A stretch of 64,000 nucleotides of DNA. Origin: Cyanobacteria bacterium FACHB-DQ100. Lineage in GTDB: Bacteria; Cyanobacteriota; Cyanobacteriia; Leptolyngbyales; Leptolyngbyaceae. Under the pieces are notes generated by a model. It did no database searches, was not told the DNA's origin, and was given only the letters and a program-made list of their open reading frames with translations. A program made the position numbers and the translations under genes. Positions 1 to 64,000 of the stretch are shown piece after piece (position 1 is the first letter of the stretch; each line of letters begins with the position of its first letter). The DNA is taken from the NCBI GenBank assembly GCA_014695195.1, contig JACJNW010000022.1:186001-250000 (forward strand), written 5' to 3'.

Positions 1-411
1 GATCAGCACCTCAATGTTTTAGTCACGCATCTTGCTCCGAATAATATGCCACTATTGCCGATCGATCAATTTATTGCTGAAACTCGCGATCGCTATGCAC
101 GCCGAGCCGCAGAAGCAACTTATCTCAAAGAACTGGTACAACAGCGCTCGCTGCCCACCCTGATGTTGTGCGACTGTAATCTAACCGACACTTCTGAGGC
201 TTACCAACAGCTACGCAAGCACCTCAAAGATAGTTTTCAGGAGCGAGGTCAGGGATTAGGACACACACTCTTTATCAGGGGTGTACCCTTTCCAGTTCAA
301 CGAATTGATTACATTTGGCACAGTAAGGAGCTTGAAGCGATCAATGCCTCTGTTGCTCCCGACGGCGGCTCGGATCATCTCCCAGTCGTCGCGACCCTAA
401 AGATTCGCTAG
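1..411 (+). CDS. endonuclease/exonuclease/phosphatase family protein, C-terminal part
   Basis: The frame is open from base 1, so the gene starts before the window and only about 136 C-terminal residues are present. They show the end of an EEP (DNase I/synaptojanin-like) fold: a CDCNLTD segment at the place of the family's GDFN loop, an RIDYIW strand, and the terminal SDHLPV motif with the catalytic His. The family cleaves phosphodiester or phosphomonoester bonds; the substrate cannot be told from the tail. An internal ATG at 46 is not the start, because the upstream codons (LNVLVTHLAP) already read as family sequence. It converges on the polysaccharide genes with only 3 bp between stops. Confidence 0.8.
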   Translation, partial: DQHLNVLVTHLAPNNMPLLPIDQFIAETRDRYARRAAEATYLKELVQQRSLPTLMLCDCNLTDTSEAYQQLRKHLKDSFQERGQGLGHTLFIRGVPFPVQRIDYIWHSKELEAINASVAPDGGSDHLPVVATLKIR

Positions 412-414
412 GGA

Positions 415-1602
415 TTATTTCAAATCAGCGTGTCTGCTGAAATGAGTTCCAACTGATGCAGTTAGCTCGCTGATTGCTTGCTTCACTTCGTTTAAGAACA
501 ATGTTTGTCGATCGTAATACCACTGCTGAGCTTCTTGAGCGGCTTCTGGTGATTGTTCAGCGTTAATCGCTGCCATCAACTGTTGAGCAAAGCTTCGCGG
601 CAGATCCGCGATCGCCACAGTTTGCGGCGGATTAGCAATGCCTCGCAGCGCGATCGCAGTCGCCACAATATGAGATCCCGAAGCGATCGCGTCCAACGTC
701 TTGATTTGAATTCCACCGCCGCTCAAGGTCGGAATCGCCATCACTCGCGCCTGCATCATAAACACCTGCGAATCTTCGACAAATCCTTGATAGACCAGAT
801 TCGGATAGCGATCGCTCAGCCAATCTGCTCCTCGACCCGCGACGTGAATAGTGAGCGACTCTGGAAGCAGTGGATACACCGCCTCTAAAAACCATCGCAA
901 CCCTTCTTCGTTTGGCTTCCATGCCCAGCTACCAATAATGCCAATGTCAAACATCTTCGCAACAGTTTCAGTCTGTCTGCTGACAAACCCCGAAGGCAAG
1001 CTCAGCGTTCTTGCCTTTGTGAATTGAGCAAAATAGTTCGCATCATGCTGCGTCAACGCCCAGACTTCTGCGACTGAAGCTGCCGTTTTTGCTTCTAGCG
1101 CCTCAACGGTTGCAGCTTCACGTCCGTAAACCCACTTTGCCAGCCTATTGCTCGATCGCTGATAGTGTTGGCGATACATATCATGTTCTAGATTGTGAGC
1201 CACTAAAATCACTCTGGGATGATCAATTACATCGAGCAACCAGCCAAGCTGGGCGTGATCAATCACGATCGCATCATACACCTCAGCTGACAACAGCGAC
1301 TGAACTTGCTTGATATAGCGGCGTGTGAGATATTTCGCGGCAGAATAAGGCATCTGCTTGATCAGGCTCAGCGCAAACCAGCCCATTGCTTTGAACTTTG
1401 CTTTTTTCGTCTCAACAGCACGATCGGCAACGAGTACCTCATGCGCTGCCTTATGTAATGCACCATCCTCTTTTCGACCATAGCCCAGCACAGTGACCAT
1501 GCATCCCGCTTGCTGCAGCGCCTCGACGATGTTTTGAGACGCAATTTCACTGCCATGCAGCTTACGAGCAGGAAGTACAGTGGTGAGAAACAGAACGTTC
1601 AT
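415..1602 (-). CDS. glycosyltransferase, GT4-like (GT-B fold)
   Basis: This 395-residue protein starts with a GT-B N-terminal strand (MNVLFLTTVLP) followed by a Gly-Ser-Glu loop as in GT4 enzymes. The C-terminal half has the donor-binding Rossmann pattern: IGSWAWKPNEEG, a GFVEDSQVF segment, and IPTLSGGGIQIKTLDAIASG, which aligns with the GT4 E-x7-E region, although the first Glu is not obvious. No membrane segment is seen, so it probably acts at the cytoplasmic face. It is the last gene of a minus-strand polysaccharide run (8532 to 415) and presumably adds one sugar to the repeat unit. Donor and acceptor are unknown. Confidence 0.8.
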   Translation of the reverse strand: MNVLFLTTVLPARKLHGSEIASQNIVEALQQAGCMVTVLGYGRKEDGALHKAAHEVLVADRAVETKKAKFKAMGWFALSLIKQMPYSAAKYLTRRYIKQVQSLLSAEVYDAIVIDHAQLGWLLDVIDHPRVILVAHNLEHDMYRQHYQRSSNRLAKWVYGREAATVEALEAKTAASVAEVWALTQHDANYFAQFTKARTLSLPSGFVSRQTETVAKMFDIGIIGSWAWKPNEEGLRWFLEAVYPLLPESLTIHVAGRGADWLSDRYPNLVYQGFVEDSQVFMMQARVMAIPTLSGGGIQIKTLDAIASGSHIVATAIALRGIANPPQTVAIADLPRSFAQQLMAAINAEQSPEAAQEAQQWYYDRQTLFLNEVKQAISELTASVGTHFSRHADLK

Positions 1603-1651
1603 GATGATTTAGCTTGGTGAATATAAAGGACAGAAAAGACGGTCAAGGCAA

Positions 1652-2959
1652 CTACGATCGCTGAGGATAAGGGTTCGGAGACAATGCAGCCTTCTGGTCA
1701 AAGTCCGAGGAAGGACTGCCTAAACGATCGTCGATCTTGAGGCGGCGATACTGCAGCGCGATCGCGATCGCAAAAGAGACAAAGATACTCCATTCTCCCC
1801 CGGCGCTCGCCACGCTGAAGCTATCCGCGGAATTAATGCAAGCTGCAAGAATGAGCGATTGAAACACCCAAAACAGTTCTACAGTTTTGAGCCGCAACAG
1901 CAAGTAAAACGTTCTGAAAAACAGCGTACACAAGCTAATGAGATAAAGCGTGAGTCCCACAATACCTAACTGTAGAAATAGTTCAAGAAAACCATTGTGA
2001 GCATTAAAGCGAACGCCAGCCCGAAAAGAATTCACTGCCCAGGTCTGCGTCAGAATTGGATAAGCTGCACCAGAAGTCCAAAATCCGGAGTATCCATGCC
2101 CCAGCCAAAAATGCTCTAATCCCTTCTCTAGCACCATATTCCAGATGGGAAGCCGCCCGTTAAATTCAAGGTTCTTACCCAATACATCGACCACAATGAA
2201 CTGCAAATTCAAGAAGATTGATAGGGCGACACCTAGACTTACGGCGAGAACGATCGCCGTTGAAGCCACGCGCAGCCTGTAATCCTGCTTGAGAATGCTG
2301 TAAAGCGGAAAGAGATACATCGTGATCAAGAGCGCTGCCAAAGCAGTTCTGCCTCGACTCAATAACAACAGCGCCACTGCAATTGCACACACGCTCCAAA
2401 TCAGCCAGCGCCATCTGGAGCGCTGCAACCCCAGCAGCGTCAGCAACAGAATGGCAGATGTCATTTGAGCCGCAAACAGGTTCTTGAACCCAAAAATACC
2501 CTTCCAGGCTCCGATAAATTCACCATCTGTTTGGATGCCATACGTGGGAAAGGCAACCCCTGCGATCAAGCTCAAGACAGCAGCGATACCAAGAACTTTA
2601 GCGAGTAGCCGCATTTCACCGCCCAGACCAAAGCGCACAGCAATGTAAACACCGAAAACTCCGGCTCTTATGAATGCTTTGGTTTCGTCGCCCGTGACCT
2701 CCGGAGCCATAGACCAAAACACGGAGACAAGCGCCATGACGTGTAGCAGCAGCAGAGGAATGTCTCTGGTCATCGCGAACAAGATTTTCTTCCAACAGCC
2801 TGAGACTAAAATCAGAAATGCCAGAATTGGATAGCTTATTAGGTTGGCGATGCTCACTGCTTGCGGGGGAAGCGCGATGCCTAAGAAGTACGCAAAGAAG
2901 AGTCCAGCGAGCCAGGGTTCTAATTTCTGGATGAGCAGTAGTAGATCTTTGAGTTTCAA
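1652..2959 (-). CDS. O-antigen ligase/polymerase family membrane protein (WaaL/Wzy-like)
   Basis: A 435-residue polytopic membrane protein with roughly ten hydrophobic segments. Family features are the SVFWSMAPE loop, a GIFGFKN loop, the LLSRGRTA segment, a GHGYSGFW periplasmic stretch and the H-NGFLELFLQLGIVG motif near residue 325. Together these match the O-antigen ligase/ExoQ family (Wzy_C), which polymerises or ligates lipid-linked oligosaccharides on the periplasmic side. Between two glycosyltransferases and upstream-linked to a flippase, it most likely acts as the Wzy polymerase of a Wzx/Wzy pathway. Ligase and polymerase cannot be separated by sequence alone. Confidence 0.8.
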   Translation of the reverse strand: MKLKDLLLLIQKLEPWLAGLFFAYFLGIALPPQAVSIANLISYPILAFLILVSGCWKKILFAMTRDIPLLLLHVMALVSVFWSMAPEVTGDETKAFIRAGVFGVYIAVRFGLGGEMRLLAKVLGIAAVLSLIAGVAFPTYGIQTDGEFIGAWKGIFGFKNLFAAQMTSAILLLTLLGLQRSRWRWLIWSVCAIAVALLLLSRGRTALAALLITMYLFPLYSILKQDYRLRVASTAIVLAVSLGVALSIFLNLQFIVVDVLGKNLEFNGRLPIWNMVLEKGLEHFWLGHGYSGFWTSGAAYPILTQTWAVNSFRAGVRFNAHNGFLELFLQLGIVGLTLYLISLCTLFFRTFYLLLRLKTVELFWVFQSLILAACINSADSFSVASAGGEWSIFVSFAIAIALQYRRLKIDDRLGSPSSDFDQKAALSPNPYPQRS

Positions 2960-2994
2960 GGGTCTGCCTCCGGTTCTAATCTGAGTAACGGGTT

Positions 2995-4284
2995 TTAGTG
3001 TCGCTTGCGATCGTTGCTCTGTAGGATATCTTCAAACAGAGACTGATAGCGATAGGCTTGCTGCGCTTGGGTAAATTCGTGCTCGACTTTTTCGCGAGCA
3101 CGATCGCTTAATCGACGATGACGATCGCGGTTTTCAAGTGTCCAGGCAATCCCCAGCGCTAAATCGTCGATCCAATAAGGCTGCGCCAGATAGCCCGTTT
3201 TCTGATGCTCAATCAGGTCGGGCATTCCGCCAATTTCAAATGCAACACAAGGCGTTCCACAAGCCATCGCTTCCATGATCGTATTGGCAAGATTCTCCTG
3301 CGTCGATGGCAGGATAAACACATCTGCGGCGGAGTAAATCAAAGACAGCGATAAGTCATCGCGAAAGGAACCGAGGTAATGGGTTTTCATCCCGAATTCG
3401 GGCGGATGCTGCGGACGATCGGCACCGAACACTACTAATTCCAGCGATTCACTCCATCCTGCCTGTGCCAAACTCTGGAGAGCAGGCTGCAACAGATGAA
3501 AGCCTTTACGCCGATCGCTCGTCGCTGCCATCGCCCCAAACAGCGCTAGATGCTTGTCTTGGGGCAGACCCAAGGCTTCACGGGCAAGGGTGCGGCTGAT
3601 CGGTCGGTACCGGGTGATATCTAAACCGTTGGGAATCACTTCAATCCGCGAGTTGCGAAACAGTGAACTCGATCGCGCACAGTCTGCCAGCCATTGGCTC
3701 AGCGCCACGATTGTCAAGTCGATCGATTGCCAACTACGGGCTTTGCGCTGCCAGATTGAGCGCGATAAGTCCCGCGCTTTGGAACTCTGCAACTGTGGAC
3801 AACTGCCGCACGATTGCGTGTAGCGATCGCAGGACAAGCCCCCTGTTGAATCACTTACACCCGTATAGTGACAGCCGCCAGTGAACGCCCACATATCATG
3901 CAGCGACCAGACGATCGGACGATTGAATCGGGCGATCGATTCAATCTGAATAAACGCATCGTTAATCCAGTGCAAATTCACCAAATCTGGATTGATCCGA
4001 TTCACACGAGCAGCGACGGTTTCTGGTAGCCACTGCACCGAAAAGGTCGTGGGCTGGCGCTGGCGATAGCGTTTTAAGGGCAGTGCATCAAAGGTCAACC
4101 TCGCTTTTGCGATGCCTTGTTCAAGCTGCGTTCGAGGCGCGACGATCGACTTGTCCCCGCTCGTCTTTGCCTGCACGAGCATCTGAGACGCTACCCCAAT
4201 CTGGTGCAGCCCCTGATGCAGTCGATACGCCGCTCTTGCCGCACCGCCTTCGACATCATAACTACTTGCCAGTAAAATCTTCAC
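2995..4284 (-). CDS. glycosyltransferase family 4
   Basis: A 429-residue GT-B enzyme. The N-terminus has the acceptor-side glycine loop (SSYDVEGGAARAAYRL), then WSLHDMWAFTGGCHY and a Cys-rich stretch (CDRYTQSCGSCPQL) typical of a GT4 subgroup in capsule and O-antigen loci. The C-terminal donor domain has PSTQENLANTIMEAMACG, with the E-x7-E motif near residues 335-343, and GGMPDLIEH. It transfers a sugar from an activated nucleotide donor; the specific sugars are unknown. It sits 36 bp upstream of the polymerase gene and 56 bp downstream of the flippase, consistent with one transcript. Confidence 0.88.
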   Translation of the reverse strand: MKILLASSYDVEGGAARAAYRLHQGLHQIGVASQMLVQAKTSGDKSIVAPRTQLEQGIAKARLTFDALPLKRYRQRQPTTFSVQWLPETVAARVNRINPDLVNLHWINDAFIQIESIARFNRPIVWSLHDMWAFTGGCHYTGVSDSTGGLSCDRYTQSCGSCPQLQSSKARDLSRSIWQRKARSWQSIDLTIVALSQWLADCARSSSLFRNSRIEVIPNGLDITRYRPISRTLAREALGLPQDKHLALFGAMAATSDRRKGFHLLQPALQSLAQAGWSESLELVVFGADRPQHPPEFGMKTHYLGSFRDDLSLSLIYSAADVFILPSTQENLANTIMEAMACGTPCVAFEIGGMPDLIEHQKTGYLAQPYWIDDLALGIAWTLENRDRHRRLSDRAREKVEHEFTQAQQAYRYQSLFEDILQSNDRKRH

Positions 4285-4340
4285 GCTCCCTCCATGATTG
4301 TGGCGACTTCCTGAATCGCTCGTGCTACTGCTTATCTCGG

Positions 4341-5693
4341 TTATTGCTGCTTGCCCAACGAAAATCTGAGCGGATTCGGGATAATTTTCAGCGTTTGATA
4401 AGTGCGAGTGCTAAAAATGGCTCCCCGGATGATGAGGCTAGTGGCAGTGGCGATCGCGGCCCCCTCTAGCCCAAAGCTTGGAATCAATAGCGCGTTCAGC
4501 ACCACGTTTAAGCCCGCCGTTATCCCTGTGCCGATCGCGGTTTCTCGCTCTCGTCCTGTCATCAGTAGGAGCAATCCAGATAGCTCAAGCGGTGAACTGA
4601 TTAAGTAACCGAGGCAAAGAATCGTCAGCGCGGCTTGCCCTTGAAGAAATTCTGAACCAAAAATTAGTAAGAACCAATGTCCAAGTACAATCAGCGAGGT
4701 TGAGATTGCACCGCAGGCAAGAAACAGCATTCGAGCACCGCTGTGTGCCACCTGCTCCACTTGTGATAGATTTCGCAGTGCATAAGCTTGCGCGATCGCA
4801 GGCCCGGTTGCAGCAGAAACGGCTGCTAAGCTGAACTGGATCAACTGCGCTCCTCGCCCAACCACCGTGTAAATTCCTGCCGCACTGGTTCCTTTCATCG
4901 CGCCTAGCATCAGCACATCGATTTGCTGATTGATCGTAAACATGGCAACGATCGCTAAAAACGGCAAGCTGCCCTGAAACCAAGCGTTAGTGTGATAGAC
5001 CGGGGAAGCTTGCTTTGTCTCAACAGGCAATGCGGCATGAAGCTGCTGTGAGCCAATCCAATAGGCCACGCCAACCGTAAGAACATAGATGCCCATGACG
5101 GAATACACCGTGATGAACGGGCGGTGAAAGACAAACAGCAGTCCGAGCAAAACTAGGAATAGAATCGGCTTGATCAACAACTCCGGGAAGTCGCTTTTGA
5201 CGACCTGATTGAGTCCCCGCATACTGCCTTGCCGGAGTGCTGTTAATGTTCCCAAGGGCAGAGAAAACAGACAAAGCCAGAACACCACCAGCGTTTCAAA
5301 ACTGGCGCGGTTGAGCCACCAAGCAGTGACAGCACCGATCGCGCCAATTGTAATCGACAGCAGCAGCACCATCTCGTTCGCTCGCCGCAGCAATCCCTTG
5401 AGTGCTCCCCAGTCTGAGTTCGCGTGATAAACCGCAACCTCACGCACAAGATATTCGGGTAAGCCTAAACAGGCGGGCACTCCGAGAAAGCCGACCCAGG
5501 TAATTGCATAAATATAGTCTCCATAGCCAGAAGCCCCCAAAGCTCTCGCTAGACAGACATTCGTGATGAAGGCGATGCCGAGCGAAATGACTTTTACAGC
5601 GAACGATCCAGCGGCTCGTTTTGCGATTGAATTACGAAGCGCGATCGTTTTAACTTTTCTCAAGCCTTTGATCAGTGAGCTTTGATTCAGCAC
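4341..5693 (-). CDS. polysaccharide flippase (Wzx/MVF-type)
   Basis: A 450-residue membrane protein with about 12-14 hydrophobic segments and the pattern of polysaccharide transporters: an N-terminal basic stretch, AAGSFAVKVISLGIAFITN, then LARALGASGYGDY. This matches the MOP-superfamily Wzx/RfbX flippases, which move undecaprenyl-linked repeat units to the outer face of the inner membrane. It lies between glycosyltransferase genes and close to the polymerase, completing a Wzx/Wzy set with the initiating transferase at 7057-8532. Confidence 0.87.
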   Translation of the reverse strand: MLNQSSLIKGLRKVKTIALRNSIAKRAAGSFAVKVISLGIAFITNVCLARALGASGYGDYIYAITWVGFLGVPACLGLPEYLVREVAVYHANSDWGALKGLLRRANEMVLLLSITIGAIGAVTAWWLNRASFETLVVFWLCLFSLPLGTLTALRQGSMRGLNQVVKSDFPELLIKPILFLVLLGLLFVFHRPFITVYSVMGIYVLTVGVAYWIGSQQLHAALPVETKQASPVYHTNAWFQGSLPFLAIVAMFTINQQIDVLMLGAMKGTSAAGIYTVVGRGAQLIQFSLAAVSAATGPAIAQAYALRNLSQVEQVAHSGARMLFLACGAISTSLIVLGHWFLLIFGSEFLQGQAALTILCLGYLISSPLELSGLLLLMTGRERETAIGTGITAGLNVVLNALLIPSFGLEGAAIATATSLIIRGAIFSTRTYQTLKIIPNPLRFSLGKQQ

Positions 5694-5781
5694 TCGTGCA
5701 TCCCCATATCAGTGTCGTCAGTCAATCTGTTTTGTGTGCAACCCAGATGCTCAATCCAAGCTGCTTTAGAATTTCTTTCAA

Positions 5782-7050
5782 TCAACGCCCCGCTCTTACC
5801 GGAGCCGCGGGTTGGCTTGCACGATTGGTTTGTTCAAGCATTGCCTGGCTCAGTTGGTGGAGCTGAGTTTTTCGATGCTGCATCTGCGGTGTTGGCGGTA
5901 AACCAACCGTTGCAAGGATCTTCTCCCAGCGATAAACCCAATCGTGCTTCTGCAAGGCGTGAGCCGCATTGTTGACGTGAATTTGATTGAGGCGATCGGG
6001 CTGAGCCTCAAGCTCCGCTAGGAACTGGGCGATATCTGGCGCATGAAACGGCATCGGAATCACTGCATCCGGCCAATCAAAAAGCTGCTGGAATTCCTTG
6101 CTCTGGGGCGCACAGCCGATCATAATTGTTCCTGCTGCCGCGCCTTCATAAAAGCGGTAGCCAATTTCCTGAGCAGATGAGGATTTATCTGGCTCATCGG
6201 CACAGGCATAGTTCGTAATGAAATAGCGACTTCGTTTCAGCAGATTGGCGTACATGCTGCGATGCTCCTGCGGCACCATGGTTCTTAGGTTTGAGCCAGT
6301 ATCGTAGTAGTAAAAGAAGTTTGCGCTTTGGCTGAGTTCGAGCAGTGCTGCATGAGTAATCTCCGATCGCCGTCCTAATGAGGCGAGATCAATACTGCGC
6401 TTTGGTAGACCCAGGGACGGGGAGAATTTTAGGGTATCGAGTCCGAAGGGCATCCAAGTGCAAGGACGGCGAGTATAGTAGCTCATCGGCTCAACGCTGT
6501 TTGTTGATCCCATCAAGATGGCATCAAATTGCTTCAGGGGTTCTAATAGATGACGGCGCTTGTGCAGCCATTCATCGTTAGGCCAGGATTCGGTGATGAA
6601 GCAAATCGCAGTCTTACATCTGCTGCGCCAGTTTTTTAGAGACTTTAGCGCTTGCAGTTCAAAGATGTTTCTAAGTACGACAAAGAATAAATCGTAATCT
6701 TGCTCAAGGGTCTGAACTGCGTTGAATGCAGGCGTGATCCACTGCGATAACCGTCGCGATCGCGTAATTTTGTACGCTGCCGTGTACATCCGGCGAGAGC
6801 GATCGGGAGCACGATCATAAGTGAGTAAGTCTGCTTGATCAAAGTCGCTAATGAGATCTTCAATCTCATAAATCATGGCATCGGTGACGCGATCGCGCAC
6901 ATTCCGTGCGGACAACAAACAGACGCGAGACTGTTGTTCAGAGGCGGGGTGGGACAGTTTGTTTTCTACAACAAAGTTCACTGTATTTATCCTATGCTTT
7001 AAAGTTGACAGCATTTCTAGATTTGCCCACAGCCGTTGGTGACTGCTCAC
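5782..7050 (-). CDS. glycosyltransferase (CgeB/GT1-like)
   Basis: About 422 residues from a GTG at 7050, six bases after the preceding stop; an internal ATG at 7014 is an alternative start. Residues from about 45 (RVCLLSARNVRDRV) look conserved. The C-terminal half has GYRFYEGAAAGTIMIG, where a Glu precedes a small-residue loop as in Glyco_trans_1_2/CgeB-type enzymes, and a final HDWVYRWEKIL segment. It is probably another cytoplasmic sugar transferase of the polysaccharide locus, directly downstream of the initiating transferase. The substrate is unknown. Confidence 0.75.
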   Translation of the reverse strand: MSSHQRLWANLEMLSTLKHRINTVNFVVENKLSHPASEQQSRVCLLSARNVRDRVTDAMIYEIEDLISDFDQADLLTYDRAPDRSRRMYTAAYKITRSRRLSQWITPAFNAVQTLEQDYDLFFVVLRNIFELQALKSLKNWRSRCKTAICFITESWPNDEWLHKRRHLLEPLKQFDAILMGSTNSVEPMSYYTRRPCTWMPFGLDTLKFSPSLGLPKRSIDLASLGRRSEITHAALLELSQSANFFYYYDTGSNLRTMVPQEHRSMYANLLKRSRYFITNYACADEPDKSSSAQEIGYRFYEGAAAGTIMIGCAPQSKEFQQLFDWPDAVIPMPFHAPDIAQFLAELEAQPDRLNQIHVNNAAHALQKHDWVYRWEKILATVGLPPTPQMQHRKTQLHQLSQAMLEQTNRASQPAAPVRAGR

Positions 7051-7056
7051 GCTCAG

Positions 7057-8532
7057 CTAATAGGCACCCGTCTTTTGCAGGACAACACTAATAGTTTGTA
7101 AGATGATTTTTAAATCCAGCCAAAGCGACCAATCTTTGATGTAAACCATGTCTAATTGCAGCACATCATCAAAATTATCGACATCTGATCGCCCTGAAAC
7201 CTGCCACATTCCGGTAATTCCAGGTAAAACCGCATGGCGAATGAAGCAGTGTTCTGAAAACTTTTCTACATCCCGCACAGGCAGCGGTCGCGGCCCCACA
7301 AAGCTCATCTCGCCAAGCAACACGTTAAAGATCTGCGGGAGTTCGTCTAGGCTATAGCGGCGCAAAAACTTACCAATGCGGGTGACACGCGGATCGTCTT
7401 TGATTTTGAAGAGAACGCCATCGCGGGTTTCGTTCTGGCTCTCTAGCTGCTTCTGTAGCTCAGGTGCATTCACGACCATCGTGCGGAACTTCCAGACGCG
7501 GAAGGGACGGTTGTGCAAGCCGATGCGAGTCTGACGAAAGAAAATCGGGCCTGGGGAATCCAGCTTGATCAGCAGCGCAATCACCAGATAAACGGGGAAA
7601 GTCAGGGCGAGAAACACAACCGAGGCAAGGAAATCAAAGCAGCGCTTCACCTGAAACTCAACGCCAGCGATCGCAGGTGGCGCAAATGTCGAGCAATAAA
7701 AGTCAGGCAATTGCCAAACCCGTGAATCAGAGCAACTTTCATCCCGACCCAGTAGCACACAAACATGAAGCGTTATTCCCGCGTTCCGTAGATCCCAGTA
7801 GAGCAGCATCAGCTCTCGCGCAGGCAACTGTGAACATAAATAGACTTCAGATACTCCCATCCGCGCCAACCTACGAATGGTTGCTTCTCGCTGCTCATCG
7901 CTTAACTGCTGCGAATCATTCCAGCCTGCCACAGTGTAGTAGGATTTCTGCCCCAAAAGCGGCACAATCCGCTTTGCTTGCTCTGGCTGACAGAAGATGA
8001 ACACCGTGTGCCGCCCCGCTCCGGCTTGGCGCACGCATTGGATTAAAACGCTGGTTAAGCATCGCCCTAAAACGAGGAACACTGTGCCCAAAAGCGCAAA
8101 CCAAGCGAAGGGAAGCAGTAAACGGGCATCTACCGAATCGGTGAATAGGGTAGTTACTCCGATCGCGCCATCGACCAGCAGTAGCGTTCTGCCTAGCTTG
8201 CCAAAGTCCCGCCAGCCGTTGCCTTCGCAATAAAGCCCCACAACTGCAAACACCCCGACCGTCAAAATGGCGGTGGGTGTAAACGAGATGATGCGCTCCT
8301 CAACTCGCAAGGAGACGCTGAGATCTGTGCCGCTGACTTGCGCGATTCGCCAAGCGACATACAAGAGCACAAAGTCAAGTGCCATCAAGACCGAAAAGCG
8401 AAGCCAATTCATTACGCTTCTTTGATGAATCTGAAGCGAGGCGGGAGAGCGCAAGTCCCTGACTCGTTGCTCAGGTAGAGGGCGCAGAGTGCGGAGGCGC
8501 GACTCTGGTGGACGAGAAACTTGAGAGGTCAT
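7057..8532 (-). CDS. polyprenyl glycosylphosphotransferase (priming sugar-1-P transferase)
   Basis: 491 residues from the ATG at 8532. The frame stays open up to 8715, but the extra 61 residues have no family character. The N-terminal half has four or five membrane segments and a CoA-binding-like region. The C-terminal catalytic domain shows KRCFDFLASVVFLALTFPVYL (membrane re-entrant helix), FFRQTRIG, FRVWKFRTM, RRYSLDELPQIFNVL, MSFVGPRPLP and PGITGMWQVSGRS, all hallmarks of the WbaP/WcaJ/EpsL family. The enzyme moves a sugar-1-phosphate onto undecaprenyl phosphate, the first committed step of repeat-unit assembly. It is first in the minus-strand run, so the transcript start should lie in the 8533-9347 gap. 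Confidence 0.92.
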   Translation of the reverse strand: MTSQVSRPPESRLRTLRPLPEQRVRDLRSPASLQIHQRSVMNWLRFSVLMALDFVLLYVAWRIAQVSGTDLSVSLRVEERIISFTPTAILTVGVFAVVGLYCEGNGWRDFGKLGRTLLLVDGAIGVTTLFTDSVDARLLLPFAWFALLGTVFLVLGRCLTSVLIQCVRQAGAGRHTVFIFCQPEQAKRIVPLLGQKSYYTVAGWNDSQQLSDEQREATIRRLARMGVSEVYLCSQLPARELMLLYWDLRNAGITLHVCVLLGRDESCSDSRVWQLPDFYCSTFAPPAIAGVEFQVKRCFDFLASVVFLALTFPVYLVIALLIKLDSPGPIFFRQTRIGLHNRPFRVWKFRTMVVNAPELQKQLESQNETRDGVLFKIKDDPRVTRIGKFLRRYSLDELPQIFNVLLGEMSFVGPRPLPVRDVEKFSEHCFIRHAVLPGITGMWQVSGRSDVDNFDDVLQLDMVYIKDWSLWLDLKIILQTISVVLQKTGAY

Positions 8533-9347
8533 AAGTGTCTGAATCGTGCAGGAATGAGGAGCAAGAACGGGGTTATAACGCCGGGGCTGTGCTGCTAAGC
8601 AGCGAAACAACCCTTCAACAACGATCGACAGCCTTCTCCGAAGCAGCCAGCCCAGCCAGACTAAATTCAGGCAGTCTCCTGCATCAAACATCAACTCAAC
8701 ATTCAGTCTGTTCAAACATCCGTATTCCTATGTAACAGTGTTTAGGAGGTAGGTGCTTGAACGCTGGATTGATGCTTGTATCATTACTGAAGACTTTGCA
8801 TCAGCTTTGCCTCTCGTTGCCTGGACTGCATCTTAGTACAGCGAAGACAAAGTAGCCAAGCACACGCTAGGGTGACTTCACTTAAACTTTACGCAGTCAT
8901 CCGTGATATGAGGGAGTGATTAGATAAATTTACGGAAGTCGATACGGTATTCCGCTCAAAATTCAAATCGTTTTGAACATCCTTGAGGAGGTAGCCCCTG
9001 AATAGAGCTGGAGGTAGGGTACTGCTCCTTATAGCGCAGGATGAGCCAATCCGACTTGGCGTACTGAATGTCATAGCGCTTCAAACCCTCTCCAGATGAG
9101 CAATTACCGACTTTTTAATGGCTTAAACTGTCGAAACTGTAGAGGTGGACCGATCGTTAACTCAGGGTGTTACGGCTTCAAGCGATAAGAAACGCCATAT
9201 TTTTTGAGCCAGTTCTTCTATAGATTGCACTATTTTACTAACTTTAAAGAAACGGTGAAATTGCGGATATTTGCTTGATTCAGGCTGAGAAAATCATCTA
9301 GATTGCGTCCATCTAGCAACGTTATCAGCAAAACGAGAATTGATTAC
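8533..9347. other. long divergent intergenic region of the polysaccharide locus
   Basis: About 815 bp separate the minus-strand polysaccharide genes from the plus-strand epimerase, so promoters for both should be here. Short open frames occur on both strands, including one on the minus strand around 8950-9110 rich in Tyr/Trp. None has a convincing start, ribosome-binding site or family resemblance. HIP1 sites are rare in the right half. No repeat or RNA gene was recognised. Confidence 0.5.
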
Positions 9348-10406
9348 ATGAAAGTACTGGTTACTGGCTCTAGTGGCTTGATTGGTTCGGAAGCAGTGGA
9401 ATATTACGATCGCGCTGGTCATCAGGTCATCGGCGTAGACAACAACATGAGAGCCAAGTTCTTCGGCGCTCAGGGTGACACCCTCTGGAACCTCAAGCGA
9501 CTGCAAGGTAATACTGCTCAGTTTCAACATTACAGCATCGACATTCGCGATCGCGATCGCTTATTTGAATTGTTCCAAGAACATACATTTGACTTGATTA
9601 TTCACTGTGCGGCTCAGCCCTCACACGATAAAGCTTGCCAGATCCCCCTCTTGGACTTTGAAGTGAATGCGCTTGGAACGGTCAATCTGCTCGAAGCCAC
9701 TCGCCAGTTCTCCCCAGAAGCGGTGTTCATTCACATGAGTACTAACAAAGTGTATGGCGATTCCCCCAATGAGATTCCCCGCGCAGAGCTTGAAAAGCGT
9801 TACGACTACGCCAACGCAGAGGATTATCACGGTGTGGCTGAAACCTGCCGCATCGATCGTACCCTGCACTCCCTGTTTGGTGCATCGAAGACGGCAGCCG
9901 ACGTGGTAGCACAGGAATACGGACAGTATTTTGGCATGAAGGTTGGCGTGTTCCGGGGCGGCTGCTTAACGGGTCCGTCGCACTCAGGAGTTGAACTGCA
10001 TGGATTTCTGTCGTATTTGGTGAAAGTTGCACTGACGGGCGGCACCTACAAAGTCTTTGGCTATAAAGGTAAGCAAGTCCGCGATAATATTCACAGTTAC
10101 GATGTTATCCAAGCCTTTGAAGCTTTTCGCAATGATCCGAAACCGGGCGAGGTTTATAACTTGGGCGGCGGACGCGACAATAGCGTTTCGATCCTCGAAG
10201 CCTTTGACTGGGTGGAGTCGATCAGCGGCCGGAAAGTGAACTGGGTCTATGTGGATCAAAATCGTATTGGCGATCACATTTGCTACATCTCTGACCTGCG
10301 GAAAATGAAGTCGCATTTTCCCAACTGGACAATCACGCGCAGCTTGCCGAGCATCTTCGAGGAGATGGTTGCCGCAGAGTCTGATCGCTTAGCAGCACTG
10401 GTGTAG
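9348..10406 (+). CDS. NAD-dependent epimerase, CDP-paratose 2-epimerase-like (extended SDR)
   Basis: 352 residues from the ATG at 9348. The open frame reaches back to 9303, but [17 protein letters not shown] is the expected Rossmann start. NAD-binding motif GSSGLIG (residues 7-13), HCAAQPSHD (about 87-94), STNKVYGD (131-138), and GASK with Lys181. At the position of the usual SDR catalytic Tyr there is Phe177 (F-G-A-S-K). The [17 protein letters not shown] and [13 protein letters not shown] stretches match the CDP-tyvelose/paratose epimerase-like group. It probably supplies a modified nucleotide sugar for the neighbouring glycosyltransferases; the real substrate is unproven. Confidence 0.85.
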
Positions 10407-10759
10407 CCTTACACCGAAAAATCGTAATGATAAACAATTGGATGCTCCAGCTTCCAGAATTTCATTGCTAGAAAGCGGCAGAGTCGCTACAGGCTGGATC
10501 TGAATATCACACACGAAAGCTTGTCTAACTACATTTAGGGTTGCATTGATTTAGTCTTAGTCAGCGTGTCAGTTGACGGGGAATTTATGACAAAAGATTT
10601 GCTCAGGACAGACCTCGCGATCGCTGCGTCGCCCCGAAACATCTATTTAACCCTTTTTCGAGTTTGAGCGATGCGTTGAATTTGCATTGCAGTGACTCAT
10701 GCTTCTTGCTAGGCTTCGTTGATCAAATTAAAACGCTACGGAACTTGAGGCGCTTGGTT
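10407..10759. other. intergenic region upstream of the GT4/WecG pair
   Basis: About 350 bp between the epimerase and the next glycosyltransferase. The frame of the downstream gene is open from a TTG at 10664, but no family sequence is encoded there. A GAGG at 10747-10750 lies 9 bp before the preferred ATG. No terminator hairpin, repeat or RNA gene was seen. Confidence 0.4.
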
Positions 10760-12112
10760 ATGTTAGAAACACAGGCAATGTACCCCATTGCAAATCGAGG
10801 GCGAAACGGGGATCAGGAGCGGTTCCTGCTGTTTGAACTCGATACTCGCGGACATCACCCTGGCTATATTCAGCATCTCGTCAGGTACTGGTGTCAGCAC
10901 AATCTGCCTGGACAGCTAGACGTGCTAGTTTCGCCAAAGTTTATCCAGCAGCATCACAACATTGTCAAGCTGGCTGAATCCTCCTCAACAGTCCGATTTA
11001 TATCGATTACCGAGGCTGAAGAAGCGGCGCTATTCAACAGCTTTGATTTAGCACATTCCTTTCGCGGTCGGATTGTTCGAGCATTTCAGGAGTGGCGCTT
11101 GTTACGTCAGTATGCACTCTCGCTAGGGACGACGCATATCTTTGTGATGTATTTGGATACAGTTTTACTGCGCTTGGCGCTGAAGGTGACCTTGCCTTGT
11201 CCGGTGAGTGCGATCTACTTTCGACCGATTCTGCATTATGGGACGTTTCCAAACTACGTTCCTGAAGGTAAAGAGAGTGCTTGGCAGTGGCGCGATCGCG
11301 TCTGCCTAGCTCGGTTTTTACTTTACCCGAATCTGCAAACCCTATTCTGCCTCGATCCGTTTGCGGTGGAGTATATCAATCAGGTCTATGGCACCACTAA
11401 GGCTGTGTATCTGCCTGATCCAGTTCAGCGATATACCTATGCTGAGAGTGAGTATGAGCAACTAAAAACGCGCCTAGGCATTCAACCGAATCGAACAGTA
11501 TTTTTGCTGTTCGGAGCGCTAAGCAGCCGCAAAGGGTTAAGTCAAGTGCTTGACGCGATCGCGCTATTACCCCCCGCCTTGTGTCAGCGAATGACCCTGT
11601 TGTTAGTGGGGCCAATGGAAGAACCCCAACAGCTTGAAGCGCGAATTGCTGAATTATCTACAACCAAGCCGATTCAGATCATCACCGAGCATCGATTTGT
11701 GCCAGATGAAGCCATTCATCCCTATTTTCAAATTTCTGATGTCGTCTTAGTGCCTTACCAACGACATGTTGGTATGAGCGCGATCGTCGTCCGAGCGGCA
11801 GCGGCACAAAAGCCCGTGCTTGCCTCAGATTTCGGCTTAGTGGGAGAGCTGACTCGACGCTATCAGCTAGGCCTCACGGTTGATTCAACGCAGCCAGATG
11901 AAATTGCCAAGGGAATGACTCGCTATCTGCTGGAAATTCCTAGCGAGTTATGTGATCCGGCACAGCAAAAGCAGTTCGCCGATCGCAATACAGCGGAGCA
12001 GTTCGCTGGCCAAATCTTTCAATGTCTACAGCGCAGTCCTGCGCGTAGAGATCGCAGTTTTGCGAATCCAGCATCCGATTACTCGCAACTCAGCAACTCA
12101 CAAATCTTATGA
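10760..12112 (+). CDS. glycosyltransferase family 4
   Basis: 450 residues from the ATG at 10760, chosen because a GAGG precedes it by 9 bp and because homology-like sequence (ELDTRGHHPGYIQHLV) begins about 20 residues later. The donor domain shows FLLFGALSSRKGLSQVLDAI, the GT4 G-x-L-x-x-x-K-G signature, then HRFVPDEAIHPYFQISDVVLVPY and HVGMSAIVVRAAAAQKPVLASDFG. The usual E-x7-E is replaced by a GMSAIVVRA version. It overlaps the next gene by 4 bp (ATGA), so the two are translationally coupled. Likely role: sugar addition in surface polysaccharide synthesis. Confidence 0.83.
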   Translation: MLETQAMYPIANRGRNGDQERFLLFELDTRGHHPGYIQHLVRYWCQHNLPGQLDVLVSPKFIQQHHNIVKLAESSSTVRFISITEAEEAALFNSFDLAHSFRGRIVRAFQEWRLLRQYALSLGTTHIFVMYLDTVLLRLALKVTLPCPVSAIYFRPILHYGTFPNYVPEGKESAWQWRDRVCLARFLLYPNLQTLFCLDPFAVEYINQVYGTTKAVYLPDPVQRYTYAESEYEQLKTRLGIQPNRTVFLLFGALSSRKGLSQVLDAIALLPPALCQRMTLLLVGPMEEPQQLEARIAELSTTKPIQIITEHRFVPDEAIHPYFQISDVVLVPYQRHVGMSAIVVRAAAAQKPVLASDFGLVGELTRRYQLGLTVDSTQPDEIAKGMTRYLLEIPSELCDPAQQKQFADRNTAEQFAGQIFQCLQRSPARRDRSFANPASDYSQLSNSQIL

Positions 12113-12900
12113 ATTCTACAGTGTCACCCTACCAGCGCTTCGGGGAAGTCCGCCTCTTAAACACAAAATTTCACAAGCTTACGGTTAATGAGCTAATTGA
12201 GTATATTGTTGAAGCTGCTCAGTGGAATCAGAAAACAGTCGTTGCCCATACCAACGTGCGCGGCATGAACTTTGCATGTTCGCTGCCTTGGTACCGTCGC
12301 TTCATCAACCAGGCAAATTTGGTGTTTTGCGATGGTTTTGGAGTCATCCTCGGCGCAAAGCTCAATGGCTATGATCTTTGTTCGTGTCATCGCATGACTT
12401 GCCCAGATTACATTGAGTCGCTTGCCCAAGCTTGTGAGCGGCAAGGCGTGTCGCTATTTTTGCTGGCAGGCAAGCCAGGCGTGACCGATCAGGCGATCGC
12501 CAAGCTCAAGACGGTCGCACCGAATCTTAAAATTGAGGGACATCATGGCTACTTCAGCAAAGTCGGTGCGGAAAACGATGCGGTGATCGAGCAGATTAAT
12601 CGCTTTCAGCCCGATGTTTTGTACATTGGGTTTGGGATGCCGCTACAGGAGCGCTGGATTGTTGATAACTACGATCGCGTCGATACCCGTGTGTTTCTGC
12701 CCCTCGGAGCCTGCCTTGATTTCTACACCGGCACAGTCTATCGCGGTCCGCGCTGGTTAACAGACATGGGATTTGAGTGGTTAACGCGACTGGTGACAAA
12801 ACCAGGACAGCTTTGGCAGCGATATATTTTGGGGAATCCACTGTTTTTCTCGCGGGTTTTAGCTGAAGCCTTGAAAAGACGGTTAGGCATGAAGAAGTGA
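12109..12900 (+). CDS. WecG/TagA/CpsF family glycosyltransferase (GT26)
   Basis: 263 residues. Typical family stretches are VVAHTNVRGMNFA, NQANLVFCDGFGVILGAKLNG, HRMTCPDYIESL, LFLLAGKPGV, GHHGYFSK, DVLYIGFGMPLQERWI and LPLGACLDFYTGTVYRGPRWL. The family (WecG, TagA) transfers N-acetylmannosamine or ManNAcA to a polyprenyl-linked acceptor and tends to work peripherally at the membrane. The start codon overlaps the previous stop (ATGA), indicating a two-gene unit with the GT4 enzyme. Confidence 0.9.
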   Translation: MNSTVSPYQRFGEVRLLNTKFHKLTVNELIEYIVEAAQWNQKTVVAHTNVRGMNFACSLPWYRRFINQANLVFCDGFGVILGAKLNGYDLCSCHRMTCPDYIESLAQACERQGVSLFLLAGKPGVTDQAIAKLKTVAPNLKIEGHHGYFSKVGAENDAVIEQINRFQPDVLYIGFGMPLQERWIVDNYDRVDTRVFLPLGACLDFYTGTVYRGPRWLTDMGFEWLTRLVTKPGQLWQRYILGNPLFFSRVLAEALKRRLGMKK

Positions 12901-12958
12901 TAGCGATATTGCATCAGAATTGATTCCTTATTGCCAAGCGATTCTTAGGAGAGCGTGT

Positions 12959-14101
12959 ATGACCCTTTCAAGACGGCGCACTCTACAACTGGGTTTAGGA
13001 GCAGTTGCAGCAGCAGGATGCTCTGGAATTGAGCGACAACCCGTTCGCGCATCGGACAATCCGAAACAAACTTTTTCTATGGCCGGAGAGATGCAGCTCA
13101 AGCAACGGGCAGCTGCAAAAGGACTGATTTATGGTTCAGCCGCAAGCTATTCTTCATTGAAACAAGATCCGCAGTTCGCTAAGCTCTTTGCTGAGACTTG
13201 CGGCATTTTAGTCCCTGAGAACGAACTAAAGTGGGGAGCCTTGCGCCCTGCATCAGATCGCTATGACTTTACACAAGCAGATTGGATGGCAGAGTATGCT
13301 CAGCAGAACAACATACTGTTTCGGGGACATAACCTAGCTTGGAAACATTTCAATCCAGACTGGCTAGAAGGTGTAACTAGCCGGAATGCTGAGCAAGTCC
13401 TTACCCGACACATCACGACGGTTATGAAACGGTATGCGGGACGGATGCACTCTTGGGATGTCGTGAACGAAGCGATCGCGGGTATTCCAAGTTGGCGGTC
13501 AGATGGGCTTCAAACTTCTCCGTGGTTGACGATGCTCGACAAGGACTACATTGATATTGCATTTCGAGCAGCAGCAGCAGCCGATCCGAAAGCGATGCTA
13601 GTTTATAACGACACGGCACTCGAATATGAGAAGCCCGAAGATGAGCGGACGCGATCGGCGGTACTGGCTCTGCTGCGGGATCTCAAGTCGCGTAAGATTC
13701 CAGTCCATGCCCTCGGCATTCAGGCACACTTAGATGCTGCGGAAACGCGATTTAACGCCAACAAGTTGAGGCGGTTTCTCAGTGATGTGGCCAGCCTGGG
13801 TCTAAAAATTCTGATTACAGAGATGGACGTAAAAGATCAGAATCTTCCCCCAGATAGGGAACTGCGCGATCGTAGCGTTGCGCGTACTTATGAAGAATAC
13901 TTGTCAGTGGTACTTGATGAACCTGCTGTGGTTGCCGTGATGACTTGGGGACTTAGCGATCGCTACACTTGGCTGGCTGAGACTAACCCCCGTAAGGATG
14001 GTTTAGCGATCCGTCCATTACCATACGATGAGAATTTAGGTCGGAAGCCAGCTTGGAATGCGATCGCTCGTGCCTTTGATGCCGCACCTAAACGGAGTTA
14101 G
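12959..14101 (+). CDS. secreted GH10 endo-1,4-beta-xylanase, putative lipoprotein
   Basis: 380 residues from the ATG at 12959, which has a strong Shine-Dalgarno (TTAGGAG, ending about 6 bp upstream). The N-terminus reads MTLSRRRTLQLGLGAVAAAGC: a twin-arginine motif followed by a lipobox with Cys21, so export and lipid anchoring are both plausible. The catalytic domain has VPENELKWGALRP, FRGHNLAWK, WDVVNEAI (acid/base Glu171) and ILITEMDVKD (nucleophile Glu288), the two Glu residues of GH10. The family hydrolyses beta-1,4-xylan. Its place next to a polysaccharide locus suggests a role in trimming or releasing the cell's own exopolymer, but that is inference. Confidence 0.9.
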   Translation: MTLSRRRTLQLGLGAVAAAGCSGIERQPVRASDNPKQTFSMAGEMQLKQRAAAKGLIYGSAASYSSLKQDPQFAKLFAETCGILVPENELKWGALRPASDRYDFTQADWMAEYAQQNNILFRGHNLAWKHFNPDWLEGVTSRNAEQVLTRHITTVMKRYAGRMHSWDVVNEAIAGIPSWRSDGLQTSPWLTMLDKDYIDIAFRAAAAADPKAMLVYNDTALEYEKPEDERTRSAVLALLRDLKSRKIPVHALGIQAHLDAAETRFNANKLRRFLSDVASLGLKILITEMDVKDQNLPPDRELRDRSVARTYEEYLSVVLDEPAVVAVMTWGLSDRYTWLAETNPRKDGLAIRPLPYDENLGRKPAWNAIARAFDAAPKRS

Positions 14102-14184
14102 ATCAAACCCCTTGTAGTGAATTCTGTCGAGGGCGAGAACACACGCTTGAGGTACCTGAAATTTTGGGATGTGCTGGTTCCCGC

Positions 14185-15123
14185 CTAATTCATACTCCTA
14201 TTTAGCAACGCCCGTTTCCTCAGTACCTCTAACAAAGTTGTAAAATAAGCGGGAACAGGCGCGATCGCTTCGACCCACTTCTCAGTTACAGGATGAATTA
14301 ATCGCAGCCGCCAAGCATGAAGGGCTTGTCCGGGAAGATTGACCCCAATCGATCGACCAGAGCTATAAACCGGATCGCCCACAACTGGATGCCCGATAAA
14401 AGCACTATGCACTCGAATTTGATGTGTTCTTCCGGTTTCTAGCTCGAATTGCAGCAGCGTATAGTTTCCTAAGCGCTCTTTGATTTGCCAATGGGTGATT
14501 GCGCGTCTTCCGCCTTTTTCTTCGGGAACGATCGCTTGTTTTTGTCGATCGACGGGATGCCGCCCAATTGGTTGATCAACGGTTCCGCTCTCTTGTTTTG
14601 GCGCACCGTAGACGATGGCGTAATAGTCTCGTCGAGCCGTTTTAGTACGGAATTGTTCTTGCAGGTGATGAAAGGCTTGCTCGGTTTTCGCGACAACGAT
14701 CGCGCCTGTGGTGTCTTTATCTAATCGATGCACAATTCCAGGACGCTGTACCCCATTGATTCCTGGTAGCGTTTCGCAGTGTGCTAACAAGGCGTTTACT
14801 AATGTTCCTGATTCATGTCCGGCGGATGGATGCACGACCATTCCCGCAGCTTTATTTACAATGATCAATGAATCATCTTCATACAAAATGTCTAACGGAA
14901 TTGGTTCTGGTTTTAGTTCAAGGGGTTGTGCGTCGGGTAGTTCAATCTGAATCAAATCACCGTCTTCGACTTCTGCTTTTTTTGATTTGCAAAGTGCGCC
15001 GTTGACTTGAACGTGACCGAGTTCGATTAATTTTTGAATGCGCGATCGTGACAGATCGGGAAGCTGATCCGCGAGATATCGGTCGATGCGCTCACCGCTT
15101 TCTTCAACATAAAACTGAATCAA
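14185..15123 (-). CDS. RluA-family 23S rRNA pseudouridine synthase (RluD-like)
   Basis: 312 residues: an N-terminal S4 RNA-binding domain (about 10-65; ERIDRYLADQLPDLSRSRIQKLI) and the RluA catalytic domain with GIVHRLDKDTTG, where Asp135 is the catalytic residue. Further marks are YYAIVYG, GRTHQIRVH and HAWRLRL. Length and layout fit RluD-type enzymes, which convert uridines of 23S rRNA helix 69 to pseudouridine. It stands alone on the minus strand, downstream of the toxin-antitoxin module. Confidence 0.92.
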   Translation of the reverse strand: MIQFYVEESGERIDRYLADQLPDLSRSRIQKLIELGHVQVNGALCKSKKAEVEDGDLIQIELPDAQPLELKPEPIPLDILYEDDSLIIVNKAAGMVVHPSAGHESGTLVNALLAHCETLPGINGVQRPGIVHRLDKDTTGAIVVAKTEQAFHHLQEQFRTKTARRDYYAIVYGAPKQESGTVDQPIGRHPVDRQKQAIVPEEKGGRRAITHWQIKERLGNYTLLQFELETGRTHQIRVHSAFIGHPVVGDPVYSSGRSIGVNLPGQALHAWRLRLIHPVTEKWVEAIAPVPAYFTTLLEVLRKRALLNRSMN

Positions 15124-15297
15124 TTTTGTCTCACTCGCCTAGACAGTCATAATCTATCTTACGCTCTCAATCGAGGCTCCAGCTTTCACGGTTGTGGTTC
15201 CAGAATCTGAAAAATACTCTCGCGACTAACCTGTTCTGTTGTTTCACCTTCTGCGCTCGCTCGTTCTCCTCCCGTTTTAGCAAGTCCTAGCTCCTAT
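15124..15297 (-). other. short gene remnant downstream of the toxin gene
   Basis: On the minus strand the codons from about 15293 to 15191 read ELGLAKTGGERASAEGETTE and onward to a TGA without a start codon. A sister fragment (LLELAKTGVERV) lies on the other side of the toxin-antitoxin pair, at 15904-16080. The DNA behind the shared part is an imperfect 34-bp direct repeat (see the repeat entries). I do not recognise the parent gene. Confidence 0.35.
15258..15291 (+). repeat. imperfect 34-bp direct repeat, copy 1
   Basis: Matches 15990-16023 at 30 of 34 positions in the same orientation. The two copies flank the toxin-antitoxin genes, about 730 bp apart. They encode LAKTG-type peptides on the minus strand, so they may be leftovers of a duplicated gene segment. 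Confidence 0.7.
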
Positions 15298-15671
15298 CTA
15301 ATCATTTTCCTTGCCTTTGATCGATTGCTTCTCATACTCTGAAATAATGCTCCGAATGTCGTCTGCGGCAATATCGACTTGCTCAGATTTTGTGTAAATG
15401 GTCAGCAAAATAATGCCCGTTACTGTTCTGAGGTAATAAATTAAGCGATAGCCACCACTTTTCCCTTTCTGAGTATCACTGTTCCGGACTCTGAGTTTGA
15501 AGACTGGATAGCCCACTCCCGGTATTTGATCTCCTGGTTGCTCTCCTTGCTGAAGTTTTTCGATGATGGGCTGAATATCTTTCTGAACGCTTCGATATTT
15601 CTTGGTTAAGTCCCGCAGATTTCGTTTGAGTGTAGATGAAGTTGAACTTGAATTAAGGGTTGCTCAGTCAT
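15298..15671 (-). pseudogene. RelE/ParE-family toxin gene with a one-base frameshift
   Basis: The expected start is the ATG at 15671, overlapping the antitoxin stop by 8 bp. It reads MTEQPLIQVQLHLH and then runs into a stop after about 21 codons. The rest of the toxin (LKRNLRDLTKKYRSV..., GQKGKSGGYRLIYYL-like core, IYTKSEQVDIAADDI) is in another frame and continues cleanly to 15298. Between Q-L-H-L-H and K-R-N-L-R two bases (TC) stand where a full codon, most likely TTC for the family's Phe, is needed. A single lost base therefore explains the break. A GTG at 15516 opens the downstream part only. The intact family cleaves mRNA or inhibits gyrase; this copy should be inactive unless frameshifting occurs. 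Confidence 0.8.
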
Positions 15672-15903
15672 CCTCAAGCCCTTCCCAAAGCTGGCTGACT
15701 GGAATTGTTTGTCCGGTCATTGCTTCATGCCAAGCTTGCCGAAAATCAGCTAACAGTTCTGCTTTAGATTTATCCTCTATGTCTGTCTCTTCTGGAATGA
15801 GAACAATTACTTCTACACGGCTGTTCTTTTCTTGTAGAAGTGGTTGATCTAAGGATAATTGTCCTTGATCATCGATCTTTGCCATGACTTTTAGTGCCTT
15901 CAT
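15664..15903 (-). CDS. antitoxin of a RelE-type toxin-antitoxin pair
   Basis: 79 residues. The N-terminus (KVMAKIDDQGQLSLDQPLL) is an AbrB-like or beta-strand DNA-binding segment as in cyanobacterial antitoxins of this kind, followed by RVEVIVLIPEE and a helical tail ending in PVSQLWEGLEDD, the likely toxin-binding part. It lies directly upstream of and overlaps the toxin start by 8 bp, the usual coupling. Since the toxin is frameshifted, the antitoxin may now be maintained without a partner. Antitoxin identity rests on context and pattern. Confidence 0.72.
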   Translation of the reverse strand: MKALKVMAKIDDQGQLSLDQPLLQEKNSRVEVIVLIPEETDIEDKSKAELLADFRQAWHEAMTGQTIPVSQLWEGLEDD

Positions 15904-16118
15904 TGCGCCTCCAGCTAGGTCAAGTTGATCTCTAATACTTCAATCTGCTGATTAATCCAGGTGATCGCGCTTTCTTCGTCGGTCTCGATCACTCGTTCTA
16001 CTCCTGTTTTAGCAAGTTCTAGCAGTTGTTTCGATTGCGATCTCTTTTGATGGGATTCTTCAACCTTGTGACAAAAAGCTTATAAATCCCCTCAATTACG
16101 CAGGATTACTTTTCACAG
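15904..16118 (-). other. upstream region of the toxin-antitoxin pair with a gene remnant
   Basis: On the minus strand a frame without a usable start (stop near 16083) encodes QLLELAKTGVERVIETDEES and continues to a TAG near 15912. It resembles the remnant at 15191-15293. The antitoxin promoter should also lie here. No further structure was seen. Confidence 0.35.
15990..16023 (+). repeat. imperfect 34-bp direct repeat, copy 2
   Basis: Partner of 15258-15291 with four mismatches; same orientation, on the upstream side of the antitoxin gene. Confidence 0.7.
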
Positions 16119-16907
16119 CTAGAATTTCACATCTAGAAATTGTGGGCGACACTGCGACAGAATTTCATGCAGATTGACAACATTCCCGATCACCGCGATC
16201 GCAGGCGCACCAAAATTTGCAGACTCCATCTGAGCGCAGATCGTTTCCAGCGTTCCGATCAATTCTTCTTGCTCTGGACGAGTTCCCCAACGCACCATTG
16301 CGATCGGTGTTGCTAAACTCATCCCCGCTTGATGCAATTGTTCAATGATGTGCGGCAAATTGTGAACACCCATATAGATGACGATCGTTTCTGACCCCTG
16401 CGCGATCGCGCCCCAATTTACGGCAGGGCGATACTTTCCAGCTTCTTCGTGTCCGGTGACAAATGTCACCGATGAACTATACGATCGATGCGTCAGCGGA
16501 ATGCCTGCATAAGCTGGAGCCGCAATCCCAGAGGTAATTCCGGGAACCATTTCCACAGAAACTCCTGCGGCAATGAGATCCGTCATCTCTTCGCCACCGC
16601 GCCCAAAGATAAACGGATCGCCTCCCTTCAACCGAACGACGATCGCCGCTTCTTGAGCTTTTTCGATTAATAACTGCGTAATCTCCTCTTGCGCCATCGA
16701 GTGCCGTCCGCGTCGTTTTCCTGCGTCAATGCGTTCGGCGATCGGATTAATCATTGCCAAAATTGGCTCACTCACCAAGGCATCATAAACGACCACATCA
16801 GCGCATTCTAGTAAAGCCTTTCCTTTTAGAGTCAGCAACCCCGGATCACCTGGCCCCGCACCGACGAGATAGACTTTACCGATGCAATCTGTGTTTGTTG
16901 TAGTCAT
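16119..16907 (-). CDS. cobA: uroporphyrinogen-III C-methyltransferase
   Basis: 262 residues, the length of the stand-alone SUMT enzyme. Signatures: VYLVGAGPGDPGLLTLKG near the N-terminus, VVYDALVS, KRRGRHSMAQEEI, VRLKGGDPFIFGRGGEE, VPGITSGIAAPAYAGIPLTHR and TGHE. It uses two S-adenosylmethionine molecules to make precorrin-2, the branch to siroheme and cobalamin. The next gene upstream on the same strand encodes a sirohydrochlorin chelatase, and nitrite reductase at 54-56 kb needs siroheme. No CysG-type dehydrogenase domain is fused here. Confidence 0.93.
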   Translation of the reverse strand: MTTTNTDCIGKVYLVGAGPGDPGLLTLKGKALLECADVVVYDALVSEPILAMINPIAERIDAGKRRGRHSMAQEEITQLLIEKAQEAAIVVRLKGGDPFIFGRGGEEMTDLIAAGVSVEMVPGITSGIAAPAYAGIPLTHRSYSSSVTFVTGHEEAGKYRPAVNWGAIAQGSETIVIYMGVHNLPHIIEQLHQAGMSLATPIAMVRWGTRPEQEELIGTLETICAQMESANFGAPAIAVIGNVVNLHEILSQCRPQFLDVKF

Positions 16908-17025
16908 CGTTAGGAAGATTAAGAAAACGAGTGAAGAATGAGTACCTCACAGTAATCAGTCTAGCCGCTTAAATTTGCTACTTTCGATACATGACGTTTG
17001 GAAAATTTGTAAATTTCGTCACGTT

Positions 17026-17772
17026 TCATCTCAGAATAGGGACTGATTTGTCGATCGCGCAATTGAATTCGGCTGGAGATTGCACCGTAATAAAATCTGT
17101 AATCAACCACAGCAAATCTTCACAGAAATCAAATGGAGCCAACCATTGCAGCGTGAGGTCAGGATGTTCTTCGGAAAAAGCCTGAATTGCTCGCTCGATC
17201 GCATCTGTAATCCCGCCTGAGAAGAGAAAATATGGCAAGATCGCAATTCTCTGACATCCTTGCTGGGTTAGCTCAAGCAAGCGTGTTTCTAATTTCGGCT
17301 CAACTGACCAGTAAGCAGAAACCGCACCGATCGCATTTGCAATTTCTTCAATGGGCGCATTCCCACCCGATCGACGACTGCCATGAGACATCAGAATTCG
17401 AGCATCAGCGGGAAACTCAGCCAATCTTGAAGCAAGAACCTCTGCCATTCCAGAATGAGTTCCTAGATGCGGCAGAATTTGAAGTTTGGTATCAATCCGA
17501 GACTGAGCGATCGCAATTTGTGTGGGAATATCTTCCATTACATGAACCCCCGGCAGCAGAAACAGCGGCACAATCTGAATCTGCGAAACGCTTTCATGCT
17601 GGCGACTAAATTCCTCGATTTGCTCATGCAGCGCAGTTGGGGCGCATTCTAAAACAGCCGCTCCTACCGGAACAGATAACCGTTGCTCTAAGCGATCGCG
17701 CAGTTGATCGATCGCCACTTGGGGACGAATATCTCGACTTCCATGCGTAACGAGAAGATAGGCAGAACGCAA
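17026..17772 (-). CDS. sirohydrochlorin chelatase (CbiX/SirB-like)
   Basis: 248 residues with two CbiX-like halves. Half one starts LLVTHGSRD with the metal-binding His and contains PLFLLPGVHVMEDIP. Half two has ILMSHGSRRSGG and ILPYFLFSGG. The family inserts Fe(2+) or Co(2+) into sirohydrochlorin. Next to the methyltransferase gene, the most likely product is siroheme for nitrite and sulfite reductase. The gap to the cobA-type gene is 118 bp, so cotranscription is possible but not certain. Confidence 0.87.
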   Translation of the reverse strand: MRSAYLLVTHGSRDIRPQVAIDQLRDRLEQRLSVPVGAAVLECAPTALHEQIEEFSRQHESVSQIQIVPLFLLPGVHVMEDIPTQIAIAQSRIDTKLQILPHLGTHSGMAEVLASRLAEFPADARILMSHGSRRSGGNAPIEEIANAIGAVSAYWSVEPKLETRLLELTQQGCQRIAILPYFLFSGGITDAIERAIQAFSEEHPDLTLQWLAPFDFCEDLLWLITDFITVQSPAEFNCAIDKSVPILR

Positions 17773-17929
17773 AATGCAAGCCTCAATCTACAAATGTAAA
17801 GTTAAGTAACATTCTAACGGCTCCGCTGCACCCTCAACACAAGCAATCTTTAAACAGAGATAAAAAGTGAATTGATCAAGACGCTGCGTGCTACACTGAC
17901 CGAAATTTTATCTTGTCGCTTGGGCATCT

Positions 17930-18643
17930 ATGCGAGTTCAATTGAAACAAATCGGGATTAGAACTGCTGTACAGCTTAGCGTTGCCGTCGTGAGCCTATC
18001 AGTTGAATCTAGTTTTGCTCAAGCGCAGAGACTCCCCCCGCCGCCGAATGTCCCCCCCATTCCTACCACTCCTAGTGCGCCGCTTCCTTCAACTAGCCCA
18101 GACTTCCCACCGCAAGCCCCCATCAATGTTGCTCCCGATGAACGGATTTACACGGCTCCAGGCGTGAGTCCCGTCAATCCCGTTGCGCCTGTGAGCGGTC
18201 GATATCGCGTTTTCGTGGATAGCGATAGTCCATTTGTCTTGCAGCGGGTGCGGGTGATTCAGCCGGATGCTTTTCTTCAAAATGCCAGTGGACGCAGAGT
18301 GATTCAAGCAGGGATATTTAACAATGAGGTGAATGCTCGGCAGCAGGTTTCACGTTTATCTACTCAGGGAATTTATGCCCGAATTACAGGGGGACTTTCT
18401 CAGCCCGGAAACCCGCAACGGGGCTATTATGCGGTCGTCCCCGGCAATCAATTCGAGGTGCAGGAGCATCGCAATCGAGCCATTCGTCTAGGCATCTCTC
18501 AGTCTGCGGTCAGGATTCGCAATCGCCCGCTTGGATTGCATCTCGCAGTGGGTCCTTTCTCGGATGAGGGGGAAGCAGAACGAATGGTGCGAAATTTGCG
18601 CGATCGCGGCAGGATGGATGCTCGACTGTTTTATGCTCGCTAA
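17930..18643 (+). CDS. exported Pro-rich protein with SPOR-like repeats
   Basis: 237 residues. A signal peptide is followed by a Pro-rich linker (about 35-80). The C-terminal part has SPOR-like strands: RVIQAGIFNNEVNARQQVSR with YARITG, and GLHLAVGPFSDEGEAERMV with RDRGRMDARLF. SPOR domains bind denuded glycan strands of peptidoglycan, mostly at division sites. It probably acts in the periplasm, but a division role is not shown. The 3' end overlaps the convergent membrane-protein gene by 4 bp. Confidence 0.7.
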   Translation: MRVQLKQIGIRTAVQLSVAVVSLSVESSFAQAQRLPPPPNVPPIPTTPSAPLPSTSPDFPPQAPINVAPDERIYTAPGVSPVNPVAPVSGRYRVFVDSDSPFVLQRVRVIQPDAFLQNASGRRVIQAGIFNNEVNARQQVSRLSTQGIYARITGGLSQPGNPQRGYYAVVPGNQFEVQEHRNRAIRLGISQSAVRIRNRPLGLHLAVGPFSDEGEAERMVRNLRDRGRMDARLFYAR

Positions 18644-19056
18644 GCAAACGTTGCGAACACCCAACCGAGTCCGAGTCCCAACCACGCGACAACCACGAGA
18701 ATGATTAGAGCTTGGTGATGAGTATATTCAGCCGTTTGCAAGTCCAATCGCACCAGGGATTCTGCACTCAGCACCATAATGATCGGTACAAAAATCTTAA
18801 ACCAGTTGAGCAGGATCGATGCAAACGCTGCGATTGCCAACAGTGAAGCAAAAGCAACCGTGTCTGACTTAAACCACTTGGTCAGCATTTTTTCCGAGCT
18901 AGTAATCGGGTGCATCAAGATCAGAGCCAGAATTACACCGATGCTCGCAGCAGAAGCAAGCGATGTCCAAAGGTGGGCAGTGGAGATGATTAATTTTCCG
19001 AATGTGGCATATGCCGCAAATAGCAGAGATGCAGACAACCAGGGAAATCTCTTCAT
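18640..19056 (-). CDS. small membrane protein of unknown function
   Basis: 138 residues with about four hydrophobic segments (about 8-25, 33-50, 68-95 and 115-135) and few charged residues. No recognisable family motif. It starts 7 bp after the GH1 gene on the same strand, so it is probably its operon partner, and converges with the SPOR gene. Confidence 0.6.
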   Translation of the reverse strand: MKRFPWLSASLLFAAYATFGKLIISTAHLWTSLASAASIGVILALILMHPITSSEKMLTKWFKSDTVAFASLLAIAAFASILLNWFKIFVPIIMVLSAESLVRLDLQTAEYTHHQALIILVVVAWLGLGLGWVFATFA

Positions 19057-19063
19057 ACAGGCG

Positions 19064-20434
19064 CTAAACTATGCGGTTTTGGCGGATACACTCAGCGTAC
19101 CAGTGATAGCTTGATTTCGGTATCCGTCGCTGGGTTTTGTAATCGATATAGGTAATGCCAAATCGCCGATCGTATCCCCATGCCCACTCAAAGTTATCCA
19201 GTAAGCTCCAGACAAAATAACCGCTGATCGGATAACCTTCGCTCGCAGCTCGATGAACGCCTTGAAGATGCTGACGCAGATAGAGAATGCGATCGGTGTC
19301 AAACACTTCACCAGAATTGGTTAATTCATCTTGAGCAGCACAGCCGTTCTCGGTAATGAAAAGTTTGAGATCCGGACGATTTAAGGTTTCGCTAACGTGC
19401 CGAATCCCCCAATACAAACACTCTGGAACAAGATGTAACCAAGGCATATGTAATAGCGGATAGCCTTTGGGAAAATTGATCCATTCACAGCCTTGTGAAT
19501 TGTCCGCAGCACGAATGTAAGCGCCGGTGTAAATATTTAGACCAAGAAAATCTAAAGGTTGATGAATGATTTCTAAATCACCGGATTGAATGTCTGGAGC
19601 ATCATTGCTTAACTGTTTTAGAAAGCCTGGATGGTATTCACCTGTTAATGCGGGATAAATCATTCCACCATTGCGAAAGTGATAGGGAAAGGCTTTTTTT
19701 GCAGCTTCGATGTGTTCCGGTGCTTCGATGATGGGCACAGTGACTCCAAAGTTATCGACTAAGCCGATCGACGATCTCGCTGAATTTGCTCGAATTGCCT
19801 GGCACGCTAATCCATGTGCTAACAACGCATGATACGAGGTTTGCCAGACTTCTTTCAGCGACTTTACCCGCGTTCCTGGAGCCATTTCCGGCTTCTTGTT
19901 CACCGCGTAGGCTAAGTGCGTAAAGCAAGTAATTTCATTCAGTGTCATCCAGTTCGTGATCCGATCGCTCAATCGAGCTACGATCGCACCGACATACTCT
20001 GCAAAATCCTGCGCCATTTCGCGACTGCGCCAAGATCCGTATCGGTCTTCCAACGCTTGGGGGCTATCCCAATGAAACAGCGTTGCCCAAGGGGTAATCC
20101 CGTGATCCAACAGGCAATCGACTAATCGACGGTAGAAATCGACTCCAGCTTCATTGACTGCACCGCGTCCATCCGGGACAATCCGACACCAAGAAATGCT
20201 GAAGCGATAGTTCTTGATGCCCAACTCTGCCATCAATTTAATGTCTTCTTCGTAGCGATCGTAATGTTCGCAAGCGATTGCGCCTGTTTGCCCTCGAAAG
20301 GTATTGCCCCGCTTGGCGCTAAAAGTATCCCATACGCTTGGTTTTCGTCCGTCTCGCTTAACCGCTCCTTCGATCTGATATGCCGAAGTTGCAGCACCCC
20401 ATTCAAAGCCCGTTGGAAACCGATGGTTAACCAT
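19064..20434 (-). CDS. GH1 beta-glucosidase
   Basis: 456 residues, full length for GH1. N-terminal FPTGFEWGAATSAYQIEGA and DRYEEDIKLMAELGIKNYRFSISW are diagnostic. The acid/base Glu lies in TLNEI (family consensus TFNEP), and the nucleophile in LFITENG. The end shows GYFVWSLLDNFEWAWGY and RFGITYIDY. No signal peptide, so it acts in the cytoplasm on beta-glucosides or related disaccharides. It overlaps the small membrane-protein gene upstream by 8 bp. Changes in the TFNEP motif occur in the family but may shift specificity. Confidence 0.92.
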   Translation of the reverse strand: MVNHRFPTGFEWGAATSAYQIEGAVKRDGRKPSVWDTFSAKRGNTFRGQTGAIACEHYDRYEEDIKLMAELGIKNYRFSISWCRIVPDGRGAVNEAGVDFYRRLVDCLLDHGITPWATLFHWDSPQALEDRYGSWRSREMAQDFAEYVGAIVARLSDRITNWMTLNEITCFTHLAYAVNKKPEMAPGTRVKSLKEVWQTSYHALLAHGLACQAIRANSARSSIGLVDNFGVTVPIIEAPEHIEAAKKAFPYHFRNGGMIYPALTGEYHPGFLKQLSNDAPDIQSGDLEIIHQPLDFLGLNIYTGAYIRAADNSQGCEWINFPKGYPLLHMPWLHLVPECLYWGIRHVSETLNRPDLKLFITENGCAAQDELTNSGEVFDTDRILYLRQHLQGVHRAASEGYPISGYFVWSLLDNFEWAWGYDRRFGITYIDYKTQRRIPKSSYHWYAECIRQNRIV

Positions 20435-20612
20435 GATTGCGTGAGAACTTGAATAAAAGTACGGTTGCTAAAATCAATGCAGGAGATAACACAGCAAACA
20501 ATACATTAAATAAGGTGGGTTCGATCGCTGCAAAAGGAGCTAGATACTTAATTGCGATCGACACCAGCAACGATACGCCCATCACTTTGAGAATTACATT
20601 GAGCGTGTCCAT
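20427..20612 (-). CDS. 61-residue membrane protein after phoH
   Basis: The ATG at 20612 stands one base after the phoH stop, with GAGAAG just upstream, which makes it preferable to the longer in-frame start at 20645. Two hydrophobic helices (about 4-20 and 32-55) end in KFSRNHG. No family is recognised. Its stop overlaps the start of the GH1 gene by 8 bp, so phoH, this gene and the GH1 gene may be translated in sequence. Confidence 0.6.
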   Translation of the reverse strand: MDTLNVILKVMGVSLLVSIAIKYLAPFAAIEPTLFNVLFAVLSPALILATVLLFKFSRNHG

Positions 20613-20613
20613 A

Positions 20614-21564
20614 TTACTTCTCGTACTGCTCATAAGCTTCCACAATTCGCTGCACCAGTGGATGTCTGACTACATCAGCTTTGGAGAGCGTACAGAATGC
20701 GATCGTGTCGATCGATTGCAGAATCCGATTCGCCATTGCCAATCCTGATTCCTGATGCATTGGCAAATCTGTTTGCGTCAAATCTCCAGTGACAACCATT
20801 TTGGATTTAAACCCAAGCCGAGTCAGTAACATCTTCATTTGCGCTGGCGTTGTATTTTGTGCTTCGTCCACAATAATAAACGCATTATTCAAAGTGCGTC
20901 CTCGCATGTACGCGATCGGTGCCACTTCAATAATCCCACGCTCCATCAAGCCGCTAATTTTTTCTGGCTCAACAAACTCATACAGCGCATCGTACAGGGG
21001 ACGCAGATAAGGATCGATCTTCTGCTGCAAATCTCCGGGCAGGAACCCTAGTCTTTCTCCGGCTTCCACCGCTGGACGAGTCAAAATCAAGCGCTCATAC
21101 TGATTCGATAACAGCGCTTGAATTGCCAAAACCGCAGCGAGATAGGTTTTTCCAGTTCCCGCAGGCCCGATACAGAAGGTTAAATCGCGCGATCGTACCG
21201 CTTGAATATACTGCCGTTGCTTAAACGTCTTCGCCCGAATGGCTTCACCGCGCCGCGTCTTCCCCAACACGTCCTGCTGAATCGTCTGAAGTTCGCCTTC
21301 TTGATGCGTATCCAAGGCATGACGCGCCGTGAGAATATCGACGCTTGAAATCGCTTGTCCCTTGCTCCAAGAAGACTCTAGCGAACCGACTAACCCCTTG
21401 ACTAGCTCAATCTGATTCGGCGTTCCCGTAATCATCAACTCCTGCCCGCGCAGCACAACCGTAGCTCCAGTCTGACGGGCAAGAATTTTCAGATTGTCTT
21501 CTCGATCGCCAGAGAGTGCGATCGCGCTTTCAGGACTTGGCAGGGGCAGCGTAAATGTTTCCAT
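20614..21564 (-). CDS. phoH: PhoH family ATPase
   Basis: 316 residues: an N-terminal KH-like part (about 10-70) and a P-loop domain with GPAGTGKTYLA (Walker A, about 135-145), ILTRPAVEAGERLGFLPGDL, PYLRPLYDAL, FIIVDEAQNTTPAQMKMLLTRLG (Walker B) and VVTGDLTQTDLP. This is the PhoH/YbeZ family, linked to RNA metabolism and, in some bacteria, phosphate starvation. The order rpsP - KH protein - phoH is a common cyanobacterial arrangement. A terminator-like hairpin at 21624-21648 separates it from the KH gene. Confidence 0.93.
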   Translation of the reverse strand: METFTLPLPSPESAIALSGDREDNLKILARQTGATVVLRGQELMITGTPNQIELVKGLVGSLESSWSKGQAISSVDILTARHALDTHQEGELQTIQQDVLGKTRRGEAIRAKTFKQRQYIQAVRSRDLTFCIGPAGTGKTYLAAVLAIQALLSNQYERLILTRPAVEAGERLGFLPGDLQQKIDPYLRPLYDALYEFVEPEKISGLMERGIIEVAPIAYMRGRTLNNAFIIVDEAQNTTPAQMKMLLTRLGFKSKMVVTGDLTQTDLPMHQESGLAMANRILQSIDTIAFCTLSKADVVRHPLVQRIVEAYEQYEK

Positions 21565-21617
21565 GCAGTACCAAATAAGGATTCTGCTTCTAGTCTAGGA
21601 CATTCACAATTGTCCCA

Positions 21618-21648
21618 GCAAAAAAGGCATCTACAGATGAGATGCCTT
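21618..21648 (-). terminator. intrinsic terminator after the KH-protein gene
   Basis: A 9-bp stem (21624-21632 with 21640-21648, loop of 7) is followed on the minus strand by a run of seven T. It would end the rpsP-KH transcript just before phoH. Confidence 0.75.
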
Positions 21649-21654
21649 AATCGA

Positions 21655-22011
21655 TTAATTTCTGGTCGGTCGTCGGGGTGCATCTCCTCGCGGCGAGGGG
21701 CGACCTTGGGGACGGGGCGGACGTTCTGAGTCGCCATTCTCTCGCTGCTGACCGCTCCCGTGAATATCTAAATTCACCGTCTGTCCCGCAGCTTTGGCAA
21801 CCCCCTCGATAGCGCTCCGAATTGCCTGAACATTTCGCCCACCGCGCCCAAACACGCGCCCTTTATCGGTTCCTTCAAACGCTAAACGCACCCAAATTCT
21901 CGAACCGTTGGCTAAGACTTCACAGTCGATTCGTAGAGCATCGGGCGTTTCTAGAAAAGGTTGAACAAGAAACCGGATGAGTCCGGCGTAGTCTGGAGTT
22001 ACAGGTTTCAC
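21655..22011 (-). CDS. KH-domain RNA-binding protein (KhpA/YlqC-like)
   Basis: 118 residues. The KH core has YAGLIRFLVQPFLE at the front, RIWVRLAFEGTDKGRVFGRGGRN with the GxxG loop (GRGG) near residue 55, and AIRSAIEGVAKAAG. A Pro/Arg/Gly-rich tail (about 85-118) is disordered-looking and probably adds nonspecific RNA contacts. It starts 5 bp after rpsP, a near-universal pairing for this small RNA chaperone. Confidence 0.88.
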   Translation of the reverse strand: MKPVTPDYAGLIRFLVQPFLETPDALRIDCEVLANGSRIWVRLAFEGTDKGRVFGRGGRNVQAIRSAIEGVAKAAGQTVNLDIHGSGQQRENGDSERPPRPQGRPSPRGDAPRRPTRN

Positions 22012-22016
22012 AAGTC

Positions 22017-22274
22017 TTAGACGGATTCAGATTTCAGTTGCTCAAGCACGTTGTTCTTGAAGAGGATGTCGCGAACGGTGTCGGTCGGCTGTGCGCCTTT
22101 CTTTAACCAATCGAGAATCACAGGCACATCCAGACGGACTTCATCCGATCGGGGGTTATAAAATCCGACTTCTGCCAAAGGGCGACCATCGCGACGGCTG
22201 GTGCTTTGAGCGACGACAATCCGATAGCTGGCTTCGCGCTTTTTACCGAAGCGCTTTAATCTCAATTTGAGCAT
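22017..22274 (-). CDS. rpsP: 30S ribosomal protein S16
   Basis: 85 residues, the usual S16 length. [35 protein letters not shown] and [20 protein letters not shown] are diagnostic. S16 helps assemble the 5' domain of 16S rRNA. It is followed after 5 bp by the KH protein gene. Confidence 0.97.
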
Positions 22275-22389
22275 GACTAGAACCGAGGACTCCTTATGAA
22301 TAGTTACAAAGTGATATGGCGTTTTGCCATACTTCCCGGAATAGACATCCTAACACGGTGAGGGTAGATAAGCGCGATCGCGGCGGATT

Positions 22390-23025
22390 TCAACGAATAT
22401 TTCTTGAGAGGAACTGAAAAACGCTTGAGAAGAAAATGACGATCGCGCCGGTCATCAGTGCAAGAATCACTAGAGCAGCAATCGTACTAAACACAACCAA
22501 TACGCCATCGGCTTCGATTAATCCGAGACTAATCGCGACGATCGCGATCGCAGGCAAGATATTCCCAAACGGAATCGGTAGCACAATCACAAAGGCAAGC
22601 AGCAGGAACAGCAAGCCGAGCGATCGTTCTACGAACGGCGTTGTTGCAAAGTGCCAGCGCGGGCGAATCAACCGTTCAAACTTTTGAAGGTACCGCAAAA
22701 TTTGCCGGACAATTTTCTCGAAATCTTTGCGCTTGAAGCTACGATTTGCCAGCCAGCGCGGAAGTCGCGGACTGGAAAAACCACACAGTAACTGAATTGA
22801 GAAAATGACCAGCGGCAGACCAATAATGGCAGAAACACCTGCGATCGGTAATGGCAAGGCTTCCGGTAACGCGCAAATTAACAATGTTGGCCCAAACGCC
22901 CGACTTCCTAAGCTCTCAATCAGTTCACCCAAACGAATTGTTTCGCGATCGTGCTGCTGCAATAAATTCTGCAACATTTCCGAAGTGTGTAACTGAGGCG
23001 GGGAGTTGTTTTGAAATTGGCTCAT
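22390..23025 (-). CDS. ExoD-family membrane protein
   Basis: 211 residues. The N-terminus is soluble, then LICALPEALPLPIAGVSAIIGLPLVIFSIQLL, a central basic stretch (KRKDFEKIVRQILRYLQKFERLIRPR) and three further hydrophobic segments with LPIPFGNILPAIAIVAISLGLIEADG. This matches ExoD, first described in rhizobia as affecting exopolysaccharide synthesis; the biochemical role is unknown. It is inserted between ffh and rpsP. Confidence 0.87.
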   Translation of the reverse strand: MSQFQNNSPPQLHTSEMLQNLLQQHDRETIRLGELIESLGSRAFGPTLLICALPEALPLPIAGVSAIIGLPLVIFSIQLLCGFSSPRLPRWLANRSFKRKDFEKIVRQILRYLQKFERLIRPRWHFATTPFVERSLGLLFLLLAFVIVLPIPFGNILPAIAIVAISLGLIEADGVLVVFSTIAALVILALMTGAIVIFFSSVFQFLSRNIR

Positions 23026-23113
23026 GTTGTATAGGGCGATCTCAGAACCTTTACTGTTGAGCTTGCGCTAGCAGAACAGGATTGAAACAGCAATGCTCAG
23101 CAAGTAACCCCCA

Positions 23114-23326
23114 CTAAATTGATTCTTCAAGGAGCAAAACAATTCGATGTTCTCCAGGTGTAATGTCGCTAGGAAGTTGAATCGTAAGATTGCCATCCTC
23201 TGCAACGATCGCTCGAACTTCAACCGTTTTAATCTTGGCTTCTCTTACTCCGGCATCAGATTCAATTCTGACTGTTGGTGAAGTTAATCTCTGATGATTT
23301 ACGTCGAGTTGCGCGGCTGAAATCAT
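23114..23326 (-). CDS. small antitoxin-like protein without a visible partner
   Basis: 70 residues. The C-terminal half (KTVEVRAIVAEDGNLTIQLPSDITPGEHRIVLLLEES) resembles the short AbrB-like N-terminal segments of cyanobacterial antitoxins. The first 30 residues are poorly conserved in character, so the start is uncertain. No toxin gene is adjacent on either side. Confidence 0.5.
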   Translation of the reverse strand: MISAAQLDVNHQRLTSPTVRIESDAGVREAKIKTVEVRAIVAEDGNLTIQLPSDITPGEHRIVLLLEESI

Positions 23327-23512
23327 ACTCAGCGCTTAATTCCTCGCCATCGGAATCCAAGGTTGGTTTAGAGCCCTTGGTCATACATTCTTTTTTCTAA
23401 TGAGGTTGCGAGTCGAACGCTAAGAATGCAAATGAAATTTAGCTTTTTTCTCATCCCACTTTCCTCATCCCACTCGAACCCGACAGTCAGGGCTTCGCGT
23501 TAGTCTCTAACC

Positions 23513-25003
23513 TCACAAATTACCAAAGCCTTTCTTCTTCTTATCTTTGCCGCCTTTCTTCTTCTTGCCGCCGCCTTGATAGCCTCTATATCCAGGCTGA
23601 GGGGGACGCATTCCACCGCCCATGCCGCCGAACGGATTGCCGCCACCAAACGGATTGGGAAGTCCGCCCATTGGCATTCCACCCATACCGGGGAAGCCCA
23701 TCTGGCCGGAACCCATTTGCTGCATCATCGATCTCATTCTCTGGAAATTCGTCACCAGTTCGCTGACTTCTTTATCCGAGTGACCTGAACCCCTAGCAAT
23801 GCGCTTGCGGCGACTGGGGGAATTGGAGAGCAGATCGGGATTTTTGCGCTCTTCAACGGTCATCGAGCCGATCATCGCTTCAGCTTTTTTCAGTTGCTCT
23901 TCGCCTTTTTGAAGCTGTTCTTCGTTCACCATCTTGCCCATGCCCGGAATCAGCTTCATCACACCACCGAGCGATCCCATGTTTTTGAGCAGGCGGGTTT
24001 GTTTGAGAAAGTCTGTGAAGTCAAATTGTGCAGAGAGAATCTTCTCCTGCATTTTTTCGGCTTCTGCCATGTCTACTTCTTCGCGGGCTTTTTCCACCAG
24101 CGTCAAGACATCACCCATACCAAGAATCCGCGATGCCATGCGATCGGGGTAGAACGGCTGCAACGCATCCACTTTTTCCCCGATCCCGATAAACTTGATC
24201 GGCTGACCTGAAATCCGACGCACCGAGAGTGCTGCACCCCCGCGAGTATCGCCGTCCATCTTGGTCAGAATTGCACCTGTGACACCGATTTGCTCGTGGA
24301 ACGTCCGAGTCAAGTTTGCAGCTTCCTGACCCGTCATGGCATCCACAACCAGCAGCGTTTCGTGCGGTTTAATTGTGTCTTTGATGCGCTTGAGTTCGCC
24401 CATCATCGATTCGTCAATCTGCAAACGCCCAGCCGTATCCACGATCACGACATCAAAGCCGTCGGCTCTCGCTTTTTCCACCCCTTGACGCGCAATCTCA
24501 ACTGGATCAGCGTCTTTGCCCAACTCGAACACAGGCACATTGATTTGCTTGCCCAGCGCGACTAACTGGTCGATCGCTGCCGGTCGATAGACATCCGTGG
24601 CAACCAATAAAGCTTTACGATCTTCTTTCCGCAGGTGTAGCGCCAGCTTGGCAGTGGCAGTCGTTTTACCCGTTCCTTGCAGACCCGCCATGAGAACGAT
24701 CGTTGGAGCCGTCTCTGCCTCAGCCAAGGGGACGTTGGCATCACCCATGACTTTGACAAGCTCGTTGTAGACGATCTCGATAAACTGCTGATCGGGTCGC
24801 ACTCCAGCAATGACTTCTGCCCCAAGCGCGTTTTGTTCAACTTCTGCGACAAAATCTTTTACCACTTGCAGGTTGACATCGGCTTCGAGCAGCGCGCGAC
24901 GAACTTCTCGCAAGGCATCTTTCACATTCGAATCTGTGATTTTGTCTTGACCGCGAACTTTTTTCCAGGCTTGTTCTAAGCGATCGGCAAGAGCGTCAAA
25001 CAT
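23513..25003 (-). CDS. ffh: signal recognition particle protein Ffh
   Basis: 496 residues. The N domain (about 1-90) is followed by the G domain with GLQGTGKTTATAKLA (P-loop), VDTAGRLQID, ILTKMDGDTRGGAAL and GIGEKVDALQPF. The M domain (about 300-440) carries SPSRRKRIARGSG, which binds 4.5S RNA, and Met/Gly-rich stretches. The tail is Lys-rich (KKKKGGKDKKKKG). It binds signal sequences of nascent membrane and secreted proteins and delivers them to FtsY. Confidence 0.96.
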   Translation of the reverse strand: MFDALADRLEQAWKKVRGQDKITDSNVKDALREVRRALLEADVNLQVVKDFVAEVEQNALGAEVIAGVRPDQQFIEIVYNELVKVMGDANVPLAEAETAPTIVLMAGLQGTGKTTATAKLALHLRKEDRKALLVATDVYRPAAIDQLVALGKQINVPVFELGKDADPVEIARQGVEKARADGFDVVIVDTAGRLQIDESMMGELKRIKDTIKPHETLLVVDAMTGQEAANLTRTFHEQIGVTGAILTKMDGDTRGGAALSVRRISGQPIKFIGIGEKVDALQPFYPDRMASRILGMGDVLTLVEKAREEVDMAEAEKMQEKILSAQFDFTDFLKQTRLLKNMGSLGGVMKLIPGMGKMVNEEQLQKGEEQLKKAEAMIGSMTVEERKNPDLLSNSPSRRKRIARGSGHSDKEVSELVTNFQRMRSMMQQMGSGQMGFPGMGGMPMGGLPNPFGGGNPFGGMGGGMRPPQPGYRGYQGGGKKKKGGKDKKKKGFGNL

Positions 25004-25171
25004 AGGAGGAACTGATCAGGAGTTATCTTTTCCAGAGTAGCGTGTTTCTGGACGTGAGGGGCGCGATCGTAGGGACGGAAATCCCTAATCACTAGGAATG
25101 CCCGCGCATTGGCGAAAGGAATAGGGAGTAGGGGGTTGAACAGAGGAACAACGTACCACTTCCCACTTCAA

Positions 25172-26731
25172 TTATTGCTTCACCAGCCTGTAATATCTGT
25201 ATTCCTCGGTGAGCGGGAAAGCTTCGAGTTTGTACCCTTGTTTTTGCACGTCTGACAACAGAGGCTCGTAAGCGTCGTATAAAAATACTTCAGTGAAGTT
25301 ATCGGGGATTTTCGGAGCCGTACCCGGTTTTGCTAACAGAAACTTGGTTTTTGGATCAAGGGCGTAGCTCAAGGCGATGATCAGGTTGGGAAAGGGTGAG
25401 TTACTCACCACTAAAGGCCGAGCAGTTCGACCCAGGATTGTGGCGGTTTGCTGGGGATTGATTGGAATGGCTTTGTTCCACCAATAAGAGGCTTGTGAAC
25501 TCGCTGCACCAGAAAATACGCCAGCTAACAAAACGCAAATCAGTGCGGCTTGCCATACTGTCGATTGCCAGCGGGGGTTAGAAGCAGAAGCGATTTTTTT
25601 AGTAAATAGATAGGCGATCGCAAATTGAATGCCCAAATAGATCAAAAACAAATAGCGAGTCTCACCGGAAAAGCGATATCTTCTCAAGATTAAGTCCGGC
25701 AGCATCAACATCACAACTTGAACGCCGATCAAGCTCAAAAGCAGCAGCGAAGTTTTCTTTTCAGTATGCGTCCACAAGTAATAAAGCGCGTAGCCAGAGA
25801 GCAGGAGAGCGGTCAGCGCAAAAGGAACGTGATAGGGAATATCAAACTTGGGGTACCCCAGCCCATAATCTAGAAAAACTCGCGTCATGTTGATTACCCA
25901 GCGGTTCACCAAATGCTGCAAGCTGACGCTGTTATTGAAGAAGCCTGCAATATGGCGTGGAGAAAAGTTGTTATAAATGGCGAATCCAATCCAACTCGCA
26001 AGCGCCAGTCCCCACATTAGCAGTGAGACCGCAAAGCGACGGACTGATTGATTCCACTGGAGCTTTTGTGTGAATAAAAAGTAGATTGAGTGCGCCACCA
26101 GCACTAAACCAAAATAGAGATACGAGTAAGCGCCAACGACTAGAGTGAGTCGATAAAGCCACCAGTGGCGATTCGAGGGGTATCGCAGGGCACGGAGCAG
26201 TGCAGCACTAGACACTAAGGTCAGAAAGATCCACAAAGTGTAAGGGCGTGCCTCTTGTGCATAAACGAGATGGGCTGGTGAAAGCGCGATCAGGGCTGTC
26301 GTAATCAAGCTTGCGATCGACGAGCCAAACAATTCCCAGGCTAACCAGTAAGCCGCAGGCAGCACCAGCAGACCAAAGAAGACCGATAGCCCTCTGGCAA
26401 CTGCGATCGAGTCCTGGAACCGCATTCCCCAGTGGGTTAACACAAAATAAAATGGCGGGAGTTGCGGCTCTTCTTTTGCCAAACTTGTGACTACATCAGT
26501 GGTCGTTCGGCTTAAATCCATCCGCTGATACTTCATCAGGTCTTCGCGACCGATTACTTGCTCATTCACAATGTCCTGAAACATCTGCGCTTCAGTGTGA
26601 CCTGTGCTGCGTAGAAGGGTGTAAGACTCATCAAAGGAGATAGATTTGAGATCAAGATTGACAAATCTAAAGCAGATTCCCACGACAAGCAGCAGGATTA
26701 CTAGAAAACGAAGCTGTTTTGGGAAAGTCAT
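25172..26731 (-). CDS. GT39-type membrane glycosyltransferase
   Basis: 519 residues with about ten or more hydrophobic segments. The first periplasmic loop has ISFDESYTL, the acidic motif that holds the catalytic Asp in GT39/ArnT-like enzymes, and later PPFYFVLTHWGM and AQEARPYTLW, also typical. Such enzymes use polyprenyl-phosphate sugars as donors on the periplasmic side. The divergent neighbour at 27011 encodes a polyprenyl-phosphate sugar synthase-like enzyme, so the two may form one donor-and-transfer pair. Confidence 0.83.
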   Translation of the reverse strand: MTFPKQLRFLVILLLVVGICFRFVNLDLKSISFDESYTLLRSTGHTEAQMFQDIVNEQVIGREDLMKYQRMDLSRTTTDVVTSLAKEEPQLPPFYFVLTHWGMRFQDSIAVARGLSVFFGLLVLPAAYWLAWELFGSSIASLITTALIALSPAHLVYAQEARPYTLWIFLTLVSSAALLRALRYPSNRHWWLYRLTLVVGAYSYLYFGLVLVAHSIYFLFTQKLQWNQSVRRFAVSLLMWGLALASWIGFAIYNNFSPRHIAGFFNNSVSLQHLVNRWVINMTRVFLDYGLGYPKFDIPYHVPFALTALLLSGYALYYLWTHTEKKTSLLLLSLIGVQVVMLMLPDLILRRYRFSGETRYLFLIYLGIQFAIAYLFTKKIASASNPRWQSTVWQAALICVLLAGVFSGAASSQASYWWNKAIPINPQQTATILGRTARPLVVSNSPFPNLIIALSYALDPKTKFLLAKPGTAPKIPDNFTEVFLYDAYEPLLSDVQKQGYKLEAFPLTEEYRYYRLVKQ

Positions 26732-27010
26732 AAACTACACCATTCGTCTTGAGAAAATATCGAATGCGCGAAGAACCCGCGATCGACGAGCTTACTGAAA
26801 TTCGGCGACAGTCATGAGCAACCGCACACGATCGCACTTTCTAACAAGGTTGTAAAGCGGTTCAGAACACCTGTCTAGGCGATCGGATAGGAACCTTATC
26901 CGTACTACACAGAAGGAGATTTTTTATGAAACTCCCGTAAAATTACTGATTCAGAAATCTTCTTCCGATATATTGACAGAAGTGATTCCACAGCGATCTT
27001 CGCTTCGCCT
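26732..27010. other. divergent promoter region between GT39 and GT2-GtrA genes
   Basis: 279 bp with both start codons pointing outward. A short inverted repeat (cggata / tatccg) lies around 26883-26901. I see no regulator site with confidence. Confidence 0.35.
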
Positions 27011-28276
27011 ATGCCTACCATTTCTGAAAACTCCTCGTTTCTTCCCACACCTTCTGGTGCGCTCAGGATCGATGGCCTTGCATCACTCAGTTCAATCGGG
27101 GTTGATCGCAACTCGGCAGATACACTGACTGAACAGGTTCAGCTTTCGTTGATCGTTCCGACCTACAACGAAAGCGGCAACATTCACCGGATTATTCGGA
27201 TTCTGTGTAATCTTCTCGATCAGGCTTTGCCGAATGATTACGAGTTGATTGTAGTGGATGATAACAGCCCCGATCGCACCTGGGAACTGGCGCAAGCGTT
27301 GATGCCAGACTATCCGCATCTGCGCGTGATGCGTCGTCAAACCGAGCGAGGACTTTCAACCGCAGTCATTCGGGGGTGGCAAGCGTCGAGAGGGCGAGTG
27401 TTGGGTGTGATTGATGGGGACTTGCAGCACCCGCCAGAAGTGTTGATGAAGCTATTTGCGGCGATCGCTCAGGGTGCAGATGTGGCGGTTGCGAGTCGTC
27501 ATGTTGAAGGAGGCGGAGTCAGTGACTGGAGCGCGGTGCGACGGTTTCTGTCACGAGGTGCTCAGACGCTGGGCTTGGTGATTTTACCCAATGTGCTTAG
27601 CCGAGTTTCAGATCCGATGAGCGGCTATTTTATGGTGAGACGCAGCGCGATCGCAGGACAAGTTCTCAATCCATTGGGCTACAAAATCCTGATCGAAGTG
27701 CTGGGGCGTGGTGATATTGCACAGGTTGCGGAAGTTGGATATGTCTTCCAAGAGCGAGAAGAAGGTGAAAGTAAAGTTACTTGGAAGCAATACAAAGACT
27801 ACATTCACCATCTACTGCGGCTGCGCTTTTCAACTGGTCGGCTGGGGCGAATTTCACACAAATTGGATTTTCCACTGGGGCGCTTTATCCGCTTTGCGTT
27901 AGTCGGATTTAGCGGGCTTGCAGTGGATATGACGGCGCTATACTTGCTTTATGATGTCTTGGGATTTGGGCTGACTCGCAGTGCGATTTTGGCGGCGGAA
28001 CTGGCGATCGTCAATAACTTTTTGTGGAACGATCTTTGGACATTTAGAGATTTTTCTAAGCAGCAGCGAAAACGGCGACAGATTGTTAAACGGTTTGTGA
28101 AGTTCAACATCATCTGTCTGATGGGGCTGATCCTGAAAATCTTGCTGTTGAATCTCCTGTTCAACGGTCTGCATCTCAACGCTTACGTCGCAAACTTCCT
28201 GGCAATCATCGCTGTAACCATCTGGAATTTCTGGATCAATCTGAAGCTAAGTTGGCGTGTGACTGAAGTGAAGTAG
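27011..28276 (+). CDS. dolichyl-phosphate mannosyltransferase-like GT2 fused to a GtrA domain
   Basis: 421 residues. The GT2 domain (about 45-270) has LIVPTYNESGNI, VVDDNSPDRTWE, RGLSTAVIRGW, VIDGDLQHPPE and DPMSGYFMVRRS, as in DPM1/polyprenyl-P-mannose synthases. The GtrA-like domain (about 290-415) has four membrane helices with FALVGFSGLAVDMTALYLL and NNFLWNDLWTF. The GT2 part makes polyprenyl-P-sugar and the GtrA part is thought to anchor or flip it. It is divergent to the GT39 gene that could use the product. Confidence 0.9.
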   Translation: MPTISENSSFLPTPSGALRIDGLASLSSIGVDRNSADTLTEQVQLSLIVPTYNESGNIHRIIRILCNLLDQALPNDYELIVVDDNSPDRTWELAQALMPDYPHLRVMRRQTERGLSTAVIRGWQASRGRVLGVIDGDLQHPPEVLMKLFAAIAQGADVAVASRHVEGGGVSDWSAVRRFLSRGAQTLGLVILPNVLSRVSDPMSGYFMVRRSAIAGQVLNPLGYKILIEVLGRGDIAQVAEVGYVFQEREEGESKVTWKQYKDYIHHLLRLRFSTGRLGRISHKLDFPLGRFIRFALVGFSGLAVDMTALYLLYDVLGFGLTRSAILAAELAIVNNFLWNDLWTFRDFSKQQRKRRQIVKRFVKFNIICLMGLILKILLLNLLFNGLHLNAYVANFLAIIAVTIWNFWINLKLSWRVTEVK

Positions 28277-28288
28277 ACTGAAGTTATT

Positions 28289-29440
28289 TTAGTTTTTCAG
28301 TAACGGATAATATAACTGTCCGGTTGCATTAATTAGCCCTGCTTCGTTCCCTGCTTGGGTTCCGGTTCCGGTGAAAATATCCACTCGTCCTGCGCCAATA
28401 ATCGCGCCGCCTGTATCTTGATCCAACATAAAGCGACTGACCGATCGCGGCTCATACTGCCGATCCGCCTTCAAAATCGGTAGCTGTGTTTGAATCAACG
28501 CTAATGCTCCGGGCGGCATGAGTGATTTATCCGTTGCGATCGAGCGATCGGCAGTCACCGGAACTCCCAGACTTCCCAAGGCGGGCGCTCCGGAGGTATT
28601 TCTAAAAAACACAAACCGACGATTCCGAGGCAAATAGATATCTAGGTCTTTTGGATTCTGTTGAAAATACTTCAGCACGTTCGGGAGGTTGAGATCCTTT
28701 AGCTTCAGCTTGCCGTCTTTGACTAATTCGCGTCCGATTCCGGTGTAGGGCTGATCGGTTAATCCTGCAACGCCGATCGTCATTGTGGTTCCGTCAGTCA
28801 GCGTTAGGCGGGCGGAGCCTTGAACTTGAATCAAAAAGGCTTCTAGTCGATCGCGCATCCACACTAATTCCGAGCCGCGCAGCTTACCTTTACTACTCTG
28901 TAATCCGTCTGTACCTTCTAGCTCTAATCGGGTTGGGTGTGGCTTTTTCCACTGTGAGAAGTCAGCAGGAAGTGAGTATAGCGGGTAACGATAGGTAGCG
29001 GTTTGAGTGCGACTAGCGGTATGAACTGGCTCAAAATACCCCGTAAACGCAACCGTTCCTTGGTTGTCTTTGCCGATCGATTGATAAAACACAAATTCTC
29101 GTGCGATCGCTCTTGATAGCGCTCGGTTCGATTTCGCGGTTAACAGCAATTGTCGAAAGCGCTTCAAGCTGCGAATCACGCGATCGCGAGTAACGGTTTT
29201 GACCGGATATTTCTCATAGGCTTGAATTGCTTTCGGAGTTTCTAAGTATCGCAAGCTGTGATCAATCGCGCTTAGCATGGCTCGACGATCGCGCAAAATC
29301 TGATCATCAATTGCGACCGGAGATTTCACGAGCGGTTTGAGTGGTACTTGAACCGGAGCAGTAATCGGTTTGGGCTGTGCCAGCAGCGGAACAGTCGGCA
29401 CCCCAAAAAGTAACAAACTGAGAATGAGCGATCGTTTCAT
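28289..29440 (-). CDS. mltA: membrane-bound lytic murein transglycosylase A (MltA)
   Basis: 383 residues from the ATG at 29440; the frame is open a little further, but MKRSLILSLLLFGVPTVPLLA is the signal peptide. The MltA barrel has GKDNQGTVAFTGYFEPVH, YPLYSLP, LVWMRDRLEAFLIQVQGSARL and the catalytic 3D segment MLDQDTGGAIIGAGRVDIFTGTG. The enzyme cleaves the MurNAc-GlcNAc bond of peptidoglycan with 1,6-anhydro formation. The gene converges with the GT2-GtrA gene (12 bp apart). Confidence 0.93.
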   Translation of the reverse strand: MKRSLILSLLLFGVPTVPLLAQPKPITAPVQVPLKPLVKSPVAIDDQILRDRRAMLSAIDHSLRYLETPKAIQAYEKYPVKTVTRDRVIRSLKRFRQLLLTAKSNRALSRAIAREFVFYQSIGKDNQGTVAFTGYFEPVHTASRTQTATYRYPLYSLPADFSQWKKPHPTRLELEGTDGLQSSKGKLRGSELVWMRDRLEAFLIQVQGSARLTLTDGTTMTIGVAGLTDQPYTGIGRELVKDGKLKLKDLNLPNVLKYFQQNPKDLDIYLPRNRRFVFFRNTSGAPALGSLGVPVTADRSIATDKSLMPPGALALIQTQLPILKADRQYEPRSVSRFMLDQDTGGAIIGAGRVDIFTGTGTQAGNEAGLINATGQLYYPLLKN

Positions 29441-29498
29441 GAATGATTCGGATAAGAACACGATCGGATTTGCCCCACCAGACGTTCATCAAACAATC

Positions 29499-29532
29499 AA
29501 AGTCCCCACTCGTGGGGGATTTAGGGGGATTT
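29499..29532 (+). repeat. REP-like palindromic repeat, half-element
   Basis: The core CCCCACTCGTGGGGG is a short palindrome followed by ATTTAGGGGG. The same arrangement occurs twice, in opposite orientations, inside the element at 38476-38633. It lies between the mltA start and the end of the next gene. Confidence 0.65.
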
Positions 29533-29611
29533 CCGCAGACTTCAACGCAAGCCAAAGGCTTTTATCAAACTTATGTCAATGCCATTTGACTCAGAAAATT
29601 CGTGCAAGTTC

Positions 29612-31033
29612 CTAATCGTCTGCGCCACGATGCACTGTTTTCACCCACTTCAAGCGCTTCGGGCGAATTGACATTCTCAACGTTGCCGTAGACACGATCG
29701 CAAACCAGTGCAGCATATAAATCGCACCCCGCAAACCCTGCACCATCAGCGTTGCCCAATCGAGCAACGATTGATGTTTTGCACTCTTGAGCCGTCGAAC
29801 ACGCCGCAAGCCCCCGATCGCGCTGAATAAAAACAGCAACATCATCATCGCGGAAATCGGACTGGTCAGCATCATTCGGTGACGCAACACTGCCATGAGA
29901 AAATCGGGAATTGCAGCAGTCGGCATCACATACTGAAGCGTCCAAAACATCGCCAGATCTAGCGTTTTGCGGGTTCCCATGCGGTTTTGCAAAATTAACC
30001 GCCAGTAGTCGAGATAGCGCTGATAGCCACCTTCCGCCCAGCGATTTCGTTGATGCCAAAGCGCGATCGCGCTCGTCACACCCTCTTCATACACCGCAGG
30101 CTCCGTCACCACTTCAATATCCCACTGATTCAGATGCAGCCGGAAAGTCAAGTCCAAATCATCGGTGATCGTTTCCTCGTTCCAGCCGCCGCAATCGATC
30201 AACGCTTCTCGGCGTACCAGTTGACCATTGCCGCGCAGTTCACCCAATCCACCGATCACAGAACGCTGCTGATGAATAAACGCATCCAGCGCCATTTCTG
30301 CCATTTGCCCTCGAATCCAGAAGTTATTTGCATCTTTTGAATGAAACCCTGGCTCGGCTTGAATAATGGCTTTTCTAACCTGGATTGCACCGACATCACC
30401 GCGATCGAACACAGGCAATACGCGCCGGAGAAAATCGGGTTCTACTTGAGCATCCGCATCAAACACAACAATGAATTCGCCTTGTGTGAGCGGCAATACC
30501 TGATTCAGCGCGCCGGATTTACCACCGCCTGCATTGGCGGGACGATGAAATACGTTTAACTGCGGGTACTGCGTTGCTAACTGATCGAGAATTTCAGCCG
30601 TTTGATCACTACTGTTGTCGTTGATGATCCAAACTTCGTAGCGATCGTTTGGATAATTCAATCCGCACAGCATTTCGACTAAGCGCCCAACGACCGCTTC
30701 TTCGTTTTTGGCTGCCACCATCAGCGACACCCTTGGGAAAGCATCATCATCTTCGAGCGGTTTAGGCAAGCTGCAAGGACGCGCCAGAATCAATCGAGCC
30801 GCGTGAAGGCTCATCAACGTGGTCACACCCAAAACCAACCAGTAGCCCCATGCCATCAGATGCAGCGCGATCGTACTGCCCCAAATCGCAGCAAACATGA
30901 CCGCCGCTTTCTTCCTACGTCCTTGAAATCCGCGAAAGGTTTTCGGTTCTTCCGGATCGGGTAACTCCGTCATTAATGCGGTCAACGCCTCAAGCTCAAA
31001 AGAATCGTTTTCTTGCCAAGATTGCTCGGACAT
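29612..31033 (-). CDS. processive glycosyltransferase family 2 (membrane)
   Basis: 473 residues. Two N-terminal membrane helices (about 45-80) come before the GT2 domain with SLMVAAKNEEAVVGRLVE, INDNSSDQTAE, VFDADAQVEPDF (DxD), ITDDLDLTFRL and QRNRWAEG, the Q-x-x-R-W motif of processive enzymes. C-terminal membrane segments follow. The family includes cellulose, hyaluronan and poly-GlcNAc synthases and some lipid glycosyltransferases; the product is not predictable. Confidence 0.88.
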   Translation of the reverse strand: MSEQSWQENDSFELEALTALMTELPDPEEPKTFRGFQGRRKKAAVMFAAIWGSTIALHLMAWGYWLVLGVTTLMSLHAARLILARPCSLPKPLEDDDAFPRVSLMVAAKNEEAVVGRLVEMLCGLNYPNDRYEVWIINDNSSDQTAEILDQLATQYPQLNVFHRPANAGGGKSGALNQVLPLTQGEFIVVFDADAQVEPDFLRRVLPVFDRGDVGAIQVRKAIIQAEPGFHSKDANNFWIRGQMAEMALDAFIHQQRSVIGGLGELRGNGQLVRREALIDCGGWNEETITDDLDLTFRLHLNQWDIEVVTEPAVYEEGVTSAIALWHQRNRWAEGGYQRYLDYWRLILQNRMGTRKTLDLAMFWTLQYVMPTAAIPDFLMAVLRHRMMLTSPISAMMMLLFLFSAIGGLRRVRRLKSAKHQSLLDWATLMVQGLRGAIYMLHWFAIVSTATLRMSIRPKRLKWVKTVHRGADD

Positions 31034-31175
31034 AGTTGCAGTGTCTAACGCCCAGTAAGTGTTTCGTGTCGCTAAAGTTTCGTGTCACTAAAGATTCAAA
31101 TCGAATCGTAAAGTTTTCGCTACATTGACAGCTTACCGTGCGATCGCTCATTTGCGCGGATTTCTTCTAGCGCTC

Positions 31176-31484
31176 CTAATGGGCTTTTTCTTCCCACAAA
31201 TCTGGCACAGACTTTCCACATTGCCGCAGTTCGGAGTCTAAAAACAGCCAGTAAAGAATTTCTTCTGCGCGATCGCGCTCTTCGCGAATTTCGTCTAACT
31301 GACGCTTGATCGCTTCATACTGGTTCTCATCAGCACATTCAAACGCCTGCTCAAACTGAACCCGATGTCGATCTTGAATTCTGAGAAATTGATAAGCATA
31401 CTCATCGACACGCGGATCTTCAACCATCCAGCAGTGATCAATCACATACAAAATATCCGATCGCGACACAGATTGCAGGTTCAC
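31176..31484 (-). CDS. hypothetical helical protein
   Basis: 102 residues, acidic and helical, with a likely coiled coil at about 55-80 (rich in Glu/Arg/Asp) and aromatic residues near both ends. I do not recognise a family. It is 142 bp upstream-linked to the GT2 gene on the same strand. Confidence 0.55.
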   Translation of the reverse strand: MNLQSVSRSDILYVIDHCWMVEDPRVDEYAYQFLRIQDRHRVQFEQAFECADENQYEAIKRQLDEIREERDRAEEILYWLFLDSELRQCGKSVPDLWEEKAH

Positions 31485-31719
31485 TCAGTATCCTTAAACA
31501 CATGGGTATTCTGTCAGGCAACGCGAAAAATGACGCAGCAGTCGTTGGATCGTAAACAAATTAAGTACCATTGAAGTGTCATCTAGATTACAAAAGATAA
31601 AATTCTTTAAGCTTAAAGAAAACAGTTTTTAATATAGAGAATTGCAAAACCTCTTAAGGTTTGAGGATAAAATCCGTTAATTTAAGAGCATTAAAGCTCC
31701 TTAACCTCTCATTCCGCAT
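31485..31719. other. AT-rich divergent region with a perfect palindrome
   Basis: The stretch is markedly AT-rich and has no HIP1 site in its right half. It contains a perfect 18-bp palindrome at 31603-31620 (TTCTTTAAGCTTAAAGAA) and a small hairpin (AAACCT/AGGTTT) near 31645-31663. It holds the promoter of the 145-residue gene; a regulator site or small RNA is possible but unproven. Confidence 0.5.
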
Positions 31720-32157
31720 ATGAGAATTCAATTAGATCGAAAGTTAACAATCCGCCCTAAAAAACTGCTCTGCACTATCCGCAACACTCCCTTCGAGATG
31801 GGTAAAATTCGGCTCTTGCTCTACACCGATCGCGGATTGCTTCTCGGCGATATTTCTCCGGAGTGCCTCAAGCTTTCTTCTGCTGAAATTCGCGCTAAGC
31901 TGCGAGAAAGAGCCTGCATCCTGCTGCAAGAAGATGACACCTCACCGAATGACAGCATCAGAGAACGCGCTCTTGAACTTTTGCAAGCGACGCAAGAAGA
32001 CGTGAAATTTCCAACAGCATTGGACTGGTGGTTTAAGAAGTTTGAGATTTTTTCCGAAGAATCACAAGAACTCGAAGCCACTCGCACAGGACTATCTGAC
32101 TACTATTTGATGGAGCGATCGCGCTTACAAAAGATTCTTGACGACGATCGCGACTAA
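31720..32157 (+). CDS. hypothetical protein
   Basis: 145 residues, no signal peptide or membrane segment, charged and mostly helical in its C-terminal half (ERALELLQATQEDV, MERSRLQKILDDDRD). I recognise no family. It overlaps the open frame of the following SLH gene by 20 bp if that gene used its earliest possible start. Confidence 0.55.
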   Translation: MRIQLDRKLTIRPKKLLCTIRNTPFEMGKIRLLLYTDRGLLLGDISPECLKLSSAEIRAKLRERACILLQEDDTSPNDSIRERALELLQATQEDVKFPTALDWWFKKFEIFSEESQELEATRTGLSDYYLMERSRLQKILDDDRD

Positions 32158-32245
32158 CTCAAACCCGCAACCCAAACACACAACCCAAGCACACCACCCA
32201 AACCTAAAGCGATTTGCGCTAGTGTTGAGGAGTGGTGATGGACAG

Positions 32246-33508
32246 TTGATCGTGATACCGCTTCAGAAATTAACGGCTTCTTTGGGGTTGGCAATGCTGT
32301 GTGTGTTGCCCTTATCCAGTTGTTCTAACCTTCCCGGTGCAAACTCGCTGCGGGATTCACTTGCGGCTGACCCGCGACTGGATGGATCGCCGAGCCCGCA
32401 AGCTTCGAGTCAACCGCTCGTTCAGTTGCCCCCGAAGTTTCCGGCAGAAATTCCCAAGTATCCAAATGCCACGCTGATTGATGTTCAATCAACGGGTGAA
32501 CTCCCCACTGAGCAAAGCGCTGATTTGGTGACGCGATGGAAAAGCTTGGACGCTCGCGATCGCGTCTTCAATTTCTACCGGGATGAACTGCAAAAGAACG
32601 GGTGGACGCTCGATCAGCAGAACGCGGATCAAGGACAGTTGATTGCATCGCGGCAGGGGTTGAAAGCCGCGATCGGCATTCAGGCAGCGCAGAATGGAAC
32701 GAATTTTACGATCGAAACCAAGTCCGACGCGAATCAAGCTCCAAATACCGCACTAAAACCGAGTGATCCTAACTTTGTTGGGCCTGTGCCGCAGACTAAT
32801 GCTGCTCCACCTGCGAATACTTCTAACGTCCAGTTTTCCGATCTCGACCAAGCACCACAGGAACTCCGCAGCTATCTCAAAGATTTAGCTCAGCTTGGCA
32901 TCTTTGACACTCAAGCGAAGTCAAACAATAACCGCTTCGACCCGAATAAAAACATTACTCGCCGCGTTTATGCGCGATGGCTTGTGACAGCAAACAATCG
33001 GATTTACAGCGATCGTCCCGCTCGTCAAATTCGATTAGCGGTGAATACGGGGCAAGCTGCATTCCGGGATGTCAATGCCAAAGATCCAGATTTTGGGGCG
33101 ATTCAAGGGTTGGCAGAAGCGGGGTTAATTCCGAGTCCGTTGTCTGGCAATAGTGGGGCTGCCTTATTTCGCCCGGATGCGCCCCTGAGTCGAGAAGACT
33201 TAATTTTGTGGAAGATTCCGGTGGATACGCGGCAAGCGTTACCGAATGCCACGATCGAATCTGTGAAGCAATCTTGGGGATTTCAGGATGCCAATCGGAT
33301 TGATCCAAGAGCGCTCAGAGCCGTGTATGTTGATTTTCAAAATGGGGATCAATCCAACATTCGGCGTGCTTTTGGGTATACGACACTCTTTCAGCCGAAA
33401 CGATCGGTGACTCGTGCGGAAGCAGCAGCGGTACTTTGGTACTTTGGATTTCAAGGCGATGGGATTTCTGCTCAAGAGGCGTTGAAAGGTGGGGCAAAGC
33501 CCGGATAA
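32246..33508 (+). CDS. SLH-domain lipoprotein
   Basis: About 420 residues from a TTG at 32246 (GTG at 32252 is equally possible; the frame is open from 32138). From either start the N-terminus is a short signal ending in a lipobox, CVLPLSSC, so a lipoprotein is likely. A middle region follows, and three SLH-like repeats (about 220-410) with FSDLDQAPQELRSYLKDLAQLGIF, AFRDVNAKDPDFGAIQGLAEAGLI, and FQPKRSVTRAEAAAVLWYF. SLH domains bind peptidoglycan-linked polysaccharide. It sits 30 bp before the DUF3352 gene. Confidence 0.78.
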   Translation: MIVIPLQKLTASLGLAMLCVLPLSSCSNLPGANSLRDSLAADPRLDGSPSPQASSQPLVQLPPKFPAEIPKYPNATLIDVQSTGELPTEQSADLVTRWKSLDARDRVFNFYRDELQKNGWTLDQQNADQGQLIASRQGLKAAIGIQAAQNGTNFTIETKSDANQAPNTALKPSDPNFVGPVPQTNAAPPANTSNVQFSDLDQAPQELRSYLKDLAQLGIFDTQAKSNNNRFDPNKNITRRVYARWLVTANNRIYSDRPARQIRLAVNTGQAAFRDVNAKDPDFGAIQGLAEAGLIPSPLSGNSGAALFRPDAPLSREDLILWKIPVDTRQALPNATIESVKQSWGFQDANRIDPRALRAVYVDFQNGDQSNIRRAFGYTTLFQPKRSVTRAEAAAVLWYFGFQGDGISAQEALKGGAKPG

Positions 33509-33538
33509 TGTTTCTGGACAGAAAGTGATCTTACGATT

Positions 33539-35149
33539 ATGAAGTTTCGCTCTTTTCTCAATGCCGTGGCTGCGATCGCGGTCGTTCTCCTGCTAGTGGC
33601 AACGATCGGGTTTAGCTGGATTTTCGCTCAAAGTCCGTTCAGTTTACTCAAGGGCAGCCCAAAGAGTACGCCGACTGCGGCGATGTTTGTTTCCAAGCAA
33701 GCGCCTCTGATGGCTTCGTTGTTAGTCAATCCAGACCGATTAGAGAGTTTGCGTCAAGTGGTGGCAAAACCGAGCGATCGTGCTGCGACGCGCCAGGAAT
33801 TTGAGCGGTTTGAGCAAGGCATTTTGGGGGCGGAGCTGGATTATCAACGAGATGTGAAGCCGTGGTTAGGCGATGAGATTACCGCAGCGATTACCAGTCT
33901 GGATGTCGATCGCGATGACGAAAACGGCAAAGAAGCAGGTTACTTGCTGGCGTTGGCGACTAAGGATACCGAGCGATCGCGGGAGTTTCTTCAGCTTTTC
34001 TGGCAAAAACGTGCGATTGCTGGAGCCGATTTAGCGTTTGAGGACTACAAAGGTACGAAGATTATCTACGGCAAAGTAGAGACGGAATCTGTACCAATGA
34101 CGATCGCAACCGCCGTGGTGGGTCGTCAGTTTGTGCTGTTTGCGAATAGTCCGAAAGTGCTGCGGAATGCGATTAATAATGTTCAAGCCGTAGAACTTAA
34201 TTTGGAGAATTCAAGCGAATATCAGCAGGCGATCGCAGCGCTCGATCGTGGGCGAGTTGGCGTTGTGTTTGCAAATCTGCCGCAGTTGGCTGCGTTGAAT
34301 GGCCAGGACATCAAAGAGGCTGGCTCTGCCGCGATCGCGCTCGGTCTGGATCGCAAAGGATTAGTTGCGGAGACTGCGCTGATTCGGAGCGGTACAGAGT
34401 CTCATTTATCGAAACAGGCGATCGATGCGCTGAAATACATTCCCGCGATCGCGCCCGTTTCAGCAGCCGGAGTGAATTTAGATCAGTTGTGGTCAGGATT
34501 ATCAAGCGATCAGCTTGTCTCGAAATGGATAGATTCCCCGATCGCATCACTTGGAAAGCGATGGAATCTAAACTTACCGCAAGATATTTTTAGCTGGGTC
34601 AAAGGTGAATATGCGCTGGCATTGATTCCAAACGTGACATCATCGGAATGGGTGTTTGTGGCAGAGAAAACCGCAGATGCAGACAGCGCGATCGCACATC
34701 TTGACGACTTGGGTAAAGCACAAGGGATTACGGCAGGAACGCTGCAAGTTGGAGATCAACCTGTATCGGTTTGGACGCGATTGGATTCTACAAATGCCGC
34801 CAAGAAAATTGATGCTGAAGTGGTTGGAGTTCACACAACGATCGGAAACTACGAAGTTTTCGCAACTTCGATGAATGCGATGAATACGATTCTGAATGCG
34901 AAAAAGAACGTCTTAGCAAATAGCAAAACATTCGATCAAGCGATCGCAGCATTACAAAAAGAGAACACCGGATATCTATACGTTGATTGGGAAACGGCAC
35001 AGCCGATTTTAGAGCAGCAATTACCGATTCTTAAAGTTGCAGAACTCGCAGCCGCGCCAATTTTTGAACATCTACGATCGCTGACCATTAGTAACTACGG
35101 CAATCGATCCGGGGTGCAGCGCGGTGGTGTATTTATCCGACTGAGCTAA
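33539..35149 (+). CDS. DUF3352 protein, membrane-anchored
   Basis: 536 residues. One N-terminal membrane helix (about 8-30) is followed by a large periplasmic region with SKQAPLMASLLVNPDRLE, the DVKPWLGDEITAAITSLD segment and VVGRQFVLFANSPKVLRNAINN, all matching the cyanobacterial DUF3352 family. The function is unknown. It follows the SLH lipoprotein by 30 bp, suggesting a shared envelope role. The 3' end overlaps the convergent oxidoreductase gene by 17 bp. Confidence 0.85.
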   Translation: MKFRSFLNAVAAIAVVLLLVATIGFSWIFAQSPFSLLKGSPKSTPTAAMFVSKQAPLMASLLVNPDRLESLRQVVAKPSDRAATRQEFERFEQGILGAELDYQRDVKPWLGDEITAAITSLDVDRDDENGKEAGYLLALATKDTERSREFLQLFWQKRAIAGADLAFEDYKGTKIIYGKVETESVPMTIATAVVGRQFVLFANSPKVLRNAINNVQAVELNLENSSEYQQAIAALDRGRVGVVFANLPQLAALNGQDIKEAGSAAIALGLDRKGLVAETALIRSGTESHLSKQAIDALKYIPAIAPVSAAGVNLDQLWSGLSSDQLVSKWIDSPIASLGKRWNLNLPQDIFSWVKGEYALALIPNVTSSEWVFVAEKTADADSAIAHLDDLGKAQGITAGTLQVGDQPVSVWTRLDSTNAAKKIDAEVVGVHTTIGNYEVFATSMNAMNTILNAKKNVLANSKTFDQAIAALQKENTGYLYVDWETAQPILEQQLPILKVAELAAAPIFEHLRSLTISNYGNRSGVQRGGVFIRLS

Positions 35150-36314
35150 AGCGATCGAGTGAAACCTGATTTAGCAGTGAATCAGGTTCACCTTTTGCTT
35201 GACGTGCAAAACGACGCGCTAGAGGCGGCACGATCGCCAGCGGATTACCAAACCCTGAGAAAACATGAAGATTTTCGCGCCCTGGAATCTTGCCCATCAG
35301 GGGGAGACGATCGCCGCTAAATGCTACTAAACAATGCTGCCAATTGCCCGCTAACGCTCCAACTTTCGGCAACACCCGACTAATCTTCTTTCGCAAGTCT
35401 GCTTCACTTTGAGTTGCATCGATCGCTGCATTCGGATCAGTTAAGGTGCGGCTGACTTGTCCAATCAGCAGCCGTCCATCGAGAAATTGTACGGCTCCAG
35501 CATCGAGAATAGCAGGTGCAGGTTCTGCTCCCGGTTGATCCCAAATCACATCATCTCGACTGGCATTCGCTTCGAGTTGAAATCGTTCCGCTTCAGCAGG
35601 CATCACTAAGGTACTGAGGCGTAAATCCGTGGCTGGGATCTCGATGATTTCAGCATGGGTGAAATATTGGGCGATCGCAATTCCCGCTTTTTTCAAGAAT
35701 TGCCGCGTCACTCCACCCAGACAAAACACCACATTTTCTCCAAAGAATTCGCCTTCTGTAGTGTTGACTCCACCTTCAATTAAGTTTGTCACCGTAGCAA
35801 TCTTGTAAGTTCCGCGCGGCGCAAGCACCGCGCTCCGCGTTCGCTGCATTGCTCCAATGTAAGCCTGTGCTGTTTTTCCCGCATCGATATGCCCATGTTT
35901 AACCGTGAGCGCTCCAGCAATTCCCGCCGGATCAAGTAAGGGTTCGAGGTCACAAGCAGCCTCAACGGTGAGGAATTGGGGTGGTGTCGCAAAATTGGCG
36001 TAGGCGGCGACCAGTTTTGCAGGATCGGATTCGGGGGCGATCGTCAGCAATAAATCAATTTCACGAAATTCTGTTTCGCCGTCCAATTCAGCCGAGAGTG
36101 TTGGGTAAATCGCTTTACTTTCAGCACAGAGTTGGCGAGTTAGATCGGTTGTGCCTGACCAGTAAGCAATGCCTCCGTAACTTAATCGAGTTGCAGATTG
36201 AGAATTCGGATCAGCCTCTAGGAGAAGCACCGAAAAGCCTTGCTGCGTCAGTTCATAGCTGAGCGATGCGCCAGTAATGCCAGCACCGATCACAATCCAA
36301 TCGTAAGTCTGCAT
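35133..36314 (-). CDS. FAD-dependent amine/glycine oxidase-like oxidoreductase (DAO family)
   Basis: 393 residues. N-terminal FAD Rossmann motif WIVIGAGITGASLSYELTQQG with an Glu at the end of strand two (LLLEAD), SYGGIAYW, and a C-terminal FSGDRLPLMGKIPG ... VFSGFGNPLAI segment where the family binds the isoalloxazine. This is the DAO/GlpD superfamily, which oxidises amino acids, sarcosine or glycerol-phosphate. The substrate is not known. Confidence 0.85.
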   Translation of the reverse strand: MQTYDWIVIGAGITGASLSYELTQQGFSVLLLEADPNSQSATRLSYGGIAYWSGTTDLTRQLCAESKAIYPTLSAELDGETEFREIDLLLTIAPESDPAKLVAAYANFATPPQFLTVEAACDLEPLLDPAGIAGALTVKHGHIDAGKTAQAYIGAMQRTRSAVLAPRGTYKIATVTNLIEGGVNTTEGEFFGENVVFCLGGVTRQFLKKAGIAIAQYFTHAEIIEIPATDLRLSTLVMPAEAERFQLEANASRDDVIWDQPGAEPAPAILDAGAVQFLDGRLLIGQVSRTLTDPNAAIDATQSEADLRKKISRVLPKVGALAGNWQHCLVAFSGDRLPLMGKIPGRENLHVFSGFGNPLAIVPPLARRFARQAKGEPDSLLNQVSLDRFSSVG

Positions 36315-36352
36315 AAAAAGATGAGGAATGATAGGGCGAATTGATCTTCGGA

Positions 36353-36904
36353 CTAACCCGCTTTTTGCAGTTCATCCAGTTTTGCAAGCACTTCGCGACT
36401 ATGGATGATCGGGTTCACACCTGTAAAAGTGGCTCGAAGTGTTCCTTCTGGATCAATGATGAAGGTATGACGCGCCGATCTCGCTCCCATCCAAGATCCG
36501 TAAGCCTTGCTGACTTTTCCCTTGGCATCAGCAAGGAGCGGAAATCTCAAGCCTTCCGAATCGCAGAAATCTGCATGAGAGTTCACGTCATCTGCACTGA
36601 TCCCCAGAATTTGAGCGTTGCGATCGAGATATTTCGGCATATCTTCCTGAAATTTCCGCGCTTCTAAGGTGCAACCCGGAGTAAAGTCAGCCGGATAAAA
36701 ATAAGCAACGACCCATTTACCGCGATAGTCTGAAAGCGAAACCGCTCCGCTCCCTTCATTACTCGGTAGCGCGAATTCCGGTGCGGGCTGATCGATCGGT
36801 GGCAGTGTTCCACCCATTGCAAACGCAGGAATCGTTAGATTCAAGCTCATGACGATCGCACAGACACTCACAATCAAACCCTTAAGCAAATTTCGATGCA
36901 GCAT
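36353..36904 (-). CDS. exported peroxiredoxin, Bcp/PrxQ type
   Basis: 183 residues. A signal peptide (about 1-29, ending AFA) is followed by the thioredoxin-fold domain with the peroxidatic Cys in DFTPGCTLEARKF. The usual resolving Cys five residues later is Arg here; a second Cys lies in the DFCDSEG segment. The family reduces hydroperoxides using thioredoxin. Export to the periplasm or thylakoid lumen is inferred from the signal. With the resolving Cys missing it may be a 1-Cys or atypical 2-Cys enzyme. Confidence 0.88.
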   Translation of the reverse strand: MLHRNLLKGLIVSVCAIVMSLNLTIPAFAMGGTLPPIDQPAPEFALPSNEGSGAVSLSDYRGKWVVAYFYPADFTPGCTLEARKFQEDMPKYLDRNAQILGISADDVNSHADFCDSEGLRFPLLADAKGKVSKAYGSWMGARSARHTFIIDPEGTLRATFTGVNPIIHSREVLAKLDELQKAG

Positions 36905-37094
36905 AGAACTTATTGAAACAAAACTTAATTAGAGTCTACCGTGATTGATGACCGCTAGGATTTCGGGATAGGAGCGCAATCGTATCTATGTCTTACAGCA
37001 GAACTTTGTAAGACTGACCAATTCTGGGTATCTCGCAGGGTTTTGCATCTGTCATTGTAGAAGAAGCAATTACGAAAAAATGTAACGAAAGTAG

Positions 37095-38468
37095 ATGGTT
37101 TTAGCTTCTAAAGTCAGTATCCGTAAGGAACTCAAAGCGTTTTTACAACTTGCAGTCCCACTCGCCAGCGCTCAAGTTGCCCAACTTGCAACTGGGTTTG
37201 TCGATACCGTGATGATGGGGCATTTGGGGCAAGAGACTCTAGCGGCGGGCGCATTAGCAACGATTACATTTTTTTCGTTTGTAGTCACTGCGAGTGGGAT
37301 TGCAATGGGCGTAAGTCCACTGGTTGCAGAAGCATATGGCGCAGGAGACAAAGCGCGAATTGAGCAAGTCACGCGCCAAGGACTTTGGCTCTGTGCGGGG
37401 TTGACCATTCCGCTGATGATTGCGATCGCCCTATTCGATTCCGTGATGCAATTCTTGGGTCAAGAAGTGGCGATCGTCAAACTAGCAAATGTTTATCTCG
37501 ATATTTTGCTGTGGAGTGTGTTTCCATTTTTGGGGTTTGCCATGCTGCGGGGTGTGGTTGCAGCAATTTCTGAAACCCGCCCGATTATGATCATTGTGAT
37601 TGCTGGAACTTTGTTTAACATTGTTGGCAACTATGTGCTGGGGTTTGGTCAATTTGGGTTTCCGCGTTTAGGGTTAGCAGGACTCGCGATCGCAAGCGTG
37701 CTGAGCTTGTGGGGCATGTTTCTCGCGCTGGTCGGCTATGTCTTGAGCCATCCGAAGTTAAGGCAATATCGATTCTGCGATCGTATCTATCCGCCTCAAC
37801 CGCAAAAGATTTACGAATTGCTCAAGATTGGCATTCCGATCGGTGTGTTCTCCGCGCTTGAGATTAGTGTTTACACCGCTTTGACCTATGCAATGGGACT
37901 TTGGGGTGCAACGGGTTTAGCAGCACATCAGATTGTGATGCAGACGATCAATCTGATCTTTATGGTTCCATTGGGAATGTCCTTTGCGACCACAGCGCGA
38001 ATCGGACAATGGTTGGGACAGCGTAACCCTGTGGGCATTTGGCAGGCAGGAAAAGTAAGCCTCAGCGTCGGAGCGATTTGGACAGGATTGATTGCACTGT
38101 TGCTGGTACTCTTTCCGCGCCCGATCGTCGGACTATATCTTGATGTTCAGTCCCAAGAAAATGCGGAAGTCATTGGATTAGCGGTCTCAATGTTGCGGAT
38201 TGGAGCGATCGCGCACTTCTTTGATGGGGTGCAAAAGATTGCGTATGGTGCGCTGCAAGGTTTGAAAGACACTCGTGTTCCGATGATCGTGAGTTTGCTG
38301 TGCTATTGGTGCGTGGGATTGTTTACGGCTTATGTGCTGGCGTTTCCGTTGCAGCTAGGCGGAGTCGGATTGTGGCTGGGGATTTTGCTTTCGGTTGCGA
38401 TCGCGGCTGTTGCGTTTGTATGGCGATTTCAACGATTGACCTCGAATCGAATTGCGAATGCGAGTTGA
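37095..38468 (+). CDS. MATE family efflux transporter
   Basis: 457 residues with 12 hydrophobic segments in two homologous halves. ASAQVAQLATGFVDTVMMGHLG and, in the second half, GLAAHQIVMQTINLIFMVPLGMSFATTARIGQWLG, match the MATE/NorM family. These proteins export cationic drugs, flavonoids or other solutes with Na+ or H+ as the driver. Substrate unknown. It stands alone, followed by a MITE-like element and a strong hairpin. Confidence 0.92.
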   Translation: MVLASKVSIRKELKAFLQLAVPLASAQVAQLATGFVDTVMMGHLGQETLAAGALATITFFSFVVTASGIAMGVSPLVAEAYGAGDKARIEQVTRQGLWLCAGLTIPLMIAIALFDSVMQFLGQEVAIVKLANVYLDILLWSVFPFLGFAMLRGVVAAISETRPIMIIVIAGTLFNIVGNYVLGFGQFGFPRLGLAGLAIASVLSLWGMFLALVGYVLSHPKLRQYRFCDRIYPPQPQKIYELLKIGIPIGVFSALEISVYTALTYAMGLWGATGLAAHQIVMQTINLIFMVPLGMSFATTARIGQWLGQRNPVGIWQAGKVSLSVGAIWTGLIALLLVLFPRPIVGLYLDVQSQENAEVIGLAVSMLRIGAIAHFFDGVQKIAYGALQGLKDTRVPMIVSLLCYWCVGLFTAYVLAFPLQLGGVGLWLGILLSVAIAAVAFVWRFQRLTSNRIANAS

Positions 38469-38475
38469 TAGGTTA

Positions 38476-38633
38476 ATACCAAATTGATTTTTGAGTGCTA
38501 CAGATCTTGGAAGCCCCCTACATCCCCCACGAGTGGGGGACTTCAAGCCAAATCTGTTTCGGATTCTCAAAGTCCCCCAGTATGGGGGATTTAGGGGGCG
38601 AAGGATCTGTCGCATCACAAATTGATTCGGTAT
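38476..38633. repeat. MITE-like palindromic element
   Basis: About 158 bp with imperfect terminal inverted repeats beginning ATACC and ending GGTAT. Reading each end inward, both give TACC-rAAT-x-ATTT, ACAGATC and GCCCCCTA, then a small palindrome with CCCCCA/TGGGGG. No open frame spans it. The half-element at 29499-29532 shares the core. It looks like a non-autonomous, non-coding repeat. Confidence 0.7.
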
Positions 38634-38648
38634 AAAACGTTAATGGGT

Positions 38649-38696
38649 TAAAACAATGAGACATCCAGAATCTCCTCCAGATGTCTCATTGTTTTA
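38649..38696. terminator. strong bidirectional hairpin
   Basis: A perfect 17-bp stem (38649-38665 with 38680-38696) has four A at one foot and four T at the other. It can end both the plus-strand MATE transcript and the minus-strand argZ/agrE transcript. Confidence 0.85.
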
Positions 38697-38710
38697 GCGA
38701 TAGTTCACAC

Positions 38711-40819
38711 CTAAACTTTCTCAGCAATCTGATACGGATTGGTTAGTTTCTCAAGCTGTTGAATCAACAAGCTTAGGAACAATCCTACATCTGTCACCAC
38801 GCCGATCGATTCGATCGAACCTCGATCGCTCAGCTTCGTCACAACGGCTGGATTGATATCCACACAGACCATCTTCACACCAGAAGGAGTCATGTTCCCA
38901 ACTCCGATCGAGTGCAGCATCGAAGACAGCATCAAAATCATGTCTGCCCCTTCAATCAAACGAGCATAATCCTGCTGTGCTTCGATCAAATCCATTTTCG
39001 TATCGGGTAACGGGCCATCATCTCGGATTGATCCCGCTAACGAGAACGGGATGTTATTACGAACGCACTCATAGAGAATACCGTTCTTGAGAACACCTGC
39101 TTCAACCGTTTTGGCAATGCTACCGTAACGGCGCACCATGTTAATCACCTTCAAGTGATGGCGATGTCCACCCCGCACTGAAACGCCGCGCTTCATATCC
39201 ACCCCGAGCGATGTTCCTAGCAGCGATTGTTCCATGTCGTGAACCGCGATCGCATTTCCACCCAAAAGCGCCTGAACATAGCCTTCCCGAATCAGTTTTG
39301 CTAGATGTTCACCACCGCCTGTATGAATCACAACAGGCCCTGCTGTCACAACTACACGACCGCCTTGATCTCGAATTTGCCGCAGTTCCCAAGCGATTTG
39401 CTCGACGACTAATTCAACCCGCCGCTCGCTCGATACACCTGCACCCATAAAGCTGAATTCCTGAGTGTTGCGTTGTTCACGCGAGGATGACTTACGGATT
39501 GTGCGAATGCCTTCGACTCCGACCACGACACGATCGCTCGTCGTCAAATCTCGCAGCAATTTACATTGTGCGGATTGACCATCCGGAGAAACCGCGATCG
39601 CGCCGTCCATGCGTTGACGATCGACTTTTACCCATTCGCCGTTGACTCGAACTTCAGTTGGGTAAATCGTGGTCACATAGAAATCATCGGGCGCAACGCC
39701 ATTTTGAATGACAGGTTCAAGCTCGGCATCACAGACTTCTTGAGGACGCGGCAATGCACCCAGATCAATCAACTGCGACATAATCGTTTCCATCACTTCA
39801 TGCGATGGAGCCGTGACTTTCACTTCTGCCGATGAGGTACTTTGACGCTGAGTCCCTAAGTTGAAGTTCAAGACTTGGAAGCTACCGCCTGCTTCGACAA
39901 TGATATCGAGCGTGCGATTGATCACACCCGAATCGAGCAAGTGACCATCAAGTTGCACAACTCGGCTTTCGATCGTCGCACTCGCATGGAGTTCCACACG
40001 GACGGGTTCTGTCACGCGCAACGTTAAGCATTTCGCGGCACCCCCGGCTTTAAGAAATTCGGTTAGCGGGGTTTCTAGTACCTGAAATCCTGCATCTGCC
40101 AAGCGCTGTTTCAGGTCGGCGCTGGCTTTGTTCATAATCACAATGTGATCCACGTTTACCGCATTACAAGCAAAGTTGACGGCATCTGGCTCAGAGATTG
40201 CAATGCGCTTTTCAGCCGGAACCCGCATTTCGATCAACCGATTAGAATACGCATCAAACGCAGGCGGATAGTACAGCAGATAGCCATTGTTCAACGGGCA
40301 GAAGCAAGTATCGAGATGATAAAACCGATCGTCCATTAATCGCAGCGATAGCACCTCGACATCGAGCCATTTTGCTAAATAAGGATGCGAATCGAGTTCT
40401 GACCGAAAGCCATATCCCGCCCAAAGCCAGCGACCTTCGCGATCGAACAGTGCATCGCCCGCGCCTTCAAACGGCAATTCTGGCGGCAGTTCGTGAACCG
40501 TAAAGCCATTCTCCTCAAACCACGCTTTGAAATACGGTTCTTCGCCTTGGCGCTCTTTGTGGTAGAAGCGACTGAGAACAGCAGTTTCACCGAGAACTAA
40601 GCCTGCATTTGCTGTGAACACCATGTCTGGAACGCCTTTCTGAGGCGGCACCAAATCAACGATCGCGTGTTCCTTGATCAAGCGATGCAGTCCTTGCCAT
40701 TGCTCCACCGCGCGATCACGTGAAGACTTGTGAATGTTGCCTTCCATCCACGGATTAATCACATAATCCACATCGTAATGGTCAGGCGCACACATCAGAA
40801 TCCGAATCGAGGAGGTCAT
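38711..40819 (-). CDS. argZ: arginine dihydrolase with C-terminal LOR/SDH (ornithine to proline) domain
   Basis: 702 residues from the ATG at 40819, close to the length of ArgZ/AgrE. The frame is open up to 40852, but MTSSIRILMCAPDHYDVDY is the conserved start. The N-terminal guanidino-group-modifying domain (about 1-270) has PDMVFTANAGLV, GAGDALFD, FYHLDTCFCPL and a final GGAAKCLTL with the active Cys. The C-terminal LOR/SDH (TIGR00300) part has VVVTAGPVVIHTGGGEHLAKL and LLGGNAIAVHDMEQ. In Synechocystis ArgZ hydrolyses arginine to ornithine, CO2 and ammonium, and Anabaena AgrE also makes proline. Confidence 0.92.
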   Translation of the reverse strand: MTSSIRILMCAPDHYDVDYVINPWMEGNIHKSSRDRAVEQWQGLHRLIKEHAIVDLVPPQKGVPDMVFTANAGLVLGETAVLSRFYHKERQGEEPYFKAWFEENGFTVHELPPELPFEGAGDALFDREGRWLWAGYGFRSELDSHPYLAKWLDVEVLSLRLMDDRFYHLDTCFCPLNNGYLLYYPPAFDAYSNRLIEMRVPAEKRIAISEPDAVNFACNAVNVDHIVIMNKASADLKQRLADAGFQVLETPLTEFLKAGGAAKCLTLRVTEPVRVELHASATIESRVVQLDGHLLDSGVINRTLDIIVEAGGSFQVLNFNLGTQRQSTSSAEVKVTAPSHEVMETIMSQLIDLGALPRPQEVCDAELEPVIQNGVAPDDFYVTTIYPTEVRVNGEWVKVDRQRMDGAIAVSPDGQSAQCKLLRDLTTSDRVVVGVEGIRTIRKSSSREQRNTQEFSFMGAGVSSERRVELVVEQIAWELRQIRDQGGRVVVTAGPVVIHTGGGEHLAKLIREGYVQALLGGNAIAVHDMEQSLLGTSLGVDMKRGVSVRGGHRHHLKVINMVRRYGSIAKTVEAGVLKNGILYECVRNNIPFSLAGSIRDDGPLPDTKMDLIEAQQDYARLIEGADMILMLSSMLHSIGVGNMTPSGVKMVCVDINPAVVTKLSDRGSIESIGVVTDVGLFLSLLIQQLEKLTNPYQIAEKV

Positions 40820-41290
40820 AGAAAAATCTGGGTAATGGGATAATCTAGGCAATCTACAAGAGTGAACGTGAGTTTGATCCGCGAAGTTGTATCGGTCAAT
40901 ACGGAAGCTCTAGGACACGGTTCGTGTTAGAAAGCGTGAATCCAATCCATTCTATGAACAAAAGGGAGTGGTTCTCGACAAATTTTAGGGAATAGTTTGA
41001 AAGGCGTTATTCACAAATCAAACCACATCAAATTGGGATACAAAAAATTGGCATACAAAAAACCCAGTGGCGCGACACCACTGGGCTGGTAGCTGTGAAA
41101 GTTGATACTCTCTAATGAAATGACTTATGCGCTAATCATCGCAGCGCCGATGCAATTCCTCATCTGTAGAATCACCGAAATCTGGTCTGCAAAACGCTGG
41201 AAGCTTCGAGAATCATGTCAGAGAATCCGTATTCACACGGTATATTTTTGTGCTGCGTTTGAAGATGATTAGAAATTTTTCGATCGTTCA
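40820..41290. other. intergenic region between argZ/agrE and ftsH
   Basis: 471 bp, both genes on the minus strand. The ftsH terminator lies at 41055-41085, and the rest up to 40820 should hold the argZ/agrE promoter. Two similar phrases (GATACAAAAAATTGG and GCATACAAAAAACCC) stand side by side at about 41036-41065. No RNA gene or reading frame is supported. Confidence 0.45.
41055..41085 (-). terminator. intrinsic terminator of ftsH
   Basis: An 8-bp GC-rich stem (41063-41070 with 41078-41085, loop CGCGACA) is followed on the minus strand by six T. It is placed about 205 bp after the ftsH stop. Confidence 0.82.
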
Positions 41291-43213
41291 TTATGCAACG
41301 GCGTGCAACTCTGTCGCATTTTGAGTAACCTTACCCGTCTTTAACCAAGCTTCTAGTTCAGCAGGCGGTTGTACTCGACTTAACTCAGCCCGCAATGCTT
41401 CACCTTCAAGCACTTCTCGCTCCAGCAAGGATTGAGATAGTTCTTCCAGCAGCGATCGATTGTTCTTCAGAATCGCTAAGGCAATGTGATGCGCGTTATC
41501 GACGATCGCTTTGACTTCGCGATCGATCTCTTCAGTCACTTTCGCGCTGATCTGACGACGCGAGGGAGCGTATCCTTCGATGAACTGCTGCTGCATTTTC
41601 TCAAAGGCAACCGGGCCTAACTCCTCGCTCATACCGTAGATAGTCACAGTGCGTTCTGCAAGATCCGTGGCTTTTTGAATGTCGTCACTGGCTCCGGTTG
41701 AAACCTTACCGAAAATGACTTCTTCTGCCGATCGACCGCCCAGCAAAGTGGCAATCCGTCCCCGAATTTCGTCTTCTGCCATGAGGAAGCGATCTTCTTC
41801 TGGTAATTGCAGCGTGTAGCCTAATGCACCTACACCACGCGGGACGATCGAGATTTTCTCAACCTTACCCGCACCGGGCATCAATACCCCAATCAGCGCG
41901 TGTCCCACTTCATGATGGGCGACAATCTTCTTCTCAGTTTCGTTCAGGATGCGCGATCTCTTCTCAAGTCCTGCGATCACACGCTCGATCGCCTCATTGA
42001 AGTCTGCCATCACCACAGAATCGCGATTGTTTCGAGCCGCAAGCAGCGCTGCTTCATTCACCAAGTTGGCTAAGTCTGCACCTGCAAATCCGGGAGTGCG
42101 AACCGCGATCGTTGAAAGATCAACATCGCTTGCTAATTTGACGTTGCGAGCGTGAACATTGAGAATCGCTTCACGCCCAATCTTGTCAGGACGATCGACG
42201 ACTACTTGACGATCGAACCGTCCAGGACGACGCAGCGCTGGATCTAACACTTCTGGGCGGTTGGTTGCTGCCAGCAGAATCACACCCGTATTCGCATCAA
42301 AGCCATCCATCTCAGTCAGCAACTGGTTTAGCGTTTGTTCGCGTTCATCGTTGCCACCGGCGAAGTTTCCAGAACCGCGAGACTTACCAAGCGCATCTAA
42401 CTCATCGATAAACACGATACAAGGCGCTTGTTGTTTCGCTTGTTCAAACAAGTCACGAACGCGAGAAGCACCAACCCCGACGAATAGTTCAATAAACTCA
42501 GAACCTGAGATCGAGAAGAATGGAACCCCTGCTTCTCCAGCGATCGCTTTGGCTAACATCGTTTTCCCGGTTCCAGGAGGCCCAACCAGCAAGACTCCTT
42601 TCGGGATCTTTGCCCCTAAGCGTGAATATTTCTCCGCATTCTTGAGAAAATCAACAATCTCTTGCAGTTCGGCTTTAGCTTCGTCTACCCCTGCCACATC
42701 AGTAAACTTAACGCCCGTTGTGCCTTCTGAGTAGATGCGGGCTTTACTTTTTCCAACGGTAAGCGCTGCGGCTCCGCCTCCTTGACGGTTAATAAAGAAG
42801 CTGTAGATTCCAAAGAAAATCAGCGGCGGTAACACCCAGCTAAAAATTGTACCAATCCAGCTGTAAGGACTTGGCGTAGGCGCGCTAAATTCAACATTGT
42901 TATCGCGCAGAATCTTCGGCAAATCGAGGTCGATCGCCACCGGAGCTGTGGTATACACCGGAGCACGAGTCCCATCCTGAGCAGGCTGTGTTGACTTCAG
43001 TGTAAATTCAATTTTGTCGTTTCCAATAATTGCCCGATCGACATTGCCCGATCGCACTTGAGAGACGAAATCACTATAAGCAACTTGCTGAGATTGTGAA
43101 CTAAAGCTTGGCACCACAAAATTCAGCAGTAATAGTAACGCAAATACAATCAGCAATCCGCCTCCGAACTGCCGAGGGCGCTGAGTGCGCTTATTGTTTG
43201 TTTCTACTGGCAT
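41291..43213 (-). CDS. ftsH: ATP-dependent zinc metalloprotease FtsH
   Basis: 640 residues from the ATG at 43213 (43243 is another choice; neither has a clear Shine-Dalgarno). Two N-terminal membrane helices (about 15-35 and 115-140) flank a lumenal/periplasmic domain. The AAA domain has [32 protein letters not shown] and [21 protein letters not shown]. The protease zinc site is [10 protein letters not shown]. It degrades damaged membrane proteins; cyanobacteria have four copies, with photosystem II repair and iron control among their roles. Which of the four this is cannot be said. Confidence 0.95.
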
Positions 43214-43392
43214 TGCGGATTTATCCCGAATCGTTTTCTCCATTGTAGAAAATGCACTGCGATCGCTCCCGCCAGGACGCTCTGCCAAAAGGTAAGGATT
43301 TCCGTACTTTATCTGTTGTTATTGTTTCAAAATTCGAGGAAACGGCTGTTTTCTGTATGATTGAAGAATGATGGCTAGAGGAGTTCGGTTTT

Positions 43393-43662
43393 TTGGAGTT
43401 TGAGTTTGACCCCAATAAGAGTGCGGCTAATCAAGTTAAACATGGAATCGACTTCAATCAAGCTCAACAGTTATGGACAGATTCGGAGCGCGTTGAGATC
43501 CCAGCCAGAACAGAAGATGAACAACGATTCCTTGTCATTGGTAAAATCTCTCAGCAATATTGGGCAGCAGTCATAACATATCGAGCCGAAATGGTACGGA
43601 TCATTTCCGTTCGACGTGCAAGAGATAGCGAGGTAGAACTTTATGAAAGCAGAAGAATTTGA
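43393..43662 (+). CDS. brnT: BrnT-family toxin
   Basis: 89 residues from a TTG at 43393, supported by a strong Shine-Dalgarno (AGAGGAG, 43377-43383) nine bases upstream. The family begins E-F-E-F/W-D-x-N-K as here (MEFEFDPNKSAANQVKHGIDF), and ends with VRIISVRRARDSEVELYE. BrnT is a RelE-like ribonuclease fold toxin. The gene overlaps the antitoxin by 20 bp, and the antitoxin start has its own GAGG. The active residues (His in KHG, Arg-Arg) are present. Confidence 0.85.
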   Translation: MEFEFDPNKSAANQVKHGIDFNQAQQLWTDSERVEIPARTEDEQRFLVIGKISQQYWAAVITYRAEMVRIISVRRARDSEVELYESRRI

Positions 43663-44149
43663 TAAACGGTTTGACAACGCCGAAGATATCATCGAGTTTT
43701 TAGACCTGTCAAAAGCATCACGTCCAGGATTAGGACAGAGATCAGTAAGAATTGACTTTCCAGACTGGATGGTTCAAGGAATCGATCAAGAAGCAAAGCG
43801 CTTAGGCTTAGATCCGTCAGACAATCCGCTCAAAGGGTTGGCTGACGCGATTGAGGAACACATGACAAAGCTTGGGGCTGAGGATGTGAAAGAGTACGCG
43901 ATCGCATTCTTTAAGTCTTTCCACTACGCGATCGATCACCCTGACATCCCAATTTTTGAGACGGGCATCGAGATGATTTTGAACGATCGGGTTTTGCCAG
44001 ATATTGACAGCGCTGTTTTTGCAGTGACGATGAGCTATCTGGCACAAAGCCTGAAAGACAAAAAATATAACGGCGATGTCGGTGTTATGCTTGCCGAACT
44101 TTTGACGGGAAAAATTTCGCAAGCTCCGGCAAGAGAACCAGTGGAATGA
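43643..44149 (+). CDS. BrnA-like antitoxin N-terminus fused to an unknown C-terminal domain
   Basis: 168 residues. Residues 1 to about 56 (KAEEFDKRFDNAEDI, DLSKASRPG, VRIDFPDWMVQGIDQEAKRLG) match the antitoxins that pair with BrnT, which normally continue with a VTRQSLIKVW-like helix and stop near residue 75-80. Here the frame goes on after RLG into DPSDNPLKGLADAIEEHM, a mostly helical segment of about 110 residues I do not recognise. The Ribbon-helix-helix part is thus cut before its second helix. Whether it still neutralises BrnT is open. Confidence 0.7.
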   Translation: MKAEEFDKRFDNAEDIIEFLDLSKASRPGLGQRSVRIDFPDWMVQGIDQEAKRLGLDPSDNPLKGLADAIEEHMTKLGAEDVKEYAIAFFKSFHYAIDHPDIPIFETGIEMILNDRVLPDIDSAVFAVTMSYLAQSLKDKKYNGDVGVMLAELLTGKISQAPAREPVE

Positions 44150-44393
44150 CGCATTCTTCTCTGCCGCAGTAATATCGCACTCTGTCGATCGCGAATCGTT
44201 CTGGGTGCTGCTGGATGCAACAGGCGATCGTTGGATGCAATTCTCTGACTAGGGTTGTGCTCGTCCCCGGTGAATCGCATTTAATCTGAAATGTGCGGTT
44301 TGAAATTGTTAACGGTAATCTGTCTAAAAGTTGTGATTTGTCCCCAATCGTTTCGAGTAAAAATTGCATCTCAAATTCCTGCCAGTCAGTCAA
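44085..44393 (-). CDS. possible hypothetical protein
   Basis: 102 residues with plausible protein character (AIDRVRYYCGREECVIPLVLLPELAKFFP). It overlaps the 3' end of the antitoxin fusion by 65 bp on the other strand. No family is recognised and no clear ribosome-binding site precedes it, so it may be spurious; it is the only candidate in the 369-bp gap 44150-44518. Confidence 0.3.
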   Translation of the reverse strand: MTDWQEFEMQFLLETIGDKSQLLDRLPLTISNRTFQIKCDSPGTSTTLVRELHPTIACCIQQHPERFAIDRVRYYCGREECVIPLVLLPELAKFFPSKVRQA

Positions 44394-44518
44394 TCGCTTC
44401 TAAAAATCTGGGTTGCAGACAAATTAAGACAAGATTCGCCGTCCTCTCAGTATTGAGTTGAATGATTGAGGCTTGAATGACAGCTTTACACCATTAAAAA
44501 TATTAAGATTCAACCTTT

Positions 44519-45159
44519 ATGCTTTTAGAACTAAAGCGAATTGAGGTTCCACCAGGGCAACGAGTGTTGTTACAAGAGGTTTCATGGGAAGAATTTGAGC
44601 AAATTTTAGAAGAATTGGGCGATCGGCGTGCTACCCGAATTGCATATGACGACGGAACGTTAGAGATTATGACCCCACTGCCTGAACACGAAGGCGACAA
44701 AGAGGTTATTGGAGATCTAATCAAGGCGTTATTAGAAGAACTAGACATTGAATTTCTGACATTGGGTTCAATTCCTTTAAGAATCAAGAAATGCTTAAAG
44801 GAATTGAACCCGACCAATGCTTCTACATTCAGAACGAGTCCAAAATACGAGGCAAAAAGCGTCTAGATTTGAGTGTTGATCCTCCTCCAGACCTCGCCCT
44901 TGAAATTGATTTAACTTCTCGGACACATCCAAGTATCTATCAAGCATTAGGAGTCCCGGAGCTATGGCGGTTTGAGAAAGGAAAGCTTCAGATCAATGTG
45001 TTGCGAAACGGTCAATATGAAGTCTCAGAGCGAGGAGATATTTTTGCCAATTTACCGATCGCACAAGTGATTCCACACTACCGAGAGCAAAGCGACATGA
45101 TCGGCAGGAATGCAACTCTGAAAGCATTTCGACAGTGGATCAGGCAACAGATTGGTTGA
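44519..45159 (+). pseudogene. Uma2-family nuclease gene broken by a frameshift at an inverted repeat
   Basis: Two frames together give one Uma2 (PD-(D/E)XK) protein of about 213 residues. The first reads from 44519 to DIEFLTLGS and then goes out of frame, stopping at 44866. The second reads FKNQEMLKGIEPDQCFYIQN and on to 45159, with the family's DPPPDLALEID. Between the two, five bases (44771-44775) stand where the family needs two codons (GSTTFKNQ). The break is inside the left arm of a perfect 18-bp inverted repeat, 44764-44781 with 44794-44811. The active-site part is intact, but it is off frame. Confidence 0.88.
44764..44811. repeat. perfect 18-bp inverted repeat inside the Uma2 pseudogene
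   Basis: Arms 44764-44781 and 44794-44811, loop of 12 bases. The right arm encodes the family sequence LKGIEP in the correct frame. The left arm departs from family sequence exactly where it matches the right arm, so it looks copied from it (quasipalindrome-templated change). Confidence 0.9.
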
Positions 45160-45252
45160 TTCGGGCGCTCGATAGAAGTTTTGCCAGCCAAATTCGTCAA
45201 CCTGCGGCAAGATAAGATAAATAACGCACTTGTTGAAATTTCCGGGACTTCA

Positions 45253-47874
45253 ATGGCTACTCCTCTTAGCGGCGCTCAAATTCGGCAGACGTTTCTTGAT
45301 TTCTTTGCACAGCGCGGACATCAACCGCTACCCAGTGCGTCGCTGGTGCCTGAAGATCCAACGGTGTTATTGACGATCGCCGGAATGCTGCCATTTAAGC
45401 CGATTTTTCTCGGTCAGCGTCAGGCTGAATTTCCCCGCGCGACGACTTCTCAGAAGTGTATCCGCACGAACGATATTGAGAATGTGGGACGCACCGCCCG
45501 ACATCATACGTTTTTTGAGATGCTGGGAAATTTCAGCTTTGGTGATTATTTTAAGTCGCAAGCGATCTCTTGGGCTTGGGAGCTTTCAACCAAAACGTAT
45601 GGCTTGCCTCCAGAGCGCATCATCGTCAGCGTGTTTGAAGAAGATGACGAAGCGTTCGCGATCTGGCGTGATGAGATTGGTATTCCTGCCCATCGAATTC
45701 AGCGTATGGGGGCAAAAGATAACTTCTGGAATTCAGGCCCAACTGGCCCCTGCGGCCCTTGCTCGGAGTTGTATTACGACTTTCATCCAGAACTCGGTGA
45801 TGACCACCTTGATCTCGAAGATGATACACGCTTCATTGAGTATTACAACCTGGTGTTTATGCAATACAACCAGGACATTGATGGCAATTTAACCCCACTT
45901 CAGAACAAGAACATTGATACGGGAATGGGTCTGGAGCGGATGGCACAGATTCTCCAGCAAGTGCCAAATAACTATGAAACAGATTTGATTTTCCCGATCG
46001 TTCAAACCGCTGCAAAAATTGCTGGGATCGATTACGCGATCTCAGATGAATCGACGAAAGTCTCGCTGAAAGTGATTGGCGATCATGTTCGCGCTGTCGT
46101 TCACATGATTGCAGATGGCATCATTGCCTCGAATGAAGGACGGGGCTATGTGCTGCGGCGATTAATTCGCCGGGTAGTGCGTCATGGACGTTTAATCGGA
46201 ATCAATCAAGATTTCACGCCTGATGTTGCAGAAACTGCGATCGCACTGGCTGAATCGGCTTACCCGAATGTGCGAATGAAGGAAACCGTGATCAAGTCGG
46301 AACTGAAGATTGAAGAAGAACGGTTCCGCAAGACGCTCGATCGTGGCGAAAAGCTATTAGAAGACATCTTGAACCAAGAACAAAAGCAGATCTCTGGAAA
46401 AGATGCGTTTGAGCTATACGACACCTACGGCTTTCCGGTTGAACTCACCGAAGAAATTGCGGCTGAAAAAGGTTTAACTGTTGATATGTTGGGCTTTGAA
46501 GCTGAAATGGAAGCTCAACGCCAACGGGGACGCGATGCTCATAAAACGATCGATTTAACTGTTCAAGGAACATTAGATACGCTGGCAGAAACAATCCAGG
46601 AAACAGAATTCTTAGGCTACAAACAACCTTCTAGCCAAGCGGAAATTCAACTGTTGTTAGTAGATGGTGAAACCGTCGATCAAGTCGAATCTGGCACCGA
46701 AGTGCAAATCGTTCTGAATCAAACGCCGTTTTATGCAGAATCTGGGGGTCAGATTGGCGATCGAGGTTATCTGTCTGGTGAAGATTCGGTGATTCGGATC
46801 GAGGATGTGAAGAAAGAGTCAGCGTTCTTTGTTCACTTTGGACGAGTCGAGCGTGGAACGGTGCGAGTGAGCGATCGTGTCACCGCTCAGATTGATCTGT
46901 CCTGTCGTCGTCGCGCCCAAGCCAATCACTCTGCCACACACTTGCTACAAGCAGCACTGCGTAAGATTGTCGATGAAAGCATTTCGCAAGCGGGATCATT
47001 AGTTGACTTCGATCGCTTACGGTTTGACTTCAACTATTCCAAGCCCTTAACCCTGGAACAACTGCAACAAGTTGAAGAACAAATTAACACCTGGATTGCA
47101 GAAGGACATCAAGCCGAGATTGAAGTTATGCCGATCGCAGATGCGAAAGCAAAAGGTGCAGTCGCAATGTTTGGTGAAAAGTATGGGGATGAAGTTCGCG
47201 TGATTGATTTCCCTGGGGTTTCGATGGAGCTATGCGGCGGAACTCATGTGAGTAACACCGCAGAAATTGGGTTGTTCAAGATTGTTTCTGAGATCGGAGT
47301 TGCGGCGGGAGTTCGACGGATTGAAGCAATCTCCGGAGCATCGGTGCTGGAATATCTCAATGTTCGCGAGGCTGTTGTTAAAGAGTTAAGCGATCGCTTC
47401 AAAGTCAAACCCGAAGAGATCGCCGATCGCATTACTTCACTCCAAACCGAACTGAAGAACACTCAGAAGCAATTGGAAGCGGTGAAAGGACAGCTAGCGA
47501 TCGCCAAAGCCGATCAACTGTTAGCTGAAGCTGAAACCGTTGGAGACTTCAAAATGCTGGTGGCTCAACTCGAAGGCGTTGATCCGGCTGCGCTTCAGAA
47601 AGCCGCAGAACAACTGCTGCAAAAATTAGGTGAAGGCGCGATCGTCTTGGGTTCAATTCCCGAAGCGGGTAAGGTGAGCTTTGTGGCGGCGTTTAGTCCA
47701 GCAGTCGTAAAGAAAGGACTGCAAGCGGGGAAAGTTGTCGGTGCGATCGCAAAAATCTGCGGCGGTGGCGGCGGGGGTCGCCCGAACTTGGCGCAAGCAG
47801 GCGGGCGAGATACGAGCAAACTACCGGAAGCCTTGGCAGAGGCAAAGCAGCAATTGCAATCTGGCTTAATTTAG
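45253..47874 (+). CDS. alaS: alanine--tRNA ligase
   Basis: 873 residues from the ATG at 45253, the usual AlaRS length; the frame is open upstream to 45181 but those residues are not family-like. The class II catalytic domain has [47 protein letters not shown] and [14 protein letters not shown]. The editing domain has [12 protein letters not shown] and CGGTHV (zinc site). The C-terminal Ala domain shows the coiled coil and [15 protein letters not shown]. It charges tRNA-Ala. A perfect hairpin follows at 47882-47923. Confidence 0.97.
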
Positions 47875-47881
47875 GAAATTC

Positions 47882-47923
47882 GCCCTATCTTCAGCAGCCG
47901 AGTTTAGCTGCTGAAGATAGGGC
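47882..47923 (+). terminator. hairpin after alaS
   Basis: A perfect 17-bp stem (47882-47898 with 47907-47923, loop of 8) starts 8 bp after the alaS stop. There is no T run after it, so it may act as a weak or factor-aided terminator or an mRNA stabiliser. Confidence 0.6.
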
Positions 47924-47968
47924 ATCAGCTGTGCTAATGTTGAGCTATCTTTGTGCAGGAGAGTTATC

Positions 47969-48193
47969 GTGTCTCCGATTCACCAAATCATTCTCGGAGA
48001 GTTACAAAAATTTCCACTTGAGAAACAGGGAGAAGTTTTAAATTTTATTGAATCGTTGCAACAAACAACAGAAACAAAACTTGGTCGTCCCATGCTCAGG
48101 GGTATTTGGGCAAACGTAGAAGAAATTACAGAAGAGGACATTGCAGAGGTGCGACAAGAAGTGTGGAGCAACTTTTCAAGAGAGATTGAATGA
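47969..48193 (+). CDS. VapB-type antitoxin (DUF2281-like)
   Basis: 74 residues from a GTG at 47969 with AGGAG 7 bp upstream (47957-47961). The N-terminal half (HQIILGELQKFPLEKQGEVLNFIESLQQ) is the DUF2281-like part, and the C-terminal ITEEDIAEVRQEVWSNF is a toxin-binding tail. It is coupled to the PIN toxin by a 4-bp ATGA overlap. It should neutralise the toxin and repress the pair. Confidence 0.8.
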   Translation: MSPIHQIILGELQKFPLEKQGEVLNFIESLQQTTETKLGRPMLRGIWANVEEITEEDIAEVRQEVWSNFSREIE

Positions 48194-48594
48194 GTTCAGT
48201 TGTTGCAGACACCCATACAATCATTTGGTATCTTCGCAATTCGTCTAAGCTTTCAGTAGTTGCACGCGAAACGCTGGATCGAGCAGTTCAAGCGGGTGAT
48301 TTAATCTACATTTCAGCAATTTCATTCGTAGAAATAGTCTATCTGGTTGAAAAAGGAAGGATTCCTAATGCAGATTTTACTAACCTTCTGAAGCTTACCT
48401 CAGACTTTTTGATAGGAATTGCGATCGCACCGCTGAACCTAGAAGTCGCAATAGCGATACAGCAAATTCCGAGAGAGACAGTCCCCGAAATGCCTGATCG
48501 CATTATCGCAGCAACAGCTTTCTCGCTAAATCTGCCGCTGATTACCTGTGATCACAAGGTTCAAGCCTTGGCAAACGTTCAGACGGTCTGGTAG
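48190..48594 (+). CDS. vapC: VapC-type PIN-domain toxin
   Basis: 134 residues. The PIN-domain acidic residues are in place: VVADTHTIIWYL (first Asp), VEIVYLVEKG (Glu), MPDRIIAATAFSLNLPLITCD (Asp, Thr and Asp near the end). The RNase usually cleaves tRNA or rRNA. It begins inside the antitoxin stop (ATGA). The whole pair appears intact, unlike the other toxin modules in the window. Confidence 0.88.
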   Translation: MSSVVADTHTIIWYLRNSSKLSVVARETLDRAVQAGDLIYISAISFVEIVYLVEKGRIPNADFTNLLKLTSDFLIGIAIAPLNLEVAIAIQQIPRETVPEMPDRIIAATAFSLNLPLITCDHKVQALANVQTVW

Positions 48595-48603
48595 TTTCTC
48601 AAT

Positions 48604-48789
48604 TCAATTTATCGATGCTTGCTTTCGTTGATGGCGGCGATAACGAGCTAGACAAGCTTCTAAATCTGTACAGGATTCAGCATCTAAGCTTGAATCACCC
48701 TTGCGATTACACATTTCGATGCAGTGTTGCAGCGATCGTGGTTGCGGTTGACGCATTTCTTTGAATAGTAAAAAACAGTCGCGAAACAT
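48604..48789 (-). CDS. small Cys-containing hypothetical protein
   Basis: 61 residues with five Cys, four of them arranged as HCIEMC and SCTDLEAC, and a basic tail (RYRRHQRKQ). The pattern could be a metal or disulfide site, but I recognise no family. Convergent to the toxin gene, 10 bp from its end. Confidence 0.4.
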   Translation of the reverse strand: MFRDCFLLFKEMRQPQPRSLQHCIEMCNRKGDSSLDAESCTDLEACLARYRRHQRKQASIN

Positions 48790-48812
48790 CTCTTGTTAAA
48801 GGTGTAAACAAC

Positions 48813-48852
48813 AAAAAACAGATCTCCAACAGCTTAAGAATGTTAGAGATCT
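48813..48852 (-). terminator. intrinsic terminator after the 69-residue gene
   Basis: An 11-bp stem with one wobble pair (48820-48830 with 48842-48852) is followed on the minus strand by six T (48813-48818). It closes the transcript coming from 49072. Confidence 0.78.
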
Positions 48853-48862
48853 TTAACCGTAC

Positions 48863-49072
48863 CTAATTATTGCGATAGTTCGCATCCAGCCAGCAGCGGG
48901 GCAATGCCTCACCAGAAGGAAACACTAAAGCAGTTTTGGTATACTTTTCTGGGTCTTGCTCTTCTTGCCCTGCTTGATCGCGGGCAGGAACCATCTCTTC
49001 GTTTGGATCAATCAAAAGCTTCACATCCAGAACTTCGAGTAAGTTACCCGTTTCTTTTTCTTGCAGCAACAT
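48863..49072 (-). CDS. hypothetical cyanobacterial protein
   Basis: 69 residues from the ATG at 49072, preceded by an AAGGAAGG element. It ends in LVFPSGEALPRCWLDANYRNN, a sequence style typical of a small conserved cyanobacterial family, with an acidic middle (GQEEQDPEKY). Function unknown. It lies 62 bp downstream of the CAAD gene on the same strand. Confidence 0.65.
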   Translation of the reverse strand: MLLQEKETGNLLEVLDVKLLIDPNEEMVPARDQAGQEEQDPEKYTKTALVFPSGEALPRCWLDANYRNN

Positions 49073-49134
49073 ACAAAGCCTTCCTTGCGACACTGTGATT
49101 AGAATAAAGAACAATCAACGAATCGAAATTCCTC

Positions 49135-49608
49135 CTAAGACAGAGTTTCGTCAGGATTAATCGCATTCTTGAAGTCATCGGCGATCGGCTGTGCTGCTCC
49201 AATTACATCTTGCTTCATGCCATCCATCATCTGCGAAAGCTCTTCGCGAGTTTCAACTTTCAACAGGTAGCGGTTCACAAACCAAACTGTGTAGCCGATT
49301 CCAACCAGTTCTAACAACCCGCTAATGATTGGAAGGCTCGTCACAAAGCCAATGACCCCGAAGATAAGATTCAGCGCAAACAAGGAGACTAGAATTGCAC
49401 CAAGCACATAGACGATCGGCTTATACTCTTGCCAGAATGCCGAAATGTACTTCATTGGATCACTGAAAAAGTCTTCGATCTGAGCGCGATCGCGCTCCCA
49501 CGCAGCAAGCCGACGCGCTTCGATCATCTCTTGCTCAGTCATTTGCTCAACCGTTGTAGGCGTGGGCTCAATAGCAGAGCTAGATGGCATTTCAATTTGA
49601 GTAGTCAT
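49135..49608 (-). CDS. CAAD-domain (CURT1-like) membrane protein
   Basis: 157 residues with a GAGGAA ribosome-binding element 6 bp before the start. An acidic, disordered N-terminus is followed by an amphipathic segment (about 35-60), two hydrophobic helices (about 65-90 and 93-115) and a helical tail. This is the CAAD family, to which plant CURT1 proteins that bend thylakoid membranes belong. It shares its strand with two DUF2382 genes upstream. Confidence 0.87.
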   Translation of the reverse strand: MTTQIEMPSSSAIEPTPTTVEQMTEQEMIEARRLAAWERDRAQIEDFFSDPMKYISAFWQEYKPIVYVLGAILVSLFALNLIFGVIGFVTSLPIISGLLELVGIGYTVWFVNRYLLKVETREELSQMMDGMKQDVIGAAQPIADDFKNAINPDETLS

Positions 49609-49619
49609 GTTAGTTTCCT

Positions 49620-50075
49620 CTAGGATTTACGACAGCGATCGAACCAGGCTTGATAGGTTTCTTTGTGTTTCGAGTCTTTGAGCGTGATTTCGATCCGAAT
49701 TTCGGCACAGTTATGATCGGGAGTCCGGGCGATCGCGTCGAGCAGATCACTCACTGTTTTAGGTGAATCGAACTCACCCTGAATCGTGTTACCGTTCGCG
49801 ATCGCGGTTCCGTTCGTGTGCTCTTTGCCATTAATTTGGCTCTGACCCAGATCGATTTCTGCAATCCGCTCGTAAGTCGGGTCAACCCGCTCAACAATCA
49901 ATTTTTCTCGTCGAACAGGAACCTCAACAATTCGAGTCTCGATCTCTTTGCGGACAACAATTTCGCCAACTTTACGCTTATCAGAACGGACAACTAACCG
50001 TTCTTCTAGCAGTTGAATGACTTCTTCAGGGGTAAGAACCTCAGAAGTCAGGGATTCATCAGCTTGGGGGATCAT
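49620..50075 (-). CDS. short DUF2382-like protein
   Basis: 151 residues. The first half (LEERLVVRSDKRKVGEIVVRKEIETRIVEVPVRREKLIVERV) has the DUF2382 pattern seen in stress-related cyanobacterial proteins. The second half holds a hydrophilic linker and ends KHKETYQAWFDRCRKS. Function unknown. It begins 68 bp after the PRC-barrel gene; a hairpin lies in between. Confidence 0.75.
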   Translation of the reverse strand: MIPQADESLTSEVLTPEEVIQLLEERLVVRSDKRKVGEIVVRKEIETRIVEVPVRREKLIVERVDPTYERIAEIDLGQSQINGKEHTNGTAIANGNTIQGEFDSPKTVSDLLDAIARTPDHNCAEIRIEITLKDSKHKETYQAWFDRCRKS

Positions 50076-50101
50076 AGCGGCAGGATGAAGAATAAAGGAT
50101 C

Positions 50102-50129
50102 GAAGGATGAAAGTTACCTTTCATCCTTC
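50102..50129. repeat. perfect 12-bp hairpin between two DUF2382 genes
   Basis: Arms 50102-50113 and 50118-50129, loop TTAC. No clear T run on the minus strand, so it may limit or stabilise rather than end the transcript. Confidence 0.65.
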
Positions 50130-50143
50130 AGCAGTCGTTGAGA

Positions 50144-50965
50144 TTAGAGTTTCTTCTCGACGATCGGAGTACCATCGACATTGAGATCAACCTCTTCGCG
50201 GCGGATTTGATCTTCTGCGGTGACAACATCGTGATCGACAACCTTCTTCACGCGCACTTCTTCACGCACAAAGGCTTCTTTCTGGATGTCGGCTACTTCT
50301 TCGTAAACTTCGACTCGCGCCACTTCACCTTCATGAAAATCAGCTTCACCCACAGTCACAGGCATTCCTCCCGTCACCGGAGTCCGTTCAATGACGACGC
50401 GCTCTTTCTCGATTGGCACAGAAACACGAGCGGTTTCAGTCTCGGTATGCTTACCGACGGTCACTTCACCCGTTTTTTGGCGAGTCTTGCTAGCAATCAA
50501 GCGCTCTTGGTAGAGACGTAAGGTTTGATCATTGTCCAATCCATAGAGATCCGGATCGCGATCGTAGCCATAGCTTGAGCGATCGTAGGTCATGTCTGCA
50601 CTCATTGCAGCGGTTGTCGGGCGATACACTCCCCGAACTTGTTCTTCATGGTCATAATCGATCAATCGCTCTGGATCGTAGGTCGGTAAACTTTCCACTT
50701 GAGCCTTGGTCAGACTGTTTGCATAAACCCGATGATCGGGATATGCAATGCGCCCTTGCGCGATCGGCATCAAGACTTTTTTGCCCAAGATCCACAACCC
50801 CGTGTTGATCACGAGATAGCGAAACGATCCATCATCATCAACTAGAACATCATCGACTGAGCCGACCTTTTCGTTACCAGAATACACATCAAATCCAATG
50901 ACATCATTGTTATCGAAGTGTGTGCGGTAGTCAGGGTCAAAATCCTTAATCTTATGAAGAGCCAT
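50144..50965 (-). CDS. PRC-barrel and DUF2382 protein
   Basis: 273 residues. The N-terminal PRC-barrel (about 1-80) has GFDVYSGNEKVGSVDDVLVDDDGSFRYLVINTG. The C-terminal DUF2382 domain (about 145-260) has LRLYQERLIASKTRQKTGEVTVGKHTETETARVSVPIEKERVVIERT and ends with DGTPIVEKKL. Such proteins are common under osmotic and desiccation stress. The cellular role is unknown. Confidence 0.85.
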   Translation of the reverse strand: MALHKIKDFDPDYRTHFDNNDVIGFDVYSGNEKVGSVDDVLVDDDGSFRYLVINTGLWILGKKVLMPIAQGRIAYPDHRVYANSLTKAQVESLPTYDPERLIDYDHEEQVRGVYRPTTAAMSADMTYDRSSYGYDRDPDLYGLDNDQTLRLYQERLIASKTRQKTGEVTVGKHTETETARVSVPIEKERVVIERTPVTGGMPVTVGEADFHEGEVARVEVYEEVADIQKEAFVREEVRVKKVVDHDVVTAEDQIRREEVDLNVDGTPIVEKKL

Positions 50966-51130
50966 AGCAGTATTTCATGGTTAATTGTGAATTATTTCTA
51001 CAATAGAAACCAAAGCGATTGGCGACATCATTCTTTTGGAGCGTCAAATCAAGCCAAAAGCAGTAGTTTTTGAACGGCTTCGGCAGAAATCTATGTGAGA
51101 ATCAAGAAAACGATCGCCACCGTTTATTTT

Positions 51131-51709
51131 ATGGCTCAAGTTTTATCAAAAGACCTTGATCAACAATTGGTGATTCAAGGAACCTGGGAGCATTTCAAGC
51201 ACATCCAACAAGGATTTGCAGAAACGCCAGGAGTAAAGCTGTCTTATTACAAGGAAACGATCGAGATCCCTATGCCCGGACTAGACCACGAACGTTTTTC
51301 CCGCATTATCAATTATCTAGTCTCAACATTCCTGCTGAAGCAAGGAGTTTGGTTTCAGATGACTGGCTCAGTGACACAAGAGCGGAAACGAGAAGTTTCT
51401 GCTCAAGCAGACGAATCTTTTTGTCTGGGCAGATTGAAGCCGATTCCTGACTTATCTATTGCAGTTGTCTTCACCAGTGGCGGCGTGAATAGATTGGCGA
51501 AGTATCGGGCGTTGGGTGTGCCTGAAGGGTGGTTCTGGGAGGGTGGCGTTCTAAAGCTTTATCACCTGCGCGAAGAAGGCTATCAGCAGATCGATCGTAG
51601 CGAACTACCAGGACTCGATCGCTTGGATATCAATCTATTGCAGCGCTGTATTTTAATCGCTGAAACCGACTTTGCAGAAGCAGTACAAACCTTTCAACAA
51701 TCGATCTAA
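51131..51709 (+). CDS. Uma2-family nuclease homolog, catalytic Glu replaced
   Basis: 192 residues from the ATG at 51131. The Uma2 (DUF820) fold is recognisable: GTWEHFKHIQQGF, AQADESFCLG, PDLSIAVVFTSGG, LAKYRALGVPEGWFWEGGVLKLYHL. In the PD-(D/E)XK-type core the family has PDLAIEV; here the Glu is Ala111 (codon GCA at 51461-51463, one base from GAA). If the assignment is right, nuclease activity is lost. The end overlaps the convergent HEAT-repeat gene by 4 bp. Confidence 0.82.
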   Translation: MAQVLSKDLDQQLVIQGTWEHFKHIQQGFAETPGVKLSYYKETIEIPMPGLDHERFSRIINYLVSTFLLKQGVWFQMTGSVTQERKREVSAQADESFCLGRLKPIPDLSIAVVFTSGGVNRLAKYRALGVPEGWFWEGGVLKLYHLREEGYQQIDRSELPGLDRLDINLLQRCILIAETDFAEAVQTFQQSI

Positions 51710-53013
51710 AAGCTCCATTCTCGAAGCGCGATCGCAATCCCTTGTCCTAGCCTGGACTCTTCTGGCTCAACTTTGGCAAGTCGCTTCAATTGTTGATGAG
51801 CTAACTCTGCGTTCAGTGTTTTCAATGCCGAAATTGCATGAAACCGTACACCATCCTCTGCATCTGCTAAGAGTGCTATCAGAGGACTTAAAGCTTCCAC
51901 ATTGCCTAACTGTCCTAAAGAAAGCGCGATCGCTTGTCGAGTCACAGCGGAACGCAAAAGCGGCAAAACATTTAACAGAATTCCGGTTGCTTGAAACTTT
52001 AGGGTGTCTGAGTCAATCCGCCCCATCGATTGAATAATTTCGAGTTGAATCGCCTCCGGCAGCGCCAACTGTAACAACGCATCTTCTAAGTAATTCAAAG
52101 ATTCAGGCAGTTTCATCCAGCTTAATGCACGCACTAGCTCGATCGCTAAATTTTTTGGAGTATGCGGCGATCTCAAAGTCTCGTATAGTGCCCTTGCTGC
52201 TTCAGAAGTTCCCCGTCTGCCAAGCGAGATCGCAGCTTGCCGACACACCTCAAGATTCAAGTCCAGCAGCATCGGACGAAGATAGGTCACTAAATTTGGG
52301 TAATCTTGACAAAACCCTAATCCAGCGACCGCAGCTAATCTAACCTGTGTGACTGGATCTTGCAGTGCATCAATGAGAACAGTCACAACCTCAGGTGCAT
52401 GAAAACTACTGAGCGCTTCGATCGCAATGGCGCGAACCTGAGCGTTTGAATCATGAACCACCTGCATCAACAATGGAACCGTTTCCGATCGCCGAATCTG
52501 TCCCAACGCTTGAACTGCAAACAGTCGCGTAGAAACTTCTACCAGCAATGGCTCTAACATCGGAACAGCAGATTTTCCCATGCTGGCTAACACTGAAACT
52601 GCCATCGAATTTAATTCCTGACTCTGGGAATTTTTTAGCAGTTCAATCAAAGCCTCAAGCACTTGTGGATGTTTAAAGCTGCCTAAAATACGAACCGCAA
52701 ACCATTGTGCTTCTAACTCCGCTTCTTCATCGTTTAACAGTTCAATCAAGGGTGCGATCGCATCCGTCCCAAAGCTTGGAAAGAGCTTACCCATCTCCCA
52801 GCGCTCCTGAAAACTGCCGCCTTCTAGCACCTGCATGGCTAAGTCGAGCAGCACAGTCGTAGTGTTTGGATTGCAGAACAACGATCGTTCAGTCTCACCC
52901 AGTTCATCGTTTAAGAGAATCTGCTGCAATCTGTAGCTCAACTGTCCCCAGTCCTGCTGATTTGCTGCGGACTGAGCCTGCTCTAAAATCTCGGAATATC
53001 TTAAGTTCTGCAC
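51706..53013 (-). CDS. HEAT-repeat protein
   Basis: 435 residues, built from about ten HEAT-like helical pairs in series from residue 85 on (for example AVSVLASMGKSAVPMLEPLL, LFAVQALGQIRRSETVPLLMQV, AIEALSSFHAPEVVTVLIDAL, VRLAAVAGLGFCQDYPNL). Such repeats make curved protein-binding scaffolds; some cyanobacterial members attach bilins to phycobiliproteins, but no lyase signature is evident. No membrane segment. Confidence 0.85.
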   Translation of the reverse strand: MQNLRYSEILEQAQSAANQQDWGQLSYRLQQILLNDELGETERSLFCNPNTTTVLLDLAMQVLEGGSFQERWEMGKLFPSFGTDAIAPLIELLNDEEAELEAQWFAVRILGSFKHPQVLEALIELLKNSQSQELNSMAVSVLASMGKSAVPMLEPLLVEVSTRLFAVQALGQIRRSETVPLLMQVVHDSNAQVRAIAIEALSSFHAPEVVTVLIDALQDPVTQVRLAAVAGLGFCQDYPNLVTYLRPMLLDLNLEVCRQAAISLGRRGTSEAARALYETLRSPHTPKNLAIELVRALSWMKLPESLNYLEDALLQLALPEAIQLEIIQSMGRIDSDTLKFQATGILLNVLPLLRSAVTRQAIALSLGQLGNVEALSPLIALLADAEDGVRFHAISALKTLNAELAHQQLKRLAKVEPEESRLGQGIAIALREWSF

Positions 53014-53135
53014 AATTTTTGCCTGCCGTTCTGATCACACATCAGCATTCATCGTCTGATGTTACTGTGCCACAGAAGTCGGCGATCGTCTTGGCAGTTA
53101 TTGACAAAAACGCATCAATTGATTGCAATGTTTGC

Positions 53136-53172
53136 ATGAGTGCGGCAGAGCATCAATCCCCACCGCACTCAT
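53136..53172. repeat. hairpin downstream of the ferritin-like gene
   Basis: A perfect 10-bp stem (53136-53145 with 53163-53172, loop 17). On the minus strand it follows the stop of the 78-residue gene by about 16 bp; a T run exists only on the plus side, so its effect is unclear. Confidence 0.5.
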
Positions 53173-53188
53173 TGTTTTAGATTCTGTT

Positions 53189-53425
53189 TTACATTTTACC
53201 GTTTTGCATCACTTGTTGAAGATGATGACGGATTTCTTGAGCCGTTTGCATGTCTGCGTCTCTCAGCTTGCGGAATAGTTCAGCACAGGGCTGAGACTGC
53301 ATTTGTTCTGCGTCTTTGATGTACGTTTCGTATGCTTTTACCGCTTCTGCCTTATTTTGCAACGCTGTGAGCAAGTCATACTCAAGGTTACTAATGGCTT
53401 CATTCCGAATTGCAGCCTGAGTCAT
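53189..53425 (-). CDS. small ferritin-like helical protein
   Basis: 78 residues from the ATG at 53425. A GGAGG lies 8 bp upstream of it and falls inside the longer reading frame, which argues for this start. Two long helices with Glu and His residues (NEAISNLEYDLLTALQNKAEAVKAYETY, and DMQTAQEIRHHLQQV) resemble half a ferritin-like bundle. No family assigned. Confidence 0.6.
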   Translation of the reverse strand: MTQAAIRNEAISNLEYDLLTALQNKAEAVKAYETYIKDAEQMQSQPCAELFRKLRDADMQTAQEIRHHLQQVMQNGKM

Positions 53426-53502
53426 AAGCCAAACCTCCAATGATTTAGGTCTGATTTAACAGTGGATCAATGCCGATCGACCTTCCTCTATCCAAAAGCG
53501 CA

Positions 53503-53931
53503 TTAACCTAATTTCACCTGAACATTCTGTCCATCTATCTGAACCGGATAAGTCTCTAACGGTTTCGCGGCTGGTTCTTTTTGCACTGTACCGTCCGCAG
53601 CAAATGCCGCGCCATGACAGGGACAGACGAACGATTTACGCTCTTTACTCCAACCGACCAAGCAGCCCTGATGGGTGCAAGTCGAATTGACTGCAATCAG
53701 CGTTTTTGGATCAGATGGACTGCGAATCACCACGATCGGAACCGGGGACTCGGTTTGTAGGAAACCTTTGGCATCGAGTTCTGCGATCGTTCCCACCGTC
53801 TCAAGTCTCTTAGCGTTTGCTTGCTCATTGCCCCGCCCCGTGCAAGCCGCAAGAAACGCAGTCAATCCGGCTGGAACTCGACTCATCAGCCAACCCACTC
53901 CAGCCCACGATAAAAATGTTCGACGACGCAT
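53503..53931 (-). CDS. Rieske 2Fe-2S protein, Tat-exported
   Basis: 142 residues; AAGGAG is 6 bp before the start. A twin-arginine signal MRRRTFLSWAG is followed by a hydrophobic stretch with AACTG, possibly a lipobox. The cluster ligands are C-T-H-Q-G-C and C-P-C-H-G-A (near residues 85 and 104), as in Rieske proteins. It lacks the length of cytochrome b6f PetC, so it is a small arsenite oxidase/QcrA-like type. Divergent to nirA, 253 bp away. Confidence 0.87.
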   Translation of the reverse strand: MRRRTFLSWAGVGWLMSRVPAGLTAFLAACTGRGNEQANAKRLETVGTIAELDAKGFLQTESPVPIVVIRSPSDPKTLIAVNSTCTHQGCLVGWSKERKSFVCPCHGAAFAADGTVQKEPAAKPLETYPVQIDGQNVQVKLG

Positions 53932-54013
53932 CGCGTTCTCCTTTTCCTCTTTGTTCTAAGGTACGGTGGCGAACCTCTTTCTAGGGGCAGATGACGAAAA
54001 CGAATAGCCATTA

Positions 54014-54084
54014 TGCAAAAACGTCATATTACGACATACTTTGTAACAACAGCTACGAATTTTCTCTCTTATCCCGCTTACCTT
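54014..54084 (+). promoter_or_regulatory. NtcA-activated nirA promoter
   Basis: A perfect NtcA box, GTA-N8-TAC, spans 54043-54056. Exactly 22 bp downstream stands a TAN3T -10 box, TACCTT (54079-54084). This is the class II NtcA promoter layout. It predicts a transcript start near 54091 and a leader of about 94 bases. Upstream, 54014-54026 (TGCA-N5-GTCA) is a near-match to the TGCA-N5-TGCA pattern of the LysR regulator NtcB. Confidence 0.85.
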
Positions 54085-54184
54085 TACTGCATGGTCAACG
54101 TCGCATCCAAAGACATCGAATTGGGGAGACGAAACGATCAGACTTGTGTTCGCTCTGGAACACCTTTATCTATAGGCTCAATCC

Positions 54185-56128
54185 ATGACAGACACCCTTG
54201 CATCTGCGCCCACTCAGAATAAGTTTGAAAAACTCAAAGCAGAGAAAGACGGTCTTGCGGTGAAAGCAGAGCTAGAGCAGTTCGCTCATCTCGGCTGGGA
54301 AGCAATGGATGAAACCGATCGCGATTATCGCTTGAAATGGCTGGGCGTATTTTTCCGCCCCGTTACCCCTGGCAAATTCATGTTACGGATGCGAATTCCG
54401 AATGGAATTTTGACCAGTGGGCAAACGCGAGTGTTAGGAGAAATCCTACAGCGTTATGGCGATGACGGCAATGCGGACATCACCACGCGCCAGAATATTC
54501 AACTGCGCGGCATTCGGATCGAAGATTTACCGGAAATCTTCCGCAAGTTCGATCAGGCTGGATTAACGAGCGTTCAGTCCGGGATGGATAACGTTCGCAA
54601 CATCACCGGATCGCCCGTCGCTGGGATTGATGCGGATGAGTTGATCGACACCCGCGGACTGGTGCGAAAAGTGCAGGATATGATCACGAACAATGGTCGT
54701 GGCAATCCGAGCTTTAGCAATCTGCCGCGTAAGTTCAACATTGCGATCGCGGGCTGTCGCGATAACTCGGTTCATGCAGAAATCAATGACATCGCGTTTG
54801 TGCCTGCTTACAAAGAGGGGACGCTCGGCTTTAATGTCTTAGTCGGTGGCTTCTTCTCAGCAAAGCGCTGCGATGCAGCGATTCCCTTAAATGCCTGGGT
54901 TGATCCGCGTGATGTCGTCGCCGTTTGTGAAGCGATTTTGACCGTGTATCGTGATTTGGGCTTGCGATCAAATCGCCAGAAAGCCCGCTTAATGTGGCTG
55001 ATTGATGATTTGGGTCTCGATGCCTTTCGCGAAGCCGTGGAAAACCGCTTAGGCTACAAATTCACGCCTGCTGCTCTGAAAGATGAGATTCTTTGGGACA
55101 AACGCGATCACATCGGCATTCATGCTCAAAAACAGCCGGGACTTAACTATGTCGGATTGCACGTTCCCGTGGGACGATTATTCGCTCAAGACTTGTTTGA
55201 TCTAGCTCGAATTGCAGAAGTTTACGGCAGCGGCGAAGTTCGCTTTACCGTGGAACAGAATGTAATCATTCCCAATGTTCCAGACTCTCGCGTTTCGGCA
55301 TTGCTGAGAGAGCCGATCGTCAAACGGTTTTCGATCGAGCCGCAAAATCTCTCCCGCGCTTTAGTTTCTTGCACAGGCGCACAGTTTTGTAACTTTGCTC
55401 TGATTGAAACCAAAAATCGTGCAGTCGCTTTGATGCAAGAACTCGAACAAGAATTGCACTGTCCGCGTCCGGTGCGAATTCACTGGACAGGCTGTCCGAA
55501 CTCTTGTGGACAACCGCAGGTGGCAGACATCGGACTGATGGGTACAAAAGTTCGCAAAGACGGTCGCACCGTGGAAGGTGTGGATCTCTACATGGGTGGC
55601 AAAGTTGGCAAACACGCTGAGCTTGGAACCTGTGTGAGAAAAAGCATTCCCTGTGAAGACCTTAAGCCGATTTTGCAAGAGATCTTAATTGAGCAGTTTG
55701 GCGCACGTCCTTGGTCAGAGTTGCCCGAATCCACCCGACTTGCTCAAACGGCATGGATTACCCTCGATCGACCCGCAACCGAAACGCCCAACGGTCAATC
55801 GACAACCGAAGACTTTGAGTATGTTCTCAGTTCTCCCATGGTCGTGCCAACGCCAGTGGTAACACCCGCTACCGTAAGTTTCGTTCGGTCAGGTAAAGAT
55901 GTAACCTGTACTCAAAATGACTTCATTCTTGATGTTGCCGATCAGGCAGAGGTTGCGATCGATAGCTCTTGCCGCTCTGGAACCTGCGGTAGCTGCAAAT
56001 GCACCCTACTCGAAGGTGAAGTTAGCTACGACGGTGAACCGGATGCACTAGACGAGCGCGATCGAGCTGCCGGAAAGATCCTAACTTGCATTGCTCGTCC
56101 CGTCGATCGCATCGTTCTCGATGCCTAA
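54185..56128 (+). CDS. nirA: ferredoxin-nitrite reductase with a fused 2Fe-2S ferredoxin domain
   Basis: 647 residues. Residues 1 to about 545 are the usual NirA: two half-domains with the siroheme/4Fe-4S Cys at 396, 402, 437 and 441 (SCTGAQFC and CPNSCG). From about 563 a plant-type ferredoxin domain is added, with Cys596, 601, 604 and 635 (CRSGTCGSC ... LTC). The enzyme reduces nitrite to ammonium with six electrons from photosynthetic ferredoxin. This fusion is known from Plectonema boryanum NirA. The gene is first in the nitrate operon, behind the NtcA promoter. Confidence 0.96.
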   Translation: MTDTLASAPTQNKFEKLKAEKDGLAVKAELEQFAHLGWEAMDETDRDYRLKWLGVFFRPVTPGKFMLRMRIPNGILTSGQTRVLGEILQRYGDDGNADITTRQNIQLRGIRIEDLPEIFRKFDQAGLTSVQSGMDNVRNITGSPVAGIDADELIDTRGLVRKVQDMITNNGRGNPSFSNLPRKFNIAIAGCRDNSVHAEINDIAFVPAYKEGTLGFNVLVGGFFSAKRCDAAIPLNAWVDPRDVVAVCEAILTVYRDLGLRSNRQKARLMWLIDDLGLDAFREAVENRLGYKFTPAALKDEILWDKRDHIGIHAQKQPGLNYVGLHVPVGRLFAQDLFDLARIAEVYGSGEVRFTVEQNVIIPNVPDSRVSALLREPIVKRFSIEPQNLSRALVSCTGAQFCNFALIETKNRAVALMQELEQELHCPRPVRIHWTGCPNSCGQPQVADIGLMGTKVRKDGRTVEGVDLYMGGKVGKHAELGTCVRKSIPCEDLKPILQEILIEQFGARPWSELPESTRLAQTAWITLDRPATETPNGQSTTEDFEYVLSSPMVVPTPVVTPATVSFVRSGKDVTCTQNDFILDVADQAEVAIDSSCRSGTCGSCKCTLLEGEVSYDGEPDALDERDRAAGKILTCIARPVDRIVLDA

Positions 56129-56204
56129 GTTTGTTCGCCCTTACACATCAGCACTTGCTGTGCTTTCCCTTTTATTCCCAGTACACTTTCTCTAACCATC
56201 ATCC

Positions 56205-57536
56205 ATGTCTAATCTTTCAAGACGTAAGTTTCTCTTGACCGCAAGTGCTTCCGCAGCAGGTACGCTGATTATCAATGGTTGCAGCACAGGCTTGAATAAA
56301 AGTGCTTCGAGCAGTTCATCTACGACGAATGCGGCTCCTGCTGTGAACGTAAGTGCAGCAGATGCACCAGAAACGACCACCGCTAAACTTGGCTTTATCG
56401 CGCTGACGGATTCGGCTCCCTTGATTGTTGCGTTGGAAAAAGGCTTCTTCGCCAAGTACGGCATGAAAGATGTGTCTGTCGCCAAGCAGACTTCCTGGGC
56501 AGTGGTGCGCGATAACTTAGAGCTAGGTGCCGAAAGAGGCGGCATTGATGGATCTCACATTCTGTCTCCGATTCCCTACTTCATGACCACCGGGAAGATC
56601 ACCAAAGGCAATACGCCAGTGCCGATGAGCATTCTGGCGCGGATGAACACCAACGGTCAGGGCATATCGATCGCCAGCGACTACGCAAACCTCAATCTCG
56701 GTGCGGATAGTACGCCGCTGAAGGCAAAAGTCGATGAGATGAAAGCTTCAGGCAGAAAGTTCAAGTGTGCGGTGACTTTCCCGGGTGGAAACCATGATTT
56801 AATTATGCGCTATTGGTTAGCAGCAGGTGGGATCAATCCCGAAACCGATGTCGAAATCGTGGTAGTTCCGCCGCCTCAGATGGTTGCGAATATGCAAACC
56901 AAGACGATGGATTCTTTCTGTGTGGGTGAACCGTGGAACGATCGCTTAGTCAACAAAAAACTCGGCTACAACGCGATCACGACCGGAGAATTCTGGAAAG
57001 ACCACCCCGAAAAAGCGTTTGCAATGCGGAAAGATTGGGTCGATAAGAATCCGAAAGCTGCCAAAGCCTTGTTGATGGCAGTTCAAGAAGCGCAGATGTG
57101 GTGCGACAAGGACGAAAACAAAGAGGAAATGTGTCGTATCATCTCGGCTGAAAAGTATGTTAATGCTCCAGTCGAGGACATTCTAGAGCGGATGAAAGGG
57201 AACTTCGACTTTGGCAATGGTCGGACACTGCAAAATAGTCCCTTGTTGATGAAGTTCTGGCGCGACCAAGCTTCATATCCGTTCAAGAGTCATGATCTGT
57301 GGTTTGTTACCGAGAATATGCGCTGGGGCAAGTTTGAAGCCAGCACCGATGCGAAAGCATTAGTTGATCAGGTCAACCGAGAAGATCTTTGGAAAGAAGC
57401 GGCAAAAGCGATCGGACAAGAAGCCGTGATTCCGAAAGAGACTTCGCGTGGAGTCGAAACCTTCTTCAACAACGTCACCTTCGATCCGGCAAATCCCAAA
57501 GCTTACCTCGATAGCTTGAAGATCAAAGTCGCGTAA
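56205..57536 (+). CDS. nrtA: nitrate/nitrite ABC transporter substrate-binding lipoprotein
   Basis: 443 residues. The N-terminus (LSRRKFLLTASASAAGTLIINGC) has a twin Arg and a lipobox with Cys26, then a Ser/Ala-rich linker. The binding domain (about 60-440) has LGFIALTDSAPLIVALEKGFF, ERGGIDGSHILSPIPY, FPGGNHDLIMRYWLAAGG and GEPWNDRLV. It captures nitrate or nitrite in the periplasm for NrtB-C-D. The gap to nirA is 76 bp; a hairpin follows the stop. Confidence 0.96.
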   Translation: MSNLSRRKFLLTASASAAGTLIINGCSTGLNKSASSSSSTTNAAPAVNVSAADAPETTTAKLGFIALTDSAPLIVALEKGFFAKYGMKDVSVAKQTSWAVVRDNLELGAERGGIDGSHILSPIPYFMTTGKITKGNTPVPMSILARMNTNGQGISIASDYANLNLGADSTPLKAKVDEMKASGRKFKCAVTFPGGNHDLIMRYWLAAGGINPETDVEIVVVPPPQMVANMQTKTMDSFCVGEPWNDRLVNKKLGYNAITTGEFWKDHPEKAFAMRKDWVDKNPKAAKALLMAVQEAQMWCDKDENKEEMCRIISAEKYVNAPVEDILERMKGNFDFGNGRTLQNSPLLMKFWRDQASYPFKSHDLWFVTENMRWGKFEASTDAKALVDQVNREDLWKEAAKAIGQEAVIPKETSRGVETFFNNVTFDPANPKAYLDSLKIKVA

Positions 57537-57549
57537 GTGAGTTCAGCCT

Positions 57550-57585
57550 GAAGGGTTAGCCAACTGGTTAGTCAACTAGCCCTTC
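57550..57585 (+). terminator. hairpin between nrtA and nrtB
   Basis: Ten paired bases (57550-57559 with 57576-57585, one G-U). No T run, so it probably protects the nrtA mRNA end or lowers readthrough, so that the binding protein is made in excess. Confidence 0.55.
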
Positions 57586-57623
57586 ACAGTTCACCGTCAT
57601 CCTCATCAACTATCTCTTCTGCC

Positions 57624-58454
57624 ATGACTATCAACCCGTCTCTTCGTCCCGCTCGATCGTCCAAGTTCTCAAAAGCGCTGAAAAATTACGGCAATAATTT
57701 GATTCCGGTAATTGTCTGTGTCATGGCTGCATTAACGGTCTGGCAACTGCTGTGCATGAGTCCGGACTCACAAATGCCAGGCCCGATCAAGGTGATTCAA
57801 CAAACCTGGATATTAGTGCTTGATCCCTTCTCGGTCGGGGAAGCGGGTACAGGAGTTGGTTTTCTGCTATTGGCAAGTTTGCAGCGTGTTCTAATTGGAT
57901 ATATGCTGGCGGCTGTGGCTGGGATTGCTATCGGTGTTTTGCTCGGAGTCAGCCAATTTATGCGAACGGGTGTTGATCCGATCGTTCAAGTTCTGCGAAC
58001 GATTCCGCCGCTGGCGTGGTTGCCGATCGCGCTGGGTATCTTTCGTGATAGTCGCCCTGCGGGTATCTTTTTGATCTTCATCACCGCAATTTGGCCGATC
58101 GTAATCAATACGGCTCTCGGCGTACAGCAAATTCCGCAGGACTATAACAACGTGGCTAAGGTACTGAAGCTGTCAGGCAAAGAGTATTTTTTTAGCATTC
58201 TGGTGCCTTCGACTGTTCCTTATGTGTTTGGCGGTTTGAGGATTGGGATTGGGTTGGCGTGGTTGGCGATCGTGGCGGCAGAAATGATGACACCCGGCGA
58301 TGGTATCGGGTTTCAGATCTGGGATGCCTACAACTCCGGCGGCGATCTAGGCATGAGTAAAACGATTATCTATGTTTTCTCGACGGGTCTTGTGGGTCTA
58401 GCGCTCGATCGTCTGGTTGGTTGGATTGGCTCACGCATTACTTCGGATCACTAA
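57624..58454 (+). CDS. nrtB: nitrate/nitrite ABC transporter permease
   Basis: 276 residues with six membrane segments. The EAA loop reads about NVAKVLKLSGKEYFFSILVPSTVPYVFGGLRIGIG. It has GVLLGVSQFMRTGVDPIVQVLRTIPPLAWLPIALG, typical of the NrtB/SsuC/TauC group. It forms the inner-membrane channel, presumably as a homodimer. Confidence 0.95.
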   Translation: MTINPSLRPARSSKFSKALKNYGNNLIPVIVCVMAALTVWQLLCMSPDSQMPGPIKVIQQTWILVLDPFSVGEAGTGVGFLLLASLQRVLIGYMLAAVAGIAIGVLLGVSQFMRTGVDPIVQVLRTIPPLAWLPIALGIFRDSRPAGIFLIFITAIWPIVINTALGVQQIPQDYNNVAKVLKLSGKEYFFSILVPSTVPYVFGGLRIGIGLAWLAIVAAEMMTPGDGIGFQIWDAYNSGGDLGMSKTIIYVFSTGLVGLALDRLVGWIGSRITSDH

Positions 58455-58476
58455 ACCCTTCACCCCATTGCTGCAT

Positions 58477-60486
58477 ATGTCTGTTTTTCTAGAAGTTGAC
58501 CACGTTGATAAGGTTTTCCCGCTCAAGGATGGCGGTGAATACATTGCGCTCAAAAACATCGAACTCAAGATCAAACAAGGCGAGTTCATTTCATTCATCG
58601 GACACTCTGGCTGTGGTAAGTCCACGCTGCTGAATATCATTGCGGGACTCGATCAAGCATCCACAGGCGGTGTAATTCTCGAAGGGCGACAAGTCACAGA
58701 GCCAGGACCCGATCGCATGATGGTGTTCCAGAACTATTCGCTCTTACCCTGGAAGACAGTCCGCGAGAACATTGCATTAGCGGTCGATAAGGTGATGAAA
58801 GATGCACCAAAATCAGAGCGGCAAAGTGTAGTTGAACATCACATTAATATGGTAGGACTGCGCCATGCAGCCGACAAAAAGCCGAAAGAACTATCCGGAG
58901 GGATGAAACAGAGAGTTGCGATCGCTCGCGCTCTGGCAATTCGTCCGAAGCTGCTCTTACTCGATGAACCCTTTGGAGCATTAGACGCATTAACGAGAGG
59001 CAATCTACAACAGCAGTTAATGTCGATCGCACAGGAGAACAATGTCACCTGCATTATGGTGACCCATGACGTCGATGAAGCTTTGCTGCTCTCCGATCGC
59101 ATTGTGATGTTAACGAACGGCCCGGAAGCTCACATCGGACAAATTCTATCGGTGCCGATTCCCCGTCCGCGTAATCGTTTAGAAGTAGTGAATCATCCCA
59201 GCTACTATGCGTTACGCAATGAGATGATCTACTTCCTCAATCAGCAGAAACGGGCGAAGAAACGCCAAGTCAAAGAACGAGTGTCGATCGCCCGCAATGG
59301 CTTAGAGAAGGTCAATCTCGAAATCGGTTTTGTTCCCCTCACAGACTGTGCACCGCTCGTGGTTGCACAAGAAAAAGGCTTCTTCAAGAAGCACGGGCTA
59401 GAACAAGTCACACTCAGCCGCGAACCAAGCTGGAAAGCGATTTCGGAAGGCATTCGCACCGGACGACTCGATGCAGCGCAAATGGTAGCAGCGATGCCGT
59501 TAGCCATGACGTTGGGCTATGGAGGTCATGCCCCTCAGCCGGTCGTGACTGCACTGGTGACATCGCGCAATGGAAATTCGATTACGCTGAAAAAATCTTT
59601 CTTGGAGCAAGGAGTCCGATCGCTCTCTGACTTCAAACGCTTCCTCGAAGAGACGCAAGATCGCGCTCATACTTTGGGTGTGGTTTATCCGACTTCAATG
59701 CACAATCTGATGCTGCGCTATTGGTTAGCATCCGGGGGCATTGATCCCGATCGAGATCTAGCCATCACCATTGTTCCACCACCGCAAATGGTTTCTAACT
59801 TAGTGGCAGGCAACATTGATGGTTACTGTGCGGGCGAACCCTGGAACTCTCGCGCTGTCAAAGAAGGATCAGGCTATGTGATTGCAACCGATTTAGATAT
59901 CTGGCAAGGACATCCTGAGAAAGTGCTAGGCGTGCGCGAAGGTTGGACACATCAACACCCAGAGACGCACAATGCTCTAGTCAAAGCTCTGCTCGAAGCG
60001 TGTGAATACTGTGACGATCGTAGAAACCGCGAAGAAATTCTCAGTCTGCTAGCGCGCCCTCAATACGTGGGTGCAGCCGCAGAATACGCCCGCCCTGGAT
60101 TCATTGATGCTTACGACAAAGGCACAGGCGAAACTCCAGCCAATCTCCTCCGCTTTAATCAGTTCCATGTGGACAATGCGAACTGTCCCGGTCGCGTTGA
60201 AGGACTCTGGATTCTAACTCAGCTTGCCAGATGGGGCATTACTCCCTTCCCGCGCAACTGGATCGAAGTCACCGATCGCGTCCGTCGCGTCGATCTCTAT
60301 GGTCGCGCTGCCCGTGAAGTTGGCTTCCCGGACAATGAAGGTGATCGTAGTTCCTTCTCACTTTTCGATGGCAAAGTGTTTAATCCTGATGATCCGATCG
60401 GCTACCTTAACAGCCTAGAAATCCATCGCGAGATTCGCATCGAAGAAGTCAACCTTGATGCAGTCGAATCTCCGATCGCAGCCTAA
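58477..60486 (+). CDS. nrtC: nitrate transporter ATPase with C-terminal NrtA-like domain
   Basis: 669 residues from the ATG at 58477, 22 bp after the nrtB stop. The ATPase domain (about 1-250) has GHSGCGKSTLL (Walker A), LSGGMKQR (signature), LLLLDEPFGALDA (Walker B) and the switch His. After a linker, residues about 285-650 repeat the NrtA solute-binding fold, e.g. IGFVPLTDCAPLVVAQEKGFF and GEPWNSRAV. In known systems this domain mediates inhibition of nitrate uptake by ammonium. It is in the cytoplasm. Confidence 0.96.
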   Translation: MSVFLEVDHVDKVFPLKDGGEYIALKNIELKIKQGEFISFIGHSGCGKSTLLNIIAGLDQASTGGVILEGRQVTEPGPDRMMVFQNYSLLPWKTVRENIALAVDKVMKDAPKSERQSVVEHHINMVGLRHAADKKPKELSGGMKQRVAIARALAIRPKLLLLDEPFGALDALTRGNLQQQLMSIAQENNVTCIMVTHDVDEALLLSDRIVMLTNGPEAHIGQILSVPIPRPRNRLEVVNHPSYYALRNEMIYFLNQQKRAKKRQVKERVSIARNGLEKVNLEIGFVPLTDCAPLVVAQEKGFFKKHGLEQVTLSREPSWKAISEGIRTGRLDAAQMVAAMPLAMTLGYGGHAPQPVVTALVTSRNGNSITLKKSFLEQGVRSLSDFKRFLEETQDRAHTLGVVYPTSMHNLMLRYWLASGGIDPDRDLAITIVPPPQMVSNLVAGNIDGYCAGEPWNSRAVKEGSGYVIATDLDIWQGHPEKVLGVREGWTHQHPETHNALVKALLEACEYCDDRRNREEILSLLARPQYVGAAAEYARPGFIDAYDKGTGETPANLLRFNQFHVDNANCPGRVEGLWILTQLARWGITPFPRNWIEVTDRVRRVDLYGRAAREVGFPDNEGDRSSFSLFDGKVFNPDDPIGYLNSLEIHREIRIEEVNLDAVESPIAA

Positions 60487-60493
60487 ACTTCAA

Positions 60494-60514
60494 GGATCAG
60501 AAACCTTCTGATCC
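60494..60514 (+). terminator. hairpin between nrtC and nrtD
   Basis: A perfect 9-bp stem (60494-60502 with 60506-60514, loop of 3), starting 8 bp after the nrtC stop. The sequence after it is T-rich but not a run, so termination would be partial. Confidence 0.6.
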
Positions 60515-60546
60515 TCTATTCTTCTCACTCCTCTACTCCCCACCTT

Positions 60547-61383
60547 ATGCAAATTCTCTCCGCTCAAACCTCTCAAACCGAAGCTCTCGCCGTCGCTCCT
60601 TTTGTCGAGATTGACGGAGTTTCCAAGGTCTACCCGAAAAAAGATGGTGGCGAAGCTGTCATTCTTCAAGATGTGAATCTGACTGTTGCTGAAGGTGAGT
60701 TTGTCTGTGTCATTGGTCACTCCGGCTGCGGTAAGTCTACCCTGCTGGACATGGTTTCAGGGTTTGGTCAGCCCACTACGGGCGAAGTGCGCGTTGAGGG
60801 TAAACGAGTGCTGCAACCGGGGCCTGATCGCATGGTCGTGTTCCAAAACTACTCGCTTTTGCCTTGGAAAACTGCATTCGAGAACATTTATCTCGCGGTA
60901 AATGCAGTCTATCCAGAGAAGTCTAAAGCAGATAAAACCGAGATTGTGCATCAGCACTTAGCAATGGTTGGACTCGAAGAAGCAGCCAACAAAAAGCCAG
61001 GACAGCTATCGGGAGGCATGAAGCAAAGAGTCTCGATCGCTCGCGCCCTTGCGATCTATCCACAAGTGCTGATTCTGGATGAACCGTTTGGTGCGCTCGA
61101 TGCCATCACTAAAGAAGAACTGCAAGAAGAACTGCTGCAAATCTGGTCACAGCACAAAGTTACAGTGCTGATGATTACGCATGATATTGATGAAGCCTTG
61201 TTTCTTGCCGATCGCGTAGTGATGATGACCAACGGGCCTGCAGCAAACATCGGCGAAATCATGACTGTTCCATTTGCTCGTCCCCGCGATCGGGCAGCAC
61301 TAATGGAAGACCCGCAGTATTACACCCTGCGGAACCAGGCACTTGACTTTCTATTTGGTCGCTATGCTCACGATGATGAGTAA
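60547..61383 (+). CDS. nrtD: nitrate/nitrite transporter ATPase
   Basis: 278 residues, a single ABC domain: GHSGCGKSTLLDMVSGFG (Walker A), QNYSLLPWKTAFENI (Q loop), LSGGMKQRVSIARAL and VLILDEPFGALDA. It pairs with NrtC to drive NrtB. The domain is about half identical in pattern to the ATPase part of NrtC, as expected of sister subunits. Confidence 0.95.
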   Translation: MQILSAQTSQTEALAVAPFVEIDGVSKVYPKKDGGEAVILQDVNLTVAEGEFVCVIGHSGCGKSTLLDMVSGFGQPTTGEVRVEGKRVLQPGPDRMVVFQNYSLLPWKTAFENIYLAVNAVYPEKSKADKTEIVHQHLAMVGLEEAANKKPGQLSGGMKQRVSIARALAIYPQVLILDEPFGALDAITKEELQEELLQIWSQHKVTVLMITHDIDEALFLADRVVMMTNGPAANIGEIMTVPFARPRDRAALMEDPQYYTLRNQALDFLFGRYAHDDE

Positions 61384-61397
61384 ACGTTGACAAAGCG

Positions 61398-61437
61398 GAT
61401 CGTACCGAACAAAGCTGAGGATGTGTTCGGTACGATC
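61398..61437 (+). terminator. hairpin after nrtD
   Basis: A perfect 13-bp stem (61398-61410 with 61425-61437, loop 14), starting 14 bp after the nrtD stop; no T run follows. It may reduce readthrough into narB. Confidence 0.6.
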
Positions 61438-61629
61438 GCAATCTGATGCGCTTGTAGCGGTCGGATTTAATCTTGAAGAAGTATCAGCTCGTAACTGATA
61501 ACACAGTTCAACTCGAAGCCCCCCAATCAGAATGAACTGAGACTTGAAGGCTCTATCTCTCACTGTTGGCTTTGTGGGATTCATGGTTCGGATTTGTTTT
61601 CTTTCAGGGCTGGCTCCCCCCTTGATTTC

Positions 61630-61875
61630 ATGACTTCAATCTTGTGCTACTACATCAACTCAACTAGACAGCTTCAGCAAATCCGGTTACAAAACAATCC
61701 TGATTTATCCCTCGATCGCATTGTATTCCCTGGGGAAAAATTTATTTTTGAAGCCTTACCCGAAGAACTGCTAGAAATCTATACGTTTACTGCAACCGGA
61801 TTGCAATTGCTGCAAACGATCGCTTGTCCGCACCTTCAAGTCCTTCAGCGTCCGCCAGCAGAACTTGAGACATAA
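61630..61875 (+). CDS. DUF1830 protein
   Basis: 81 residues from the ATG at 61630; the frame is open to 61594. Sequence [31 protein letters not shown] and [14 protein letters not shown] fits the DUF1830 family of cyanobacteria. Function unknown. It lies 17 bp before narB, so it is almost surely cotranscribed and may be linked to nitrate reductase. Confidence 0.85.
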
Positions 61876-61892
61876 CAGGGAGAGAACCATTT

Positions 61893-64000
61893 ATGGCTGA
61901 ACCAACTAAAACGCTCTGCCCCTACTGTGGGGTTGGCTGCGGCTTAGAGGTGCTGCCGCCTGCCTTGCCGGGTAAAGCCATCAACCGCGCCTCAGATGGA
62001 ACACCGATTTGGAATGTGCGCGGCGATCGCGCTCATGCTTCCAGTCAAGGATTAGTCTGTGTCAAAGGAGCAACGATCGCAGAATCCCTCCACAAAGATC
62101 GCCTGCGCTATCCGATGCTGCGGGATTCACTGGATGAACCGTTTCGACGGGTGACTTGGGAAGAGGCGCTTTCTAAGATTGTCGATCGCATTCGTTTAGT
62201 GAAGTTTACGCAGGGCGTAGATGCGATCGCGATGTATGGATCGGGACAGTTCCAGACCGAGGATTACTACATCGCGCAGAAGCTAATGAAAGGCTGTCTC
62301 GGTACCAATAACTTTGATGCGAATTCCCGATTGTGTATGTCTTCGGCAGTTGCGGGATATCTTCAAAGCTTTGGCTCAGATGGCCCGCCCTGCTGTTATG
62401 AAGACTTAGAGCAGACCGATTGTGCGTTTCTAATTGGAACGAATACGGCAGAATGCCATCCGATCGTCTTTAACCGCTTTCGTCGCTACCACAAGAAAAA
62501 TCGCGATGTGAAGCTTGTGGTTGTAGATCCTCGTCGGACTGAAACTGCTGAAGTGGCTGATCTGCATCTGGCAATCAATCCCGGTACGGACATCGACTTG
62601 ATGTATGGCTTAGCTCACCTATTGCTGCGCTGGGGAGATATCGATCCGGCATTTATTGATGCCCACACGAACGGGTTTGAAGACTTCAAAGAAGTGATTC
62701 GCCACTATCCGCCCGATGTCGTATCAGTTCGGTGTGGCATTGCTGAAGTGGATTTGCTCACGGCTGCACATTATTGGAGCCAATCGAAGCGGGTGCTGTC
62801 CATGTGGTCGATGGGGATCAATCAATCCTCAGAAGGCACAGCAAAGGTGCGATCGATTATTAATCTTCACTTGCTCACCGGGCAGATTGGCAAACCAGGA
62901 GCAGGCCCCTTCTCACTCACCGGGCAACCGAATGCAATGGGAGGACGGGAAGCAGGTGGCTTGTCTCATTTGTTGCCGGGATATCGATCGGTCATGAACG
63001 CCGAACATCGCGCCGAACTTGAGCAGCTCTGGCAGCTTCCTTCAGGTGCAATCTCGCCGCATCCCGGTCGCACAGCTTGGGAGATGATCACAGGGCTGGA
63101 AACCGGGGAAATTGGGATGCTCTGGGTAGCAGCAACAAATCCAGCCGTAAGTATGCCAGATTTGGAGCGGACAAAAGCGGCGCTGCGTCGATCGCCTTTC
63201 ACGGTGTATCAAGAGTGCTACTATCCAACCGAGATGGCAGACTATGCTCATGTGTTGCTACCGACAACGCAATGGAGCGAAAAGACGGGAGTTATGACTA
63301 ATTCTGAACGGCGCGTGACGTTGTGTCCGCAGTTTCGGGTGGCTCCGGGTGAAGCGCGAACCGATTGGGAAATTTTTGCAGAAGTTGGACGACGATTGGG
63401 CTATCGCAAGCAGTTTGCGTTTAACTATTCGGCTGAAGTCTATGCGGAATTTGTGCGGATTACCCGCGATCGACCTTGTGATCAATCCGGATTGAGTCAT
63501 ACTTTCTTACGCGAAATGGGCGCAACGCAATGGCCTTTTTCCAACAAAGCCGAACTAACTCCACAAAAAACCGAAAACGCGAAACGCCTTTATACCGATT
63601 TGAAGTTTCACACTGCTGATGGCAAGGCACGGTTCTCTAACGTCTACTCGCGTGGATTAGCAGAACCGCCCGATGATACCTATCCGTTTGTGTTAACGAC
63701 AGGTCGATTGTATGGACATTGGCACACTCAGAGCCGCACCGGACGAATCGAGAAAATTCGCCAGATGTATCCGAATCCATTCATTGAGATTCATCCCAAG
63801 GATGCAGATCAGTTAGGCATCGAAGCTGAGGAATGGATTGAAGTGCGATCGCGGCGAGGCAAAGCAAGATTTCCAGCCAAGATCACAAAAGCGATTCCGC
63901 CGGGAACAGTGTTTGTGCCGATGCACTGGGGCGCATTGTGGGCAGAGCAAGCTGAAGCGAATGCGTTAACGCATGAAGTCGCTTGTCCAGACTCGAAGCA
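61893..64000 (+). CDS. narB: ferredoxin-dependent assimilatory nitrate reductase, 5' portion
   Basis: Frame open from the ATG at 61893 (GGGAGAG nine bases upstream) to the window edge, 702 codons, which is most of the roughly 730-740 residues of NarB. The 4Fe-4S ligands are Cys9, 12, 16 and 56 ([15 protein letters not shown]). The molybdopterin-guanine-dinucleotide domains follow, with [48 protein letters not shown] and, near the edge, [16 protein letters not shown]. It reduces nitrate to nitrite using reduced ferredoxin. Confidence 0.96.

Follow-up and report, generated by a model that had tools for sequence, protein, structure and literature searches.

Frameshift pseudogenes are commonly ascribed to slippage or random indels. 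The question raised by the present locus is how a Uma2-family gene in a cyanobacterial genome has come to lose its reading frame within one arm of a perfect inverted repeat whose other arm still encodes normal family sequence. The window, i.e. the whole 64-kb stretch of DNA analysed here, corresponds to G000:C22:186001-250000 in a 5.5-Mb draft genome of 44 contigs. The explanation that accounts best for the locus, and one that we consider highly probable, is that a recent replication template switch corrected a quasipalindrome inside this chromosomal gene.

In the window, the Uma2 gene is flanked by an ftsH-like gene (41291–43288, minus strand) and by alaS on the plus strand; Pfam supports both names. 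The same order of ftsH, Uma2 gene and alaS, as consecutive genes, is found in FACHB-63 (G007), the nearest relative compared, in which the orthologue is an intact open frame of 213 amino acids with 88% DNA identity and a Uma2 match (PF05685) of 69.2 bits, above the cut-off of 27. A search of eight genus genomes gave a DNA match to the gene in seven, the window's own genome among these, and none in G002; a plasmid search returned four records, every one of them at 60–80% identity. In the window, ftsH and the Uma2 gene are separated by two overlapping ORFs (43393–44149), the first matching the BrnT toxin (PF04365, 89.4 bits, cut-off 34.5) and the second occupying the expected antitoxin position with no Pfam match; both are missing at the FACHB-63 locus, and G001 aligns over part of this stretch.

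The 5′ part of the broken gene is read in the original frame at 44519–44866 (plus strand) in the list of open reading frames, and matches positions 1–65 of 172 of Pfam Uma2 with 25.5 bits, slightly below the 27-bit cut-off. From 44519, family sequence extends as far as ...FLTLGS and is then lost inside the left arm of the repeat, with a stop at 44866. A shifted frame picks up at TTT AAG (FKNQEMLKGIEP...) and carries the remainder of the gene (44776–45159, plus strand), in which codon-by-codon alignment with FACHB-63 showed no further stop or indel. Within this remainder, an ATG at 44791 starts an ORF of 122 amino acids (44791–45159) that matches positions 69–151 of 172 of the Uma2 domain with 36.9 bits, above the cut-off of 27. 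By sequence, the broken gene is a member of the Uma2 family and is predicted from that membership to be nuclease-like, as Pfam describes PF05685 as a 'putative restriction endonuclease'. Codon differences to FACHB-63 were predominantly synonymous on both sides of the break, with 23 synonymous and eight nonsynonymous among 84 codons on its 5′ side and 32 and seven among 127 codons on its 3′ side; together with the lack of any other stop or indel, these counts suggest that the gene was constrained until recently and that the break is itself recent.

The inverted repeat consists of a left arm (44764–44781; GGGTTCAATTCCTTTAAG) and a right arm (44794–44811; CTTAAAGGAATTGAACCC), here given as on the plus strand, with 18 of 18 pairs complementary across a 12-nt loop (44782–44793; AATCAAGAAATG). 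The right arm, which encodes the family sequence LKGIEP, is made up of CTTAAA, GGAA and TTGAACCC and is the probable template; the left arm, unlike that in all 73 relatives compared, is presumed to be the converted one. In a repeat search the arms could be extended to 21 nt at 95% identity; among perfect inverted repeats with loops of up to 30 nt, no other in the 64 kb of the window is as long. The chance expectation for such a repeat, calculated from base composition, is 2.6e-5 per 64 kb and 2.6e-7 per single gene of 641 nt. Folded as single-stranded DNA, the stretch in the window reached −18.8 kcal/mol (z −7.7), compared with −6.0 and −5.9 kcal/mol for the same stretch in FACHB-63 and G001 respectively.

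The runners-up in the window are two perfect inverted repeats of 17 bp each. The first (38649–38696, 14-nt loop) is intergenic between two convergent genes, encoding a MatE transporter (37095–38468, plus strand) and an ArgZ-like product (38711–40852, minus strand). FACHB-63 and G001 share its inner stem, but the outer right stem (TGTTTTA) pairs in the window alone, and six differences to FACHB-63 fall in the right arm and one in the other. The element could serve as a bidirectional terminator, or it could record a second arm extension. Immediately beside it, approximately 170 nt with C5 and G5 runs (38474–38646) are missing at the FACHB-63 locus and look like a small repeat insertion. The second runner-up (47882–47923, 8-nt loop) lies directly 3′ of alaS and is probably a terminator.

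Alignment with FACHB-63 showed what has changed in the left arm of the Uma2 palindrome. FACHB-63 has A, GGTTCAA, CCACG and TTTAAG in this order, and the window has G, GGTTCAA, TTCC and TTTAAG; the differences are thus confined to one block, in which 5 nt (CCACG) have become 4 nt (TTCC) with a net loss of one base, and to the outermost base (A to G). The block TTCC (44772–44775, plus strand), which was also the one delimited by the cluster scan described below, is the exact complement of the right-arm GGAA, and at the outer end the G has its partner in the final C of the right arm, such that every left-arm difference to FACHB-63 is predicted by the partner arm. In terms of codons, the window has the five bases ATTCC (44771–44775, plus strand) where relatives have six (ACCACG in FACHB-63).

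This site was compared across 73 relatives carrying the motif, comprising 71 of 77 loci (L094–L164; L165–L170 were left out) together with G006 and G004; six of the 73 belong to the same genus. The ORF stretches of four (L146, L156, L158 and L164) were shorter than 195 amino acids, with stops elsewhere in the gene (L146 and L156), a stop near its end (L158) or loss of similarity at the end (L164), and all four were in frame at the site. The six bases form two codons. The first encodes Thr in all 73 relatives; the second does so in 71, with CCG and ATC in the other two. The six other genus genomes encode GSTTFKN here, or GSTIYKH in the case of G004, and the second Thr codon is ACG in all five same-genus relatives with Thr-Thr. 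Neither the left arm or hairpin of the window nor a frame break at the site was present in any of the 73. The edit distance of the window's block was three to 14 of the relatives and four to the other 59, never less, and it was four to each of the six same-genus orthologues. An earlier note on this DNA, made from its letters, had described a perfect 18-bp repeat with the frame break in its left arm, a right arm coding for normal LKGIEP, and a left arm departing from expectation only where the right arm could have templated it, with five bases in place of six. The repeat search and reading frames confirmed the first of these points and the alignments the other two; the comparison with intact orthologues that it had proposed as a check found the same left arm with an intact frame in none of the 73 relatives.

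We also considered a family hotspot, in which the region from GSTTFKN to GIEP would convert repeatedly, and rejected it, as the ORF stretches of the 73 relatives held no perfect repeat with arms of at least 11 nt (arms of 10 nt occurred in one). When the count was repeated on the gene regions of the 77 loci, arms of at least 11 nt were found only in L169, a Hormoscilla copy with 49% identity from outside the 73; this hairpin, with perfect arms of 13 bp and a 3-nt loop, lies at another site, approximately 190 nt ahead of where the match begins and in or near the Uma2 copy.

The alignment of the window with FACHB-63 covers 30,220 nt with 9.8% differences. A stretch at 58597–59177 has a second FACHB-63 alignment at 68% identity, inside a stretch aligning elsewhere at 90%, a pattern suggestive of gene duplication. 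A similar alignment with other gap costs was scanned for clusters of at least three differences that could be explained by a match within 100 nt. With the window as carrier there were 281 clusters, 37 of which were wholly covered by some exact reverse-complement match; only one, the Uma2 site with a match of 18 nt, was covered by a reverse-complement match of at least 12 nt, and with FACHB-63 as carrier there were none among 280. At this same threshold the mirror control yielded a single case of 13 nt (GTTTGGCGGTTTG) when the window was the carrier and none when FACHB-63 was, and the complement control gave none with either carrier. A weaker threshold (clusters of at least 4 nt, matches of at least 10, window as carrier) gave two cases each for the reverse complement and the mirror control, so it is by its length of 18 nt, and not by the number of cases, that the Uma2 site stands out. 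A scan starting from perfect repeats with arms of at least 12 nt found four in the part aligned to FACHB-63. Relative to FACHB-63, the two arms of the Uma2 palindrome show five and four differences, and, aside from the intergenic hairpin at 38649–38696, the remaining two repeats have one and none.

The source of the new block was sought in the whole genome with the 15-nt core TTCAATTCCTTTAAG. Its exact copies in the 5.5-Mb assembly are the two arms and no others, which points to the partner arm, rather than a distant copy, as the template; one further genome site matched with one mismatch, and a control pattern read backwards gave two matches.

Together these observations support the earlier note in its main proposal, that an imperfect palindrome was made perfect by template switching with a frameshift as the consequence, the absence of the hairpin from all 73 relatives and the match to the partner arm both speaking for it. 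We infer that the right arm was probably the template, and that the change probably took place in a single step, during replication and recently. The intact gene would have carried short complementary stretches around unlike middles, its left side reading GGTTCAA...TTTAAG and its right side CTTAAA...TTGAACC. On one strand, the polymerase would have left its template at TTTAAG, and the nascent end would have paired with the wrong arm through the 6-nt match of TTTAAG with CTTAAA. The right-arm GGAA would then have been copied where the left arm had its 5-nt middle, and return to the original template would have been guided by the 7-nt GGTTCAA match, leaving 4 nt in place of five, a perfect palindrome and a shifted frame. 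By our reasoning, the switch would be an intrastrand fold-back if the nascent strand was the complement of the plus strand, and a switch onto the other parental strand if the nascent strand was the plus strand itself. GC skew in 20 stretches of 12 kb along the chromosome of the relative G006 gave no usable replichore pattern, and dnaN positions by themselves do not fix the origin.

With FACHB-63 as a proxy, the progenitor would have been an imperfect inverted repeat, as 11 of its 14 flank positions are complementary around unlike middles; the corresponding counts in the other five genus members are 10, 11, 8, 9 and 7 of 14. The product, with 18 of 18 pairs and the lower folding energy given above, is the more perfect repeat. 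The lowest-energy fold of the single-stranded FACHB-63 and G001 sequences was not the hairpin at the Uma2 site, such that the starting quasipalindrome would have been weak if the ancestor resembled them; the nearest of the eight genus genomes, at 88% identity in the gene, is too distant for intermediates to be seen.

Conversion of the left arm does not account for the whole palindrome. Three flank positions lack pairing in FACHB-63 but pair in the window, with the difference lying in the right arm alone at two of these and in both arms at the outermost. The right-arm codons are CTT, GAA and CCC in the window compared with CTC, GAG and CCG in FACHB-63, and these third-position differences leave part of the palindrome's perfection unexplained by one left-arm event. 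The same codons occur in relatives (CTT and GAA in Prado105; GAA and CCC in LEGE 13415), and by such comparison the differences are ordinary in kind. We do not claim an excess of right-arm changes (4/6 codons compared with 66/205; Fisher one-sided p = 0.095). A reading in which the arms were homogenised in both directions, with the left block taken from the right arm and the right third positions aligned to the left by repeated switching or heteroduplex repair of the hairpin, seems to us unlikely; the hairpin at 38649–38696 would then be a possible second case, which would hint that such events are more frequent than usual in the lineage.

The palindrome could also be an artefact of the library or the assembly, arising from an in vitro polymerase template switch or a consensus miscall at the hairpin, in which case the living gene would be intact. 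The genome is a draft in 44 contigs, the hairpin is stable at −18.8 kcal/mol, and a second isolate of the species was not found among the eight genus genomes. Against this, such an error would, on general grounds, have to dominate the reads at the site; a stem of 18 bp is short; the cluster scan produced no other case of at least 12 nt; and the scan of perfect repeats added just a single repeat that differs much from FACHB-63, the intergenic hairpin. We therefore hold an artefact to be quite improbable, although the phrase 'clear natural record' used in the earlier note exceeds the evidence while an assembly error retains even this small likelihood.

That separate point mutations and a one-base deletion happened to perfect the palindrome is, in our judgement, very improbable. 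In a rough chance model, a 1-nt deletion and random substitutions were applied to the FACHB-63 arm with a 17-nt target (outermost base omitted) in 3,000,000 trials each, and the window arm was obtained 0, 0, 39 and 9 times with one, two, three and four substitutions respectively. An ancestor with ACT ACC at the two codons, the synonymous starting point that favours this route most, would make two ordinary mutations sufficient, as one deletion plus one substitution from this start gave the window arm in 6,471 of 3,000,000 trials. However, ACT ACC is found in none of the 73 relatives, the second Thr of the same-genus relatives being ACG in five of five, and the remaining gene has no other stop or indel.

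It is more doubtful still that the frame break is functional, either as a programmed −1 shift stimulated by the hairpin or through reinitiation at the ATG at 44791. Both halves still seem constrained and the ATG does open a second ORF; yet the frame break is absent from all 73 relatives, no classical X XXY YYZ site was seen when the sequence was read by eye, and a recent break would account for the constraint in both halves. A paralogue acting as donor in ectopic conversion, or a dispersed palindromic element inserting at the site, was rejected as a near-negligible prospect, since, despite Uma2-like matches in the genome that numbered 11 with an N-terminal query and 13 with a C-terminal one, the broken gene included, the core has no exact match there beyond the two arms, and the site has not gained length but lost one base.

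Template-switch correction of a quasipalindrome thus remains the preferred reading, and the process is a known one. Van Noort et al., in Trends Genet in 2003, reportedly inferred the same process, genome-wide quasipalindrome correction, from genome sequence as a statistical excess; here it would be seen as a single event in one gene. In E. coli such correction shows a strand bias and a dependence on replication factors. The process, for which the model is Ripley's, has been documented in phage, E. coli, yeast and apes. Quasipalindromes are reported as mutation hotspots at which template switching brings the palindrome closer to perfection; Ripley (1982) was the first to observe this process, and work at E. 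coli thyA has supported it (PMC7202029). As described there, the thyA case and the lacZ QP5/QP6 reporters resemble the Uma2 site in that an imperfect repeat is perfected, one arm templates the other and frameshifts result, and also in scale, with an 18-bp quasipalindrome in a reporter; they differ in being laboratory-selected, as opposed to a natural event in a cyanobacterial genome (PMC7202029). Homogenisation of inverted-repeat arms has been reported in yeast coding genes, where, as here, a clustered multinucleotide change in a coding arm is explained by the partner arm upon comparison with relatives; the yeast changes in that account are amino acid replacements, whereas the present one breaks the gene (PMC8604942). 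Short-range template switches in great apes, under a four-point model, similarly explain clusters by reverse-complement copying within tens of bases; the method described classes many quasipalindrome conversions as non-significant, and the Uma2 case is such a conversion in a bacterium (PMC7954356).

The Uma2 case is probably a clean natural instance of a mutation type described in 1982 and involves no new mechanism. A literature search, with most subscription papers outside its reach, found no account of a cyanobacterial gene broken by quasipalindrome correction. Roughly a dozen Uma2-like copies exist in the genome, the broken gene among them. If the change is real, it would represent a bacterial gene lost in nature through quasipalindrome correction, with an intact orthologue in place for comparison; and scanning frameshift pseudogenes for templating by a partner arm could give the rate at which genes are lost in this way.
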